A DNA stretch of 53,502 bases. It comes from Candidatus Poribacteria bacterium. Lineage in GTDB: Bacteria > Poribacteria > WGA-4E > WGA-3G. Position 1 is the stretch's first letter. Each line of letters opens with the position of its first letter. Positions 1 to 53,502 of this stretch are shown in pieces. Position numbers and translations under genes: made by a program. The DNA lies in NCBI GenBank assembly GCA_026713385.1, contig JAPOOP010000666.1, positions 1 through 53,502 of the forward strand, read 5' to 3'. A model generated the notes under the pieces. That model was not told the DNA's origin and searched no databases. It worked only from the letters and a program-made list of their open reading frames with translations.

Positions 1-440
1 TTTTCAGCGTTAAAACGTTGGGCAGCGATCATCTCGGCAACACACTGCCCAAGTCCGAGTTTAGGATCGTCTTTCTTTGTTTCAACAAGAACGATAATGG
101 GTGCCTCTAAAAAAAGCTGTCCTGGTGACAGGCTCACTAAAAAACCGCAGGTACTCACCAATCCACTCTCAAGGTCAACACTGAAATCGACTCGAGAAAA
201 GAAACTGATCCGGTTGTTGAACTTCTCCCGGAGTTCAACCAGTACATCCGCCACAATGAGTTCAGAACGTGCTTTCTCGGTACCGATAGCGGCTGCCAAG
301 TGAACCTTTTTCGCCAATCCTGTTGTGGGATAGTCACTTGGAGTGATCGGCTCTATCTTAGAAAAGGTACCTGCAGATTCAACCTTTTCCAGTTGAAACA
401 CCGCTAACGCTGATTCCAGCGTGAAGTTACTATAACTCAT
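1..440 (-). CDS. Predicted PD-(D/E)XK nuclease-like protein, C-terminus cut by window edge
   Basis: The reading frame starts at ATG 440 on the minus strand and stays open to base 1, giving about 146 residues with the C-terminus outside the window. It begins MSYSNFTLESAL. Around residue 119 a hydrophobic strand is followed by VETKKDD and then GLGQCVAEM, an E-x-K arrangement followed by a helix with Gln and Cys, as seen in restriction-endonuclease-fold proteins of unknown role. The match to that fold is my inference from the pattern. A palindromic repeat lies about 85 bases upstream of the start, and a copy of the same repeat precedes the other predicted nuclease-like gene at 4573-5355. Function unknown; a defence role is possible but not shown. 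Confidence 0.6.
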   Translation of the reverse strand, partial: MSYSNFTLESALAVFQLEKVESAGTFSKIEPITPSDYPTTGLAKKVHLAAAIGTEKARSELIVADVLVELREKFNNRISFFSRVDFSVDLESGLVSTCGFLVSLSPGQLFLEAPIIVLVETKKDDPKLGLGQCVAEMIAAQRFNAE

Positions 441-524
441 GATTGCAAAACCTTTTACAATACACTGCCGAGAAAAAAACAAGATTTTATTACTTCTCTA
501 ACATCCCGAAGCAATAAAATCTAC

Positions 525-597
525 AACAATAATGGGCAATTGTTCGTTCAGGCATAACAGCCCGAACGAACAATTGCCCGAAATCGAGTTATTTAAA
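525..597. repeat. Dispersed palindromic repeat, copy 1
   Basis: The core is a 20-base inverted repeat, 534-553 against 560-579, with one mismatch and a 6-base loop. The surrounding bases, from ACAATAAT on the left to TTATTTAAAT on the right, recur at 5367-5439. It has no following T-run on the minus strand, so it looks more like a mobile palindrome than a simple terminator. Confidence 0.75.
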
Positions 598-759
598 TTG
601 AGCTCGATAGAGTAGCAATTTGCATGCTCATGTGGTGGATCTTACCACCGGGCGAGAAAACGCCTGTTGTTATTTCACTGGCGGGCATTCTGTGAATTTG
701 TTCCCAAGAGGACAAGTTATCAAGGCTGCCATGCTTGATTTAGAGTTTGTTGATAGACT

Positions 760-990
760 CTAAAACAGCATGAAAGTCTTGGATCTTGTTTGATATACTC
801 TGCATTTTTTAGATGCCTCTAACAAGTTATTAATATCCTTTGGTGGAGCCTCAACTATTTCAGACGTTATTTTTTTTATTTCTTCAATATAGCGTGGTAA
901 AAGTTGGGACTCTACTTGTTTTCGCAAATTACAATTTTCCTGTTCTTCTGGAGACCCATCAAAGGTTCGGAAGTATTCTTCACATCCTAT
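760..990 (-). pseudogene. Small hypothetical gene with lost or non-standard (ATA) start
   Basis: An open frame of 76 codons reads GCEEYFRTFDGSPEEQ and then a charged helical sequence, ending in FMLF before TAG at 760-762. Its composition looks coding. A strong Shine-Dalgarno (AAAGGAGG, about 998-1005) sits exactly where it should for a start at 988-990, but that codon is ATA, and the codon before it is TAG. The simplest reading is a start codon mutated from ATG, or a rare ATA start. A TATAAT hexamer lies farther upstream near 1070. Not recognised as any family. The rest of 441-1025 holds only the palindromic repeat; 598-759 shows nothing I can name. Confidence 0.4.
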
Positions 991-1025
991 CTAATCGCCT
1001 CCTTTATACTTTATAGGACAAACTA

Positions 1026-1337
1026 TCAAGACTTAAGAATGCTCATAATCTCTTTCAATATGCTAAAACTATTATAGTGTAACTGGGGGCACTGTGACCA
1101 GTTCATTTTTAGGGTTTCACGCAAGAAAGCCTGCTGAAGTAAAGCGGGGCATGTAGTGAGAGGTTGTCCCAAGCACGACAAATGAAGTATTAACCAAAAA
1201 ACACAAAGAAAAGCAAAAGCAAAAGTTCTATTACTATAAATAGAGCCACATATTTGGCATATCTCAATAACATGAGACGCTCCTTGTTCGGTCATAGATA
1301 TAGCCTCGTTGATAAGTTGCCTGTCTAATTCTAACAT
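1026..1337 (-). CDS. Doubtful small ORF, N-terminal half possibly real
   Basis: 103 codons from ATG 1337. The first 35 residues look protein-like and include CQICGSIYSNRT, reminiscent of half a zinc ribbon. The rest is hydrophobic and then reads LLQQAFLRETL, which resembles repeat-derived sequence seen again near 4190-4230 (QQAPLSREL in another frame). No clear Shine-Dalgarno precedes the start. It may be a decayed gene whose 3' end was replaced by an intergenic repeat. Confidence 0.25.
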   Translation of the reverse strand: MLELDRQLINEAISMTEQGASHVIEICQICGSIYSNRTFAFAFLCVFWLILHLSCLGQPLTTCPALLQQAFLRETLKMNWSQCPQLHYNSFSILKEIMSILKS

Positions 1338-1385
1338 TCAGAAACGTCCCGTTTCTTATCGCCAATCAAAAACTGTCGATGTTAG

Positions 1386-2171
1386 TTAGTCGTTTTCAGT
1401 TCTAAATCTAAATGGTGGGAAAGGGGGTAATTCTGGGTATATCTCCGACAAATTCCAAGTTAGTTTATCGCCGTTCTCAAACTCAATCCTTATACCTATT
1501 TCACGTGATGTTATAGGCACTTCTTTCGATGTTCTATCGTCATTTGGAATATATTTGAAATAAACTGGCAATGATGCTCTATAAAACCACTTACGAGGAC
1601 AACTATCTTTATTTGTGTGGGCTTTTCTAAAAGGGCGGTTTATAGGCTCTGGAGGCTGATTATCCCATAGCGGAGAATGAAACCTAAACGGTTCGCCTGT
1701 ATTCCAGTTAAATATCTCTATTCTATGAGGCGCAATATAATCTTTTATTTCTACTATATCACGCTCAAGCATACACATACGCTCTGGGTCAAAAATATAG
1801 ATAGGTATTTGCATCATAGTCGGACGACCAATTTTGATATAGTTTTTAGTATCCCAACCATTCCAACCTTTATCAACAGATGGGTCATAACCGTAGGTTA
1901 TACATACATCTCCACCCATTTGGACTTCAAAAAATGGTAGAGAGTTTATCTGTTCGCAATTGTAAATCTCTACATCTTCTTTGCGAACTATCGCGTTTAG
2001 AGTCACCTCATATCCTACAGGAGGCGGGCCGTATCCCGCAGGTTCAATACTAATAGGTTCTTCATTGGTTAGTTCGTTGATTAGAACAGGATTTAACATA
2101 TTGCCTGTCTCATCGCAACCTATAAAAACAGCAAAAACCGCTATCAGTATCAAGGCAAAAAACTTTTTCAC
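1386..2171 (-). CDS. Predicted lipoprotein of unknown function
   Basis: 261 residues from GTG 2171, preceded by a good Shine-Dalgarno (AAGGAGG). The N-terminus MKKFFALILIAVFAVFIGCDE is a signal peptide with lipobox FIGC, so the mature protein should be lipid-anchored at Cys19. The rest is a soluble domain rich in Pro, Trp and Tyr with alternating strands and three or four scattered Cys (for example CEQI, GGDVCI, ERMCML, DSCPR), which suggests a disulfide-stabilised beta fold. I do not recognise the family. It stands alone between non-homologous small genes. Confidence 0.75.
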   Translation of the reverse strand: MKKFFALILIAVFAVFIGCDETGNMLNPVLINELTNEEPISIEPAGYGPPPVGYEVTLNAIVRKEDVEIYNCEQINSLPFFEVQMGGDVCITYGYDPSVDKGWNGWDTKNYIKIGRPTMMQIPIYIFDPERMCMLERDIVEIKDYIAPHRIEIFNWNTGEPFRFHSPLWDNQPPEPINRPFRKAHTNKDSCPRKWFYRASLPVYFKYIPNDDRTSKEVPITSREIGIRIEFENGDKLTWNLSEIYPELPPFPPFRFRTEND

Positions 2172-2245
2172 GATAGTCCTCCTTCAAATTAATAGGTCAA
2201 AAAAATTGACGATTTTCGTGTCGCCATTACTGGAATGCTCATTTT

Positions 2246-2458
2246 TCAACTTCTGACTTTGTGTCGCCGTTTGATTTCTTCGATGGTCATTTCTTCATCA
2301 GTTTCAGTGTTGCCGTGAGAGAGTCTGATTTTACCAGACTTCCACGGTGCTTGCTCTAAAATTCCTTCAGGGTATTCATTTTCAAGGTATTGCAGATATT
2401 CCATTTCTTCTCTTAAATCATCTGCAGACCTCGTCTCTAAATGCCCAATCTCTTGCAA
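2246..2458 (-). CDS. Small acidic hypothetical protein, apparently frameshifted at its 5' end
   Basis: The ORF uses TTG 2458 and gives 70 residues (MQEIGHLETRSADDL...), but the frame is coding-like well upstream: DPERWKKEIRQSIKSLKQDL precedes it back to a TAG at 2516-2518. Just beyond, another frame has ATG 2529 followed by GCG GAG GAT. Removing the 5-base duplication in GGATAGGATCC would join these into a protein starting MAEDPERWKKEI, about 90 residues. So this is probably a recently frameshifted gene, or one with an unusual start inside the preceding gene. Family unknown; rich in Glu and Lys and probably helical. It follows the 63-residue gene directly. Confidence 0.5.
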   Translation of the reverse strand: MQEIGHLETRSADDLREEMEYLQYLENEYPEGILEQAPWKSGKIRLSHGNTETDEEMTIEEIKRRHKVRS

Positions 2459-2515
2459 GTCTTGTTTCAGAGACTTTATTGATTGACGTATTTCCTTTTT
2501 CCATCTTTCTGGATC

Positions 2516-2707
2516 CTATCCTCCGCCATCTGCATCTACGAACAGACCTGTAGCCAACTTGTCTGACCTGTTTACCACGTAGACGATACCGTCAATTTCT
2601 CTATGCATTACATGCCTGCATTTCACAACTCCATCTTTTGCTTCAAGTTGCACAACAGGCTTTTCAAGTTTATTCAGATTGAAATTACCAATTTTGGGTT
2701 TGCTCAT
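2516..2707 (-). CDS. Small hypothetical protein (63 aa)
   Basis: ATG 2707 is preceded by AGAGGTG at proper spacing, which supports translation. The product begins MSKPKIGNFNLNKLEKPV and is mostly beta-strand-like, with a Cys-His pair (KCRHVMH). It follows the 105-residue ORF with no gap (that stop ends at 2709), so the genes from 3026 down to 2246 look like one transcript. No family recognised. Confidence 0.6.
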   Translation of the reverse strand: MSKPKIGNFNLNKLEKPVVQLEAKDGVVKCRHVMHREIDGIVYVVNRSDKLATGLFVDADGGG

Positions 2708-2708
2708 T

Positions 2709-3026
2709 TTACACCTCTTTACCTTTCATAATCTCGTAGCCTTGTAGGACTTGCGACATTCTTTTAGACTCACAGAACGAGTCGCGCGATGACGGAATAA
2801 ACACAGCATAACATTTACCAGTGCCCTGATGATACTTGTGCAGTTTTCTGATTTGTTCTGAATCGATGGCAGACTTTATGCGTCCAACCACTTTGCTGTT
2901 AGGACTTACATCTGAAAACTCCAACACACCAGACGCATCTATAATTTCCTCATCAGACAGATAACCGTACACTTCAATCAGATACCATTCTATACTTTCT
3001 TGACAAAATGGCAAAATCTTTAGCAA
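2709..3026 (-). CDS. Small hypothetical protein (105 aa)
   Basis: Frame opens at TTG 3026 and reads MLKILPFCQESIEWYLIEV... It contains a helix-strand mix and KCYAVFIPSSRDSFCESKR. The frame is protein-like for four codons before the TTG, reaching a stop, and no Shine-Dalgarno stands out, so the start is uncertain. It lies 15 bases after the HNH-TPR gene and directly before the 63-residue gene. No family recognised. Confidence 0.5.
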   Translation of the reverse strand: MLKILPFCQESIEWYLIEVYGYLSDEEIIDASGVLEFSDVSPNSKVVGRIKSAIDSEQIRKLHKYHQGTGKCYAVFIPSSRDSFCESKRMSQVLQGYEIMKGKEV

Positions 3027-3041
3027 GTGGAAAATATCATG

Positions 3042-4121
3042 CTATGAATTGTTAACCGAGATGATGATAGGCTTATGCCCGAATATCTCCCGAAGAAGAC
3101 CATCATAACAGATTCTGGGGCTGAGACTGCCTGCCGTATCATAGTCGATCCTTGCAGCAGCATGTTGTCCTAACTCAGCGTTTATCTGTCCGCGGTAGTA
3201 GTAGCCGAACGGATCCTCTGGATTTTGTCTGATGGTCTTTTCATAGAGAGCAAGTTTGAGGTGGGGTGAGTCTTTTTTATAACTGGGGTCAAGGCGATTT
3301 ACCTCGTCAAAATCGGCAATAGCAGCATCCCGTAATTCTTGTTCATACTTCGCTAGTCCGCGATAGTAATAGGCTTTTGCAAAATCAGGTTTGAGGGCAA
3401 TCGCCTCGTCAAAATCAGCGATCGCAGTATCATGTCGTTCCAATTTGTATTGCGCCAATCCCCGATTGAAGTAAGCACTGACATTATCCAAGGTAAATCG
3501 GAGGACCATATCGTAGTCGGTAATCACAGACTCATATTGTCGAAGGGCGTACTTCGCCAATCCCCGATTGAAGTAAGAATTGACATCATCAGGTTTTAAA
3601 CGGAGTGCGTTGTCGTAATCATAAATTGCAGCTTTATATCCCTTCAGTTCGTACTTCGCTTTTCCTCGACGGTAGTAAGCTTCAGCAAAATCTGATTTTA
3701 GGCGGATAGCATTGTTATAGTGAATAATAGCGTCTTTATACTGCTTCTGATTGGATTTTTTATTTCCTAGTCGAAATTCACGTTTCACCGACCTATTTAT
3801 TCTTTGTGCCTCTTTCCCTTCAAGGAGTGCCCGCTGACTTTCATTCACTAACGACGCGTTTTCATTTAAATATTTTAGTTGTTCATCAATTTCTTGGTCA
3901 TCTGGAAGAAACCCTCGGAGATCGGTTTGCCCTTCTTTGTCCTTCAAGAGGGAATGACAATTTCCGCAAAGTGTGACTCCGTTCGGAGGATAATCCCGTT
4001 CATAAGGATATTTGTCTTTAGGCAAAATGTGATGGACATGCAAATTTTTATTATACCCACATCGACGACAAACGTAACTATCACGTTTTTTTATCTCATT
4101 CTTCCACTGCCGATCACTCAT
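3042..4121 (-). CDS. HNH-like domain fused to TPR repeats
   Basis: Start taken at ATG 4121 (MSDRQW), 7 bases after GGAG; GTG 4133 is an alternative. Residues about 10-65 form an HNH-type zinc domain: CRRC, then VHHILPK, then LCGNCH, giving the usual two Cys pairs and catalytic His pair. A short linker follows, then from about residue 115 six or so tetratricopeptide repeats (AEAYYRRGKAKYELKGYKAA and close variants) to the C-terminus, about 359 residues in all. The HNH half implies metal-dependent DNA cleavage or nicking; the TPR half implies protein binding. The genes downstream may be partners. A role in defence is plausible but is inference only. Confidence 0.8.
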   Translation of the reverse strand: MSDRQWKNEIKKRDSYVCRRCGYNKNLHVHHILPKDKYPYERDYPPNGVTLCGNCHSLLKDKEGQTDLRGFLPDDQEIDEQLKYLNENASLVNESQRALLEGKEAQRINRSVKREFRLGNKKSNQKQYKDAIIHYNNAIRLKSDFAEAYYRRGKAKYELKGYKAAIYDYDNALRLKPDDVNSYFNRGLAKYALRQYESVITDYDMVLRFTLDNVSAYFNRGLAQYKLERHDTAIADFDEAIALKPDFAKAYYYRGLAKYEQELRDAAIADFDEVNRLDPSYKKDSPHLKLALYEKTIRQNPEDPFGYYYRGQINAELGQHAAARIDYDTAGSLSPRICYDGLLREIFGHKPIIISVNNS

Positions 4122-4271
4122 CAGTAACTCCACTCTTTTCGTTAGATGGCATAAGATTAATTATTTTACGGGCTGGATAAGGATTCGGGGTTCAGTTCTC
4201 TTGAAAGAGGGGCCTGCTGTAGGCAGTCGTTAGCGGTTTTGTTAGTTTCTGTGCCACAAGTGCGTAAAGGC

Positions 4272-4568
4272 TTATCCCGGATTTGGCTGCCTCGTCTGCC
4301 AAAACATGATAAAGTTAGCATCAATCGGGACATTGAGTGGGCCTTCGTAACCTTTGCGCGAGGGTGCTTGTGGCAAAGGTTCGCCATCCACTTGATAACA
4401 TTCCTTCATCAATTCCCAAGCGGTTTTCAATTCAGCTAGTGCCTCGGAGGGTGTCGCGCCGAAAGCAGAAACATTGGGAAGTTCCACGAGATGTGCCAGA
4501 TAATCGCCATCTTCATCAAAAAATACATTAATCATGAATCCGTCGAAATCGTCATGGGTATTTTTCAC
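4272..4568 (-). CDS. HicB-like antitoxin-fold protein, C-terminus atypical
   Basis: 98 residues from GTG 4568, with AGGAGG about 10 bases upstream, inside the end of the preceding gene (translational coupling likely). INVFFDEDGDYLAHLVELP followed by FGATPSEALAEL is the typical HicB fold, a degraded RNase-H-like domain that binds HicA. The usual C-terminal DNA-binding helix segment is missing; after VPID it turns into NFIMFWQTRQPNPG, where a repeat-like intergenic sequence begins. No HicA toxin gene (a short protein with a His near the N-terminus) is seen next to it. It may be an orphan or a truncated gene, as HicB-like solo proteins are common. Confidence 0.75.
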   Translation of the reverse strand: MKNTHDDFDGFMINVFFDEDGDYLAHLVELPNVSAFGATPSEALAELKTAWELMKECYQVDGEPLPQAPSRKGYEGPLNVPIDANFIMFWQTRQPNPG

Positions 4569-4572
4569 CTCT

Positions 4573-5355
4573 TTAACCTCCTGAAATAATCACCACGATG
4601 ACAACAAAAACAATAACAGTAAATACACCAGCCCAGAACCCTGACCAGAATCCTTCACTCCGTTTCTCATTTAGCAGTTTTTGCCAATTCGCTTGCAGAT
4701 CTGATTCTCTTTTTTTGAAATCTGCTTGCAAGTTCACTTCTTTATCTTTGTATTGATTAGTTAATCTTTGTTCAACACGCTGAGAATGTAATTCTATTGC
4801 TTGTTCAATCCGCCTTTTTGCTTCCTTTTCTTTATCTGCTTCAGCATTTTCTTGACTGCCAATTTGTGCTTCAAACTTTTGCTGAGAAATAAGTCGAAAG
4901 TCGTTACGTCCATAATTTTCATAATATTGCCATTTATCTGCGGATAGGCTTGCGGCAAATATACCGAAACGCGTGTCTGTTGCACACAAGTAAGACTGCA
5001 GTTGCTCAATACCATCTCCTGTTTTTCCTACAGTTTTACACTCAACAACGACGATTAAACGATTTGGTTGGGCTTCAAAAAAGGGTAATTTTAACAACAC
5101 AACATCAGCTCTACAGTTGAAACTACCTATTTGAATTTTATGCTCAGTCTTAATTGAATAGAAATTGGTAGAGCGGATTTGATCCCGTTGGGAGTTTAAG
5201 CGGGAAGATTTCTGTCGGAGTTGCTGACCTATATACACACTTGCAGGCACCTTTGTACCATCTGGCATTCGGACAACGGGTTCAGGGGGGACCGATAGTT
5301 CCTGTCGGAGTTGATCCAAATATTCACAGACTCTTTTAACGACAAACTTTTCCAT
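4573..5355 (-). CDS. HSDR_N-type nuclease-like protein with coiled coil and C-terminal membrane anchor
   Basis: 260 residues from ATG 5355. Residues about 60-160 match the type I restriction HsdR N-terminal pattern: CRADVVLL, then LIVVVECKTVGKTGDGIEQL, then RFGIFAASL. These give the D...E-x-K core of a PD-(D/E)XK nuclease fold followed by the Q-x-x-x-Y helix. Residues about 175-230 are a charged coiled coil. The last 25 residues (WAGVFTVIVFVVIVVIISGG) are one membrane helix. The build is a cytosolic nuclease-like head on a coiled-coil stalk anchored in the inner membrane. There is no helicase domain. It is followed directly by the HicB-like gene. Substrate unknown. Confidence 0.75.
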   Translation of the reverse strand: MEKFVVKRVCEYLDQLRQELSVPPEPVVRMPDGTKVPASVYIGQQLRQKSSRLNSQRDQIRSTNFYSIKTEHKIQIGSFNCRADVVLLKLPFFEAQPNRLIVVVECKTVGKTGDGIEQLQSYLCATDTRFGIFAASLSADKWQYYENYGRNDFRLISQQKFEAQIGSQENAEADKEKEAKRRIEQAIELHSQRVEQRLTNQYKDKEVNLQADFKKRESDLQANWQKLLNEKRSEGFWSGFWAGVFTVIVFVVIVVIISGG

Positions 5356-5366
5356 AAAACCCAGAA

Positions 5367-5439
5367 CAATAATGTGGGATTATTCGTTCAGGCATAGCAG
5401 CCCGAACGAACAATTGCCCAAAATCAAGTCATTTAAATC
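5367..5439. repeat. Dispersed palindromic repeat, copy 2
   Basis: Matches 525-597 over about 73 bases. The right arm and flanks are nearly identical; the left arm has diverged. It covers the last codons and stop of dapA and ends 12 bases before the start of the nuclease-like gene at 5355. Confidence 0.75.
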
Positions 5440-6308
5440 AATCCGCTTTCCGAGAGCGTGTTGCGTAAGGACTCAAGGTTTGCCGGGACCATCGGTACGA
5501 GAGGCAACCGCAATTTCCCATTGAGTTTCCCCATCAGTTGGAGTGCGGTTTTCGCAGGAATCGGGTTCGTCTCAATAAAGAGATCCACCGCCAGCGGCAA
5601 CGTTTTATAGTGGAGTTTGCGGGCAAGTTCAAGATTTCCGGCGTGGAAAGCGTTGCACATCTCGGCGACATCTGCCGGGGCAACGTTCGCCACAACTGAG
5701 ATTACGCCTTTACCCCCGACCGCAAGTATCGGCAAAGTGTTCACATCGTCCCCCGAAAGCACAACGAAATCATCAGGACACAAATCGACAACCTCACTGG
5801 CGCGTTTGAGTTCACCCGTCGCTTCCTTGAGCGCGACTATGTTCGGATGTTCGGCAAGCCGGGCAATCGTGGGTGAAAGGATGTCGGTCCCGCAACGTCC
5901 CGGAACGTTATAGACGACAATCGGGATGTCCACGGTGTCAGCGATTTTCATATAATGGGCATACAAACCCTCTTGGGTAGGCTTGTTATAATAGGGGGTA
6001 ACAATCAGAGCGGCATCCGCACCGGCATCTTTGGCGTGTTGCGTCGCCCGCAAGGTGCGCGTTGTTGAGTTGGACCCCGTACCCGCGATAATAGGTACCT
6101 GTCCATTTACGGTTTCAACGGTGAGCTCAATTACCCTATCATGTTCAGTCTCAGACAGCGCAGGGGATTCACCTGTTGTGCCACACGGGACGATGCCGTG
6201 TGTGCCGCCATCAAGCTGAAGTTGAATCAGTTCCTTGAGTTTCGCTTCGTCGAGCGATTCATCGTCCTTAAAGGGTGTGACGAGTGCAACATAAGAGCCT
6301 TGAAACAT
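5433..6308 (-). CDS. dapA: 4-hydroxy-tetrahydrodipicolinate synthase
   Basis: Condenses pyruvate with aspartate semialdehyde, the first step of the diaminopimelate/lysine branch. I place the start at ATG 6308 (MFQGSYVAL), after AAGGAGG at ideal spacing; the longer frame to 6368 adds 20 unlikely residues and runs into dapF. The product is 291 residues, the normal family length. CGTTGES (about 42-48), Tyr133 in VVYNVPGR, and the Schiff-base Lys161 in ALKEATG are all present at the canonical positions. It lies directly downstream of dapF on the same strand, so the two lysine/cell-wall genes probably share a transcript from the promoter near 7217-7245. Confidence 0.96.
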   Translation of the reverse strand: MFQGSYVALVTPFKDDESLDEAKLKELIQLQLDGGTHGIVPCGTTGESPALSETEHDRVIELTVETVNGQVPIIAGTGSNSTTRTLRATQHAKDAGADAALIVTPYYNKPTQEGLYAHYMKIADTVDIPIVVYNVPGRCGTDILSPTIARLAEHPNIVALKEATGELKRASEVVDLCPDDFVVLSGDDVNTLPILAVGGKGVISVVANVAPADVAEMCNAFHAGNLELARKLHYKTLPLAVDLFIETNPIPAKTALQLMGKLNGKLRLPLVPMVPANLESLRNTLSESGLI

Positions 6309-6355
6309 GTAAATCCTCCTTGTTGGCAACGGCACACGGCGTGTGCCTGCTACTT

Positions 6356-7180
6356 TTAATAATTCCATGCGTCTGTTGTGAGTTCACCGACGAAGATAAC
6401 ACGAGCATCGCCTTCAAGATAAACATTTCGAGCTTCACCGTTCTCCACATCGAAATGAATCTTCAATTCAACCCCACTCGCCGTTTTCACAGCAACAGGA
6501 GATTCTACTTTTCCTAATGTCGCAGCAACAATAGCAGAAGCGATTGACCCGGTGCCACACGCGAGCGTTTCATCTTCAACACCGCGCTCATACGTCCGGA
6601 TATCAATCAACCCTGGCGACTGGATGCGGATAAAATTGGCGTTCGTGCCGGCGGGTTTGAAATCGTCATGATAACGCGTCTGCTGTCCTAAGTCAAAGAC
6701 ATCCGTTTCTTCCAAATCCTCGACGAAGAAGACAACGTGAGGCACCCCGCTATTCACGAATCCGACCGTATGCATTCCATCTCCCAATTGAAGTGGAACA
6801 TTGAGCCGGATATCCGTAGGATCACTCATGCGTACTTTAACGCTCTGACCGACTATTTCGGATTCATAAATCCCAGCGTTCGTCAGAAATCGCATCTGCT
6901 CAGACGCTATGCCGTTCAGATAGGCGAATTTGGAGATACATCGTGCGCCGTTTCCACAGGTTTCCACCTCACCGCCATCGGCATTGAAGTAGCGCATGCG
7001 AAAGTCGACACCGTCCGCCTTTTCGACGAGGAGAACCCCATCAGCCCCGACCGACATACGGCGTTGGCAGAGTTTTTTCACAAAATCTGTATCGGTGCTA
7101 TCAACGATTCCCGCCAGATTATTGATAATGACGAAGTCATTGCCTGCACCACTGAGTTTCATAAAGGGTATTTTATCCAT
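6356..7180 (-). CDS. dapF: Diaminopimelate epimerase
   Basis: Converts LL-diaminopimelate to the meso form used for lysine and peptidoglycan. 274 residues from ATG 7180 with AAAGGA upstream. The two catalytic cysteines are clear: Cys75 in ETCGNGARC and Cys208 in LACGTGS. It starts MDKIPFMKLSGAGNDF, the typical N-terminal strand of the family. dapA follows about 48 bases downstream on the same strand. A good sigma-70-type promoter lies just upstream. Confidence 0.96.
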   Translation of the reverse strand: MDKIPFMKLSGAGNDFVIINNLAGIVDSTDTDFVKKLCQRRMSVGADGVLLVEKADGVDFRMRYFNADGGEVETCGNGARCISKFAYLNGIASEQMRFLTNAGIYESEIVGQSVKVRMSDPTDIRLNVPLQLGDGMHTVGFVNSGVPHVVFFVEDLEETDVFDLGQQTRYHDDFKPAGTNANFIRIQSPGLIDIRTYERGVEDETLACGTGSIASAIVAATLGKVESPVAVKTASGVELKIHFDVENGEARNVYLEGDARVIFVGELTTDAWNY

Positions 7181-7216
7181 TTCAGGTCCTTTACTGCGGA
7201 GATATTGTTTGGTTAT

Positions 7217-7245
7217 ATGATAATATTATTCGGCTTTCGAGTCAA
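7217..7245 (-). promoter_or_regulatory. Sigma-70-like promoter for dapF-dapA
   Basis: On the minus strand, TTGACT (7245-7240), a 17-base spacer, then TATCAT (7222-7217), 37 bases before the dapF start. Five of six bases match consensus in each box. Confidence 0.65.
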
Positions 7246-7315
7246 GCGTTTTTTGGAAACTTCTTAGGGGAATTTAGTTCTTTTGTAGGAAGGATCTCCG
7301 AATCCCGATTCCGTG

Positions 7316-8308
7316 CTATGCAGCAGCCAACATCAGCGCATGCGCGCGGAGTTCTGCCACAATGTCCAAAACACCGTCGTAACTATCGCAGGTAACGAGG
7401 CGATAGCGAAAGGGCTTAACATGTGGAATGCCCTTAAAATAGTTGCTATAGTGTCGGCGCATTTCAAGGAGACCGAGTTTTAATCCTTTCCACTTGATGG
7501 AGAAATCAAGGTGTTTTCTAAAAACAGCAATCCGTTCATCTATCGAAGGCGGTGGGAGCAATTCACCGGTTGCGAAATAGTGTTTTATCTCGTTGAAAAT
7601 CCATGGGTAACCGATCGCAGCGCGCCCAATCATAATACCGTCAACACCATACTGTTGCCGCATGTGCGCTGCCTTTTGCGGACTATCGACATCACCGTTG
7701 CCAAAGACAGGAATCGTCATGCGTGGGTTGTCTTTGATTCTACCAATGAGTGTCCAGTCGGCCTCCCCCTTATACATCTGTCGCCGGGTTCTGCCGTGAA
7801 TAGCAATCGCGCGAATCCCCACATCCTGCAGCCGCTCTGCGACTTCAACGACGTACTTCGTTTTATCATCCCAACCGAGCCGAGTTTTGACGGTCACAGG
7901 TAGATCCGTGGTTTTCACCATTTCGGCAGTCATTTTCACCATTTTGGGGATGTCTTGCAGAATCCCCGCACCCGCCCCTTTACAGGTAACCTTCTTAACG
8001 GGACAGCCATAGTTGATGTCAATAATGTCGGGTCGGACCTTTTCAGTGATTTCGACAGAAGCGCGCATGGAATCAATGTTGTGCCCAAAAATTTGGATAC
8101 CGATAGGTCTCTCCACCTCAAAAATGTCTAACTTTGCGACACTCGGTGCGGCATCGCGGATGAGTGCTTCGGAAGAGATGAATTCCGTGTACATGAGATC
8201 CGCACCGTTCTCTTTGCAGACGGCGCGAAAAGGTGGATCGCTCACATCTTCCATCGGTGCGAGCAACAGTGGGAAATTAGGAATGTTAAGATTGCCAATT
8301 GTTATCAT
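7316..8308 (-). CDS. dusB: tRNA-dihydrouridine synthase, DusB type
   Basis: FMN enzyme that reduces uridines in tRNA to dihydrouridine. 330 residues from ATG 8308. LLAPMEDVSDPPFR at the N-terminus is the FMN-binding strand; INYGCPVKKVTCKGAGAGIL carries the catalytic Cys102; VKTRLGWDD, IHGRTRRQMYKG and GNGDV complete the TIM-barrel flavin site. Length and motifs are normal. The Shine-Dalgarno is weak. It is transcribed in the same direction as dapF, with about 135 bases between them that include the dapF promoter. Confidence 0.93.
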   Translation of the reverse strand: MITIGNLNIPNFPLLLAPMEDVSDPPFRAVCKENGADLMYTEFISSEALIRDAAPSVAKLDIFEVERPIGIQIFGHNIDSMRASVEITEKVRPDIIDINYGCPVKKVTCKGAGAGILQDIPKMVKMTAEMVKTTDLPVTVKTRLGWDDKTKYVVEVAERLQDVGIRAIAIHGRTRRQMYKGEADWTLIGRIKDNPRMTIPVFGNGDVDSPQKAAHMRQQYGVDGIMIGRAAIGYPWIFNEIKHYFATGELLPPPSIDERIAVFRKHLDFSIKWKGLKLGLLEMRRHYSNYFKGIPHVKPFRYRLVTCDSYDGVLDIVAELRAHALMLAAA

Positions 8309-8349
8309 GGTATTTTATTTGTGAAATAATTTTATAGAAGATTTAGTTA

Positions 8350-8631
8350 TTAGATTCTCCGGATGTATTCATCGTGTTTGCCGATCCAAAACCAGACAAG
8401 TGTGCCATTTTCTTCACGTGCCAAAGCGCGATAATTTCTGCTAATTCGCACAGACCACCGAGTTCGACCGACCCTTTTAAAATTTAAGGATGGATGTTCA
8501 GGATCTTGTTTCAGTAAAGCAAAATTCTTATCTGCGCGCTGTTGAATGTCTCGCGGCAACCTGTGATAACATGCCCAAAACGCTTGATTCGTTTTATAAA
8601 TCTTTGCACCTACCTGCCCGCAAATCCTCAA
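8350..8631 (-). CDS. RelE/ParE-superfamily toxin
   Basis: C-terminal pattern LNFKRVGRTRWSVRISRNYR followed by VWFWIGKHDEYIRRI is typical of the RelE/ParE fold (including HigB/YafQ-like mRNA interferases). The ORF is open to 8673, but I favour TTG 8631, preceded by GAGGGGAACG, which gives 93 residues. This start lies inside the upstream gene, so translation is coupled. The upstream 100-residue protein would be the antitoxin. Whether it cuts mRNA or poisons gyrase cannot be told from the sequence. Confidence 0.8.
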   Translation of the reverse strand: MRICGQVGAKIYKTNQAFWACYHRLPRDIQQRADKNFALLKQDPEHPSLNFKRVGRTRWSVRISRNYRALAREENGTLVWFWIGKHDEYIRRI

Positions 8632-8896
8632 GAACGTTCCCCTCAAGTTTGTCGAGTTTACCTGTTTTAGCATCCTCTTCCAATTGTCTATCCCAGGCTT
8701 CCCAGTCGGCTTCTAAAGTTTCATAAAGCGTATTCTCAAGGGTTTTCAGCAATGCTTCTTGCGTTCTGTCCTCACACTTCACCTTCGGATGTTCTTGTAT
8801 CCAGCCTATCCATCCGTCACCGTTTTTTTGGATGTGGGCGGTATAGGTTGTCTCGTATTCTGAATCGTAGATTTCGACGGTCTGAATTTTTTCCAT
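8594..8896 (-). CDS. Putative antitoxin of the RelE/ParE-like pair
   Basis: 100 residues from ATG 8896, with a GGAGG Shine-Dalgarno. The N-terminal half is beta-rich (YETTYTAHIQKNGDGWIGWI), like HicB-type folds; the C-terminal half is a long acidic helix (LEADWEAWDRQLEEDAKTG), suited to wrap a toxin. It overlaps the toxin start, the usual order of antitoxin before toxin. The region 8897-9221 that follows contains two copies of a short repeat and a promoter for the next gene. Confidence 0.7.
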   Translation of the reverse strand: MEKIQTVEIYDSEYETTYTAHIQKNGDGWIGWIQEHPKVKCEDRTQEALLKTLENTLYETLEADWEAWDRQLEEDAKTGKLDKLEGNVLEDLRAGRCKDL

Positions 8897-9015
8897 GTGG
8901 ACCTCCTTACATTAAAGTTTCTCAATTTACAGTTATTATACCGCGTAAATGCCCTATTGTCAAGAAGATTAGAAACGGAAAGGGTGTATAAATATTTCGT
9001 TGAAGTTGAATACAA

Positions 9016-9086
9016 ATGTCACCCCTACGGGGTTTAACTTTGGTAAGGAACGATACTTCTACAGAGATGTCACCCCTACAGGGTTG
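9016..9086. repeat. Two copies of a short palindromic repeat
   Basis: ATGTCACCCCTACGGGGTTT at 9016-9035 recurs with one or two changes at 9067-9086. The core CCCCTACGGGG is a small inverted repeat. Only two copies, 51 bases apart; not a CRISPR array. Confidence 0.6.
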
Positions 9087-9129
9087 AAGAAATAACTAAA
9101 ACTTTACACACCCAAACGGAAATGGACGT

Positions 9130-9158
9130 TTGACATTTTTCTACTTTCATGATAAATA
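9130..9158 (+). promoter_or_regulatory. Possible promoter for the small kinase gene
   Basis: A perfect TTGACA at 9130-9135, a 17-base spacer, and a weak -10 (TAAATA, 9153-9158). It lies about 65 bases before the start at 9222. Confidence 0.4.
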
Positions 9159-9221
9159 TAAAGACAGATAAACTGCAGGACGTTATCCATTCACGCCAAT
9201 TCCAATAGCGAGGTATTTTCT

Positions 9222-9938
9222 ATGAGATGTATTTTTGTAGGGATCGAATATGCAGGAAAATCAACATTGGTAGACCTGATGACCAGCTATTACCAACACC
9301 GGAAATTGAGGGTTCACGTTGACGATCACTTTACCATTCCGGATTCAACGCTCAGTCCAGAATCGAGAGCGGCGTATATACATTTTCCAGAGGATGTGAA
9401 GGAACGGATGCAGCGGATGCAGCTTCAGTATCACGTTGAAGTGATAAAAAACTATCCGAACACCCTCATTGCCGGATGGCACATTGAGGAGTTTGTCTAC
9501 TCATCCTTCTATGGAGACGACCCAGAAAGCACATATTACTCGAAATATCACATCAACGCACAGCGCGGCTATGAAACACAGGTGATTGAAGCACGATTGC
9601 CAGATGTGGTGATGATCCACGTCACTGCCAGCGATGATGCGATTAAGGAACGGATGGCAACAGACCCACACGAATATCAGATTATCAGGGAAGCCGACAT
9701 CCCAACGCTCAACCGTCTTTTTCAGGAAGAGATTGACAAATCTCTGTTTAGCCAGAGTGGGCGTAAAATTGTGTTGGATACAACAGATAAGACCCCGTCT
9801 GAATCGCTTGATGAACTGCTTCTACTTTCCGAACCTTTGATTACGTTCGGCGAGCTTGCTGTCCGCGCAATGGATGTGCCAGATTCCGATTATCAGGTGC
9901 AATATGAAAATGGTGTTCGGAAGATCATACCGGGATAG
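9222..9938 (+). CDS. P-loop nucleotide kinase-like protein
   Basis: 238 residues from ATG 9222 (MRCIFVGIEYAGKSTL). The Walker A loop GIEYAGKST is at residues 7-15, as in thymidylate-kinase-like and small-molecule kinases. DDH at about 35-37 could be the Walker B/lid acid, and VMIHVTASDDAIKERM resembles the LID region that follows the beta sheet in thymidylate kinases. The substrate cannot be inferred. It is an isolated plus-strand gene with its own promoter and a hairpin after it. Confidence 0.7.
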   Translation: MRCIFVGIEYAGKSTLVDLMTSYYQHRKLRVHVDDHFTIPDSTLSPESRAAYIHFPEDVKERMQRMQLQYHVEVIKNYPNTLIAGWHIEEFVYSSFYGDDPESTYYSKYHINAQRGYETQVIEARLPDVVMIHVTASDDAIKERMATDPHEYQIIREADIPTLNRLFQEEIDKSLFSQSGRKIVLDTTDKTPSESLDELLLLSEPLITFGELAVRAMDVPDSDYQVQYENGVRKIIPG

Positions 9939-9943
9939 GAAAA

Positions 9944-9964
9944 GGCGGGGTGAGTAACCCCGCC
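9944..9964. terminator. Hairpin between convergent genes
   Basis: GGCGGGGT (9944-9951) pairs perfectly with ACCCCGCC (9957-9964) across a 5-base loop. Read on the minus strand it is followed by TTTT, so it suits termination of the leftward Gfo/Idh/MocA gene and probably serves both converging genes. Confidence 0.75.
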
Positions 9965-9979
9965 ATAAGGGTTGTGGAG

Positions 9980-11053
9980 TTATCTGCTCAAAGGATGCTC
10001 GCGGTTTGCGATTGGGAAGGGGACGCGTCCTCCTGACAGTTGAGACTCGTAGGCACCGAGGATCATTTCCAAGGCTGCAAGAGCGTCTGCCGCCGCGGAG
10101 ATCGGCTTCCGATCATTCTCAATCGCATCAATCAGATCGCGAATCGCGAGTTCATTACCGCTGGAGAAAGGCGTTTGGTCTAAGTCGATTGTCTCCCACT
10201 CCTGATCCGGATTTGAAGGAAGTAAGACCGGATAGGGATAAACCATGAGGCGGTTTGCAACGTCACCTCGGAGCGAGAAAATACCTTCGCTACCGACGAT
10301 TTCCATGCCGTATCTTCCGGAGCCAGCCTGATCTCTCCGGGATTCAAAAAAACCAGAGACACCGTTTTTGAAAGAGAAGTAACTGTTGATGGAATCACCC
10401 GCGACGGGTCCAACAGGTTCTGTGGGTTTATGGTCGTCCCCGTATGCGATCTCTTTGCCGTTCGTTGTGACATGAGACTGCATCCAGGCAACATCGCCGA
10501 CAAAGAAACGCATCATGTTAAAAATGTGGGTGCCGAGAACAATCATATCTTCACCGCCACCGCGATGGTCCTGCTTACCGCTGGCATGGATGGCTTGGAT
10601 GGTGCCGATTTTCCCATCGTCGAGCATCTGTTTGATTGCATGTGTCGCCGGAAGATAGACCGCCTGATGCGCCACAGCGACCTTTAGCCCGCGCGCTTCT
10701 GCTGCCTCAACGATTATATCACCATCGGCGAGCGTACTCGTCATAGGCTTCTCGCTATAGACGCTGCATCCTGCCTCAAGGCATGCAGTCGTCATAGCAA
10801 CGTGCTCCGATGTCCATCGGGGGCAGACACTCACAATATCAAGATCCTCTTTCTCAAGCATATCTCGATAATCGGCGTAACTGCGTAAGGCACCTGCCTC
10901 TGTTGCTGCCTTTTCTCGACCCTCTTCGTTCGGATCAGAGACGGCGATAAATTCAACGTTCTCTATATTTTTATACGGGGTGTGAAGTCCGTGTCCGAAG
11001 TTACCAGCACCAGTATGACCGATTGCCGCGGCACGATATGTTTTCTGACTCAT
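9980..11053 (-). CDS. Gfo/Idh/MocA-family oxidoreductase
   Basis: 357 residues from ATG 11053. The N-terminal Rossmann domain starts YRAAAIGHTGAGNFGHGLH, an expanded form of the usual G-x-G-x-x-G loop, and continues to the family motif SEKPMTS (about residues 99-105), whose Lys is the conserved catalytic/NAD-binding residue. The C-terminal alpha/beta domain follows, with GTHIFNMMRFF carrying the active-site His. Substrates are usually sugars or cyclitols; which one cannot be told. It is followed upstream (minus direction) by a 2-hydroxyacid dehydrogenase, 24 bases away, so these two form an operon. Confidence 0.88.
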   Translation of the reverse strand: MSQKTYRAAAIGHTGAGNFGHGLHTPYKNIENVEFIAVSDPNEEGREKAATEAGALRSYADYRDMLEKEDLDIVSVCPRWTSEHVAMTTACLEAGCSVYSEKPMTSTLADGDIIVEAAEARGLKVAVAHQAVYLPATHAIKQMLDDGKIGTIQAIHASGKQDHRGGGEDMIVLGTHIFNMMRFFVGDVAWMQSHVTTNGKEIAYGDDHKPTEPVGPVAGDSINSYFSFKNGVSGFFESRRDQAGSGRYGMEIVGSEGIFSLRGDVANRLMVYPYPVLLPSNPDQEWETIDLDQTPFSSGNELAIRDLIDAIENDRKPISAAADALAALEMILGAYESQLSGGRVPFPIANREHPLSR

Positions 11054-11077
11054 TTTCTCTCCATTTCTGTGTTGTGA

Positions 11078-12025
11078 TTAGTATCCCTTCTGTTTGTCAA
11101 CGACGTTGACTAAGGGTTCACCCTTTACGTAACGGTGGAGGTTATCTATAAAAAGTTGCATGGCACGTCTCCGAACGTGCTGCGAGGAACCGGCACTGTG
11201 TGAGGTTAGAATCACATTCTGCTGTTCCCACAGCGGGTTTTCCGGTGGACACGGTTCTGTGTAAGTTACGTCCAGTCCCGCACCGGCTAATTTCCCACTC
11301 TGAAGCGCGGTTACCAGTGCCGTTTCGTCAATAATCTTACCACGACTGACATTCACGAGGTAACTCGCATCAGGCATCTGATTAAATTGCGCATCTGATA
11401 GGAGTTTATGTGTTTCAGGGGTACTCGGACAGCATACCATGAGGACGTTGGACTTCGCCAAGAACTCCATCAACCCATCCAAACGAAAGAATTCTGATAT
11501 GGTATCGGGTTTATCGATTGGCTCTACGTCAGCGGCAATGACATTAAATTCAAACACCTGTGCGCGTGCCGCAATTGCTCGTCCGATGCCACCCAACCCG
11601 AGTATGCCCATTGTCATTCCCGCCAGTTCGATGCATGGAACACGTTCCCAATGTTTCGTCTTCATAAATTCCAATTGATCGGGAATCCGACGGGTGATGG
11701 ATAAAAGGAGCGCAAAGGCGTGCTCCGCAATCTGTGTGCCGTACAAGCCTCGACAGTTGGTGAGTATAACATCGCTTGCCTTGAAAGCAGGATACATAAA
11801 CCCCTCAACCCCTGCATGCGGTTGGTGCACCCAACGCAATGCAGTCGCTTCCGGCATCACATCTTCGCCAATGCCTCCAAATAAAATATTAACATCGGCG
11901 ATGTGTTCACGCAAGGGTTCACCGAGAGGCAAAAAGCGTACCTCAACGTCCGATGGAGCATCCGATAGCATCGCCTCAATTTCTGGAGCCTGTCTACTGC
12001 CAATCAAAACCTTCGTATTATCCAT
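11078..12025 (-). CDS. D-2-hydroxyacid dehydrogenase family protein
   Basis: 315 residues from ATG 12025 (CTGGAGAGAC upstream). The NAD loop is GILGLGGIGRAIAAR (about 140-155). The catalytic triad is present: Arg in VSRGKIIDE, Glu in TYTEPCPPENPLW, His in ILTSHSAG. These oxidise or reduce 2-hydroxy acids such as glycerate or lactate. It probably shares a transcript with the Gfo/Idh/MocA gene that follows. Confidence 0.9.
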   Translation of the reverse strand: MDNTKVLIGSRQAPEIEAMLSDAPSDVEVRFLPLGEPLREHIADVNILFGGIGEDVMPEATALRWVHQPHAGVEGFMYPAFKASDVILTNCRGLYGTQIAEHAFALLLSITRRIPDQLEFMKTKHWERVPCIELAGMTMGILGLGGIGRAIAARAQVFEFNVIAADVEPIDKPDTISEFFRLDGLMEFLAKSNVLMVCCPSTPETHKLLSDAQFNQMPDASYLVNVSRGKIIDETALVTALQSGKLAGAGLDVTYTEPCPPENPLWEQQNVILTSHSAGSSQHVRRRAMQLFIDNLHRYVKGEPLVNVVDKQKGY

Positions 12026-12071
12026 ATGTCTCTCCAGTGCAGATTATGTCATTTTCACCTACAGCACTCAG

Positions 12072-12359
12072 CTAACCGCTAATCGAATCTGCGTGCTTTG
12101 CCCACTGAAAATCGAGGTCACTGATGCCACCCGCATCGTGGGTCATTAGGTCAATTGTCACACGGTTATAGACATTGAACCATTCAGGGTGGTGGTTCAT
12201 GGATTCGGCGATTAAGGCGAGTTGTGCCATGAAACCGAACGCCGTAACAAAGGTATCAAACTGGAATTCCTTGTGTAACTTACCGTCTTCCACGGTCCAA
12301 CCGTTGAGTTGTCCCAAATTTTCCTGAATTTCAGCGTCTGAAAGTTTTTTCGCTGCCAT
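12072..12359 (-). CDS. Pterin-4a-carbinolamine dehydratase
   Basis: 95 residues from ATG 12359 with GAGGAG upstream. ESMNHHPEWFNVYNRVTIDL carries the catalytic His pair and HHPEW signature of the PCD/DCoH family, and the last third (THDAGGISDLDFQWA) is the usual Asp-containing end. Recycles 4a-hydroxytetrahydrobiopterin after aromatic amino-acid hydroxylation; many bacterial members have no known hydroxylase nearby, and none is seen here. It is 46 bases upstream of the 2-hydroxyacid dehydrogenase gene. Confidence 0.93.
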   Translation of the reverse strand: MAAKKLSDAEIQENLGQLNGWTVEDGKLHKEFQFDTFVTAFGFMAQLALIAESMNHHPEWFNVYNRVTIDLMTHDAGGISDLDFQWAKHADSISG

Positions 12360-12617
12360 TGAACGTTCTCCTCAAGATGTGATATGTGTGGGAATCCTGG
12401 AAACCATTTCGTCATGTCCAAATCGTGCCCCTTTTCAAAGCAGACAAATTTCCCGATGTGGGCACAAGCCAAGTGGTATTGACCGAAATTGTAGTGGAAA
12501 ATTATAATAAATGCAAGTTAAAATAGTAACAGAGGTTTTCACCACAGCACTCATAATTTTCTGGCGTGCTTTACGACTTTATGTTATCACTCATTCGGCT
12601 TTATACAGGAGGAACCA

Positions 12618-13847
12618 ATGCCAGGCGCAACAACCCTTTATTTTCCAGAAGTGGGACCCGAATGGCAAGACTGGGTACAAGTCACAAACGTGGGAACCGA
12701 AGATACCCGTGTGACCGGAATCGCGAGGCATGCCGGCAACGGACAACCCACTTGGTCTGCGGATAAAACAATTAGTTCCTTCGAGTCCTGGATACCCCCT
12801 GTTGACGAGATTAAAACGAACTCCTCAATGCAGTTCACTGCCGACCAACCGATTGTGGCGGAACGACACATGCACAAGGACACGAATGTGCTTGATTTTA
12901 TCGGGGCAGCCCCCGAATACGGGACAGTCGGACAGCGGCTCTTCTTTCCAGAATTGGTCTCTGGTGCCCACGATTGGTTTCGGGTTCTGAACGTCGGCGA
13001 GGCAGACGCACACGTTAACATCACCGTCAGAAACAGGAACGGCGATGTGCTACGGCAACGCCACCACGTCATCGAACCGCTCTGCTGTTGGGATCTCAAC
13101 GAAGGTGTGATGGGGAACGTTACCGGCACAGTTGAGATGCAAAGTTCACAGCCAATCGTTGGAGAGCGGCATCTCCACTATCAAGGCGGTAAGACGAGTG
13201 TTGGACAATTCGGACAGATGATTTCGGATGCCCCCCGGACGCTCTTTTTTCCAGAAGTCGGACCCGCATGGGAAGATTGGGTTGTCATCGTCAACGTCGG
13301 AAGAGAAGACGCAGAAGTAACGATGGTCGCACGGAAAGATGACGACGCAAAATCGACATGGACAAAAAAACGCGATCGACTGAGACCTTTTGAGTGTTGG
13401 ACACCGCCTATGGACGACGTTAAAGTGAAATCCTCCGTCGAAGTGCGCAGCAACCAACCTGTTGTCGCGGAACGACACATGCAAAGTGGGACAGCCATTA
13501 TCGATCTACCGGGTGCGTCGGTGGAGGGCGGACAGGTGGGAATCCGACTCTTTTTCCCTGAGATTGCAGGTGGCGCATGGGACTGGTTCCGATTCCTTAA
13601 CGTCGGGGAAGCAGATGCCTTTGTTAATGTCATCGTCCGCAATCGTGAGGGACATATTCGCCGACAAGTGCATCGCCAAATTAAGCCGTTATGCTGTGTG
13701 GATATGGATGAGGAGGCAATGGGGAAAGTGCGCGGCACCGTCGAAGTGCAAAGCACACAACCGATTGTCGGTGAAAGACACCTCCATTACCAAACCGGAC
13801 ACAAAGGCGCGGTTGTCGGTGAATACGGCGTTGTGATTGGAGAGTAA
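12618..13847 (+). CDS. Four-repeat beta-rich protein of unknown function
   Basis: 409 residues from ATG 12618 with AGGAGG upstream. The protein is four repeats of about 100 residues. Units 1 and 3 share LYFPEVGP.W.DWV..VNVG.EDA.V; units 2 and 4 share RLFFPE...G..DWFR.LNVGEADA.VN; each ends with a QPIV.ERH.H segment. So it arose by duplication of a two-unit pair. No signal peptide is seen. Strand-rich, with a conserved Glu-Arg-His in each unit. The family is like repeat proteins seen in Chloroflexi and Poribacteria that I cannot name. It is followed by the selenoprotein gene 3 bases later. Confidence 0.75.
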   Translation: MPGATTLYFPEVGPEWQDWVQVTNVGTEDTRVTGIARHAGNGQPTWSADKTISSFESWIPPVDEIKTNSSMQFTADQPIVAERHMHKDTNVLDFIGAAPEYGTVGQRLFFPELVSGAHDWFRVLNVGEADAHVNITVRNRNGDVLRQRHHVIEPLCCWDLNEGVMGNVTGTVEMQSSQPIVGERHLHYQGGKTSVGQFGQMISDAPRTLFFPEVGPAWEDWVVIVNVGREDAEVTMVARKDDDAKSTWTKKRDRLRPFECWTPPMDDVKVKSSVEVRSNQPVVAERHMQSGTAIIDLPGASVEGGQVGIRLFFPEIAGGAWDWFRFLNVGEADAFVNVIVRNREGHIRRQVHRQIKPLCCVDMDEEAMGKVRGTVEVQSTQPIVGERHLHYQTGHKGAVVGEYGVVIGE

Positions 13848-13850
13848 AAT

Positions 13851-14420
13851 ATGGCATGGATTCAAACCGTAGATGAAGCCGATGCAACTGGCATCGTGAA
13901 AGAGGAATACGACGCGGCGATTGCGCGGGCGGGTCAACTTTACAATATCGTCAAACTTTTCAGCGTGCGACCGAAAAGTATGCACGCTTTCGTTGAGCTC
14001 TACAAAGTCGTGATGCACGACCCGGACTGCCCATTGAGTCGGATGCAACGGGAAATGATTGCCACCGTCGTCTCAAAGGTGAACGAATGCCACTACTGAA
14101 TAATTGCGCATGCTGATGAATTGCGGGAACAATTCACAGACGAACAGATTGCACAAATTATGGCAGATTTTCAGACGGCTGATATTGACGAAACCACAAA
14201 AGCGATTCTTGAATTTGCTGTCAAAGTAACGAATGCAGCACCTACTATTACACCGGCAGACTTGGAACATCTCCGCAGTTATGGACTCACCGACGAGGCA
14301 CTCTTCGCTATTGTGGAGGTCGTCGGCTTTTTTTGTTACGTTAATAGGATAGCAGACGCGTTCGGAATTGAATTAGACGAATTTCTGGAAGGGAGAAATT
14401 TTAATGAATCTAACGGATAA
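13851..14420 (+). CDS. AhpD-family (peroxidase-related) predicted selenoprotein, in-frame TGA
   Basis: Two ORFs in the same frame, 13851-14096 and 14100-14420, are separated only by TGA at 14097-14099. Read through, they give one 189-residue protein of the carboxymuconolactone decarboxylase/AhpD fold. The family's catalytic motif E-x-x-C-x-x-x-H-type sequence reads Glu79-Cys80-His-Tyr-TGA83-Ile-Ile-Ala-His87, so TGA falls exactly at the second redox Cys of C-x-x-C. A 7-base-pair hairpin 18 bases downstream fits a bacterial SECIS element. Selenocysteine is therefore the best reading over a nonsense mutation. The gene likely reduces peroxides by a thiol/selenol mechanism. Its last 17 bases overlap the following SDR gene, so the two are co-translated. 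Confidence 0.85.
14117..14136 (+). promoter_or_regulatory. Candidate bacterial SECIS hairpin
   Basis: TGAATTG (14117-14123) pairs perfectly with CAATTCA (14130-14136) around the loop CGGGAA. The loop begins 25 bases after the TGA and has G in its second position, matching the known bacterial SECIS pattern of a short stem with a G in the first two loop bases. It lies inside the coding sequence. Confidence 0.7.
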
Positions 14421-15150
14421 GATTGCGATTGTGACAGGCGCGGGACAGGGTATCGGCAAAGCGATTGCCATCAGACTCGCAAACGCTGGGGCAGATGTCG
14501 GTATCATGGATTTAAATATGGCAGCGGCTGAAGCGGTAGCACAGGAAATTGAGGCTACTGGACGCAAAGCATTACCCGTTCAGGCAGATGTATCACAATC
14601 TACTGATGTCAATGCCGCTGTGGAAAAAGTGATTTCCACCTTTGGTCGTGTTGACATTCTCGTCAACAATGCCGGCATTGCGGGACGGACACTGCCATTA
14701 ACCGACTTAGAAGAATCGGATTGGGATGCCGTGATGGGTGTAAATCTCACAGGCGTTTTTCTCTGCTGCAAAGCAGTCATTCGTCCGATGATTGCGCAGG
14801 ATTACGGGAGGATTGTGAACATTGCCTCAATTGCTGGCAAGGAGGGCAATCCGACGCTCATCCCGTATTCGGTGTCTAAAGCGGGGGTCATCTGCCTGAC
14901 AAAAGCACTTGCGAAAGAGGTAACCGACTATAACATCCGTGTGAACGCCGTATCCCCCGCGGTGATCCAAACACCGATATTGGAAGGCATGGCACAATCG
15001 ACGATTGACTATATGGTGGGTAAAATTCCGTTGGGACGTGTCGGGAAACCGGAAGAAGTTGCCGCTGTGGTGAATTTCTTGGCTTCAGATGAGGCGAGTT
15101 TCGTGACAGGGCAATGCTACGATGTCAGCGGTGGACGAGCGACGTATTAG
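14404..15150 (+). CDS. Short-chain dehydrogenase/reductase, FabG-like
   Basis: 248 residues from ATG 14404, starting inside the end of the AhpD-like gene. TGAGQGIG (about 11-18) binds NAD(P), NNAG (about 88-91) is present, and the catalytic Ser...Tyr-x-x-x-Lys is seen as IASIAG and YSVSK. LGRVGKPEEVA...SFVTGQ.YDVSGG is the usual C-terminus. Length is typical of 3-oxoacyl reductases and sugar dehydrogenases; the substrate is unknown. Confidence 0.93.
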   Translation: MNLTDKIAIVTGAGQGIGKAIAIRLANAGADVGIMDLNMAAAEAVAQEIEATGRKALPVQADVSQSTDVNAAVEKVISTFGRVDILVNNAGIAGRTLPLTDLEESDWDAVMGVNLTGVFLCCKAVIRPMIAQDYGRIVNIASIAGKEGNPTLIPYSVSKAGVICLTKALAKEVTDYNIRVNAVSPAVIQTPILEGMAQSTIDYMVGKIPLGRVGKPEEVAAVVNFLASDEASFVTGQCYDVSGGRATY

Positions 15151-15170
15151 GTAATTAGTTGTCAGTCGTC

Positions 15171-15296
15171 AGTTGTCGGTTATCAGTTAAGAGTCCCCTC
15201 TGTAACAATCGGAACCTGCTTGGAGTACTCCAGAACGTGGTGAATTGTTGCATCAAGTCTTCTTAACCGATAGCCGATAACTGATAACCGATAACT
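15171..15296. repeat. MITE-like element with 19-base inverted ends
   Basis: AGTTGTCGGTTATCAGTTA (15171-15189) is the inverted copy, with one mismatch, of 15278-15296. The element sits between two convergent genes. Related GTCAGTCGTCAGT-type sequences occur at 42109-42133, 42219-42236 and 43322-43345. Confidence 0.6.
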
Positions 15297-15297
15297 A

Positions 15298-16647
15298 CTA
15301 TTCCGCGATGCAGTAGAGATACTGACCGCCGCGGAGGTATAACTCCGAGCCCACCACTGCGGGTGATGCGTTAAAACTATCGTCCAACGTATTTTCCGCT
15401 ATGATTGTAAACTCAGGACCGTGTTGGACAACGTTCACTGTCCCGTTCCGTCCTGTGATATAGACGCGATCTGCTGCCCCAACAATAGAGGCATAGACCC
15501 CCGAAACGCCTTGTAGCCGTTTCGGACCGTAATGCGCCTCACCAGTTTTAACATTGAAAGCAGTGAGGATACCGTCATTGCTTTTCAAGAAATAGAGTAT
15601 ATCCCCATAGAGGAGTGGCGACGGAACATAAGGGGTATCCCGACCGTGTTCCCACACAATTGCCCCTGAACTGCTAATATCACCCATTGCTTTTGCAAGA
15701 TGGACTGCCTTCAAGTCACTGCCTCGGAAACCACTCATCAGATAAACGAACCCGTCAGCCGCGACAGGTGAAGGAATACTATTCGCAGTCAACCCATCGC
15801 CTTCCCACAAAAGTTCACCGGTTTCCAAATCGTAGCTACGGACACGATTTGTACCTGCGGTAACCACTTGAGATTTCCCATCCTGTTCAACGACAATCGG
15901 TGAAAACCAAGTTGTTCTTTCATTGCGGTCGGTCTTCCATAACACATCCCCTGTCCGCTTGTCGAGCGCGGTAATAAAGGAATCACCCTCGTGGTCCTGA
16001 ACAATAACGAGTGTGTTACCGTGAAGGACAGGTGAACTCCCTTCTCCGAAGGTATTGCGTTTATACATCGTGCCGACATCTTTTTCCCATTTCACATTGC
16101 CCATCATATCCACACAGTAAAGCCCGCGCGAACCGAAATAAGCATAGATGAACTCACCATCAGTAACCGGAGAGTTTGAGGCAAAAGTGGCATCTTGATG
16201 CGTGCCTTCATGGGGATTTAACTCTCGCAGCGTTTTTTGCCAGAGAATACTCCCATCATTTCGATTGATGGCGATAAGATTAAACTTGTAAGCGTTTTCA
16301 ATTGCCCCTCGTTCACGCCTTTGGTTAAAGAAACCGCTGAACGGATTGTCATCCCCTGATTCTTCGGCTTCTGCTTTCGACGCTTCCCCCTTAATTGCGG
16401 TTTGGATGAAGATTTTGTCTTCCCAAACAATTGGCGCGGCATGTCCTATGCCGGGGATAGCGACTTTCCAACGGATGTTTTCAGCTTCACTCCATGTCGT
16501 GGGCGGATTCGCATCGGCTGCGACACCTGTTGCATGAGGTCCGCGCCAGTGATGCCAGTTTTTCTCAAAACCAATAGGCTGTGATGCAATCGCCGCAATC
16601 ATTGCGAAAGCAAAGATACACAGGGTTAAAATTACGATTCTCTTCAT
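15298..16647 (-). CDS. Secreted PQQ-type beta-propeller protein
   Basis: 449 residues from ATG 16647. The N-terminus MKRIVILTLCIFAFAMIAAIAS is a cleavable signal peptide, followed by WHHWRGPHATGVA, the usual start of the PQQ-binding-like propeller family. Repeats of the type NRNDGSILWQKTL, DKRTGDVLWKTD, DLETGELLWEGD and NVKTGEAHYGP form a 7- or 8-bladed propeller. No alcohol-dehydrogenase metal site is seen, so it may bind a ligand or act as a scaffold. Exported to periplasm or surface. Confidence 0.88.
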   Translation of the reverse strand: MKRIVILTLCIFAFAMIAAIASQPIGFEKNWHHWRGPHATGVAADANPPTTWSEAENIRWKVAIPGIGHAAPIVWEDKIFIQTAIKGEASKAEAEESGDDNPFSGFFNQRRERGAIENAYKFNLIAINRNDGSILWQKTLRELNPHEGTHQDATFASNSPVTDGEFIYAYFGSRGLYCVDMMGNVKWEKDVGTMYKRNTFGEGSSPVLHGNTLVIVQDHEGDSFITALDKRTGDVLWKTDRNERTTWFSPIVVEQDGKSQVVTAGTNRVRSYDLETGELLWEGDGLTANSIPSPVAADGFVYLMSGFRGSDLKAVHLAKAMGDISSSGAIVWEHGRDTPYVPSPLLYGDILYFLKSNDGILTAFNVKTGEAHYGPKRLQGVSGVYASIVGAADRVYITGRNGTVNVVQHGPEFTIIAENTLDDSFNASPAVVGSELYLRGGQYLYCIAE

Positions 16648-16673
16648 TTTTAATTCCTTTCTTTTTTAGGAGC

Positions 16674-16694
16674 GGTGCGGTTAGAAACCGCACC
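16674..16694. repeat. Short inverted repeat
   Basis: GGTGCGGTT (16674-16682) and AACCGCACC (16686-16694) form a perfect 9-base-pair hairpin with a 3-base loop between the protease and the propeller gene. It has no T-run, so it is more likely a repeat than a simple terminator. Confidence 0.55.
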
Positions 16695-16726
16695 TACCGA
16701 ACAAAGTCATACGTGTCTAAATAGGT

Positions 16727-19720
16727 TTAGGCTACAATATCCTCAATGACAAGAGGCTGTGTCAATTCACGATTCGCGGCTTCCAGTTTTTCACGACTTG
16801 AAACGACACAGACCGCGGCTTTATCTCGATTTTCCTCCAAGAGTTGGAGAAGTGCCCGTTTTACCTCAGCCGGGGTGGCACGTCGGAGTTGTGTGTAGCG
16901 ATCTTCTCGCATTTCACGTGTCTGCCCTGTGAGGTATTGACTCAGAGCATCACTCGCAGCCTGACTCGGACGGATCGGTTTCTCAGCACTTTTCGCGGTC
17001 GCGATTATTGCTCGATCAATATCTGTTTGCGTCCATTCCACCTGTTTAACGTAGTCGGCTGCCTGTTCAAAGACATTAAGCGTTCGAGCGACGTGCGGAT
17101 CGCGATATGAGGCTTGAAACAATTGCGCATCAAACGGACTATAGTTGAAATATGCCCCGTAAGCGTTGCCTTTAAAGCGGATCTCGTTCATGATGTAATC
17201 CAATCGCAAAATATGTGCCCCGATACTGAGCAACGTTGAGTCGGGGTGCGAGTAGTGCGGTGCCGGCATCACGTGCGCGCAGTACGCGATCTGAATAGGA
17301 CCGGCTAATCCTTCTCTCGGCGGTGTCTCAAACGGTTGAAATGGGATTGATTCTGAAGGAATCGGTTCATCTCGCATCGTGCTGAGCCATTCGCCGAGTC
17401 TGGTGCGCGTCTGCTCAAACGCGGTGTCGGAACCAGTGAAACTCGCTGTCACCCGTTCACGGGTCAGTAAGAAATCACGAATCCCTTCTATATGACATAT
17501 CAGATCGGCGTTAAGTTCGTCAAAACTGCTGAGTAACGTTTCGCTGTTGTGGAGCTGCGGAAGTCCGAAAACAATCTCCGAGAGGTGCGCTTCCGATGAT
17601 AGACCCCGCGAAGCGTGATGAATCGCGGTATTCAATCCGTCCTGAATCATTTCCGTACGGTTTTCGGCAACAGCCTGCACCAGGATGTCACGAAGACGTT
17701 CAGTGTCGCGCGGGTTTACATCAAAGATCAAATCATGGAGCACGCCAAGCGCGGCGTCCATTTTGCTATCAAGTGCTTTGAGGTGAAATCGCATGCTTAG
17801 CAGGGAACGACTTGCATCCAGCGCGTGTGTACTGAACCCCGGTGAACATCCAATTCCGCCGGTGACTGCCGATGTCCGATGCGCTATCTCTGCGTAGTCC
17901 ATATCGGCGGCACCGAGTTTGCTAATCGCGTCGGTATATCTCGGTAGGTAGCTCCAAAGATGCTCCGGCAACCCGTGTAAATCGAAGTTTAGGACGAGGT
18001 AGTTGACACCATTGGCAAAAACATCATTGCGGAGAAGGGAGCGTCCACCAACGTTCTCGACTGCTGTCGGGATATGTCTCGGTTTTTCAGGGAGATCGCT
18101 GATCTGAAGTTGCGGTAGTTTCGCCAATGCTTCGGGTGAATTGGGTTGTGCGTTGAGGCGTTCCAACTCAGCGGCATCCGCGGCGATATGTATCGCCTGC
18201 TCATCAGTGAGTTGTGCCCGTATCTCCTTCATCCGTTCAGTGAGGTCAGCATCGGTTTTCGCCTGCATGTCTCTATCTGGAGATAGCACGCTTGTCAAAC
18301 GATGTGGATTTTCAATAAGCCGTTCACGGATGAGTTCATTGAAAATCGCTGGATTTTCCTGCCATTGCTGACGGACATCCGCGAGCGTTTTCCCCATATT
18401 TAGGAAGGTGTTTGAATCCTTCTCATATATCCAACCCTCAATGACACGTTGGAGCATACGGAGCGGGAACATTGACGCGACCTCTTGGTAGTGATAGGTT
18501 GCTTGCTGGAATGCCGCTTCCACCTTCTCACTATCAATCTCTGAATCCGCAACTTGTGTGAGGGTGTCGGTGACGAGTTGGGTAAACGCTTCGGCGCGAT
18601 CCGTTTCACTCCCTTTGAGTAAAAGGTAAAAAGTGGCGGCTGCCCCAATAGACCCGGCACCAGAATAGACGAGATCCGCACCGAGTTTAGACTCGATAAT
18701 CGCTTTTCGGAGCGGTGCGGCTTCATTGCCGAGTAGAATGAGACTTAAAATACGTCCCAAAACAACCTCTTCTGGATCGGTCGCATCGCCGATAAACCAA
18801 CTCAGCATCAGGTACGTCTTCTCTGTGAGCGGTTCATCTGCACCGACGGGATAGGTATCTGTCACGACTTGTGGTGATTTCCATTTCGACTGGTGGGTGA
18901 CTTCTGGACTCAAGGGGCGTAAGGCATCACTTGCCTCGTTTCTCGGAATCTTATCCAGCTTATCGGCAAGAAAGGAAAGATAATCGCTTGTCGGAATATC
19001 ACCGTAGAGAAAAAAGTAACTATTACTCGGATGATAATAGGTTTCGTGGAATTTTTTGAGTTGCTCATACGTCAATTCTGGAATCGCATCAGGATCTCCA
19101 CCAGACTCGCATGCATAAAGCGTATCTGGCAGAAGACGGCTTGTCATTGAGCGATACAACAGCGATTCTGGATCCGAGAAGACCCCTTTCATCTCATTAT
19201 AGACGATACCGGTTACCTTCAAATCGCCAGTCGGATCTTCGGGATTAACAGGTGCGAGATGGTGCCCTTCGCGTTTGAAGGTTTCCTCCGTGAGGAGTGG
19301 ATGGAATACCGCATCAAAATAGACTTCTGCTAAGTTGAAGAGATCCTTCTTTACATTGCTCGCTACAGGGTAGTAGGTATGATCTGAACTCGTCATGGCG
19401 TTGATAAAGGTTGCCATGCTCATCTTGATCATTTCAAAAAACGGTTCTTTGACCGGATATTTCTGTGAACCAGCTAAGACGGCGTGCTCAAGTATATGCG
19501 GGACACCTGTATCGTCTGAGGGTGGGGTCGGAAAATTAATGGAGAAGAGATTTTCCGTGTCGTTCGTGTAGAGATGTAGCAAGCGTGCGCCGCTATGTTG
19601 ATGTGCTAATTCAATCGTCACTGCTCGCAATTCGTTGATCGGTGTGACGGCTTTTACTTCAAAACCGTGCAGTTGTTCGCCGGGATGTAAGTCTATATCC
19701 GGCATTCGGGTCGTTTCCAT
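16727..19720 (-). CDS. M16C metalloprotease, presequence-protease (PreP) type
   Basis: 997 residues from ATG 19720. The inverted zinc motif HILEH is at residues 75-79, with the third ligand in the downstream helix (about NLAEVYFDAVF). Length and the full four-domain build fit the PreP/falcilysin (M16C) class, which degrades peptides in a closed chamber; the final Arg/Tyr pair typical of the C-terminal half is not obvious. No signal peptide is seen, so it is probably cytosolic. Its Shine-Dalgarno (CCGCAAGGAAC) is the end of a dispersed repeat. Confidence 0.9.
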   Translation of the reverse strand: METTRMPDIDLHPGEQLHGFEVKAVTPINELRAVTIELAHQHSGARLLHLYTNDTENLFSINFPTPPSDDTGVPHILEHAVLAGSQKYPVKEPFFEMIKMSMATFINAMTSSDHTYYPVASNVKKDLFNLAEVYFDAVFHPLLTEETFKREGHHLAPVNPEDPTGDLKVTGIVYNEMKGVFSDPESLLYRSMTSRLLPDTLYACESGGDPDAIPELTYEQLKKFHETYYHPSNSYFFLYGDIPTSDYLSFLADKLDKIPRNEASDALRPLSPEVTHQSKWKSPQVVTDTYPVGADEPLTEKTYLMLSWFIGDATDPEEVVLGRILSLILLGNEAAPLRKAIIESKLGADLVYSGAGSIGAAATFYLLLKGSETDRAEAFTQLVTDTLTQVADSEIDSEKVEAAFQQATYHYQEVASMFPLRMLQRVIEGWIYEKDSNTFLNMGKTLADVRQQWQENPAIFNELIRERLIENPHRLTSVLSPDRDMQAKTDADLTERMKEIRAQLTDEQAIHIAADAAELERLNAQPNSPEALAKLPQLQISDLPEKPRHIPTAVENVGGRSLLRNDVFANGVNYLVLNFDLHGLPEHLWSYLPRYTDAISKLGAADMDYAEIAHRTSAVTGGIGCSPGFSTHALDASRSLLSMRFHLKALDSKMDAALGVLHDLIFDVNPRDTERLRDILVQAVAENRTEMIQDGLNTAIHHASRGLSSEAHLSEIVFGLPQLHNSETLLSSFDELNADLICHIEGIRDFLLTRERVTASFTGSDTAFEQTRTRLGEWLSTMRDEPIPSESIPFQPFETPPREGLAGPIQIAYCAHVMPAPHYSHPDSTLLSIGAHILRLDYIMNEIRFKGNAYGAYFNYSPFDAQLFQASYRDPHVARTLNVFEQAADYVKQVEWTQTDIDRAIIATAKSAEKPIRPSQAASDALSQYLTGQTREMREDRYTQLRRATPAEVKRALLQLLEENRDKAAVCVVSSREKLEAANRELTQPLVIEDIVA

Positions 19721-19745
19721 TATTTAATTGTTCCTTGCGGTTCGG
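19721..19745 (-). repeat. CCGCAAGGAAT-type repeat end, supplies a ribosome-binding site
   Basis: On the minus strand GAACCGCAAGGAACAATTAAATA runs up to the ATG at 19720. This is the same end seen at 19841-19881, 21786-21805 and 45804-45826. Confidence 0.65.
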
Positions 19746-19753
19746 TTAGCGTG

Positions 19754-19990
19754 CTATGGGAGTTGACGTTTTCTTCCGTAGAGCCGCCTTCCACTACGTT
19801 TCAGGTTCATGATCTTTGACTCAAAAGAAAAAACGTTCCTAATTATTCCTTGCGGTTTTTTAATTATTCCTTGCGGATAAGTAACGTTGGCTGGGACTTT
19901 CACGTGCCTTTCAATATATCCGTCCTCCTTGCGCAAGCCTATAGAGGCTTGCGGGACAATGTTACGGACTACGTGTTTCGGCAAAAAAGA
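19754..19990 (-). repeat. Intergenic cluster of CCGCAAGGAAT-type repeats
   Basis: Contains two tandem ends, 19841-19860 and 19861-19881 (TAATTATTCCTTGCGG), and a palindrome GCAAGCCT-ATAG-AGGCTTGC at 19933-19952. An open frame here reads VTYPQGIIKKPQGIIRN on the minus strand but it is repeat-derived and has no start signal, so I do not call it a gene. Confidence 0.65.
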
Positions 19991-19999
19991 AGAAAGTTA

Positions 20000-21310
20000 C
20001 TATCTTTCCAAATTAGCACAAACGAGTTCTTCATCGTTCCGAATGAACACGTGCTTATAGGCAAACGCGGGATGTGCCCATGTAACACCGCCTCTTCGGT
20101 TCAACTGATCGCGCGTCGGTTCGATTAATTGCGCACGGCTGATAATATTCAATCCTTCAGGGGAGAGTTCTGTGATGAGGAGTTCACCGTGTTCATTGAA
20201 CATCCAGACCTTGTTATCCGATGATGCGGGATGTTTGACGAGATGGATATTGCTCCAGCGCGCTTTCCGGACGGCAGAGAGGTCTTCCCAAATCCGATCC
20301 CCGTTCCGTGCATCCAGACAGCGGAGTTCACCGTAACTATCCACGCCGTAGATGTAATCCCCAAAACGCACAGGGGTTGCCATTGTCGTCTGAAGTGCGT
20401 CAGTGTGCTGCTCGTTTTTACCCTTACGATGCCAGCCGAGTTCTACCGCCAATTTATCTTGTGGCAATTTCAGAAGCAGGGAACCTTGACGGAACTCAGT
20501 GACGAACAATTCATTCTGGTCGAAAATAGGCGTAGCGATAGCTATCTCGAAACTTTCCGGTGGAAAGGGATAGAGCCAGTGCACTGCACCTGTTTGCGGA
20601 TCAAGTGCGGCGATATTGGCACCCGTCCAGCAGATTAAAACCCGTTTACCCGCCTGTGTAATCAGGATTGGTGCCGAATAAGAGGCGTTATCGTCCAATG
20701 CCTTCCATTTTTCTTCACCCGTTTTCCGATCAAATGCGACTATACAGGCGTTCGGTTTACCGCCGATTTGAACGATTAGGTTTTCTCCCTCAACAATTGG
20801 AGCACTCGCGATGCCCCAGATAGGCATTTCAATATTATACTCAGCATTGAGATCCCTTTTCCATACGATCTCACCCGTGACAGCATCAAAACAGTGTAAA
20901 TGTCCCATCGCGCCTAAAGCATAAGCGAGTCCGTCATGAACAGTCACAGTCGCACGGGGTCCCGCTGTATAATCAATCTTGTATACACAATCGTAGGCGT
21001 AGGACCAGATGTTTTCACCTGTCTCCGAATCAAAACAGTGAACACGCTCGATCTGTTTCGGCTTTGTAACCCGATCGGTAACATAGACACGCCCATCAGC
21101 GACACTCGGTCCGCTATACCCACTTCCGATGGGAACCCGCCAACGAAGCGGAATCTGCTCTCCTTCAAATTCTTCCAGAATACCCGTTTCATTCCAAACA
21201 CCCTTGCGGTCTTTACCACGCCACTGGTGCCATTCATCGGCATTTGAGAGTTGCATCTGTATCGCGACGAGCGCAAATAGAGCAATGAGTAGGTATGTAA
21301 ACTGTTTCAT
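20000..21310 (-). CDS. Secreted PQQ-type beta-propeller protein
   Basis: 436 residues from ATG 21310. Signal peptide MKQFTYLLIALFALVAIQMQL, then WHQWRGKDRKGVWNETG as in the first propeller protein. Blade motifs include CFDSETGENIWSYAYD, CFDAVTGEIVWKRDL, AFDRKTGEEKWKALD and CLDARNGDRIWEDL. The start overlaps the stop of the upstream gene by ATGA, so the two are coupled. Exported. Ligand or enzyme activity cannot be told. Confidence 0.88.
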   Translation of the reverse strand: MKQFTYLLIALFALVAIQMQLSNADEWHQWRGKDRKGVWNETGILEEFEGEQIPLRWRVPIGSGYSGPSVADGRVYVTDRVTKPKQIERVHCFDSETGENIWSYAYDCVYKIDYTAGPRATVTVHDGLAYALGAMGHLHCFDAVTGEIVWKRDLNAEYNIEMPIWGIASAPIVEGENLIVQIGGKPNACIVAFDRKTGEEKWKALDDNASYSAPILITQAGKRVLICWTGANIAALDPQTGAVHWLYPFPPESFEIAIATPIFDQNELFVTEFRQGSLLLKLPQDKLAVELGWHRKGKNEQHTDALQTTMATPVRFGDYIYGVDSYGELRCLDARNGDRIWEDLSAVRKARWSNIHLVKHPASSDNKVWMFNEHGELLITELSPEGLNIISRAQLIEPTRDQLNRRGGVTWAHPAFAYKHVFIRNDEELVCANLER

Positions 21311-21780
21311 AGGTTTTTTGTATAACTCCTTAGCCAGAGAACCATCTGCCGATAGACCTCTGTTACCTCTTTATTTTCTAATTTTAGTTTGGCTAATTTC
21401 GCATGCGGTCCATCGATTCGGCTCCGCTTGAGTGCGTCTGAATTCCGATGTGTATCGCCTTGATATGTTATCTGGACCAAAGGTTCAAGATGTACGACAT
21501 CAGCACCGGTGTCGCGTAGATATTCCCAAATGAGTCGGGTTGCACAGGTGCTGTTTCTGTTCTGAAATGCGGGAGGCTTGTGATCGAATCGATAGTTTTC
21601 AGGGACGTATGTGTTTCCAACATCCACCACGCAATCTGCATGTAACATGAGTTTCTCTGGTACTTTTCGACTTACAAACAGGACCTCTGACACGTGTCCT
21701 TTGAAGAGAAAATCTTGGGCGATCCACGCGCTGACGATGGCATCAAGGTCTGGGTTTGCGTGTGTGATAATCCGTTTCAA
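21307..21780 (-). CDS. DHH-superfamily-like phosphohydrolase
   Basis: 157 residues from TTG 21780 with CCGCAAGGAATAG as Shine-Dalgarno, from a repeat end. ITHANPDLDAIVSAWI at the start has the D-x-D metal pattern of DHH/MYG1-type phosphoesterases, and YRFDHKPP later gives a second metal-type Asp-His. Shorter than the classical RecJ/NrnA proteins and lacking the DHHA1 domain. Substrate unknown. The stop overlaps the start of the propeller gene, ATGA. Confidence 0.65.
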   Translation of the reverse strand: MKRIITHANPDLDAIVSAWIAQDFLFKGHVSEVLFVSRKVPEKLMLHADCVVDVGNTYVPENYRFDHKPPAFQNRNSTCATRLIWEYLRDTGADVVHLEPLVQITYQGDTHRNSDALKRSRIDGPHAKLAKLKLENKEVTEVYRQMVLWLRSYTKNL

Positions 21781-21785
21781 ATTTT

Positions 21786-21895
21786 TTACTATTCCTTGCG
21801 GTTAAACGACCAGAAATGAGACGTTGACGTTCCTTGCCCAAATCCGCTATTCTGGTGTAGGTCTCCTATAGAGGCTTGCAGGACAATATTCCAAG
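21786..21895 (-). repeat. CCGCAAGGAAT-type repeat upstream of the DHH-like gene
   Basis: The minus strand carries GTTTAACCGCAAGGAATAGT next to the start codon at 21780 and, farther out, GCAAGCCTCTATAGGAGACC, matching half of the palindrome at 19933-19952. The rest of 21896-22200 is AT-rich and shows nothing I can name. Confidence 0.6.
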
Positions 21896-22200
21896 CTGTA
21901 TTGTTTAGCTCACAAACAGAAAGCCACTTTACAGACCTCTCTTGTCTACCGCTTATAAAGTATAGCATATTACGAGAATAGATGTCAAATTCGTGAATGG
22001 TCAGAGGTGTGTAAATTAGAAAACGAAATCGCGCGAATTTCAGAGTATTCAGAGTAAAATCAAAAAAGTGATAGGTTTAGAAAAAGGGCGTGCCCCTATA
22101 TCATAACTGGATTTTGAGGGGTTTCGACTGAAGGTTCCTGGGAAGTTTACTCTGAAACTTGGTGAACGAAAAAGATAATAAGTCGGGATTCGGAGATCCC

Positions 22201-23073
22201 TCACTCTCCAGGTGGCGCGTCTATAACACATCGGAACCCGCGTAAGAGGGAGCCAGGCTCGCCCCCAAGACGATTGGCACATCGGGTGAAATCCAAATTC
22301 TCTGCCCAACCGCCGCCTTTTAGAACATGCCCATCGCCGGTCTCAGGTCCCTTCGGATTGATATTGGGCGGTGAGGTCCGATAATAGTCTGGATCGTACC
22401 AATCGGACACCCATTCCCAGAGGTTGCCCGCCATATCGTGTGCCCCGTAAGGACTCGCGCCTTGTGGAAACTGTCCAACAGGTGCGGTCTCTTTATATCC
22501 ATCCTTAAGTCCGGTGCCATCATTTCCGCTGAGTTTTGTTCCATCCCACTCATTTCCCCAGGGCCAGATACGTCCATCTGTTCCGCGAGCCGCCTTCTCC
22601 CACTCCGCCTCTGTTGGCAGTCTTTTACCTGCCCACACGGTATAGGCGACTGCATCCTCCCATTCCAAGACAACCGCAGGGAGGTTTGGGGCATTATAGG
22701 GCAGGCGGTCCAGATAGTGTTTGGGTTTATAACCGGTTTCAGTAAGAAATTGCTTGTATTGTTTGTTCGTTACTTCATACTTGTCAATGTAGAAGGCATC
22801 AACAAAGACAGTGCGTTGGGGACGTTCGTTGTCAAACCGGGCGATTCTACGGAGCGGAAAAATTTGTTTGTAGTATTCAATATCGGCATCGCTGGTTCCC
22901 ATCAAGAACTCACCAGCGGGGACATAAACCATTACGGCTTCATCTTTAGGCGTTGTGATGGTTTGAATGGGAAGAGTACCAACAAGGGGGGCACTTGCTC
23001 TCTCTCGGCAGGCAAACGTTAATAACATGAACATCAAGAGAACAAACGGTATTTTGACTTCTTTAAATTTCAT
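22201..23073 (-). CDS. FGE/SUMF1-domain lipoprotein
   Basis: 290 residues from ATG 23073. N-terminus MKFKEVKIPFVLLMFMLLTFACRE is a lipoprotein signal with lipobox LTFAC. The rest is the formylglycine-generating-enzyme fold: VYVPAGEFLMGT, EVTNKQYKQFL, RLPTEAEWEKAARG, YGAHDMAGNLWEWVSDWY and a C-terminal GGGWAENLDF..CANR. The redox Cys pair used by true FGEs is not conserved as a pair; only one Cys in the C-terminal segment fits. So it may be a binding or scaffold member of the family rather than a sulfatase activator. Exposed on the outer face of a membrane. Confidence 0.88.
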   Translation of the reverse strand: MKFKEVKIPFVLLMFMLLTFACRERASAPLVGTLPIQTITTPKDEAVMVYVPAGEFLMGTSDADIEYYKQIFPLRRIARFDNERPQRTVFVDAFYIDKYEVTNKQYKQFLTETGYKPKHYLDRLPYNAPNLPAVVLEWEDAVAYTVWAGKRLPTEAEWEKAARGTDGRIWPWGNEWDGTKLSGNDGTGLKDGYKETAPVGQFPQGASPYGAHDMAGNLWEWVSDWYDPDYYRTSPPNINPKGPETGDGHVLKGGGWAENLDFTRCANRLGGEPGSLLRGFRCVIDAPPGE

Positions 23074-23115
23074 TTCAATTTTACAGAGGGATATTTCTAT
23101 ATGGCTGGGGATCGA

Positions 23116-23150
23116 ATTGATAGGCGCGCATTTGAAACGCGCCTATCAAT
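23116..23150. repeat. Perfect 13-base inverted repeat
   Basis: ATTGATAGGCGCG (23116-23128) pairs with CGCGCCTATCAAT (23138-23150), 9-base loop. It lies between the FGE-like gene and the end of the 23177-23980 gene. It may act as a terminator or be a mobile palindrome. Confidence 0.6.
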
Positions 23151-23176
23151 AAAAATATCGAGATTGAAAATCTCGC

Positions 23177-23980
23177 CTACTGAACTGCTTTCAGATCAGC
23201 CCACGTTGTGGAGAGTTTACCAGCAGGTTCAACCGCTACTAAGCCCATCAGATAGGTGATAATTTCAGCGGCGACAGCACCTTTGGGTTCATCGCCACCA
23301 TTGGTCTGTATCACTGGAATTAGCCGTCCGAGGTTGCCATCGCGAACGATAATCGGATCCGCACGGGTGCCGTCATCGTTTTGTGCGAGTGAAACTTCGA
23401 CTTCCCAATTACCGCCGAGTTGATCAACGTGGAAGGGACGGTCAGAGGCAAAGTCGGTTAAACTTGGAGCAATGAAACTGGCTTCCCCTGTGACTGTCAT
23501 AGCAGTATCATCGTCCCACATCACGATGTCATCGATATCCATCATGTTCTTCAGACCACCCTCTTCATTTCTACCAGCCAAACCCCAGAACATGTAATCG
23601 GCGTGGTTAATGAAAGCGTCACCATCGGTGGTTTCGATGAAGGTCTCAGCGATAGAACCATCGGTCTGTGTATTGCCTTCCGGATAGATTTCAGGTGGAA
23701 AATCACCGTAGAGGACACAGATATCCAAGCCATCGTCGCCGGTGGCACTTTCCATCCAATCGGCTAAATCACCTACGTCGCCATCGCTATCATACCACGT
23801 GACAGCAATATCCGCCTCCTCGAGCATACCGACACAAATCTCTGCCTGTTCATCAGCCGCTGCCTTAGTAATCCATTGCGTGATGCCAGTGTAGATAACG
23901 ACTTCACGGGCAGCAAACACGTGTGTCAAAGGCAGTGCCATCAACGCAATAAGGGTGAGCGCAAGAAAAATATTTCGCAT
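23177..23980 (-). CDS. Secreted protein, paralogue family copy 1
   Basis: 267 residues from ATG 23980. Signal peptide MRNIFLALTLIALMALPLTHVFA. The mature part is acidic, with AGRNEEGGLKNMMDIDDIVMWDD and FASDRPFHVDQLGGNWEVEVS, shared with the 23987-24817 gene, and a C-terminal LSTTWADLK segment, shared with all three copies. No family recognised. Probably periplasmic or surface. The gene ends 6 bases after the preceding paralogue, so the two are one transcript. Confidence 0.8.
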   Translation of the reverse strand: MRNIFLALTLIALMALPLTHVFAAREVVIYTGITQWITKAAADEQAEICVGMLEEADIAVTWYDSDGDVGDLADWMESATGDDGLDICVLYGDFPPEIYPEGNTQTDGSIAETFIETTDGDAFINHADYMFWGLAGRNEEGGLKNMMDIDDIVMWDDDTAMTVTGEASFIAPSLTDFASDRPFHVDQLGGNWEVEVSLAQNDDGTRADPIIVRDGNLGRLIPVIQTNGGDEPKGAVAAEIITYLMGLVAVEPAGKLSTTWADLKAVQ

Positions 23981-23986
23981 TAAAAG

Positions 23987-24817
23987 TTATCTCCTTCTTT
24001 TTAAGTCTCCCCATAAAGCGGGAAGTTTATCTTGAGGGTCAACATCAAGTGCGCCAACTGCCTCAAGGTAGTAGTTGAGGATGATTTCGGCGATGACATC
24101 CCCCATGGGCTCGCCGCCGTTGTTCGTTTGGTAGACTTGTATAAGCCGTGCATCCGTTTTCGTATTCCGGACGATACAAGGATCGCAGCGATCGGCTTTT
24201 TGGGTTCCACTATCCGAAGCGAATGCGATTTCCAATTCCCAATCATTTTTAAGCTTATCAACGTGGAACGGGCGGTCTGTGGCATAATCGTCAAGCGTTG
24301 GGGTCAGTTCTTTTCCTTCCTTTGTGACCTCCATTGGCGTGTCATCATCCCATTGAACCATGTCTGGGATATCCATCATATTCTTGATCCCGCCTTCTTC
24401 ATTTCTGCCACCCTGTCCCCAGAAGAAATAATCGGCACTGTTCGAGAAACTGTTCCCCGCATCAAGGTATTCTTCAGCAACAGTTTCTTTCTTTGCATCT
24501 TTACCGGCATCGTAAATTTCAGGCGGTACATCACCAAACATAACGATGAGATGATGTCCCTTCTCCACGGTGTGTTTTTTCGTCCAGGCTTCGACATCTT
24601 TTGCTGGACCGTGGAGCAACAGTTCACCGATTCCGTCAGCACCATCCAAATGATCTGCCAGTATCTCGGCTTGTTCCTTTGCCTGTGCTTGACCAATCCA
24701 CTGCACTGTGTCCGTGTAGATAAATATATCTACTTTATTCGCGGCATCAGCTGTCGGTGCCAAGAGAGCAAGGGTTGCGGCACATAGCACGCCAGCAACA
24801 ATCATAAAAAATCTCAT
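23987..24817 (-). CDS. Secreted protein, paralogue family copy 2
   Basis: 276 residues from ATG 24817. Signal peptide MRFFMIVAGVLCAATLALLA. Shared blocks with copy 1 are GRNEEGGIKNMMDIPDMVQWDD, YATDRPFHVDKLKNDWELEIAF and PALWGDLK. Highly acidic. It is the first gene of a pair and has a good promoter and a 5' untranslated hairpin. Function unknown. Confidence 0.8.
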   Translation of the reverse strand: MRFFMIVAGVLCAATLALLAPTADAANKVDIFIYTDTVQWIGQAQAKEQAEILADHLDGADGIGELLLHGPAKDVEAWTKKHTVEKGHHLIVMFGDVPPEIYDAGKDAKKETVAEEYLDAGNSFSNSADYFFWGQGGRNEEGGIKNMMDIPDMVQWDDDTPMEVTKEGKELTPTLDDYATDRPFHVDKLKNDWELEIAFASDSGTQKADRCDPCIVRNTKTDARLIQVYQTNNGGEPMGDVIAEIILNYYLEAVGALDVDPQDKLPALWGDLKRRR

Positions 24818-24852
24818 TTAGAGATCCTCCTATAGTATAGTAGTGCAAAACA

Positions 24853-24874
24853 TAGACATTGTGAGCAATGTCTA
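24853..24874 (-). promoter_or_regulatory. Hairpin in the 5' untranslated region of the copy 2 gene
   Basis: TAGACATTG (24853-24861) and CAATGTCTA (24866-24874) form a perfect 9-base-pair stem with loop TGAG, between the promoter and the start codon. It could affect mRNA stability or bind a regulator. Confidence 0.4.
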
Positions 24875-24886
24875 CAATTTGCACGC

Positions 24887-24915
24887 ATTTTACATTTTTT
24901 TCAGAAATTTGTCAA
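24887..24915 (-). promoter_or_regulatory. Strong sigma-70-like promoter for the 23987-24817 gene
   Basis: On the minus strand, TTGACA (24915-24910), a 17-base spacer, then TAAAAT (24892-24887). -35 is perfect. Confidence 0.65.
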
Positions 24916-25028
24916 ACAAAAAATTGATTTTTCATAGAATGATACTTGAATATCCATCCCTCTAATTGAGTGTAGCCTCAACATAGGGGTTGAGGCTACG
25001 GGTTCACAAGAGTTCCAATGATGAAATG

Positions 25029-25826
25029 CTACTGTAGTGATTTTTTGATCTTGCTCCAAACGACGCTCATTTTGCCACTCGGATCCACCGCTTGCGCTGT
25101 TGCGAAACGGTTTGAAATGAGCTCGGCGTATTCCGTAGCGATCTGATCATTTGGCGGTATCGCAGTACCACAACACGAGGTATGGAAATTGATGAACCAC
25201 CCCTCCATATCTTCTGTTCGGTACGCGATCGGGTCGGCGTTTGAGCCATCGTCGGCATAACTTTCATACTCAAAATCGTTCCCCTTCAAAACGGCGAGAC
25301 CTGATGCCCGATTTGAAGTCCATTTTTTGAGAGAAGGTATATACTCCTTACCCAGATCCGTCGGGCTAACTGCTGAGACTGTGCCATTTGTAACTGTGGC
25401 TCCAAATACACTTTGCTGTCCAGCACCGGCAGCCGTAACGCGCGCCCCTTTATCCCAATAATAGTAGAAGGCGTAATCACCAATGAATCCACCGATCCCG
25501 CCTTCTCTTAACCATGTATAGACAAGATCTTTTTTGCCTTCGTTCTTAAATATTGTGCCGGGTGTATTCCCCTGCGTGATGATATAGATACCCTTTGGAT
25601 TCGCGTTCATATACTCTACTAAACCGTCAGCGTCCACAATTTCGGCAGTTAGTTTTTTGGCTTCGAGTTCCTCCACCATCATTTCAGCCAACTGCAACGG
25701 TTGCGGTACAGCCAAGCCACCGCCGTTTTCAATCGCTGCATCATAGACGACAGCGACATCCTGTCCAAATGTGTATCCCGTGAAAATTAGCACCAGAGCA
25801 CACGCAAAACAAAATAACTTTTTCAT
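25029..25826 (-). CDS. Secreted protein, paralogue family copy 3
   Basis: 265 residues from ATG 25826. Signal peptide MKKLFCFACALVLIFTGYTFG. The C-terminal MSVVWSKIKKSLQ and the preceding VDP.GK align with DVDPQDKLPALWGDLK and VEPAGKLSTTWADLK of the other copies. It has diverged more, with AFYYYWDKGARVTAAGAGQ. It has its own promoter-like boxes (25893-25921). Function unknown. Confidence 0.75.
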   Translation of the reverse strand: MKKLFCFACALVLIFTGYTFGQDVAVVYDAAIENGGGLAVPQPLQLAEMMVEELEAKKLTAEIVDADGLVEYMNANPKGIYIITQGNTPGTIFKNEGKKDLVYTWLREGGIGGFIGDYAFYYYWDKGARVTAAGAGQQSVFGATVTNGTVSAVSPTDLGKEYIPSLKKWTSNRASGLAVLKGNDFEYESYADDGSNADPIAYRTEDMEGWFINFHTSCCGTAIPPNDQIATEYAELISNRFATAQAVDPSGKMSVVWSKIKKSLQ

Positions 25827-25892
25827 TCTCCTGTCCTCCTCGTCCGCGATTTCAAATCGATTTTAATGTCATCAAACTTTCATATCTGATTT

Positions 25893-25921
25893 AGTATAAC
25901 ACACTTAAGCAGAATTGTTAG
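25893..25921 (-). promoter_or_regulatory. Possible promoter for the 25029-25826 gene
   Basis: TATACT (25898-25893) with 17 bases to CTAACA (25921-25916) on the minus strand. The -35 is a weak match. Confidence 0.35.
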
Positions 25922-26060
25922 AAAATTTAATTAGTTCACGGAATTTCGTTGCTGCCATCTAATGCCACTTACTCAACTTTTTTCAAAAATTTTCCAAGCA
26001 AAAAATTGATTTCCTTACCATGGTGGTATGTTTTAGATCTCATAGGTTTATGTTTTGCGG

Positions 26061-26083
26061 AAAGTCAATAAAATTTTGACTTT
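26061..26083. promoter_or_regulatory. Palindrome over the -35 box of the Dnd effector operon
   Basis: AAAGTCAA (26061-26068) and TTGACTTT (26076-26083) form a perfect 8-base inverted repeat with 7 bases between. The right arm is the -35 hexamer itself, so a bound protein would block the promoter. A DGQHR-type protein is encoded downstream, and DndB proteins are known dnd repressors, but that link is inference. Confidence 0.5.
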
Positions 26084-26104
26084 TTTCGCGATATATGCTA
26101 CGAT
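26076..26104 (+). promoter_or_regulatory. Sigma-70-like promoter for the Dnd effector operon
   Basis: TTGACT (26076-26081), a 17-base spacer, TACGAT (26099-26104), with TG one base before the -10 (extended -10). The start codon is at 26143, about 32 bases after the likely start of transcription. Confidence 0.65.
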
Positions 26105-26142
26105 AATTTGTTAGAGATTAGTCAACCTTAACAGAAATTTCT

Positions 26143-28203
26143 ATGTCACTCAGAGAACTTTCGCTACAATCCGAATACCGCTCCGATAAAGCAGACCTTG
26201 TCAAAGACTTCTATACGCCATGCCTGAGAAATGCCACACAATATTGTCGCGCTGTCGCTTATTTTTCTAGTAATGGTCTTGCCCTGAACGTGAAAGGATT
26301 GTCCACTTTTATCCGACATGGTGGACAGATGAGTTTGGTAACAGGTCCTAAATTAATGTCAGATGACATTGAGGCGATTCAACGCGGCTACAGCGCGAAA
26401 GAGCAAAATTTAGATACTTCCCTTGATTGCGGTTTTGAGGCAGTTTTCCACGATCGATTAATGTTACTTGCTTGGCTAATTGCAAACGGTCATTTAGACA
26501 TTAAAATTGCTTGTCCCTCCGATTTAAACACTCTCCATCCTCATGCAGTTTACCACGAAAAGACCGGAGTTTTTTTAGATGAGAATGACAATGCTGTAGC
26601 ATTTTCGGGATCATCAAACGAAACTGTCGGAGGCTTATTAAACAATTTTGAATCCATCGATGTTCATTGGTCCTGGGATGACACGCAAGAGCGTGTCCAA
26701 CAAAAGGTAAATAATTTTAAGAGGTTATGGGATAACAACACAGATAAGTTGGAGGTAATAGATTTTTTAAACGCCCTTGCAGAAAAACTTTTAGTCCGTC
26801 AGACAGTGTATGAAACGGAACAAGCAGGGACAACAGATAAACCCGAAATAATTGAGCAGATCGTTCCCTATTTGCCAAAAGATATAGTATTAAGAAAGTA
26901 TCAATCTGAGGCGATTGATGCTTGGTTTAAGAATGGATGCCGTGGTTTATGGGAAATGGCAACAGGCACAGGCAAGACCATCACGGCTCTTTCTGCCCTT
27001 GCAAAACTCAGAAATGAACAGGAGCACCTGTTCATACTTGTTGCGTGTCCATATCAGCACCTCGTTGATCAGTGGTACGAGGAAGCAGTCAGGTTCGGAT
27101 TTGAACCGATCCTTGCATACAAAAGTTCTGCCAGCTGGGTGAACCCGCTTAATACCGCCTTAGTGCGGTATAATTATGGAGTTCGCGATATTGTCTGCAC
27201 GATTACAACACAAACTACTTTCATTTCCGAGACTATGCAGAGGCTACTGTCCAAGTTGAAGCGCTGTGCTGTTTTAGTAGCAGATGAGGTCCACCATCTT
27301 GGGGCAGAACGGAGTCGCAAAAAATTAACTGACATTTTTAACTATCGTCTTGGTTTGTCAGCAACACCCAATCGATGGTTTGATGAATCAGGTACGACTG
27401 CGCTCAGAACCTATTTTGGAGATACAGTTTACGAATTTTCGCTCGCCAAAGCAATTAAAATGGGGTATCTCTGCCCTTACTATTATCATCCACATCTCAT
27501 CGAATTGACTGATGAAGAATTTGAGGAGTACGAACGTCTCACAGAACGGATCTCAAAACTTTATCATCAGGTAGAATCCAGTGAGATAAGTGAGGCACTT
27601 GAACGATTGCTGATAAAACGGGCGACTCTACTTAACCGAGCAGAAAACAAACTGACAAAGTTAGCAGAATTATTGACAGACAAAACTGACTCACTGCATC
27701 ATACATTGTTTTACTGTGCTCCTGGACGAATTGCTCCAGTCCTTGAATTATTAACCAATCTTGGGTTACGAGTTGCAAAATTCACGGCGCAGGAATCAAC
27801 TGCTAAAAGGCAAGAACTGTTAAAGATGTTCACATCTGGACATCTTCAAGCTCTTGTAGCAATGAAGTGTCTGGACGAAGGCGTTGACGTACCAAGCACT
27901 CGAACAGCTTACATCCTTGCGAGCAGTAGTAACCCAAAAGAATTTATTCAACGGCGTGGGCGAATTCTCCGGCAGTCTCCGGGTAAAGAACACGCAGAGA
28001 TCCACGATCTAATCGCTGTACCACCTATAGATTACCGGCAACACCCAACGGCAACATTTCACACAGAGCGGAAAATCGTTGGGCGGGAATTAGAAAGATT
28101 TAACGAATTTGCTGGAATGGCATTAAACAAATTTGAGGCATGTGATAAAATATGGGAACTTGCTAAGAAGTACAATCTGTTAGGGGCATTGGGAGTATCT
28201 TGA
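26143..28203 (+). CDS. PLD-like/SF2 helicase, Dnd-system restriction-enzyme-type
   Basis: 686 residues from ATG 26143. Residues about 30-200 are a phospholipase-D-like domain, ending in HEKTGVFLDENDNAVAFSGS (about 138-158). The SF2 helicase part follows: Walker A ATGTGKT (about 272-278), DEVHHLG (about 379), SATPNRW (about 406), and the arginine-finger QRRGRILR (about 602). This PLD-helicase build is typical of the family annotated as the DNA phosphorothioation system restriction enzyme (TIGR04095-like, from memory). First gene of a plus-strand operon. It likely recognises unmodified or foreign DNA; if the PLD site is active it would also cut it. Confidence 0.85.
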   Translation: MSLRELSLQSEYRSDKADLVKDFYTPCLRNATQYCRAVAYFSSNGLALNVKGLSTFIRHGGQMSLVTGPKLMSDDIEAIQRGYSAKEQNLDTSLDCGFEAVFHDRLMLLAWLIANGHLDIKIACPSDLNTLHPHAVYHEKTGVFLDENDNAVAFSGSSNETVGGLLNNFESIDVHWSWDDTQERVQQKVNNFKRLWDNNTDKLEVIDFLNALAEKLLVRQTVYETEQAGTTDKPEIIEQIVPYLPKDIVLRKYQSEAIDAWFKNGCRGLWEMATGTGKTITALSALAKLRNEQEHLFILVACPYQHLVDQWYEEAVRFGFEPILAYKSSASWVNPLNTALVRYNYGVRDIVCTITTQTTFISETMQRLLSKLKRCAVLVADEVHHLGAERSRKKLTDIFNYRLGLSATPNRWFDESGTTALRTYFGDTVYEFSLAKAIKMGYLCPYYYHPHLIELTDEEFEEYERLTERISKLYHQVESSEISEALERLLIKRATLLNRAENKLTKLAELLTDKTDSLHHTLFYCAPGRIAPVLELLTNLGLRVAKFTAQESTAKRQELLKMFTSGHLQALVAMKCLDEGVDVPSTRTAYILASSSNPKEFIQRRGRILRQSPGKEHAEIHDLIAVPPIDYRQHPTATFHTERKIVGRELERFNEFAGMALNKFEACDKIWELAKKYNLLGALGVS

Positions 28204-28376
28204 TGGAAAACATGGAAAACAAAATAGAAAAATTTAGGGAAACCTTACCGTCCGCTGTAAACAAAGTTATTGATAGAGTCCTTAAGGTTGAACTTGAAAA
28301 ATTGGATATGAAGCGACCCCAAGGCATCAAACGCGAAATCCGCCGAATTATTCAAGAAGAGGTCAGAGATCAGTGA
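28203..28376 (+). CDS. 57-residue charged protein in the Dnd effector operon
   Basis: ATG 28203 shares one base with the helicase stop (TGATG), and its own stop TGA (28374-28376) overlaps the GTG start of the next gene. The product is MENMENKIEKFRETLPSAVN then a helical, highly charged tail ending RRIIQEEVRDQ. Such tight coupling on both sides suggests a real gene. A helix-turn-helix or small adaptor is possible; no family recognised. Confidence 0.75.
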   Translation: MENMENKIEKFRETLPSAVNKVIDRVLKVELEKLDMKRPQGIKREIRRIIQEEVRDQ

Positions 28377-30337
28377 AGATAACCAGTATAACATTGAAAA
28401 ATTTTAGACCATATTATGGAAAACATACTATAAATTTCGCCACCGACGACGAACATCATGTAACTGTAATTCAAGGTGTCAACGGTGCCGGAAAAACTTC
28501 CCTGTTTACAGCCCTCAATTGGTGTTTATATGGCGATGATTTTGTTAAGAGAAACATCGGTGATATTGGTGAATTAGTAAATAGACGCGCTTTAGCGGAT
28601 GGTGGAATGCTCGAAACCTCAGTAGAACTTCGCTTTACTTATGAGGGAATTTTCTCCGATCGGGAAGTTGAATTCTGTGCCAAGCGGGAAATACAAAGAG
28701 ACTTGCGATTGGACGGAATAGCACGTACTACGACGCAGTTTTTCCTAGAAATCACCAATTGGAGGGAATTTCACGATGCCGAGGCATTAAACTGGATTCA
28801 GGCAATAATCCCTGAAAATGTGAGTGTACATTTCTTTTTTGATGGAGAAAAAATTGACAATTTTACGAGGCCAAACCGAAAAACGGAAGTTGAAAGTGCT
28901 GTTCGCAATGTTTTAAAAGTTGATGAAATTGAGCGAGGGATGCGGCATTTAGAAGATGTCGCCAGTGAATACCAACGACAAGTAACCAGACATGCCTCGG
29001 GCAAGTTAAAACCATTGCTTGAAGTAAGAAAAACAAAAAAATCTCTCCGCAGCAAATTATCTAAAGATATAGAACTACTACAAGAAGAAGTCAAACTTGC
29101 TAAAAAACAAAAACGGGATATTGACACCCGATTGGAAGATATTAAGGGTTTACGTAAGTTGATTGATGAACGAAAAGCAGTCGAATCCGAATTAAAGCAG
29201 TTTAAAAACAAAAAAGTGGAGTACCAAGAGCAAACTCGTAGTTTGGCTAATCAGGGCTTTATCCCTTTAGGTAAACCAGTGCTTGATAAAGGATTGGAAA
29301 TTCTTCAAGAGATCCCAACTGGACTTCCAGATATACTTTTGAATGAATTGCTTGATAAGAGGCAATGTCTTTGTGGTAGGCCCATTCACGACGAGAGTCC
29401 AGAAATTGAAACTATTCTGAATCTGCTCAATCAATCCATTTCGACTAATTTGGGTCACACTGCCCAAGAAACCCATGGCGACTTGAAACATTTAGTGCGA
29501 ACTCATGTTGAACAAATTCCGAGTAATTTAAAATCTGTTCTGAGTGATGAGGAAGAATTGGAACAGAACATTAGAATGAAAAAAGGACGTTTGGATGAGA
29601 TTGAACGGTCGTTAGAAAATTTTGATCATGATGAAGCCAATAACTTAGAAAAACGACGTAAAGAGTATGAACAGAGCATCCTGAAATTAGAAGGTGAGAT
29701 AAACCAGATTAAGGGGCGAATTCAAGAAATTAACATAGAAATAACCAAGCTAAATCAAAAAATTTCTACTGAAAAGGATTCAAATGTTAAAGCAGAAGAA
29801 TTAAAACGTTATTGGAAACTTGCCGACGATTCTTCAATAGCAATGGGTAAAATATATGAATTATTTGCAGAAAACATGAGAGGGCACGTGCAATCAGAAA
29901 CCGAGAAAATCTTCAAAGATTTAGTGTGGAATGGTGACCATTTTCGAGAAGTGTTGCTCAATAAAGATTATGAACTTCAGGTCATTGACGAGTCTGGAGA
30001 AAATGTACTCCCAGAACTTTCCGCTGGACAGCGTCAAGTTCTCAGCCTTTCTTTTATTGCTGCAATGGCGAAGATAGCAGTTCACGACACAATCCCTCAG
30101 CTTACGGAAGAACCTTTTCCAATTGTAATGGATACAGCATTCGGTCGACTTTCCAGAAAACACAGAGAAAATATAACGAGAATAATACCCAACATTGCTA
30201 ACCAGTTAGTGCTATTTGTAACTGACGAGGAATTACAAGGAGAGGCGAAAGCAAATCTTGCATCCCGAATTGGTGCGGAGTACGAATTAGAATTTGATCG
30301 GGAAGCGAAAACTTCAAAGATTAAAGAAATTTGTTAG
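28373..30337 (+). CDS. Second DndD-like SMC/Rad50-type ATPase
   Basis: 654 residues from GTG 28373. Walker A GVNGAGKTS is at about residues 37-45, after ITLKNFRPYYG, typical of SMC/RecN/DndD heads. FFFDGEKI (about 160-167) is a DndD-like block. A long coiled coil follows, with a hinge-like Cys pair in CLCGRPI (about 330). The signature LSAGQRQVLSL (about 548) and Walker B PFPIVMDTAFGRLS are at the C-terminus. It is distinct from the DndD at 33013-35022 and belongs to the opposite operon. It may be an ATP-driven DNA translocator or sensor for the effector arm. Confidence 0.85.
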   Translation: MKITSITLKNFRPYYGKHTINFATDDEHHVTVIQGVNGAGKTSLFTALNWCLYGDDFVKRNIGDIGELVNRRALADGGMLETSVELRFTYEGIFSDREVEFCAKREIQRDLRLDGIARTTTQFFLEITNWREFHDAEALNWIQAIIPENVSVHFFFDGEKIDNFTRPNRKTEVESAVRNVLKVDEIERGMRHLEDVASEYQRQVTRHASGKLKPLLEVRKTKKSLRSKLSKDIELLQEEVKLAKKQKRDIDTRLEDIKGLRKLIDERKAVESELKQFKNKKVEYQEQTRSLANQGFIPLGKPVLDKGLEILQEIPTGLPDILLNELLDKRQCLCGRPIHDESPEIETILNLLNQSISTNLGHTAQETHGDLKHLVRTHVEQIPSNLKSVLSDEEELEQNIRMKKGRLDEIERSLENFDHDEANNLEKRRKEYEQSILKLEGEINQIKGRIQEINIEITKLNQKISTEKDSNVKAEELKRYWKLADDSSIAMGKIYELFAENMRGHVQSETEKIFKDLVWNGDHFREVLLNKDYELQVIDESGENVLPELSAGQRQVLSLSFIAAMAKIAVHDTIPQLTEEPFPIVMDTAFGRLSRKHRENITRIIPNIANQLVLFVTDEELQGEAKANLASRIGAEYELEFDREAKTSKIKEIC

Positions 30338-30348
30338 GAGAAAATATA

Positions 30349-30822
30349 ATGCTCTCAAACACTAACGGAGATAGAAACCAGCAAGCCAGAAGACCCCGGG
30401 ATCGTATCCGTATTGATAAGATTCATCATCCAACCTATATCGCATTAACGAAACCGAGAGAGAACGAAAACCACCAGGATTTATCACCTTTCGAGTCTAT
30501 GAAAAATATTTTCATGTTAGCCACCTTTATAGGTTACAACGAGAAAAAACGGGTTCCGCTTGGAAAAGATAAAGAGCTGATTTTCGCATGGGCTCGCTTT
30601 TCACCTGAGGAAGATGTCCCATTACTTCGAGCTTTAGCACTCGCAGAAACAGAACATGTTGAAGTGTTAACAGATCAAGATCGAATTCTAACGATTGCTG
30701 AAGAATATGCCAACGGTGGAATTACAGAAATTCGGAAACAGGTTGAAGACATGCCGGGTGACAGAATTACCAACTTAGTGGATTTACTTTTCAATTGGTA
30801 TCCGTACAAGACACTGGTATAG
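30349..30822 (+). CDS. Dnd-associated small protein (dnd_assoc_4-like)
   Basis: 157 residues from ATG 30349, preceded by TAGGAG at 8 bases; TTG 30331 in the same frame is less likely. The middle reads AEEYANGGITEIRKQV, which matches what I recall of the family TIGR04062 (DNA phosphorothioation-associated protein 4), and its length is close (about 140). It regularly accompanies dnd clusters; no activity is known to me. Third from the end of the effector operon, 46 bases before the DGQHR gene. Confidence 0.65.
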   Translation: MLSNTNGDRNQQARRPRDRIRIDKIHHPTYIALTKPRENENHQDLSPFESMKNIFMLATFIGYNEKKRVPLGKDKELIFAWARFSPEEDVPLLRALALAETEHVEVLTDQDRILTIAEEYANGGITEIRKQVEDMPGDRITNLVDLLFNWYPYKTLV

Positions 30823-30867
30823 ATGATTAATGGAAGAAATCAATTTATTTGAGGAATTAATTTTTTT

Positions 30868-32601
30868 ATGGCACACGACACAAAGGGCCCTCGATTTGAA
30901 AGAGAAGTACTAAAGACTTTAAAGGGTATGGACATAGAGTGCTACGGTTCTCATGGTCAGATTCCACTTCGCAACCTTTACCCTGAAAGTTCACCCGGCG
31001 AAAATTTGGAAATTGACATCGTCTGTTTAATCAAGGGCGTTTGTGTTTTAATTGAAGCCAAAACCAAAAAAGGCAAACCCAGCAATAAAATAAAAAGGTT
31101 CATTCGGCATTGTGAATTAATTAGAAAGTGCCAAGTGGATAAATACACGCTGTTTTCACACTTCAAAGGAATTCCGGAAGAAAAACTTTCAAGTTTTACC
31201 GGTGTGTCAACTTGGCGATATCTATATATAGGCACAAACAACGAACTGAACACACAAAATATTTCTCCTAAGAACTATCCGGAAACAGATCTTTTGCGAA
31301 TTTTCGATGAAACAAACTGGGAATACTTTAAAGTTCTTGAACGTGCCATAAAATCTACATCTCAATATGAATTTTTTGCTGCCCTAGAAATTACTCCGAA
31401 CGATTTAAGCGACCCAGTTTTGGGAAATTTTCTCCCCTCTAGGCCCTGCTTGGAACTTCCTAACACCACTCTTGGCTCTGGGCAAATCCGAGCCAGTCTC
31501 GTCGTTGCATTTTTTACACCTGATGAATTGCTACGTATTGCACGGGTATCACGCTATGAAGGACAACCACTGACCGTATCCGCAACATTTTCTACGTCAA
31601 CAGGGAGCTCTACTAATAAAAAAAGTAGTGGTTATCAAAGGGTTCTAAGCCATGAAAAACTAAAAAAGATTGCTGATTTTGTCAGTGATAATTCCGACAT
31701 TACCTTTCCAACAAACTTGACATTAGTCTTGTCTAAGGAATGCAAGATTCATGAAAATGAATTGCACATTCCTGCTAAATATGCTGCGATTGACATGATT
31801 GACGGGCAGCACCGTTTGTTCTCATATACTTTATCTGATGAACAGACTCGTAGAAACGCAAAACTGATTGTAACTGCAATTAAATTTCATACAAAGAAAT
31901 CGGAAATAATAAACCGATATGCCGCTCAAACTTTCATCACCATTAATAGAGAACAAACTAAGGTTAAACGAGAATTAATTCTTTTAATTTCCTATGATGT
32001 TCTCAATGAAAAAACACCAGAAGCTATTGCAGCAAAAATCCTAAAAAAGTGTGATGATAAACCTAATGGGGTTCTTGAAAGAATATTTGCTATAAGGGCC
32101 TTTATCAAGAAAAATCAATTTGATCAACGACCGATTCCTATTATTTCCGTTGTTGGAGAATTGGCACGAATTTCTAAACTTGAAAATTTGAAAGCAATAA
32201 AATCTATTTTAGGAGATCAGACAGAAAATACTGAGGATTCAGAGACACTCATCCAAGCAACTACAACATTGTTAGAGCACTATTTTTCTTTAGTAAAGGA
32301 TGTTTTTGAAGGGGATTGGGGAAAGCCCAATTCTTTGCTAATGTGCGCAAAATATTTTGGAGCTTTCATAAGGTTATTAGAAACACTTACCGCTACTGAG
32401 GATCAATTGACTTTGAAAAAAATAAAAACTGAACTTGAAAATATAAAACGGAATATCCTTAACAAATACAATAAGGGACGATCAAGCAATCCAAACCTTG
32501 TATTTGATCCGGACGCTTATTGTGCTCCACGAGAAAACTTACCTAGCAAAAGAGGCGGAAGTATTAAAGATATCCACGATTTATTGAATGAAAACCGATA
32601 G
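30868..32601 (+). CDS. DGQHR (DndB-type) protein with N-terminal PD-(D/E)XK-like domain
   Basis: 577 residues from ATG 30868 (GAGGAAT upstream, 12-base spacing). Residues about 10-110 carry a nuclease-like pattern: LEIDIVCLIKGVCVLIEAKT gives Asp, then E-x-K (about Asp50, Glu62, Lys64). From about residue 205 the protein is a DGQHR/ParB-type domain; the name motif DGQHR is at about 312-316 (AAIDMIDGQHRLF). DndB itself is about 360 residues and has no nuclease part, so this is a fusion. The combination suggests a protein that recognises a modification state and cuts or nicks. Last gene of the effector operon; 42 bases separate its stop from that of dndE, which converges. Confidence 0.8.
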   Translation: MAHDTKGPRFEREVLKTLKGMDIECYGSHGQIPLRNLYPESSPGENLEIDIVCLIKGVCVLIEAKTKKGKPSNKIKRFIRHCELIRKCQVDKYTLFSHFKGIPEEKLSSFTGVSTWRYLYIGTNNELNTQNISPKNYPETDLLRIFDETNWEYFKVLERAIKSTSQYEFFAALEITPNDLSDPVLGNFLPSRPCLELPNTTLGSGQIRASLVVAFFTPDELLRIARVSRYEGQPLTVSATFSTSTGSSTNKKSSGYQRVLSHEKLKKIADFVSDNSDITFPTNLTLVLSKECKIHENELHIPAKYAAIDMIDGQHRLFSYTLSDEQTRRNAKLIVTAIKFHTKKSEIINRYAAQTFITINREQTKVKRELILLISYDVLNEKTPEAIAAKILKKCDDKPNGVLERIFAIRAFIKKNQFDQRPIPIISVVGELARISKLENLKAIKSILGDQTENTEDSETLIQATTTLLEHYFSLVKDVFEGDWGKPNSLLMCAKYFGAFIRLLETLTATEDQLTLKKIKTELENIKRNILNKYNKGRSSNPNLVFDPDAYCAPRENLPSKRGGSIKDIHDLLNENR

Positions 32602-32643
32602 TGTAATTCTCAATCATGAACCAAATCGGACATGTTTCTAATT

Positions 32644-33006
32644 TCAAGACAAAAGATTCCCCAAATCCTCTAACCTTTTTACCCGACCGTAAAGCAGACG
32701 TACCCCTCGATTCAGATGCGCCCTGAAGTATTTGACAAGCGTATCGTTATCTGTTTCTATTTCGTTGGCAACGCACCACTCTTCCAACAATGCCACAATC
32801 AGTAGATCCCATTCCCCCATCAGTGTATCGCGATGAAGCTCTGATCCGTCACTTGCATCTATGTCAACTTCTGGTAGGTTAGGTTCTGCAAGCGATAGCA
32901 TCAACCCGATTCTACAAAGAATATTGGGGAGTAACCCTGTACGCGACTGTAAGATACCCAGTTTATTACGGGAATCCTTAGAGGTGTGAATACGATTTAG
33001 GCGCAT
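32644..33006 (-). CDS. dndE: DNA phosphorothioation protein DndE
   Basis: 120 residues from ATG 33006, starting 6 bases after the dndD stop. RIHTSKDSRNKLGILQSRTG and the C-terminal HLNRGVRLLYGR match the small DndE family, which binds nicked DNA and is needed for sulfur modification. Positive-charged C-terminus. Last gene of the dndC-dndD-dndE operon, converging on the effector operon. Confidence 0.88.
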   Translation of the reverse strand: MRLNRIHTSKDSRNKLGILQSRTGLLPNILCRIGLMLSLAEPNLPEVDIDASDGSELHRDTLMGEWDLLIVALLEEWCVANEIETDNDTLVKYFRAHLNRGVRLLYGRVKRLEDLGNLLS

Positions 33007-33012
33007 GGAACA

Positions 33013-35022
33013 CTACCCAAAATAGCCTTCCTCTATTGTCGTGTGCCCCTCAGCCTGCTGATACGCTAAGTGGAATGTATGCGAGATATGAGGTGTCAAC
33101 AACGACAGGAGAGAACCTGCAATTTCAGTATCAGTTGAAAGCAAAACAATTTGATGACTGGCATAGGGAAAATAACTTTCAACAAGAAGTTGACGGTGGC
33201 TGCTATCCAAACGACCAAGCGGTGTGTCAAGGATCATCGGTAGTGGTTTACCGGAGGTTTTTGCTAATCCCCATAATAGGGCTGTTGTGTAAATTTGCTG
33301 TTCCCCTGCCGATAATTCATCCTTTGAAATAGAGCGATTGTCAGTATCATATAATGTCACAGCAAAGGCATGCGGATCAATTTCAACGCGTTTAATTCGA
33401 TCTGGTTTGTGTGACAGCAGATTGAAACCTTCGACAATAGTATTGCTCAGCGTAACCATCTTCGCTTGTGTGAGTTGCGCTGTATATTCAGCAAGCACTG
33501 TCTGCACATTCTCTACCCGTTTTGGACGTTGGATGTGTGCTTGCCTTTGCTGCTGAGTGTGATATAACATATCCCGTTTATGCTTTGCTTTTTCTATTTG
33601 ATCTGTCAATAAACAAATCATTTCATCTATATTCTGTTTCTCTTTTTGTAGTTGTCCAAGCGTTTTATTCAACTCTGATAGATTCTCGATTATTGGTTTT
33701 AACATATCTTCGGGTGGCACTTTCTGAAGAGCGTTTTCTACTTTTTTCAGTTTTGACCGGGCAATCTCCAAGACTTCGTTCAATTCCTTAAACTCTTGCG
33801 GCGCCTTACTCAGGCAATCATCAATCCACTCTAATATATAATCATACTCAGCCGGTGAGCGTTCCCGGATCTTTTGGAAGTCGCGCAACTCCTCGGGGTA
33901 TTCAAGTTGTTCTGTCAACAACGAGGCGACTTTATTTTGAATCTGTAAAATTTGTGTAGGTTTCAAAGATATGTCTGCCCAAAATTCCTCGGACGGAAGG
34001 TGCTCAAGTAATAGATCTTTGTGTGCTTTTAAAGCGCGATTTTTTGCCTTCCATTCATCTAATTGTAGCTCTTTAAGAAGTTGTACTTTCAACCGCTCCA
34101 GATTTTCTGGAACTAAAGCAAATGGAAACAGTTCTCCACACTGATAGCGAATTTTGTTCTCCAAGTCTTCAATCTCAACTTGGTGTTGTTCCTGTTGATG
34201 ACTCAAATTTCCGCGTTGCCGGGCATAATTTCCACCTTCGGTTGCAAGTTGGTGTTCCTGTTGTTCAATTCTATCTTCTAATTCGTCAATTTGTGTTGTG
34301 TTGTCTTCAGATTCAACTTCAGCATCCGCAAGGCTGCTTTGGAGAGTTTTAATTTCCGATTCCACCTCACTAATTTCCTGTTGAACCGATTCTGGACTAT
34401 CACGTTTAACCAAACGGTTTGAATAGATATGCAGATCGGATTGCAATCGCTCTACTAAAGTTAGCCCGAACAGTGCTTTAATCGACTCTCTGAGAAAAAC
34501 ATCATGACCAGAATCATCCACTAATCTCCGAACATTCTCACCATCAAAAAAGAAAAATTGAGAAACGCCAATAGAAATCAATTCATTTATGTAATCTTGC
34601 CAGTGCTCCTTTCCAAACTCAGTGTTTAACCTATCATTTTCATAAATAGCAAGGTCTTCTTTAACAATTTCTCTACCTCTTTGACGTTTCCACGAGCGTT
34701 CAACCGTGTACCTTTTTTTCTCACCGTCGCGGGCATATTCAAATTCTAAGGATACAGAGGCACGGTCAATGGGTGAATTCGCAGTGGGGCTTCGATGAAT
34801 TATTTCAAAGAGATAATTGTAATATTCATTATGGCTGACTCGGCTCCCAAGTGAGCGTTTGCCATACAGACAAAGGCGAACAGCGTCCAGCAGCGTCGTT
34901 TTACCAGCACCATTCATTCCTCCGATAAGGATTATAGGTTTTCTATCCTTTGGTGTGAGGTGAATGGTTTGTATGCCACGGAACAAACCTACATTGTTAA
35001 GAGTGAGTTTGTGGAGAATCAT
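33013..35022 (-). CDS. dndD: DNA phosphorothioation ATPase DndD
   Basis: 669 residues from ATG 35022, overlapping the end of dndC by 26 bases. Walker A GGMNGAGKTTLLDA (about 34-47), FFFFDGENVRRL, a long coiled coil (about 215-560), the signature LSAGEQQIYTTALLWGL and Walker B PLPMILDTPLGRLDSSHR followed by LLSTDTEI. These are the DndD hallmarks. DndD is thought to supply ATP-driven nicking or structure change for DndC. It lies in the canonical C-D-E order. Confidence 0.93.
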   Translation of the reverse strand: MILHKLTLNNVGLFRGIQTIHLTPKDRKPIILIGGMNGAGKTTLLDAVRLCLYGKRSLGSRVSHNEYYNYLFEIIHRSPTANSPIDRASVSLEFEYARDGEKKRYTVERSWKRQRGREIVKEDLAIYENDRLNTEFGKEHWQDYINELISIGVSQFFFFDGENVRRLVDDSGHDVFLRESIKALFGLTLVERLQSDLHIYSNRLVKRDSPESVQQEISEVESEIKTLQSSLADAEVESEDNTTQIDELEDRIEQQEHQLATEGGNYARQRGNLSHQQEQHQVEIEDLENKIRYQCGELFPFALVPENLERLKVQLLKELQLDEWKAKNRALKAHKDLLLEHLPSEEFWADISLKPTQILQIQNKVASLLTEQLEYPEELRDFQKIRERSPAEYDYILEWIDDCLSKAPQEFKELNEVLEIARSKLKKVENALQKVPPEDMLKPIIENLSELNKTLGQLQKEKQNIDEMICLLTDQIEKAKHKRDMLYHTQQQRQAHIQRPKRVENVQTVLAEYTAQLTQAKMVTLSNTIVEGFNLLSHKPDRIKRVEIDPHAFAVTLYDTDNRSISKDELSAGEQQIYTTALLWGLAKTSGKPLPMILDTPLGRLDSSHRQLLVESYFPYASHQIVLLSTDTEIAGSLLSLLTPHISHTFHLAYQQAEGHTTIEEGYFG

Positions 35023-36424
35023 TGCTGGAACCGCTATTATCTATATTGGAGTACACTTCTTCTGCTGAACGCCAGTCCTCATGGAAGATTTCATCAATTC
35101 GGTCTTGTATCTTCGCACGTCGGCTCATTCCGTCCATTTGCTGTTCTGTGTCAAGGAGTTTTGAAACAAGAATGACAGGAACCTCTTTTTCTTCGCAAAT
35201 TGCTTCCAAAATTTCTTTATCTTTCTTCCTAAAAGAAAAAGTATCATCAAGGATCCAATCACGCTCTCCAACAATCTCTGCGTAAATTTGTGGGACGGCA
35301 TCTTCCCAATCTTGGCGTTCGGTTCGCCAGATTTTACGGATTTCTTCAAGCTCAACATCCGTAATCAATTCAATGTTCGGGTCAGGCCCCTTTTTGCGAA
35401 CTAACTTTTGGACATTCAAAAGCTCTTTTAAGAGTTTTTTGCAAAACTCCAGTGTATAGGGACCATGGACGAGTTTATTATTCAGAATTGTAATCTGTCC
35501 ATTTCGTCGTCGGCGTTCACGAATTTCAGGTTTCTTTTCAGGATCTTGGGTTGAGGCAAGGAAGTCACGGAACTCAAGCAGCGGTAGCATCCAGTCCTCG
35601 CCGTTATCAATGAGCCCTTCCATTGCTTTGTCTTTTGTAACGACAGTACAAGTCCAGCACCCGAAGCGGCTATTTCCACAAGATGGAGTCGTTTCATCAA
35701 CCACCAGCGGACATTCACCCTGTGCATTCGTGTTACGGTAGAGCGTCAGCAATTGCTTATTATCACCACCCCATGGAGAAGAAGCAGACAACAAGTACAT
35801 CCATACATCGTCTGTTGTAAAATCAACAACAGGCGTATAGACAAAGGCGTTGGGTAGCGTCGTATGTAGCGAGAGAAGTGACTCTTTTATGCGATGCAAA
35901 CTTAAGACCTGATCACGTGTTGCACTTTCACCCTTGCGAACCCCCAGAACCATGATAACTTCGCCGTGTTCAGCAACTCTGTCTAAGATAAATTGATTCG
36001 CTGGTCGGATTTTCATCCGATCAGTACACCACCTGAATCGAGTATAAGGCGCAGGATATCCCCTTCCAATGAGATTGACCCAGAAGGTATCATCAATTCT
36101 TGGACGGACGAGAGCTGTCTGAAACGGCATCTCCTGTTCGCGCGCAGTCGTCTCAATTCGGTCTAAAGTGCCAGTGATATAACTAACGATTACCGGTGTC
36201 TCAACAAGCGTATCGGACGAAATCACATAGACTGGGTATTTTCGTTGTTCTGGTGGCAGTTCGGCGAGAGCATACCAGATGAGTTGAAGGGCAGTCGTTG
36301 AGTCTTTTCCGCCGCTGTATCCGATGACCCACGGCCGGGCATTTTCAAGATAAACTTCTTGAATTTCACGGTGGATATCGTCAAGATCACGCGAATTGAA
36401 GATACTGTAGGGGGTCTCTGCCAT
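34997..36424 (-). CDS. dndC: DNA phosphorothioation sulfurtransferase DndC
   Basis: 475 residues from ATG 36424, preceded by TAAGGA at 9 bases; an upstream ATG at 36448 is less likely. The PP-loop SGGKDS is at residues 37-42 (GYSGGKDSTTAL), as in PAPS-reductase-like ATP pyrophosphatases. FRWCTDRMKI (about 163) and CGNSRFGCWTC (about 238) supply cysteines for the 4Fe-4S cluster. It adenylates DNA and inserts sulfur received from a cysteine desulfurase (DndA or IscS). No dndA is in the window. First gene of the C-D-E operon. Confidence 0.93.
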   Translation of the reverse strand: MAETPYSIFNSRDLDDIHREIQEVYLENARPWVIGYSGGKDSTTALQLIWYALAELPPEQRKYPVYVISSDTLVETPVIVSYITGTLDRIETTAREQEMPFQTALVRPRIDDTFWVNLIGRGYPAPYTRFRWCTDRMKIRPANQFILDRVAEHGEVIMVLGVRKGESATRDQVLSLHRIKESLLSLHTTLPNAFVYTPVVDFTTDDVWMYLLSASSPWGGDNKQLLTLYRNTNAQGECPLVVDETTPSCGNSRFGCWTCTVVTKDKAMEGLIDNGEDWMLPLLEFRDFLASTQDPEKKPEIRERRRRNGQITILNNKLVHGPYTLEFCKKLLKELLNVQKLVRKKGPDPNIELITDVELEEIRKIWRTERQDWEDAVPQIYAEIVGERDWILDDTFSFRKKDKEILEAICEEKEVPVILVSKLLDTEQQMDGMSRRAKIQDRIDEIFHEDWRSAEEVYSNIDNSGSSNDSPQTHS

Positions 36425-36753
36425 GAGCTCATTCCTTATCAAAAACATAAAAATTGATCGTCTAATGCAGCTATTTAAGTATAGTATAATTCAGTTAAAA
36501 ATACTACACTTTTTAATTCAAAATTCCAGAGAAGAGGTAATATATCACCCTTTTAACTTGCAGCAATCCAAAGTTTCCGCTAAAATATCAATAGACGTTG
36601 GATATTCGTTCATCATATGAAGGTTCTGCTGACCTCCACCTTCCGACATTCTACGCATTTCCACACACGAAAATAACAGTAGTGGAGGTTCATAGGTTAC
36701 AGCCAGCAAGTAGCCCCTGATTTAGCGTTTCTGCAGAAATAGGATTAACACTT
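36425..36753. other. Divergent intergenic region between dndC and the winged-helix gene
   Basis: AT-rich. On the minus strand TATACTATACTT near 36477-36488 could serve as the dndC -10, without a good -35. Inverted repeat ACCTCCAC (36632-36639) and GTGGAGGT (36682-36689). Nothing else stands out; the promoter of the rightward genes is not obvious. Confidence 0.4.
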
Positions 36754-37878
36754 ATGCAGATTTCTTACCGTGCGATTAAAGAACCTAGCACCCTTATCCG
36801 TAGACTTAGGTACGTGTCCCAAATATTACGAATCGTGGGAAAACGTCCACTGAACAACGAAATTTTGGTGGCTAAGTTAAGAGATTGGAGTAACACCTAC
36901 AGCGACGATCTTAAAAATTATAAATACAATACAGGTGCAGCACACTCCATGAAGAAAAAACCGATGACCCTATTAGCTAGCAACTATCTTGACTTAGCTG
37001 TTAAGTTCGGATTACTCTCCAAAATTTCAAATGTTTATCAATTAACAAGAATTGGACGAGTCCTCCTGAACTTGCTCAATGAAGCATCTGACGAGGAACC
37101 AAACTTGTTCTGTCTTCACCAAGATGAACGGATTTTCTACATTTATCAGATTCTACAACAAGATGCTGATATTTTGCTAACTGTCGTTCATATGCTCCAA
37201 TTCCTTGAAAATCCGACTCACAAAAATTTACAAAAGAATTTTCAGCATGCTTTCTTGGATCGTCTCAAAGCAAAAATTTCAACAAGTTCACAAGAACATA
37301 TTACGGGACGCTTACATGACAGACAAGTTGAGGTTACTACGGAATGGAAAAAGCCCGAGGGTTATGCAGCTTACATTATCCCATCTCGCTTACACTGGCT
37401 TTTAGATCTCGGACTGTTAGATTCAAGAAAGGAAAAAAATAATTTCATTTACCAACTTACGGAAGCAGGACAGCACTTGGTAGAGAAAACCTTACCTCAA
37501 TTGCCAAATTCCGATTTACTTGATGTTACAGATTCATGGTTCAATACACATTTTTTTTCTAAGGTCAGCCCATACATAATCGCCGCTAATGATTTTCGAC
37601 AGTGGCAAGACCTCAATGACGAAGTTCGTCAAAAAGCATGTGAAAAATATCTGCCTGCTGCGTTTGATAAATTTCGGAGAAGCAGCGTTCCGAAAATTTC
37701 CCTCACGCAAGGAACGATGTATCTATGCATACGTTTCGTAACAGAGTTGCATCTGCTCACAAATGTACAAGAACTTATCCAATGGTTTCAAAAACCGCGT
37801 AAATTGGGAAACTATAGATATGAAGTAAGGACCTCAGCACGAGAAAACGAAGCCTATTTCGTAAGAGTTCATATTTAG
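36754..37878 (+). CDS. Winged-helix-like protein of the Dnd-flanking unit
   Basis: 374 residues from ATG 36754. Two stretches look like winged helices: KFGLLSKISNVYQLTRIGRV (about 90-110) and LGLLDSRKEKNNFIYQLTEA (about 222-242), each with a helix, then a wing strand. Otherwise alpha-helical, basic at the C-terminus. No family recognised. First gene of a tight three-gene unit (24 bases to the PIN gene, 13 from that to the ATPase), divergent from dndC. It could bind DNA and recruit the partners. Confidence 0.65.
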   Translation: MQISYRAIKEPSTLIRRLRYVSQILRIVGKRPLNNEILVAKLRDWSNTYSDDLKNYKYNTGAAHSMKKKPMTLLASNYLDLAVKFGLLSKISNVYQLTRIGRVLLNLLNEASDEEPNLFCLHQDERIFYIYQILQQDADILLTVVHMLQFLENPTHKNLQKNFQHAFLDRLKAKISTSSQEHITGRLHDRQVEVTTEWKKPEGYAAYIIPSRLHWLLDLGLLDSRKEKNNFIYQLTEAGQHLVEKTLPQLPNSDLLDVTDSWFNTHFFSKVSPYIIAANDFRQWQDLNDEVRQKACEKYLPAAFDKFRRSSVPKISLTQGTMYLCIRFVTELHLLTNVQELIQWFQKPRKLGNYRYEVRTSARENEAYFVRVHI

Positions 37879-37901
37879 ATTTAAAGAAGGGAATTATATA
37901 A

Positions 37902-38534
37902 GTGAAACCACTGTTATGTGTTGTTGATACAAATTCTTTAATTCACATGCGGGATATTCGCGTCGCTCGAAGATACCTTGGGCTCTGGCTTTGGCGGGAA
38001 TTTACCGTCGGAGTAAGTGACAAAATTATCGAGGAAGTCCAAAAGCAGAGAAAATATCATCCAAGTCACCATATCCAAAGGAAATGTACAAAATCAAAAT
38101 GGGCATTTCAAAACCAGATTGATAAATTGGAAAACGTGTTCCTGCGACCATTCTATCCAAACATGGAGGGAGACAAAGACAAAGGCGAACTTCATAATTG
38201 CTGCGTTGCCTTAGAAGCAATCCTTAATGATAAACATCGTCAGATTATTTTTTTAACTGATGAGCTTCATTCCACAAATCCATGCAAAAAAGGTTTTATT
38301 TATTGTATCTTCGATACTTACCCTATTGGTAAAATATGGTCATCTCTTGACTTTATCCTCTACCTTTTTCTAAGACACCGCAAGAATTTTTCCCTTCCTG
38401 AAGCAGAAAATGTTTTAAGAGATGTAAATTCCCGGATCGGTGGCAAAGTTGAGGATGCTCAGAAAAGGTTAACTACCTTTAACCAGAAATTAAGGCAGAT
38501 TGATCTGACCCTTTCACAATTGCGTAGTTTATAA
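37902..38534 (+). CDS. PIN-domain-like nuclease
   Basis: 210 residues from GTG 37902 (GAAGGGA upstream). Asp9 in VVDTNSLI is the first metal-binding acid of the PIN fold; GELHNCCVALEA (about 93-104) gives the next acid, and IFLTDELHS (about 117-125) the third. PIN domains are Mg-dependent ribonucleases or flap-type DNases. Without a neighbouring antitoxin it is not a VapBC pair. Co-transcribed with the ATPase that follows, so it may be the cutting arm of that unit. Confidence 0.75.
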   Translation: MKPLLCVVDTNSLIHMRDIRVARRYLGLWLWREFTVGVSDKIIEEVQKQRKYHPSHHIQRKCTKSKWAFQNQIDKLENVFLRPFYPNMEGDKDKGELHNCCVALEAILNDKHRQIIFLTDELHSTNPCKKGFIYCIFDTYPIGKIWSSLDFILYLFLRHRKNFSLPEAENVLRDVNSRIGGKVEDAQKRLTTFNQKLRQIDLTLSQLRSL

Positions 38535-38547
38535 TAAGGAGACAGCC

Positions 38548-39729
38548 ATGAATACAGGTCAAATTGATTGGGACCGTATATTTCTCAATGGAAACCCTTT
38601 TGATATTATCCCCCCAACGGATCCGGAACAGGTCATCTGGGTTGGAATGCCAAAATTGAAGGAACGCTTCAACGAAATATTTGAGATAGCGATTTCTTCT
38701 GATTCCACACAAGTTGTTCTCAACCAAGGACCCTACGGAGGTGGGAAAACCCATGCTTCACTCTACTTTAGATGTGAGAAGAACTTACCTTCGGTAAGCC
38801 CAAGTGAAAGCAGAATATATACAATTCCCATTCACATCCCAAGAGACAGTGGAAATCCAGATCAAGGTTTCTACACGGAGCTGCTTGATAGATTGGGTAT
38901 GACCCACGTTCGAGAAATTATACGAGGTGCCGTGAGTAATCTCTTGGAAGCAGAAGCATTGCAATCGCTCCATAAAGTCTTGGGAAGTGAGGAATTAGCG
39001 CGGGCATTCTGGTTGCTTGGAACAGAAGACGCAAGCGAAAAACAGGCACTATTACGCGCCTATTTTCTGGAGGGCAGTACACGCACTGACCTAAAAAAAC
39101 TCGGCATAGCCCGAAACATTACCAAAGCTCAAGATCGCTTCCGAGTGTTGGCTGGTGTCCTACAGTGTTTAATCGGGCTTGATCCAAGTCGAGACCTTTC
39201 ACGACACTCACGGGTTTGTCTCTGGATTGACGAAATGGAGGACATGATCTATTTCACCTCATCGCAGTTTCGGACACTGACTCAAGGGCTTCGGGATATA
39301 GTTGATCGACTTCCCAATTTTTTCACGTTGTTTTTAAACATGTCCCTTGCAGAACCTGAAGAGGACAAGGATATTGAATTACTTTTAGGACGTGCAGTGA
39401 TGGATCGGGTTACCGATGTCGTCTATTTTCCGGAGTTAAAACCTGATGAAGCAGTGCAGTATGTGGATGAACTTGTCAATCATCCTCAGTATCGGGACAA
39501 ACCTTTACCGAACGGACTTCCTCAAACTTATCCATTTGACGAAATAGCATTGCGTATGCTTTTAGAGAATTTAGAGAAGCGAACGCCTCGTGACATCAAC
39601 AAACGATGTAGTAAGGCAATCAACTATGCCTTTCGCGACAATCAGTTTCATCAAGTAGGAAAGGGCATTATCGATCCAGAGTATGTGATGAAGATTGAAA
39701 AGAGTGAACTTGACCAAGATATAGATTAA
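38548..39729 (+). CDS. AAA/STAND-like P-loop ATPase of the Dnd-flanking unit
   Basis: 393 residues from ATG 38548, with AAGGAGAC upstream. Walker A GPYGGGKTH is at about 61-69 and Walker B VCLWIDEMEDM at about 222-232; NKRCSKAINYAF near the C-terminus is a helical end. Similar in style to the ORC/CDC6- and KAP-like ATPases of phage-defence loci. Last gene of the unit. It may use ATP to load or move the PIN and winged-helix partners on DNA. Resembles the ATPases reported with PbeABCD (a Dnd-linked system of haloarchaea), but I could not confirm this. Confidence 0.7.
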   Translation: MNTGQIDWDRIFLNGNPFDIIPPTDPEQVIWVGMPKLKERFNEIFEIAISSDSTQVVLNQGPYGGGKTHASLYFRCEKNLPSVSPSESRIYTIPIHIPRDSGNPDQGFYTELLDRLGMTHVREIIRGAVSNLLEAEALQSLHKVLGSEELARAFWLLGTEDASEKQALLRAYFLEGSTRTDLKKLGIARNITKAQDRFRVLAGVLQCLIGLDPSRDLSRHSRVCLWIDEMEDMIYFTSSQFRTLTQGLRDIVDRLPNFFTLFLNMSLAEPEEDKDIELLLGRAVMDRVTDVVYFPELKPDEAVQYVDELVNHPQYRDKPLPNGLPQTYPFDEIALRMLLENLEKRTPRDINKRCSKAINYAFRDNQFHQVGKGIIDPEYVMKIEKSELDQDID

Positions 39730-39887
39730 ACATGCTACTTTGTCTTATCACCCGCTAATTCGAGAATATTAATCCCTTTCATAGTGCCAGATAAATTGGA
39801 TGTGTTTCGCCACATTTCCCTTGCATTCCAAACCGATTTCGTCTAAACTCGTTTAGCAATTCATTCTGCTTATGAGGAGAACAGAAC

Positions 39888-40973
39888 ATGACTATCCGAG
39901 TCGGTATTGTAGGTACAGGTGGGATTTCACGTGCACACCAGCGAGCTTACGCGAAAGTGGGTGGTTTCGAGATCGTTGCGGTGTGCGACATCATCAAAAG
40001 CAAGGCAAATGAAGCCGCTGAACAGTGGGGTGTTCCGAGAAAGCACGTTTTTTCAAGTTATAACAAGATGCTTGAAATGGATGAGATTGATACCGTAAGC
40101 GTTTGCACCTACAACCAAGGACACCGACGTCCGACAGTTGCAGCACTGAACGCTGGCAAACACGTCTTCTGTGAAAAACCGATGGCGGCGACGCTCCCGG
40201 ATGCCACCGCGATGACTCGTGCAGCGAAGGCGTCCGGCAAAATTTTGCAGATCGGTCTCCATAGCACGTTTAATCCGAGACTCCAATTCGCGAAGAAGGT
40301 CATCGATGAAGGATTGCTTGGCGATATTTACTATTCCGAGTCCTCTGGAGGCAGGCGACGCGGGAATCCCGCGCGCACGTTCATCTATAAAAAGACGGCG
40401 GGTGCCGGTGCGATTGTAGACATCGGGGTCTATAACATGCACAATTCACTGTATGCGATGGGGTATCCGAAACCGGTGCGGGTCTCCGCTATCACCGAGG
40501 ATTACATCTCACAGCAAGACCCACAATTCCGGGGTATCATGGATGTCGAAGAGTTCGGTGTGGCATGGGTGCGGTTTGAAGATGGCGGTGTGATGGTGTT
40601 CAAAATCTCTTGGGCAATCCATCAGGATTCGCTCGGTCCGAGTTTCTGTCTCGGTAAAGAAATGGGAATCTCCTTAGATGGGCCGGTTGTCTATGCCGAT
40701 GCCTATACAGACGATCTTCAGAAACTGGTGAAATCGGAAGGATTGACTGCAGAACCGAATCCACCAGAGGGGATGACAACGATCCGTTTATCAGGATTTC
40801 CAGAGGTCGATGTTTGGGAGGCACAGATGACGGCGTTCCGAGAAGCCGTCAAAGCAGATGCCCCGTCCCCGATACCGCCGGAGGGTGTGCTGCTTACGAA
40901 CGTAATTATGGACGGTATCTTCCGCTCACATGAATCGGGAAAAGAGGTTGCAGTGAGAGTGCCGGAGATTTAG
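39888..40973 (+). CDS. Gfo/Idh/MocA-family oxidoreductase, tandem copy 1
   Basis: 361 residues from ATG 39888, with TGAGGAGA upstream. Rossmann loop VGIVGTGGISRAH (about 4-16), FCEKPMAATL with the family Lys (about 89), and a C-terminal domain with KTAGAGAIVDIGVYNMH carrying the active-site Asp and His. Very similar to the following gene. NAD-dependent sugar or cyclitol oxidation is usual. Confidence 0.9.
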   Translation: MTIRVGIVGTGGISRAHQRAYAKVGGFEIVAVCDIIKSKANEAAEQWGVPRKHVFSSYNKMLEMDEIDTVSVCTYNQGHRRPTVAALNAGKHVFCEKPMAATLPDATAMTRAAKASGKILQIGLHSTFNPRLQFAKKVIDEGLLGDIYYSESSGGRRRGNPARTFIYKKTAGAGAIVDIGVYNMHNSLYAMGYPKPVRVSAITEDYISQQDPQFRGIMDVEEFGVAWVRFEDGGVMVFKISWAIHQDSLGPSFCLGKEMGISLDGPVVYADAYTDDLQKLVKSEGLTAEPNPPEGMTTIRLSGFPEVDVWEAQMTAFREAVKADAPSPIPPEGVLLTNVIMDGIFRSHESGKEVAVRVPEI

Positions 40974-41020
40974 TAAAGTGTGTCTATTCTACATAAAATC
41001 TGTTATGAGGAGATCACAAT

Positions 41021-42106
41021 ATGACTGTCCGAGTCGGTATTATTGGTACGGGTGGCATTTCACGTGCGCACCAGAGCACATACGAGAAAGTAGGCGGTTT
41101 TGAAATCGTTGCGGTGTGCGACATCATCAAAAGTAAGGCGAACCAAGCAGCGGAAGAGTGGGGTGTCCCGAAAAAGCACGCATTTTCAAGTTACAACAAG
41201 ATGCTTGAAATGGACGAGATCGATGGAGTGAGTGTCTGCACTTACAATCAAGGGCATCGTCGACCAACAGTCGCAGCACTGAACGCCGGTAAACACGTTC
41301 TCTGTGAAAAGCCGATGGCGGCGACGCTCCCAGATGCCACCGCGATGGTACGAGCGGCAAAGGCATCAGGCAAAATCTTACAAATCGGTCTCAATCCGAC
41401 GTTTAGTCCGAGACTCCAATTTTTAAGAAAGGCGTTCGATGCAGGGTTATTCGGCGATATCTATTACTCTGAATCCGCAGGATGCAGGCGGCGCGGGAAT
41501 CCGGGACATACGTTCATCTACAAAAAGACCGCGGGCGCGGGGGCAACTGTCGATATCGGTGTCTACAATATGCATGCCTCGCTGTATGCGATGGGTTACC
41601 CGAAGCCGGTACGGGTCTCTGCCATTACTGAAGATTATATCTCGCAGCAAGATCCGAGGTTCCGTGGTATTATGGATGTTGAAGAGTTCGGTGCGGCGTG
41701 GGTGCGGTTTGAAAACGGCGGTGTCATGGTATTCAAAATCTCTTGGGCAATCCATCAGGATTCGCTCGGTGGCAACTTCCATCTTGGGACGAAAGCGGGA
41801 TTCTCGCTGAGTGGACCGGTTGTTTATGCCGATGCGTATGCTGGTGATCTCAAGAAATTTGTGGAATCAGAGGGATTAACAGCGCAGCCGGATCCACCAG
41901 AAGGAATGACCACGATCCAGTTCTCAGGATTCCCAGAGGAAGATAACTGGGCGGCACAGATGATAGCATTCCGTGAAGCCATCAAAGCGGACGCACCGTC
42001 GCCGATACCCCCAGAGGGTGTTTTGATCACAAATGTGATTATGGACGGTATTTTCCGTTCGCACGAGGCGGGGAAAGAGGTAGCGGTGAGAGTGCCGGAG
42101 ATTTAA
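41021..42106 (+). CDS. Gfo/Idh/MocA-family oxidoreductase, tandem copy 2
   Basis: 361 residues from ATG 41021, the same length as copy 1 and nearly the same sequence throughout; differences cluster in the substrate-side C-terminal domain (SESAGCRRRGNPG against SESSGGRRRGNPA, and GGNFHLGTKAGFSLS against GPSFCLGKEMGISLD). 47 bases separate the two genes, and each has its own GAGGAG Shine-Dalgarno. A recent tandem duplication. Confidence 0.9.
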   Translation: MTVRVGIIGTGGISRAHQSTYEKVGGFEIVAVCDIIKSKANQAAEEWGVPKKHAFSSYNKMLEMDEIDGVSVCTYNQGHRRPTVAALNAGKHVLCEKPMAATLPDATAMVRAAKASGKILQIGLNPTFSPRLQFLRKAFDAGLFGDIYYSESAGCRRRGNPGHTFIYKKTAGAGATVDIGVYNMHASLYAMGYPKPVRVSAITEDYISQQDPRFRGIMDVEEFGAAWVRFENGGVMVFKISWAIHQDSLGGNFHLGTKAGFSLSGPVVYADAYAGDLKKFVESEGLTAQPDPPEGMTTIQFSGFPEEDNWAAQMIAFREAIKADAPSPIPPEGVLITNVIMDGIFRSHEAGKEVAVRVPEI

Positions 42107-42112
42107 TAGCGA

Positions 42113-42236
42113 TCAGTCGTCAGCAATCAGTTTGGAAGAACCCCCCTAAATCCCCCTTATCAGGGGGACTTTGAGGGGAAATGCGTAAGTCCTAATTCTT
42201 CATAAAGCCGCGTCTACTGACTGCTGACTGCCAATT
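42113..42236. repeat. GTCAGT-type inverted ends around a CCCCC hairpin
   Basis: CAGTCGTCAGCAATCAGT near 42113-42131 is inverted, imperfectly, near 42222-42236. Inside is CCCCCT (42152-42157) and AGGGGG (42162-42167), part of AACCCCCCTAAATCCCCC, a sequence also very common in cyanobacteria. It fills the gap between two convergent genes, like 15171-15296. Confidence 0.5.
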
Positions 42237-42247
42237 TTAAGCCGCCC

Positions 42248-43306
42248 CTATTTTGTTTTCGGACGGATAACACACATCCATGCACGCATACCGCGCACAT
42301 CCACCGTCAATTGCTGGGAAATTCTGAGAGAACGCCGTTGCTTCAACTCATCATTAAGCAGTCTGCTTTGCGAAGTGAGTAGCACCATCCTTCCTCTTGG
42401 ATTCAGGACGCGCTCGTATTCTCTGAGACATTGGCGATATAGACTCGTAAGTTCCGGGACATTTCCGATCGTCTCTCCGAACGGGAGGTTACAGACGATT
42501 TTATCAACAGTGTTGGATCGTAACGGCAAACTCTGTGCGTCCCAGTGAAAGAATTGACACGGCTGGTGTTTCCTCCCGAAATTCGACACCGTCGCGTCTA
42601 AGGCATCTGTAGAGACATCGCCGCCGATTAAGTAACGATACCGCTTGATAAGTGCGCGTTCCAAAAGGAGAGTTCCGGCACCGCACATCGCGTCCAAAAA
42701 GACATCCTCTGGGTGTGGTCGTGAAAGACGCACCATACTGTATGCCAAAGTCGGTTTGAGGGATGCGGGAATATGTGCCTGTTTATACGGACGCTGTGCC
42801 ATATCGTTTGGGGAAAGCCTGATGCTGAGATAGCCATCGTCTCCGTGTACCTCTGCCCAGACATCTAAAGCCGATTTTGACGACCCCGAATACCACCCTC
42901 GGTCTATCAACGCGCGTTCTATCACGCGCTGGAGATCAACCCGACGGAAGTTGCGCTTTCCTGAAAGCCGACTTGTCACCCGAAACGGCATCCGTTTCCG
43001 TGTTTTGATACCTATCTGCCGACAACACTCAAGTGTCGCTTTGAAATTAAAACGCTCAAGCGAACGGCTTAATACCGCTAACGAGCTGCGTGAACGGGTC
43101 ATCTTCGGCATCTGCTTTAGAATTAAGAAGAGATTCTCGGCTATTCGCAGCGATAGCAGTTCACGCGGGTTGCCGGTATATTCAAAGAGGATCCGCTGAG
43201 GCTTCCGCCCAATGATTTTCAGATGTCCTGTGTCGGCAAAGCGTTCGGATAACTCTTCGCGCGCAATGGTTTCGAGTCCTGCGCTTACAGTGATTGCATA
43301 TAACAT
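42248..43306 (-). CDS. THUMP-domain RNA methyltransferase (Trm14/RlmL type)
   Basis: 352 residues from ATG 43306. The N-terminal half is a THUMP RNA-binding domain (AITVSAGLETIAREELSERF). The C-terminal half is the UPF0020 methyltransferase: FLDAMCGAGTLLLERA (about 208-223) for SAM and CNLPFGETIG (about 269) in place of N-P-P-Y. It methylates guanine N2 in tRNA or rRNA; which one cannot be told. Confidence 0.88.
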   Translation of the reverse strand: MLYAITVSAGLETIAREELSERFADTGHLKIIGRKPQRILFEYTGNPRELLSLRIAENLFLILKQMPKMTRSRSSLAVLSRSLERFNFKATLECCRQIGIKTRKRMPFRVTSRLSGKRNFRRVDLQRVIERALIDRGWYSGSSKSALDVWAEVHGDDGYLSIRLSPNDMAQRPYKQAHIPASLKPTLAYSMVRLSRPHPEDVFLDAMCGAGTLLLERALIKRYRYLIGGDVSTDALDATVSNFGRKHQPCQFFHWDAQSLPLRSNTVDKIVCNLPFGETIGNVPELTSLYRQCLREYERVLNPRGRMVLLTSQSRLLNDELKQRRSLRISQQLTVDVRGMRAWMCVIRPKTK

Positions 43307-43565
43307 ATTGTTTACCGGATATCAACTGTCAGCGGTCAGTCGATTTTAGAAAAGAATTTCCTGTAGGTTGGTTGAACGGATAGTACCAAAACATTAGCCG
43401 CTAAAGATTATTGATGTCAGGTATACACCTTCTATCTGAGAGATAACAACGGGCATATTTCACGCGTATTTGGAACGCCACCCCCGCTTTTCGGTTCCGC
43501 TCTACCCAACCTACGGAACCTTGGAAACACTAAAATGACACCTATGATACGGTTGAAAATCACAC

Positions 43566-45803
43566 CTATTGGGGTTCGGGCCAATCCAGATGGCGATGCA
43601 GGAATTGGAACGTCTTATCAGAATTAATCTGATGTCCACCATCAAAGAATTCGATCTCTGTTCTATCAGCGATTCCCAATCGAACGTAAAGCCGACGAAC
43701 GACAGCGAATTCGTGCGCAACCCATTCATCTGGTGCAACACCATCATCATGTCCGCGTTCCACCATGAACGGACGCGGCGCAATCAATCCCGCCATCTCG
43801 CCGTAGTTAAAGGTATTTCCCAAATCGAACTCCGGCATCTCATACTCACCTGTGAACATATAACTGTACCGAGAATGATAAGTCGCATTTTTGACGATCC
43901 ACTCGTTGAAATCCGCGGAACAGATGGAGCAGGCATAGCCTTCAAGCAGGGCAGGGACGCGCATAGCCGTTTTGCCGCCGTAAGATAATCCATAAAATCC
44001 AATTCGATCCGCATCAACGAAGGATTGTTCCGCGAGCCAATCCAGGGTTCGCTCATGTTGACGGATGATCAAGGAAAAGAGCGACCATTTTACCGGATTC
44101 GCCTTACGTTGGATAACGCGGAAGGCATCCACACCAATATATGGATTTTGTGGCGCGTAGACGACGAATCCTCTGTCCGCTAACTGGGCAGCGTAGGAGT
44201 GATAGACAGATTCTATTCTTGGATCAGCGGTATCCTGTGGTCGTCCCTCTAAGCCGTGTTGACAGACGACAACGGGACGCTGTTCACCAGGTTGAAGATC
44301 GTTCGGAAGAAGCAAGATACCGTAAGCGAAAACGTCCTTCCAAACATCAAGAACGACTTCGTATCCCTTCCAGAGGGGTTCATCGTAGATGAGCCGCGTC
44401 CTTGGATTGGCAGGGACATCAGGGGGTGGACACCTACCGATAACTTCGTCCCAGAAATAGGCTTTGGCATCCGTACACGTTTCCTCCCACTGTGCGAGCG
44501 AAGAGGTATCAGTTTTATCCCAGAAGAATTGCTGCCGTCGCGATGCCGCTTCTCTCAAAAAGCGTTGTGATAGATTCACCAACTGCATAAACTGTCGCTG
44601 CTGACGTGCCCCGTAATCAAAATCGTTAACCGTGGATGATGAGAGTTGGTAGTGGCTGTCAATATGTGCACTTTCAACACCAAGTCCAGTAAGTAAAGCA
44701 GTTAAAGCGTCCTCAGACCCCGGTAATCCATCTACAGGAGAAACGAGGCGCAAGGCATCGCCGCTGTCAAGCATTTGATAAAAACCGTGAGCCTTTTCAA
44801 ACTCCGACTCTACTGCATGGATCGGTGGTGATACCAACTGTCCCGGTGCAGCACCACCCCGTCCATCTCGAACGGATGGCGGACCAGCGACTTCAGGTCC
44901 TCGGCTTGTTTCGATAACCAACGGACGCGGGGCAATAAGACTCGCGATTTCAGCATCGCCAAATTCGTGTAGCAGTCCCCACACATTTCGATAGATCGGT
45001 TCTCGCCAGACCTCCTGCCGAGATTGGAAATACCCACTAACAGCGGTCGCTTGGATCCGTGTATCGACTGCCGCACTGTAGAGTGCAATCAACCCACCTT
45101 CGCCGTACCCAATGACACCAACTGGGGCATCGGATTGAGACATCCAGTCCACTAACGACAACACCTTCTGAACTTCATACCCGATGATGTTCCTTCCGAG
45201 TTCAAACGCCATCCGATAGATAAATTCGCGGTGCGGTTGATTCGTCATCGCGCCAAGGGTCGGGTTTCCCGAATAGGTATCGTCACGGTTAATCAGAAGC
45301 GGGACAACGACACGACATCCTGTCTTCGCCAAACGTCTCGCAAACTGTGCGCTCGCTGGCAATTCATCCGTCACTCCCGCTATCATCTCTGGTGTCCAAT
45401 CAGCATCGGGTAGGGCAATAATCTGTGCAGTAATTGGGACATCGTGCTTCGGTTCCAACAAAAGCCCCTCACCCTCCACCTCATCAAAAACCTGCCATCG
45501 AACACGGGATGTAGTGTAATTCTCATCCTCTGTGAGCAGTGCCGAGGCTTTTGTCGTGGCGATATAGGTAAGTTCCTCAATTGGCAGCCGTGGATCGAGG
45601 CAACCGATCCGCTTTCGAAGGCTCGCACGGTTCGGTTCGACGGATTCGGTATACGCATTGTGTGAACTATAATCGCGATTCCACAACTCTGTCCGACCTT
45701 CGACAGAATCAGTTATTGCGCGGGAAACATAACCGTCAAGTACCTCAACCATCTGTGCGGCAAGATCGCCGTCTAACGTTAAAGGGATCGTTCCATGTAA
45801 CAT
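43566..45803 (-). CDS. Double alpha/beta hydrolase, esterase-like
   Basis: 745 residues from ATG 45803; Shine-Dalgarno CCGCAAGGT is from a repeat end. Two alpha/beta-hydrolase domains in one chain. The N-terminal nucleophile elbow reads GYGEGG, which lacks Ser and so is probably inactive; the C-terminal one is GLSYGG with Ser. Both domains share the LIAPRP(L/F)-VE block. The C-terminal domain ends in FFDGGHQIN with the His. Similar to acetylxylan-esterase/dienelactone-hydrolase proteins. No signal peptide is seen. Confidence 0.85.
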   Translation of the reverse strand: MLHGTIPLTLDGDLAAQMVEVLDGYVSRAITDSVEGRTELWNRDYSSHNAYTESVEPNRASLRKRIGCLDPRLPIEELTYIATTKASALLTEDENYTTSRVRWQVFDEVEGEGLLLEPKHDVPITAQIIALPDADWTPEMIAGVTDELPASAQFARRLAKTGCRVVVPLLINRDDTYSGNPTLGAMTNQPHREFIYRMAFELGRNIIGYEVQKVLSLVDWMSQSDAPVGVIGYGEGGLIALYSAAVDTRIQATAVSGYFQSRQEVWREPIYRNVWGLLHEFGDAEIASLIAPRPLVIETSRGPEVAGPPSVRDGRGGAAPGQLVSPPIHAVESEFEKAHGFYQMLDSGDALRLVSPVDGLPGSEDALTALLTGLGVESAHIDSHYQLSSSTVNDFDYGARQQRQFMQLVNLSQRFLREAASRRQQFFWDKTDTSSLAQWEETCTDAKAYFWDEVIGRCPPPDVPANPRTRLIYDEPLWKGYEVVLDVWKDVFAYGILLLPNDLQPGEQRPVVVCQHGLEGRPQDTADPRIESVYHSYAAQLADRGFVVYAPQNPYIGVDAFRVIQRKANPVKWSLFSLIIRQHERTLDWLAEQSFVDADRIGFYGLSYGGKTAMRVPALLEGYACSICSADFNEWIVKNATYHSRYSYMFTGEYEMPEFDLGNTFNYGEMAGLIAPRPFMVERGHDDGVAPDEWVAHEFAVVRRLYVRLGIADRTEIEFFDGGHQINSDKTFQFLHRHLDWPEPQ

Positions 45804-45889
45804 TTTAATTTTACCTTGCGGAGGAACAACGTGCGTTTGGACTTTGACGTCCGTTCCTTATATCCGCTCTCCATTTCATTACGAGCTAC
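45804..45889 (-). repeat. CCGCAAGGAAT-type repeat, full-length copy
   Basis: On the minus strand it begins GTAGCTCGTAATGAAATGG and ends CCGCAAGGTAAAATTAAA at the ATG 45803. Very similar to 48891-48976 and 51241-51309. A separate hairpin, TGGCGAGGTTT (45929-45939) against 45941-45951, lies farther right; the rest to 46056 shows nothing. Confidence 0.75.
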
Positions 45890-46056
45890 GGGTTTTGACA
45901 TTAAACAGGACTTAAGTACCGCTCTTGTTGGCGAGGTTTTAAACCTTGCCAGCGGGGTGCCGGAAACCGTTGGGTTCTGATCAGAAAATTACGTAAGCCC
46001 TATTAAAGATGCACAACCTAACAGGTTATGCTGCAAAAGAGCAACTGGCGTTATCC

Positions 46057-47244
46057 TTAAATAACGCCGTCTCGCCTCAACTGTTCCACTTCATCTGGAT
46101 GCATTTTTAATAGGTCTGTCAGGACCTTGGTCGTATGTTCACCGAGACTCGGTGCAGGAGCATCTACGTTTCCGGGTGTATCCGAAAGTTTAATCGGCAC
46201 CCCCGGCACTGCCACTTCACCTGTGATGTCATGAGCAATACGTGTAATCATCTCCCGTGCCTGCACCTGTGGATGGTTGACGACTTTATCCATCGTATTG
46301 ATGGGACCACACGGCACACCAATGGCACCGAGGGCATTAATCCAGTCATCAGTCGGACGTTGGGACATGATCTCCGAGAGGATAGGAAATAATTCATCGT
46401 GGTTCTCCGTTCGGTCAGCGTTCGTTCGGAATCGTTCATCTGAGATGAGTTCCTGCCGGTTGACGTGTTCACAGAACTTTGCCCAGAGGGTATCGTTTCC
46501 GAGTGCAATAATGACGTGTCCATCCGCAGAGGCAAACGCTTCAAACGGTGTAATCGCTGGGTGTCTCGCACCGAGCGGTTTTGGGGCTTCACCCGTAGCA
46601 AAATAGCGGACAACGGCGTTTTCCAAGACAGCCACGAGACTATCCAACATGGCAACATCAACAAACTGCCCACTACCTGTCCGATTACGATGGTGCAATG
46701 CAGAAAGGATACCGATTGTCGTGAAGAGAGCAGCGGTGATGTCGCTAATAGAGGTGCCGACACGCACTGGAGGTCCCCCCGGTTCACCCGTAATACTGAT
46801 GATACCACCCATGCCTTGGATAATCATGTCATAAGCACCTTGCTCGGCATAGGGACCGGTCTGTCCGAAACCGGAACACGCGGCGTAAATAAGGGACGGA
46901 TGCTCGACTTTCAGCGTATCGTAATCCAACCCCAATTTTTTCATCGTCCCAGGACGAAAATTCTCAACAAGGACATCGCTCTGCTTCAACAACTGCTTGA
47001 ATATTGATTGTCCACGTTCAGTTTTAAGGTTGAGCGTCACGCTCTGCTTTCCACGATTCACGCTCATGAAATAGAGACTAAACCCGTTTTTGAAGGGACC
47101 AAAATTTCGAGACTCGTCTCCTGTGCCGGGCTGTTCAATCTTGATTACCTCAGCTCCGAGGTCACCGAGCAGCATCGTTGCATAGGGACCGGCGAGAACT
47201 CGGGTTAAATCCAAAACCTTCATTCCATCAAGGGGACCTGCCAT
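46057..47244 (-). CDS. CaiB/BaiF-family (class III) CoA-transferase
   Basis: 395 residues from ATG 47244. Starts MAGPLDGMKVLDLTRVLAGP, the family N-terminus; YDMIIQGMGGIISITG carries the catalytic Asp; GPINTMDKVV is the usual C-terminal block. Transfers CoA between organic acids through an aspartyl-CoA intermediate. Not specific to carnitine or oxalate by sequence. 19 bases downstream of purC on the same strand. Confidence 0.93.
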   Translation of the reverse strand: MAGPLDGMKVLDLTRVLAGPYATMLLGDLGAEVIKIEQPGTGDESRNFGPFKNGFSLYFMSVNRGKQSVTLNLKTERGQSIFKQLLKQSDVLVENFRPGTMKKLGLDYDTLKVEHPSLIYAACSGFGQTGPYAEQGAYDMIIQGMGGIISITGEPGGPPVRVGTSISDITAALFTTIGILSALHHRNRTGSGQFVDVAMLDSLVAVLENAVVRYFATGEAPKPLGARHPAITPFEAFASADGHVIIALGNDTLWAKFCEHVNRQELISDERFRTNADRTENHDELFPILSEIMSQRPTDDWINALGAIGVPCGPINTMDKVVNHPQVQAREMITRIAHDITGEVAVPGVPIKLSDTPGNVDAPAPSLGEHTTKVLTDLLKMHPDEVEQLRRDGVI

Positions 47245-47263
47245 CTGCTATCTCTCCCGTGTA

Positions 47264-48157
47264 CTACAATTCTTCGCCAACGATGAGGCGATATGCCTCG
47301 CGGTATTTCTCGCTTGTTTTGGAGATAACAGTCTCCGGCAGTTCAGGCGCGGGGGGTTGTTTGTTCCAACCGATTTCGGAAAGGTAATCTCTCACGAACT
47401 GCTTGTCAAATCTCTGCTGTGGTTTGCCGGGTTCATAGAGATCTGCGGGCCAGAATCGAGAGGAGTCCGGCGTGAAAACTTCATCAATGACGATGAGTTT
47501 GCCGTCGCGTTCCCCGAATTCAAACTTGGTATCACAGAGGATAATTCCAGCACTTTCGGCGTGTTCACTCGCGGCTCTGAAAAGTGCGAAACTAACATCA
47601 ATCAACTTATCTGTAAGTTCGCTGCCGACTTCGTTACGCATCTCCGCAATGGAGATCGGTTCGTCATGCTCGCCCTGCTCGGCTTTGGTCGTTGGCGTGA
47701 ACAGAAGTTCCGGAAGCCGATCAGATTCCTGTAGTCCGTCCGGGAGCTTCTGACCACAGATTTCTCCCGTCTTCTGATAGGAGGACCAACCGGATCCGGC
47801 GAGGTAGCCACGCACGACACACTCAACATCAACCCGATCCGCTTTGTGGACGAGCATAGAGCGTCCTTTTAGAAGTTCTGCATCGGGTTGTAGAGCATCG
47901 GGATACTCTTCGACTTCCGTTGAAATGAGATGATTGTCAGCGACGGATTCCGTGTACTTGAACCAGAATTTGGATAAACCGGTTAAGACTTTACCCTTAT
48001 CTGGAATGCCGTTCGGCAGAACAACATCAAAGGCGGAGATACGATCTGTGGAAATGATCAGAAGTTCGTCCCCGAGGTCATACAGATCGCGGACTTTTCC
48101 ACGGTGTAAAGGTGTATAATTCGTTAAATTTGTAGACGTGATAACATTCTGGGACAT
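47264..48157 (-). CDS. purC: SAICAR synthase
   Basis: 297 residues from ATG 48157, with TAGGAGGAAC upstream. YTPLHRGKVRDLYDLGDELL and IISTDRISAFDVVLPNGIP are the ATP-binding start, and VECVVRGYLAGSGWSSYQ and DEVFTPDSSRFW are catalytic segments. It joins CAIR and aspartate in purine synthesis. Length is that of the longer, yeast-Ade1-like purC class. The CoA-transferase gene follows. Confidence 0.96.
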   Translation of the reverse strand: MSQNVITSTNLTNYTPLHRGKVRDLYDLGDELLIISTDRISAFDVVLPNGIPDKGKVLTGLSKFWFKYTESVADNHLISTEVEEYPDALQPDAELLKGRSMLVHKADRVDVECVVRGYLAGSGWSSYQKTGEICGQKLPDGLQESDRLPELLFTPTTKAEQGEHDEPISIAEMRNEVGSELTDKLIDVSFALFRAASEHAESAGIILCDTKFEFGERDGKLIVIDEVFTPDSSRFWPADLYEPGKPQQRFDKQFVRDYLSEIGWNKQPPAPELPETVISKTSEKYREAYRLIVGEEL

Positions 48158-48208
48158 ATTTGTTCCTCCTAAACAATTTAAAAAATTTGCAATGAATGGA
48201 TTACTACT

Positions 48209-48823
48209 TTATTCCTTCAGCAACTCGCGTAGCACGATGGCTGTCCTATTTGTAGTTTCAATTTGGAGTGCCTTGCCAACTTCCTGTTCCGCAGACATAT
48301 CTTCACCGAGATAGTAGTAGCACGCCGCCTTAAGCACATAGAGTTCGGCATTGGAACGATAGTCGTGCCGGAAGAGATATTGGGCATCACCCTGCAGTGC
48401 ATTATCAATCGCTCGAATAGCAGATTGGAAATCGTTTGTATCTTTGTGGCGCAAAAAAAGCAGATTGGCAAGCCCGACCCATGCATCCGCATTTGACGGA
48501 TCGAGTTGCACGGCGTTCTGAAAAGCCTCTTGTGCCAATGGTGGATTTAGCGATAGACTGAGATGACTCCATCCCACACCGTTATGGGCATCCGCAAGAT
48601 TTTCATCGAAGTTAATTGCGCGTTCAAAGCTGAGTAATGCCTGTGCGTAGTCTCCCGATTCGTAGGAACGCCATCCCCGCTCCATGTGATCCACCGCACT
48701 TGAGGTGTTTGGATCGGAATCACTGGAACAACCGCTCTGCATCAGAAAGCAAGCGGCAAGTAAGATGGCATATCCAATTTTAATTATACCTGGGGGTGAA
48801 ACGACGAGAGTTTGAAACTTCAA
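48209..48823 (-). CDS. TPR lipoprotein
   Basis: 204 residues from TTG 48823 with GAGGAAGG upstream. A hydrophobic segment IGYAILLAACFLMQSGCSSD ends in a lipobox (QSGC), so the mature protein is a lipoprotein. Three or four TPR units follow (MERGWRSYESGDYAQALLSF, ALNFDENLADAHNGVGW, and similar). The codons before the hydrophobic segment (VVSPPGIIKI) correspond to a copy of the CCGCAAGG repeat, so the N-terminal extension is repeat-derived. Unknown role, likely protein assembly. Confidence 0.8.
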   Translation of the reverse strand: MKFQTLVVSPPGIIKIGYAILLAACFLMQSGCSSDSDPNTSSAVDHMERGWRSYESGDYAQALLSFERAINFDENLADAHNGVGWSHLSLSLNPPLAQEAFQNAVQLDPSNADAWVGLANLLFLRHKDTNDFQSAIRAIDNALQGDAQYLFRHDYRSNAELYVLKAACYYYLGEDMSAEQEVGKALQIETTNRTAIVLRELLKE

Positions 48824-48890
48824 CTGCCTTCCTCAAGAGTTCCTGCACCGTTGTTGCAGGCTTCGATCGCTAAAAAATGAGCCAAAACAT

Positions 48891-48976
48891 GTAGCCCGTA
48901 ATGAAATGGAGGGCGGCTCTAACACAGAAGCCTTGAAAGCCCAAACACCGTTATTCCTCCGCAAGGGAAAATTAAA
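48891..48976 (+). repeat. CCGCAAGGAAT-type repeat, full-length copy in plus orientation
   Basis: Begins GTAGCCCGTAATGAAATGGA and ends CCGCAAGGGAAAATTAAAA. Lies between the TPR lipoprotein and the FtsX permease, touching the permease stop. A 14-base inverted repeat-like stretch 48841-48860 precedes it. Confidence 0.75.
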
Positions 48977-48979
48977 AAA

Positions 48980-51900
48980 TTAAAAATCAGATTTGAGCGT
49001 TGTCAAGAGTGGACTTCGAAGTGCCACAGCAACGGCAACAGCATTTGCAATTATACCAAAACCGAAGATGAAAAGCAAGGTAATTGTGAGGGAAAACCAC
49101 GGAAAAGAGGGGAGATGTCCCTGTGAAGCGAAAATTGAGGCGAGTCCGGCGATAATGCCGATAAGCATTCCAACAAGGAGAAGGAAACAACTTTCGAGAA
49201 AAAGCATCCACGAGAGTGCCTGCCGTCTGAAACCGAAGGCACGTAAGGTCGCTAATTCGCCGCGACGTTCAATGATATTTCTGAACAGCACCAATGCTAA
49301 CCCGAAAGTACCGAGTAGCACCCCTAAACCACCGAGGCTTTGAAAAGTGGAGATATAGGTATTTTCAACCGCTCGATAGCTCGCCAAACGTGCGGACGCA
49401 GACGCAAGGTCAAAACCGTAATCCCCTAATGTTTCCTCTAAGACCTGTGCCGTCTCTGCCCGCAAAGCAGGCAGCGTTTTGATGAGGAAAAATTGGTATC
49501 CGCTCTGGCTTGGAAAGTATTTCGTGAAATTGGTTTCAGAGATAATCAATTGGCTTTGGAAAAGACTATTCACAACCGTCTCAAGTTCGAGATGGAGCGG
49601 TTTTCCAAATTCATCTTGGATGATAAAATCATCGTTAGGGTCGTGGTGCAAAATCCAACGGAGCGACTTTTCATCGCCGATAGCAGGAACTTTACCTTTT
49701 TCAGTGAGCATTAAATGCAAGTTGACCCACGGAACTCCGTCTAACATCGCATCAGACGCACCTAAAATTTGTGGTTTCTGGGGCTGGTAGAGATTCAGAC
49801 AACTGACATCTTCACCCGGCAGGACACGAAACGGAATTACCTCCGATGCACTAAGGAGTTCAGAGGCATTATCGGAAAAACCGAGTTCAAACCTACCGTC
49901 CGGTGTATTCAGGTTATGGTGCAAAGGGAGCGCGGATTCAGCGACGAAGGCGTATTCTGTCTCCGGTGGAGCATCATGTCGATTTGCTCCGACTGCGACG
50001 ATAATACAGCACGCTATACTGATTGTAGTAACACAAGTCTTGCTTCGTCCGGGTTGCCGCGCAGCGTTTCTGATGGCGAACCGCACTCTGTTCAACGGCT
50101 TTGTTACATTCTGTGATCTTAACCATTTATTGAATACCTCTGCCCCTATGCCAATAACCAACAATGCCACAAACAGTAAACTCACCACAGGCTGTTCCAC
50201 CCATATACCTACCCCGACCCCAATCGCGGCGGCTAACCAGCTCAGGGGTCGCATCCATCTACTTTTGGATTTGTCTCCTACAGTTCCGTCAACAAAATCG
50301 GCTTTACCAGCGAGAAGTGACACGGTGGAAGTTTTTCCCACTTTGCGAACAGTTAAACGGATAGAGAGTATCACCACCGCCAGCGAAATTAGTGCGCCAA
50401 TCAGCAAACTCCATACGCTGACGTAAAGTTCCATAAAGGGGGTGCCGATGGCAGGTAACCACCACGTTTGTAGTCCGAATATCATCAATTGTGCATACCC
50501 GACAGCGAGCAGACATCCGCATAGACTCCCTATACCGGCGATGATGCCCCCTTCGTAAAGGAACCGACGGCGGATTTTAGTGAGCGGGTAACCGACAGCC
50601 TGTAGAATCCCGATCTCGCGCGATCTTTGCTCTACACCGATACGGAAGAGCATCCCTACCAACAAGGCAACAGCAATAATGATAAAAGCACTTAGACTGC
50701 TAAAGAGCATCCCGAAATCCGTTGCACCGGCGGAGGCTTGAAGACCGTCAGTTTGAAGGGATACGAATTGAAATCCAATCTGTTCTGGTTGAATCTTTTT
50801 GAGGAACTCGGTTTCAAAAAGCGTGCGTGTTGCTTGAAGGTCTGAATTTGGCGCGATCCCCATCCGAATAGCAGTGAGGTCCCCGAAGCGGTTTCTCCAA
50901 AGTTGCTTACCCGTTTCCAAGGAAATAAACGCTTTCGGTGTTGCTCCGTATTCATCCCAATACGCCTCATCTTTACTGCGAATAAGGGTGTAATCAATCG
51001 GAAAAGGAGATTCCCATTCGGACATATCAGCCGTCTCGTGGATACCGGGAAAAGTAGGGATGAGGTCTCTATCTGCGGTGATACCCTCAATCGGTAGAAT
51101 CCCTTTCAGACGGAACAGAGCCGTTTCGGTGATGTATTCTTCCCCCGCTCCGACGCGGTAGTATGCGACACTGATCTCGTCCCCGACTTCCACGCCAAGG
51201 TCGGTTGCCGTCCATGTATTGAGGATAATTTCAGGATTTTCTAATATTCCTTGCGGATAAGCAACGGCATTTGAAGTTTGAGAGTCTTCCTCCATTTCAT
51301 TTCGGGCTTGGTTTTCGCTTCCGGTAACACTTCTGTTAAGAAGTTCAGAAAACTCCCCTTTATCAATGGGGAGTGCGACGATAGTCGAATATGGAACGGT
51401 TCTGCCATTCGCAGAAATCGTATTCGCGAGATAGGTGAGTGTTGGGAGCGTTGAGATACGGTTTTCAGCCGCGACCGTTAGCGCAAAATCAGAAAAGATT
51501 GGTTTCAGGAGATACTGCTGACTTTGGACATCAAAGTAGGTGCCGTGTTCTTGAATTTCTAAGTCAAGTGCGTCTATGCTCAACGCGAGATCGTTAGACG
51601 AAATTGGAGCTGTTTCCGCCGTAAACAGAGCGTTGATCCTATTCCCTTGCCCAAGTACTTTTTGTAAAACTGGGAGCGCGATGAACGCGTTCAATGGAAG
51701 ACTTTGATGTGCGCGAAGACTGAATCTCCCAGCGTTCTCAGTAGGCACAATCTCACTAACAACCAAGCGTAGACTTTGGATAGCCTCGGATGCGTCGCGC
51801 GCTCCGAGAAGAAACTCTGGATGGATGGCAGCGGCTTGAGGGACATTTACGAGGAGCGTGTCTCCTACTTGGACGTTCAGTTCTTTCTGCAGTGACTCAT

Positions 51901-52318
51901 TGATAACGATGGCATTGAAGGGTTGTTTATCTGTTTTGTCCAGACGCGGCGCGGCACTTCCTGCCCAAAAGGTGAAGAAGTTATCAGTTACACCGATGAT
52001 GTTTACCCTTGACGCTCGTGTTTGCGTTTGTGGTGCAACGACCGTCCCGTTCAGTAAGACTGCTGAGACCGTGTTCTGTCGATCCAACACGTCTGGGGGA
52101 AAAAAGCGGTCAGCGAGGAGGGCATGTTGGATTGTGCCGAGTCGTTCCTTTGTTATGCTCCGCAGGCTTCCTCGCACAGAATCTCCGACAATCAATGCCC
52201 CAGCGAGGACACCCGTCGCCACAGCCGTACAAAGCGCGACAATGAGATGTATCTGCCAAAAATATTTGAAGGAACCCCAAGAAAATTTGCGCATAGCCTT
52301 TTTAATAGTTTTAACCAT
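48980..52318 (-). CDS. FtsX-type ABC transporter permease with in-frame repeat insertion
   Basis: 1112 residues from ATG 52318 (a TTG one codon upstream is the alternative; Shine-Dalgarno AAAGG). It has an N-terminal membrane helix, a large periplasmic domain, then FtsX-like transmembrane blocks: a first one with FIIIAVALLVGMLF, EIGILQAVGYPL and LLIGALISLAVV, and a second at the C-terminus with LATLRAFGFRRQ and FGFGIIANAVAV. It is a two-fold, LolC/MacB-like permease, pairing with the ATPase downstream in the operon order. Residues about 337-360, ARNEMEEDSQTSN...YPQGILE, match the dispersed repeat in DNA and may be a benign insertion in an exposed loop. The gene starts inside a 16-base hairpin. 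Confidence 0.85.
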   Translation of the reverse strand: MVKTIKKAMRKFSWGSFKYFWQIHLIVALCTAVATGVLAGALIVGDSVRGSLRSITKERLGTIQHALLADRFFPPDVLDRQNTVSAVLLNGTVVAPQTQTRASRVNIIGVTDNFFTFWAGSAAPRLDKTDKQPFNAIVINESLQKELNVQVGDTLLVNVPQAAAIHPEFLLGARDASEAIQSLRLVVSEIVPTENAGRFSLRAHQSLPLNAFIALPVLQKVLGQGNRINALFTAETAPISSNDLALSIDALDLEIQEHGTYFDVQSQQYLLKPIFSDFALTVAAENRISTLPTLTYLANTISANGRTVPYSTIVALPIDKGEFSELLNRSVTGSENQARNEMEEDSQTSNAVAYPQGILENPEIILNTWTATDLGVEVGDEISVAYYRVGAGEEYITETALFRLKGILPIEGITADRDLIPTFPGIHETADMSEWESPFPIDYTLIRSKDEAYWDEYGATPKAFISLETGKQLWRNRFGDLTAIRMGIAPNSDLQATRTLFETEFLKKIQPEQIGFQFVSLQTDGLQASAGATDFGMLFSSLSAFIIIAVALLVGMLFRIGVEQRSREIGILQAVGYPLTKIRRRFLYEGGIIAGIGSLCGCLLAVGYAQLMIFGLQTWWLPAIGTPFMELYVSVWSLLIGALISLAVVILSIRLTVRKVGKTSTVSLLAGKADFVDGTVGDKSKSRWMRPLSWLAAAIGVGVGIWVEQPVVSLLFVALLVIGIGAEVFNKWLRSQNVTKPLNRVRFAIRNAARQPGRSKTCVTTISIACCIIVAVGANRHDAPPETEYAFVAESALPLHHNLNTPDGRFELGFSDNASELLSASEVIPFRVLPGEDVSCLNLYQPQKPQILGASDAMLDGVPWVNLHLMLTEKGKVPAIGDEKSLRWILHHDPNDDFIIQDEFGKPLHLELETVVNSLFQSQLIISETNFTKYFPSQSGYQFFLIKTLPALRAETAQVLEETLGDYGFDLASASARLASYRAVENTYISTFQSLGGLGVLLGTFGLALVLFRNIIERRGELATLRAFGFRRQALSWMLFLESCFLLLVGMLIGIIAGLASIFASQGHLPSFPWFSLTITLLFIFGFGIIANAVAVAVALRSPLLTTLKSDF
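51241..51309 (-). repeat. CCGCAAGGAAT-type repeat inside the permease coding sequence
   Basis: On the minus strand, AAGCCCGAAATGAAATGGAG to CCGCAAGGAATATTAGAAA, the same ends as 45804-45889 and 48891-48976. It keeps the frame. Confidence 0.7.
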
Positions 52319-52362
52319 CAACTCGTGCCTTTGAAAGCTGTAGAAGACGAGTTGATGGTTAA
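52311..52362. repeat. Perfect 16-base inverted repeat at the permease start
   Basis: TTAACCATCAACTCGT (52311-52326) and ACGAGTTGATGGTTAA (52347-52362), 20-base loop. It covers the start codon, so as RNA it could hide the ribosome-binding site. May be regulatory or a mobile palindrome. Confidence 0.6.
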
Positions 52363-52404
52363 AGTTATCGGATAACCGATACCTCTCTTATGGTGTTTCG
52401 AGTG

Positions 52405-53094
52405 TTAGGTATCCCCGTTGAGGGTGAAAGTACCATCTGAAAGCTGCAGGTGTTGCTGAAAACGAGAAACGAGTGCGAGGTTGTGTGTGACGACAATGAG
52501 CATACTCTGTTCCACGCGGTGCAACTTAAAGAGCAAATTAGCGATAGTTTCAGAAGTAGCAGTATCCAAATTTCCGGTCGGTTCATCACAGAGAAGAATA
52601 CTGGGTTGATTGATAAGTGCACGAGCGATCGCAACGCGCTGCCGTTCACCCCCCGAAAGCTCAGCAGGTCGATGCCATGCCCGATGCGCGAGCCCAACCT
52701 GCTCAAGAAGTTCATGTGCCCGTTGGGTCGCGTCAGGTTTCTGATTGAACGCGAGTGTAGGGACGAGGACATTCTCAAGCACGGAATATTGTGGAAGTAG
52801 ATGGTGGTCTTGAAATACGAACCCGATGACAGCGTTTCGATATCGCGCAAGTTCAGGCTCAGAGAGTGTAAATGGATCGGTGTTGTTAATTTCAACCTGT
52901 CCGACAGAAGGCTTTTCTAATGTGCCGATGATGTGTAAAAGTGTGCTTTTACCGGAGCCAGAAGGACCCGTAATGACGACAGACGTTCCACCGGCGAAGT
53001 TAAACGAAACATCCTGTAGGACTTGAACTGTCCCAAAATCTTTAGAGACCTTGGATACTTTCAGCAGAGGACTGGTTGTTTCGGTTTGGTTCAT
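52405..53094 (-). CDS. ABC transporter ATPase, LolD/MacB type
   Basis: 229 residues from ATG 53094 (MNQTETTSP), the usual LolD-like length; the frame extends to GTG 53163, which would add 23 atypical residues. Walker A GPSGSGKST (about 43-51), Q-loop FQDHHLL, signature LSGGERQRVAIARAL and Walker B ILLCDEPTGNLD are complete. Powers the FtsX-type permease encoded next. Such pairs move lipoproteins, macrolides or peptides, or control cell-wall enzymes; this one cannot be assigned. Confidence 0.92.
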   Translation of the reverse strand: MNQTETTSPLLKVSKVSKDFGTVQVLQDVSFNFAGGTSVVITGPSGSGKSTLLHIIGTLEKPSVGQVEINNTDPFTLSEPELARYRNAVIGFVFQDHHLLPQYSVLENVLVPTLAFNQKPDATQRAHELLEQVGLAHRAWHRPAELSGGERQRVAIARALINQPSILLCDEPTGNLDTATSETIANLLFKLHRVEQSMLIVVTHNLALVSRFQQHLQLSDGTFTLNGDT

Positions 53095-53163
53095 AATTTT
53101 GTAATTCTCCAGGTAAGCACTGTCAAAAGGTTTGTCATCAAGGGACAGCGTCACAAACTGCAC

Positions 53164-53502
53164 TTATGATGGGCAATGTATCTGATCTGCAATGAAATCT
53201 GGGATAGGAATCGCGCGTAGTGTCTCACCCGGATTCGTTACACAACACACTGTCGTGATTTGCCCATGTGCGATGTCTTTTCCTTGATGCGTAAAATGAA
53301 ATTCGTAGGTGAGCGATTTCGTCCCCTTTTTGGTAATTCGGAGGCGAATGTCTACCTCATCCTCAAATCGGAGTGGGCTTAAGTATTCACACGAAGCGGC
53401 GAGTCGGGGCCATCCGATCTTATCTCCATTCCATTCGGTGGCTACACTTGTACCTAAACTACGGAGGAATTCGTGTTCAGCAGTCTCCATAAAGACAAAA
53501 AA
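53164..53502 (-). CDS. 4HBT-type acyl-CoA thioesterase, N-terminus cut by window edge
   Basis: The frame is open to base 53502, reading FVFMETAEHEFLRSLG at the edge, where the hotdog thioesterase family usually has 20-30 more residues with the catalytic Asp. Then PRLAASCEYLSPLRFEDEVDI and YEFHFTHQGKDIAHGQITTVC, typical of YbgC/4HBT proteins. So this is the C-terminal part of the protein and the apparent start at 53490 is not real. Its stop is 1 base from the longest frame of the ATPase gene. Confidence 0.85.
   Translation of the reverse strand, partial: FFVFMETAEHEFLRSLGTSVATEWNGDKIGWPRLAASCEYLSPLRFEDEVDIRLRITKKGTKSLTYEFHFTHQGKDIAHGQITTVCCVTNPGETLRAIPIPDFIADQIHCPS

Follow-up and report, generated by a model that had tools for sequence, protein, structure and literature searches.

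The locus raises the question of whether the TGA codon inside an ahpD-like gene of Candidatus Poribacteria terminates translation or encodes selenocysteine (Sec). The window, i.e. the whole stretch of 53,502 nucleotides that was analysed, belongs to a Candidatus Poribacteria MAG of 4.98 Mb (749 contigs, 89% complete, 4.6% contamination). Standard ORF calling splits the locus into an 82-residue ORF and a 99-residue ORF that starts with TTG. Translation of 13851-14420 with the TGA read as a residue gave a single frame of 189 residues with one internal TGA, so that the two same-frame halves joined by one TGA, as claimed in the preliminary description, were indeed found. Comparative evidence on the TGA codon, the SECIS hairpin, the Sec machinery, selection on both halves, family and fold, and operon conservation points to a true bacterial selenoprotein gene, predicted with a probability of about 0.96 to encode a TIGR01926-type AhpD-like redox protein with Sec83. 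The gene and its active-site codons are as follows.

13851..14420, plus strand: predicted ahpD-like selenoprotein gene, ATG to TAA, 189 residues, Sec at codon 83
14097..14099, plus strand: putative Sec codon UGA, residue 83, at the second Cys position of C-H-Y-U
14052..14111, plus strand: active-site codons, Glu68 (14052-14054), Cys80 (14088-14090), Tyr82 (14094-14096), Sec83 (14097-14099) and His87 (14109-14111)

In profile searches the joined protein scored 143.4 bits with TIGR01926 ('peroxidase-related enzyme'; cut-off 81.8), which makes it a member of that group, and 53 bits with PF02627 (CMD family; cut-off 23). It reached 19.3 bits with the model of AhpD proper (TIGR00777; cut-off 191.95) and 75.6 bits with NF041238 (AhpD-related (seleno)protein, AhpD_rel_CFYUT; cut-off 175), and is a member of neither; NF041238 has a related CMD domain and the CxxU motif in common with the poribacterial protein, but its model, at 357 positions, has roughly double the length. 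The residues around codon 83, ...VSKVNECHY-U-IIAHADELREQ..., form the motif E-x11-C-x-Y-U-x3-H, in which the TGA occupies the place of the second cysteine and a histidine follows four residues on; the TGA thus lies where the preliminary description had put it, at the second Cys of C-x-x-C and ahead of Ala-His. Glu68, Cys80, Tyr82, residue 83 and His87 are invariant in an alignment of 16 sequences, and the alignment with distant homologues that the same description had suggested places a cysteine codon (TGC or TGT) opposite the TGA in four of them (L077, L101, L107 and L108). The spacing of these residues is identical to that of the proton-relay residues of Pseudomonas aeruginosa PA0269 (Glu36, Cys48, Tyr50, Cys51 and His55) and of Mycobacterium tuberculosis AhpD (Glu118, Cys130, His132, Cys133 and His137) (PMC3141380). 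Both PA0269 (2ijc/2o4d) and M. tuberculosis AhpD (1gu9/1knc) share the arrangement E-x11-C-x-(H/Y)-C-x3-H with the protein studied here, while being remote from it in sequence (10-21% identity).

The AlphaFold2 model, calculated with Cys in place of Sec, had a mean pLDDT of 78 and a pTM of 0.73, with low values at both ends, and adopts the all-helical CMD/AhpD fold. Its best match in the PDB was 2pfx (TM 0.76, E 1.1e-9), followed by 3c1l, 2prr, 6k40 and 2oyo (TM 0.73-0.76 and 29-32% identity for the group), and the sequence search returned the same peroxidase-related group at the top. These five structures have the same fold but are Cys-containing proteins, 2pfx having a cysteine aligned with Sec83. 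PA0269, the debrominase Bmp8 and M. tuberculosis AhpD showed lower structural similarity.

If the TGA were a real stop, the locus would give a truncated 82-residue protein together with a product of an internal start (e.g. TTG 14121), or would be a pseudogene, and the two ORFs delivered by ordinary ORF calling are what such a gene would yield; a copy in one relative (G044, L100:201-701), which has additional in-frame stops, resembles a decayed gene. Against this stands the conservation of the codon and of what follows it. All 44 matches of at least 55% identity that span the codon, found in a search of 98 genomes, have the TGA, and in the 37 distinct close coding sequences read base by base it was TGA in every case and never TAA or TAG. 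The median dN/dS was 0.067 before the TGA and 0.120 after it (5-95% range 0.063-0.204), the latter value revealing purifying selection downstream of the UGA and arguing that this part is translated and selected. A stop would moreover split the catalytic motif and leave a covarying SECIS unexplained, and termination at this codon is considered very improbable.

Every close relative with a named record is a MAG of Candidatus Poribacteria. Across 85 genomes of the phylum 52 matches to TIGR01926 were obtained, 49 with the TGA and three without it. The TGA is found also in two homologues from Planctomycetota (about 40-46% identity), and a homologue from an alphaproteobacterium has TGC at this codon. 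In the evolutionary tree a single origin of the Sec form received 23% bootstrap support, and the Cys sequences were placed on very long branches. One genome with the Sec form (G030) holds, in addition, a Cys-type TIGR01926 protein (L107, G030:C127:5484-6011), whose model score of 212 bits is far above that of the Sec form, on a 7-kb contig that is possibly a contaminant.

SelB with Sec-tRNA(Sec), bound to a hairpin just after the UGA, would bring about the insertion of Sec83 where translation would otherwise terminate. The candidate structure comprises the following elements.

14117..14136, plus strand: predicted bacterial SECIS hairpin, 7-bp stem UGAAUUG/CAAUUCA, from the fold, covariation and bSECIS constraints
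14113..14139, plus strand: predicted extended stem below a bulge, CUG/CAG, from the fold

The arms of the hairpin occupy 14117-14123 and 14130-14136 and enclose the loop CGGGAA (14124-14129). The published bSECIS model asks for a loop of 3-9 nt with G within its first two positions, a stem of 4-16 bp, a distance of 16-37 nt from the UGA and an MFE of at most -7.5 kcal/mol (quoted in PMC13188914), and the hairpin, with a 6-nt loop having G at the second position followed by another G, 7 bp, 24 nt between the UGA and the loop and an MFE of -9.1 kcal/mol, agrees with it in every respect; it is the 7-bp hairpin with a G-rich loop at SECIS distance that the preliminary description had noticed. A scan of the window with Rfam gave nothing at gathering thresholds. 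Taken by itself, the hairpin has an unremarkable stability (z -1.25 to -1.30 versus shuffled sequence), 15 to 28 of 200 shuffles folding equally well in short stretches; with z at about -1.3, single-sequence folding statistics were dropped as proof of a SECIS and covariation was taken instead.

Among 40 distinct sequences, 95.7% of the stem cells are paired, as compared with 25.7-39.3% after displacement of the partner strand by 1-3 columns, and four of the seven stem pairs exhibit changes on both sides. None of 500 shuffles reached the covariation score of 0.347 (shuffled mean 0.109), and 31 double-change cells were observed (shuffled mean 7.0); relatedness of the sequences can inflate the significance in the shuffle control, yet the slid control, which retains that relatedness, collapses. 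The clearest pair is 24/37, seen as G-C, A-U, C-G, G-U and U-G and broken in no sequence. Leucine has six codons, and the one at position +8 is TTG in 37 of 37 close sequences, which is what a constraint on the RNA would produce.

The upper stem is kept in every TGA-bearing homologue read at 55% identity or above, so that, among these close homologues, no relative having the stop without the hairpin was met, a case that the preliminary description had named as contrary to its prediction. In several relatives the folding energy of the hairpin falls short of -7.5 kcal/mol or another structure is the MFE fold, and the lower extension is not generally conserved, the middle one of its three pairs being broken in most relatives. 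The two Planctomycetota sequences (L075 and L076) have the stem at the same position with swapped pairs, and the stem is absent from the Cys homologues L077, L101, L107 and L108. A distant clade of five sequences (L102-L106, from G057, G037, G049, G056 and G040) has the same TGA but not the stem of the close homologues; four of them fold best into a hairpin near CGCAGA-GUU-UCUGCG, closer to the UGA and with the loop GUU, which judged by eye on these five sequences seems to fit the bSECIS model too and may point to a SECIS that shifted its position or had a separate origin. In the G044 copy one of the additional stops is a TAG within the SECIS stem, where G-C has become A-U, pairing being kept despite the broken frame.

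Of the genes for Sec machinery that the preliminary description had proposed to look for, those for tRNA-Sec, SelB and SelD were all found above their cut-offs in the genome of the window. The tRNA-Sec (C653:7150-7239) scored 78.7 bits against a cut-off of 47, the next-best tRNA having 42.3 bits, and was identified by ARAGORN as tRNA-SeC with the anticodon TCA. Directly before it lies a complete selB (C653:5199-7094; 341.5 bits, cut-off 242.25). The selD gene (L086, G000:C222:1796-2719; 359.8 bits, cut-off 125) itself holds one in-frame TGA, in KCAG-U-ASK, so that SelD of this genome is probably a selenoprotein as well. The search for selA succeeded in part: the first 130 residues were found, the frame being cut where contig C174 ends (TIGR00474, E 2.4e-23; 82.7 bits across model positions 1-106, which falls short of the full-length cut-off), but no full-length match was obtained in this genome at 1e-30. 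Since most relatives have selA in full length, the rest of the gene is best read as lost to an assembly gap. Together with the TIGR01926 membership and the covarying SECIS, this machinery supports the earlier prediction of an AhpD-family selenoprotein.

Four genomes (G024, G030, G033 and G034) have the TGA-containing gene and no strong match to tRNA-Sec, three of them (G024, G030 and G033) with selB over the cut-off. The selB gene of G024 is situated at the end of a contig. In G030, selB is followed by most of a tRNA-Sec that is nearly identical to that of the window's genome and ends abruptly at the T loop: the sequence stops after GGGTTCG (L123, about 3450-3530, on G030:C54) and continues as unrelated sequence, owing to a misassembly or to an insertion in tRNA-Sec. 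The four cases are likely to be assembly gaps or misjoins and not clear counter-examples.

Two further readings concern the code and the data. A changed genetic code, with TGA read generally as a sense codon, would likewise leave one frame open through a TGA; it is made exceedingly improbable by the ending of four of the 39 long ORFs of the window in TGA, by the confinement of the TGA to the Cys position with a SECIS, and by the presence of tRNA-Sec and SelB. An error of sequencing or assembly, or a contaminant contig, might be suspected in a MAG as fragmented and contaminated as this one, but more than 40 separately assembled genomes, including the single-contig G010, G021 and G028, share this TGA and hairpin, with the same flanking gene order on both sides, so that the likelihood of such an artefact is negligible.

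The predicted selenoprotein gene is flanked by two genes.

12618..13847, plus strand: upstream gene, an ORF of 409 aa, stop 3 nt before the ahpD-like start
14404..15150, plus strand: downstream short-chain dehydrogenase/reductase (SDR), an ORF of 248 aa (PF13561, 234.7 bits)

The 409-aa protein consists of two similar repeated halves (FFPEVGP-W-DW---NVG ... PIV-ERH--), and no Pfam family was found for it over the cut-off, even at loose E-values. The SDR gene, from its ATG on, shares 17 nt with the last part of the predicted selenoprotein gene, and the 3-nt gap and this overlap make co-translation of the three-gene operon likely. The order 409-aa gene, ahpD-like gene and SDR gene is conserved, directly adjacent, in 21 poribacterial loci; no ahpC was seen adjoining the ahpD-like gene. 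Because the SDR begins before the ahpD-like frame has ended, its translation may require that ribosomes get past the UGA, and the SDR may be sensitive to selenium supply.

Farther downstream in the window, 26143-36448 is occupied by a DNA phosphorothioation (Dnd-type) defence locus with DndC (673 bits) and DndD (679 bits), a DndB/DpdB-like protein and PbeA-like (821 bits) and PbeC-like (421 bits) genes (PADLOC library). Two very similar tandem ORFs for oxidoreductase-like proteins of 361 aa (39888-40973 and 41021-42106; MTxRVGIxGTGGISRAHQ) appear from their sequences to be a recent duplication.

As regards function, the second active-site thiol would be replaced by a selenol in the five-residue set Glu68, Cys80, Tyr82, residue 83 and His87. 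Sec83 may react with peroxide or a similar electrophilic substrate and then form a selenenylsulfide with Cys80, which a cellular thiol reductant would reset, Glu68, Tyr82 and His87 presumably relaying protons; this peroxide-type chemistry is regarded as rather probable. Non-peroxide chemistry of the selenoprotein, e.g. disulfide reduction or reductive dehalogenation in a pathway of the operon, has a smaller though appreciable chance of being correct. It would suit the annotation of TIGR01926 members as only 'peroxidase-related', the neighbouring fold of the CMD-fold debrominase Bmp8 (6ohi/6ohj; 18-20% identity, TM 0.67-0.69), and an operon made up of an SDR and a protein without assigned function, with no ahpC seen adjacent. 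Bmp8 is, however, remote, and the closest solved structures (2pfx, 3c1l, 2oyo, 2prr and 6k40) belong to the peroxidase-related group.

The preliminary description had stated that AhpD-like selenoproteins are known in a few marine lineages; they are known, but their spread was understated, the family being a listed one present in many marine samples. An AhpD-like selenoprotein with CxxU was described first from the selenoproteome of the Sargasso Sea, in which this protein was represented by 27 genes (PMC1088965), and a 2026 review lists AhpD-like, TIGR01926, CxxU as a selenoprotein family (PMC13188914). The poribacterial protein, compared by model and motif, has the model family, the CxxU motif and a downstream bacterial SECIS in common with the Sargasso family (reference protein MCB9421940.1), and differs in its occurrence in Candidatus Poribacteria and in its conserved three-gene operon. 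The GOS survey found AhpD-like 1 (COG2128) and AhpD-like 2 (pfam02627) in large numbers (PMC2398784); these share CxxU in a CMD/AhpD protein with the present one but come from marine environmental reads, and the first group is the likelier place for the poribacterial protein. No description of an AhpD-like selenoprotein in Poribacteria was found in the literature search. The kind of protein is thus already known, and what is new is the lineage, the near-complete preference for Sec within the phylum and the conserved three-gene operon.

The gene offers a clean multi-genome case, in an uncultured sponge-associated phylum, of a selenoprotein split in two by standard ORF calling. In sponge symbionts selA and selB are reported as enriched and as co-occurring, which most close references of these symbionts do not show (PMC5649159), and the ahpD-like gene, with its covariation-supported SECIS, would be a concrete user of that machinery. 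The conserved operon links the predicted Sec enzyme with an SDR and the 409-aa protein and thereby provides a lead on the role of the subfamily. A bolder proposal, which at present must be called doubtful, is that Poribacteria have made a near-purely Sec-containing TIGR01926 enzyme, in a dedicated operon, into a specialised redox step of life in sponges, with the SDR coupled to Sec. If this is true, the enzyme would act e.g. on halogenated or peroxidised metabolites and not as a general peroxidase, and expression of the SDR would be tied to selenium supply.
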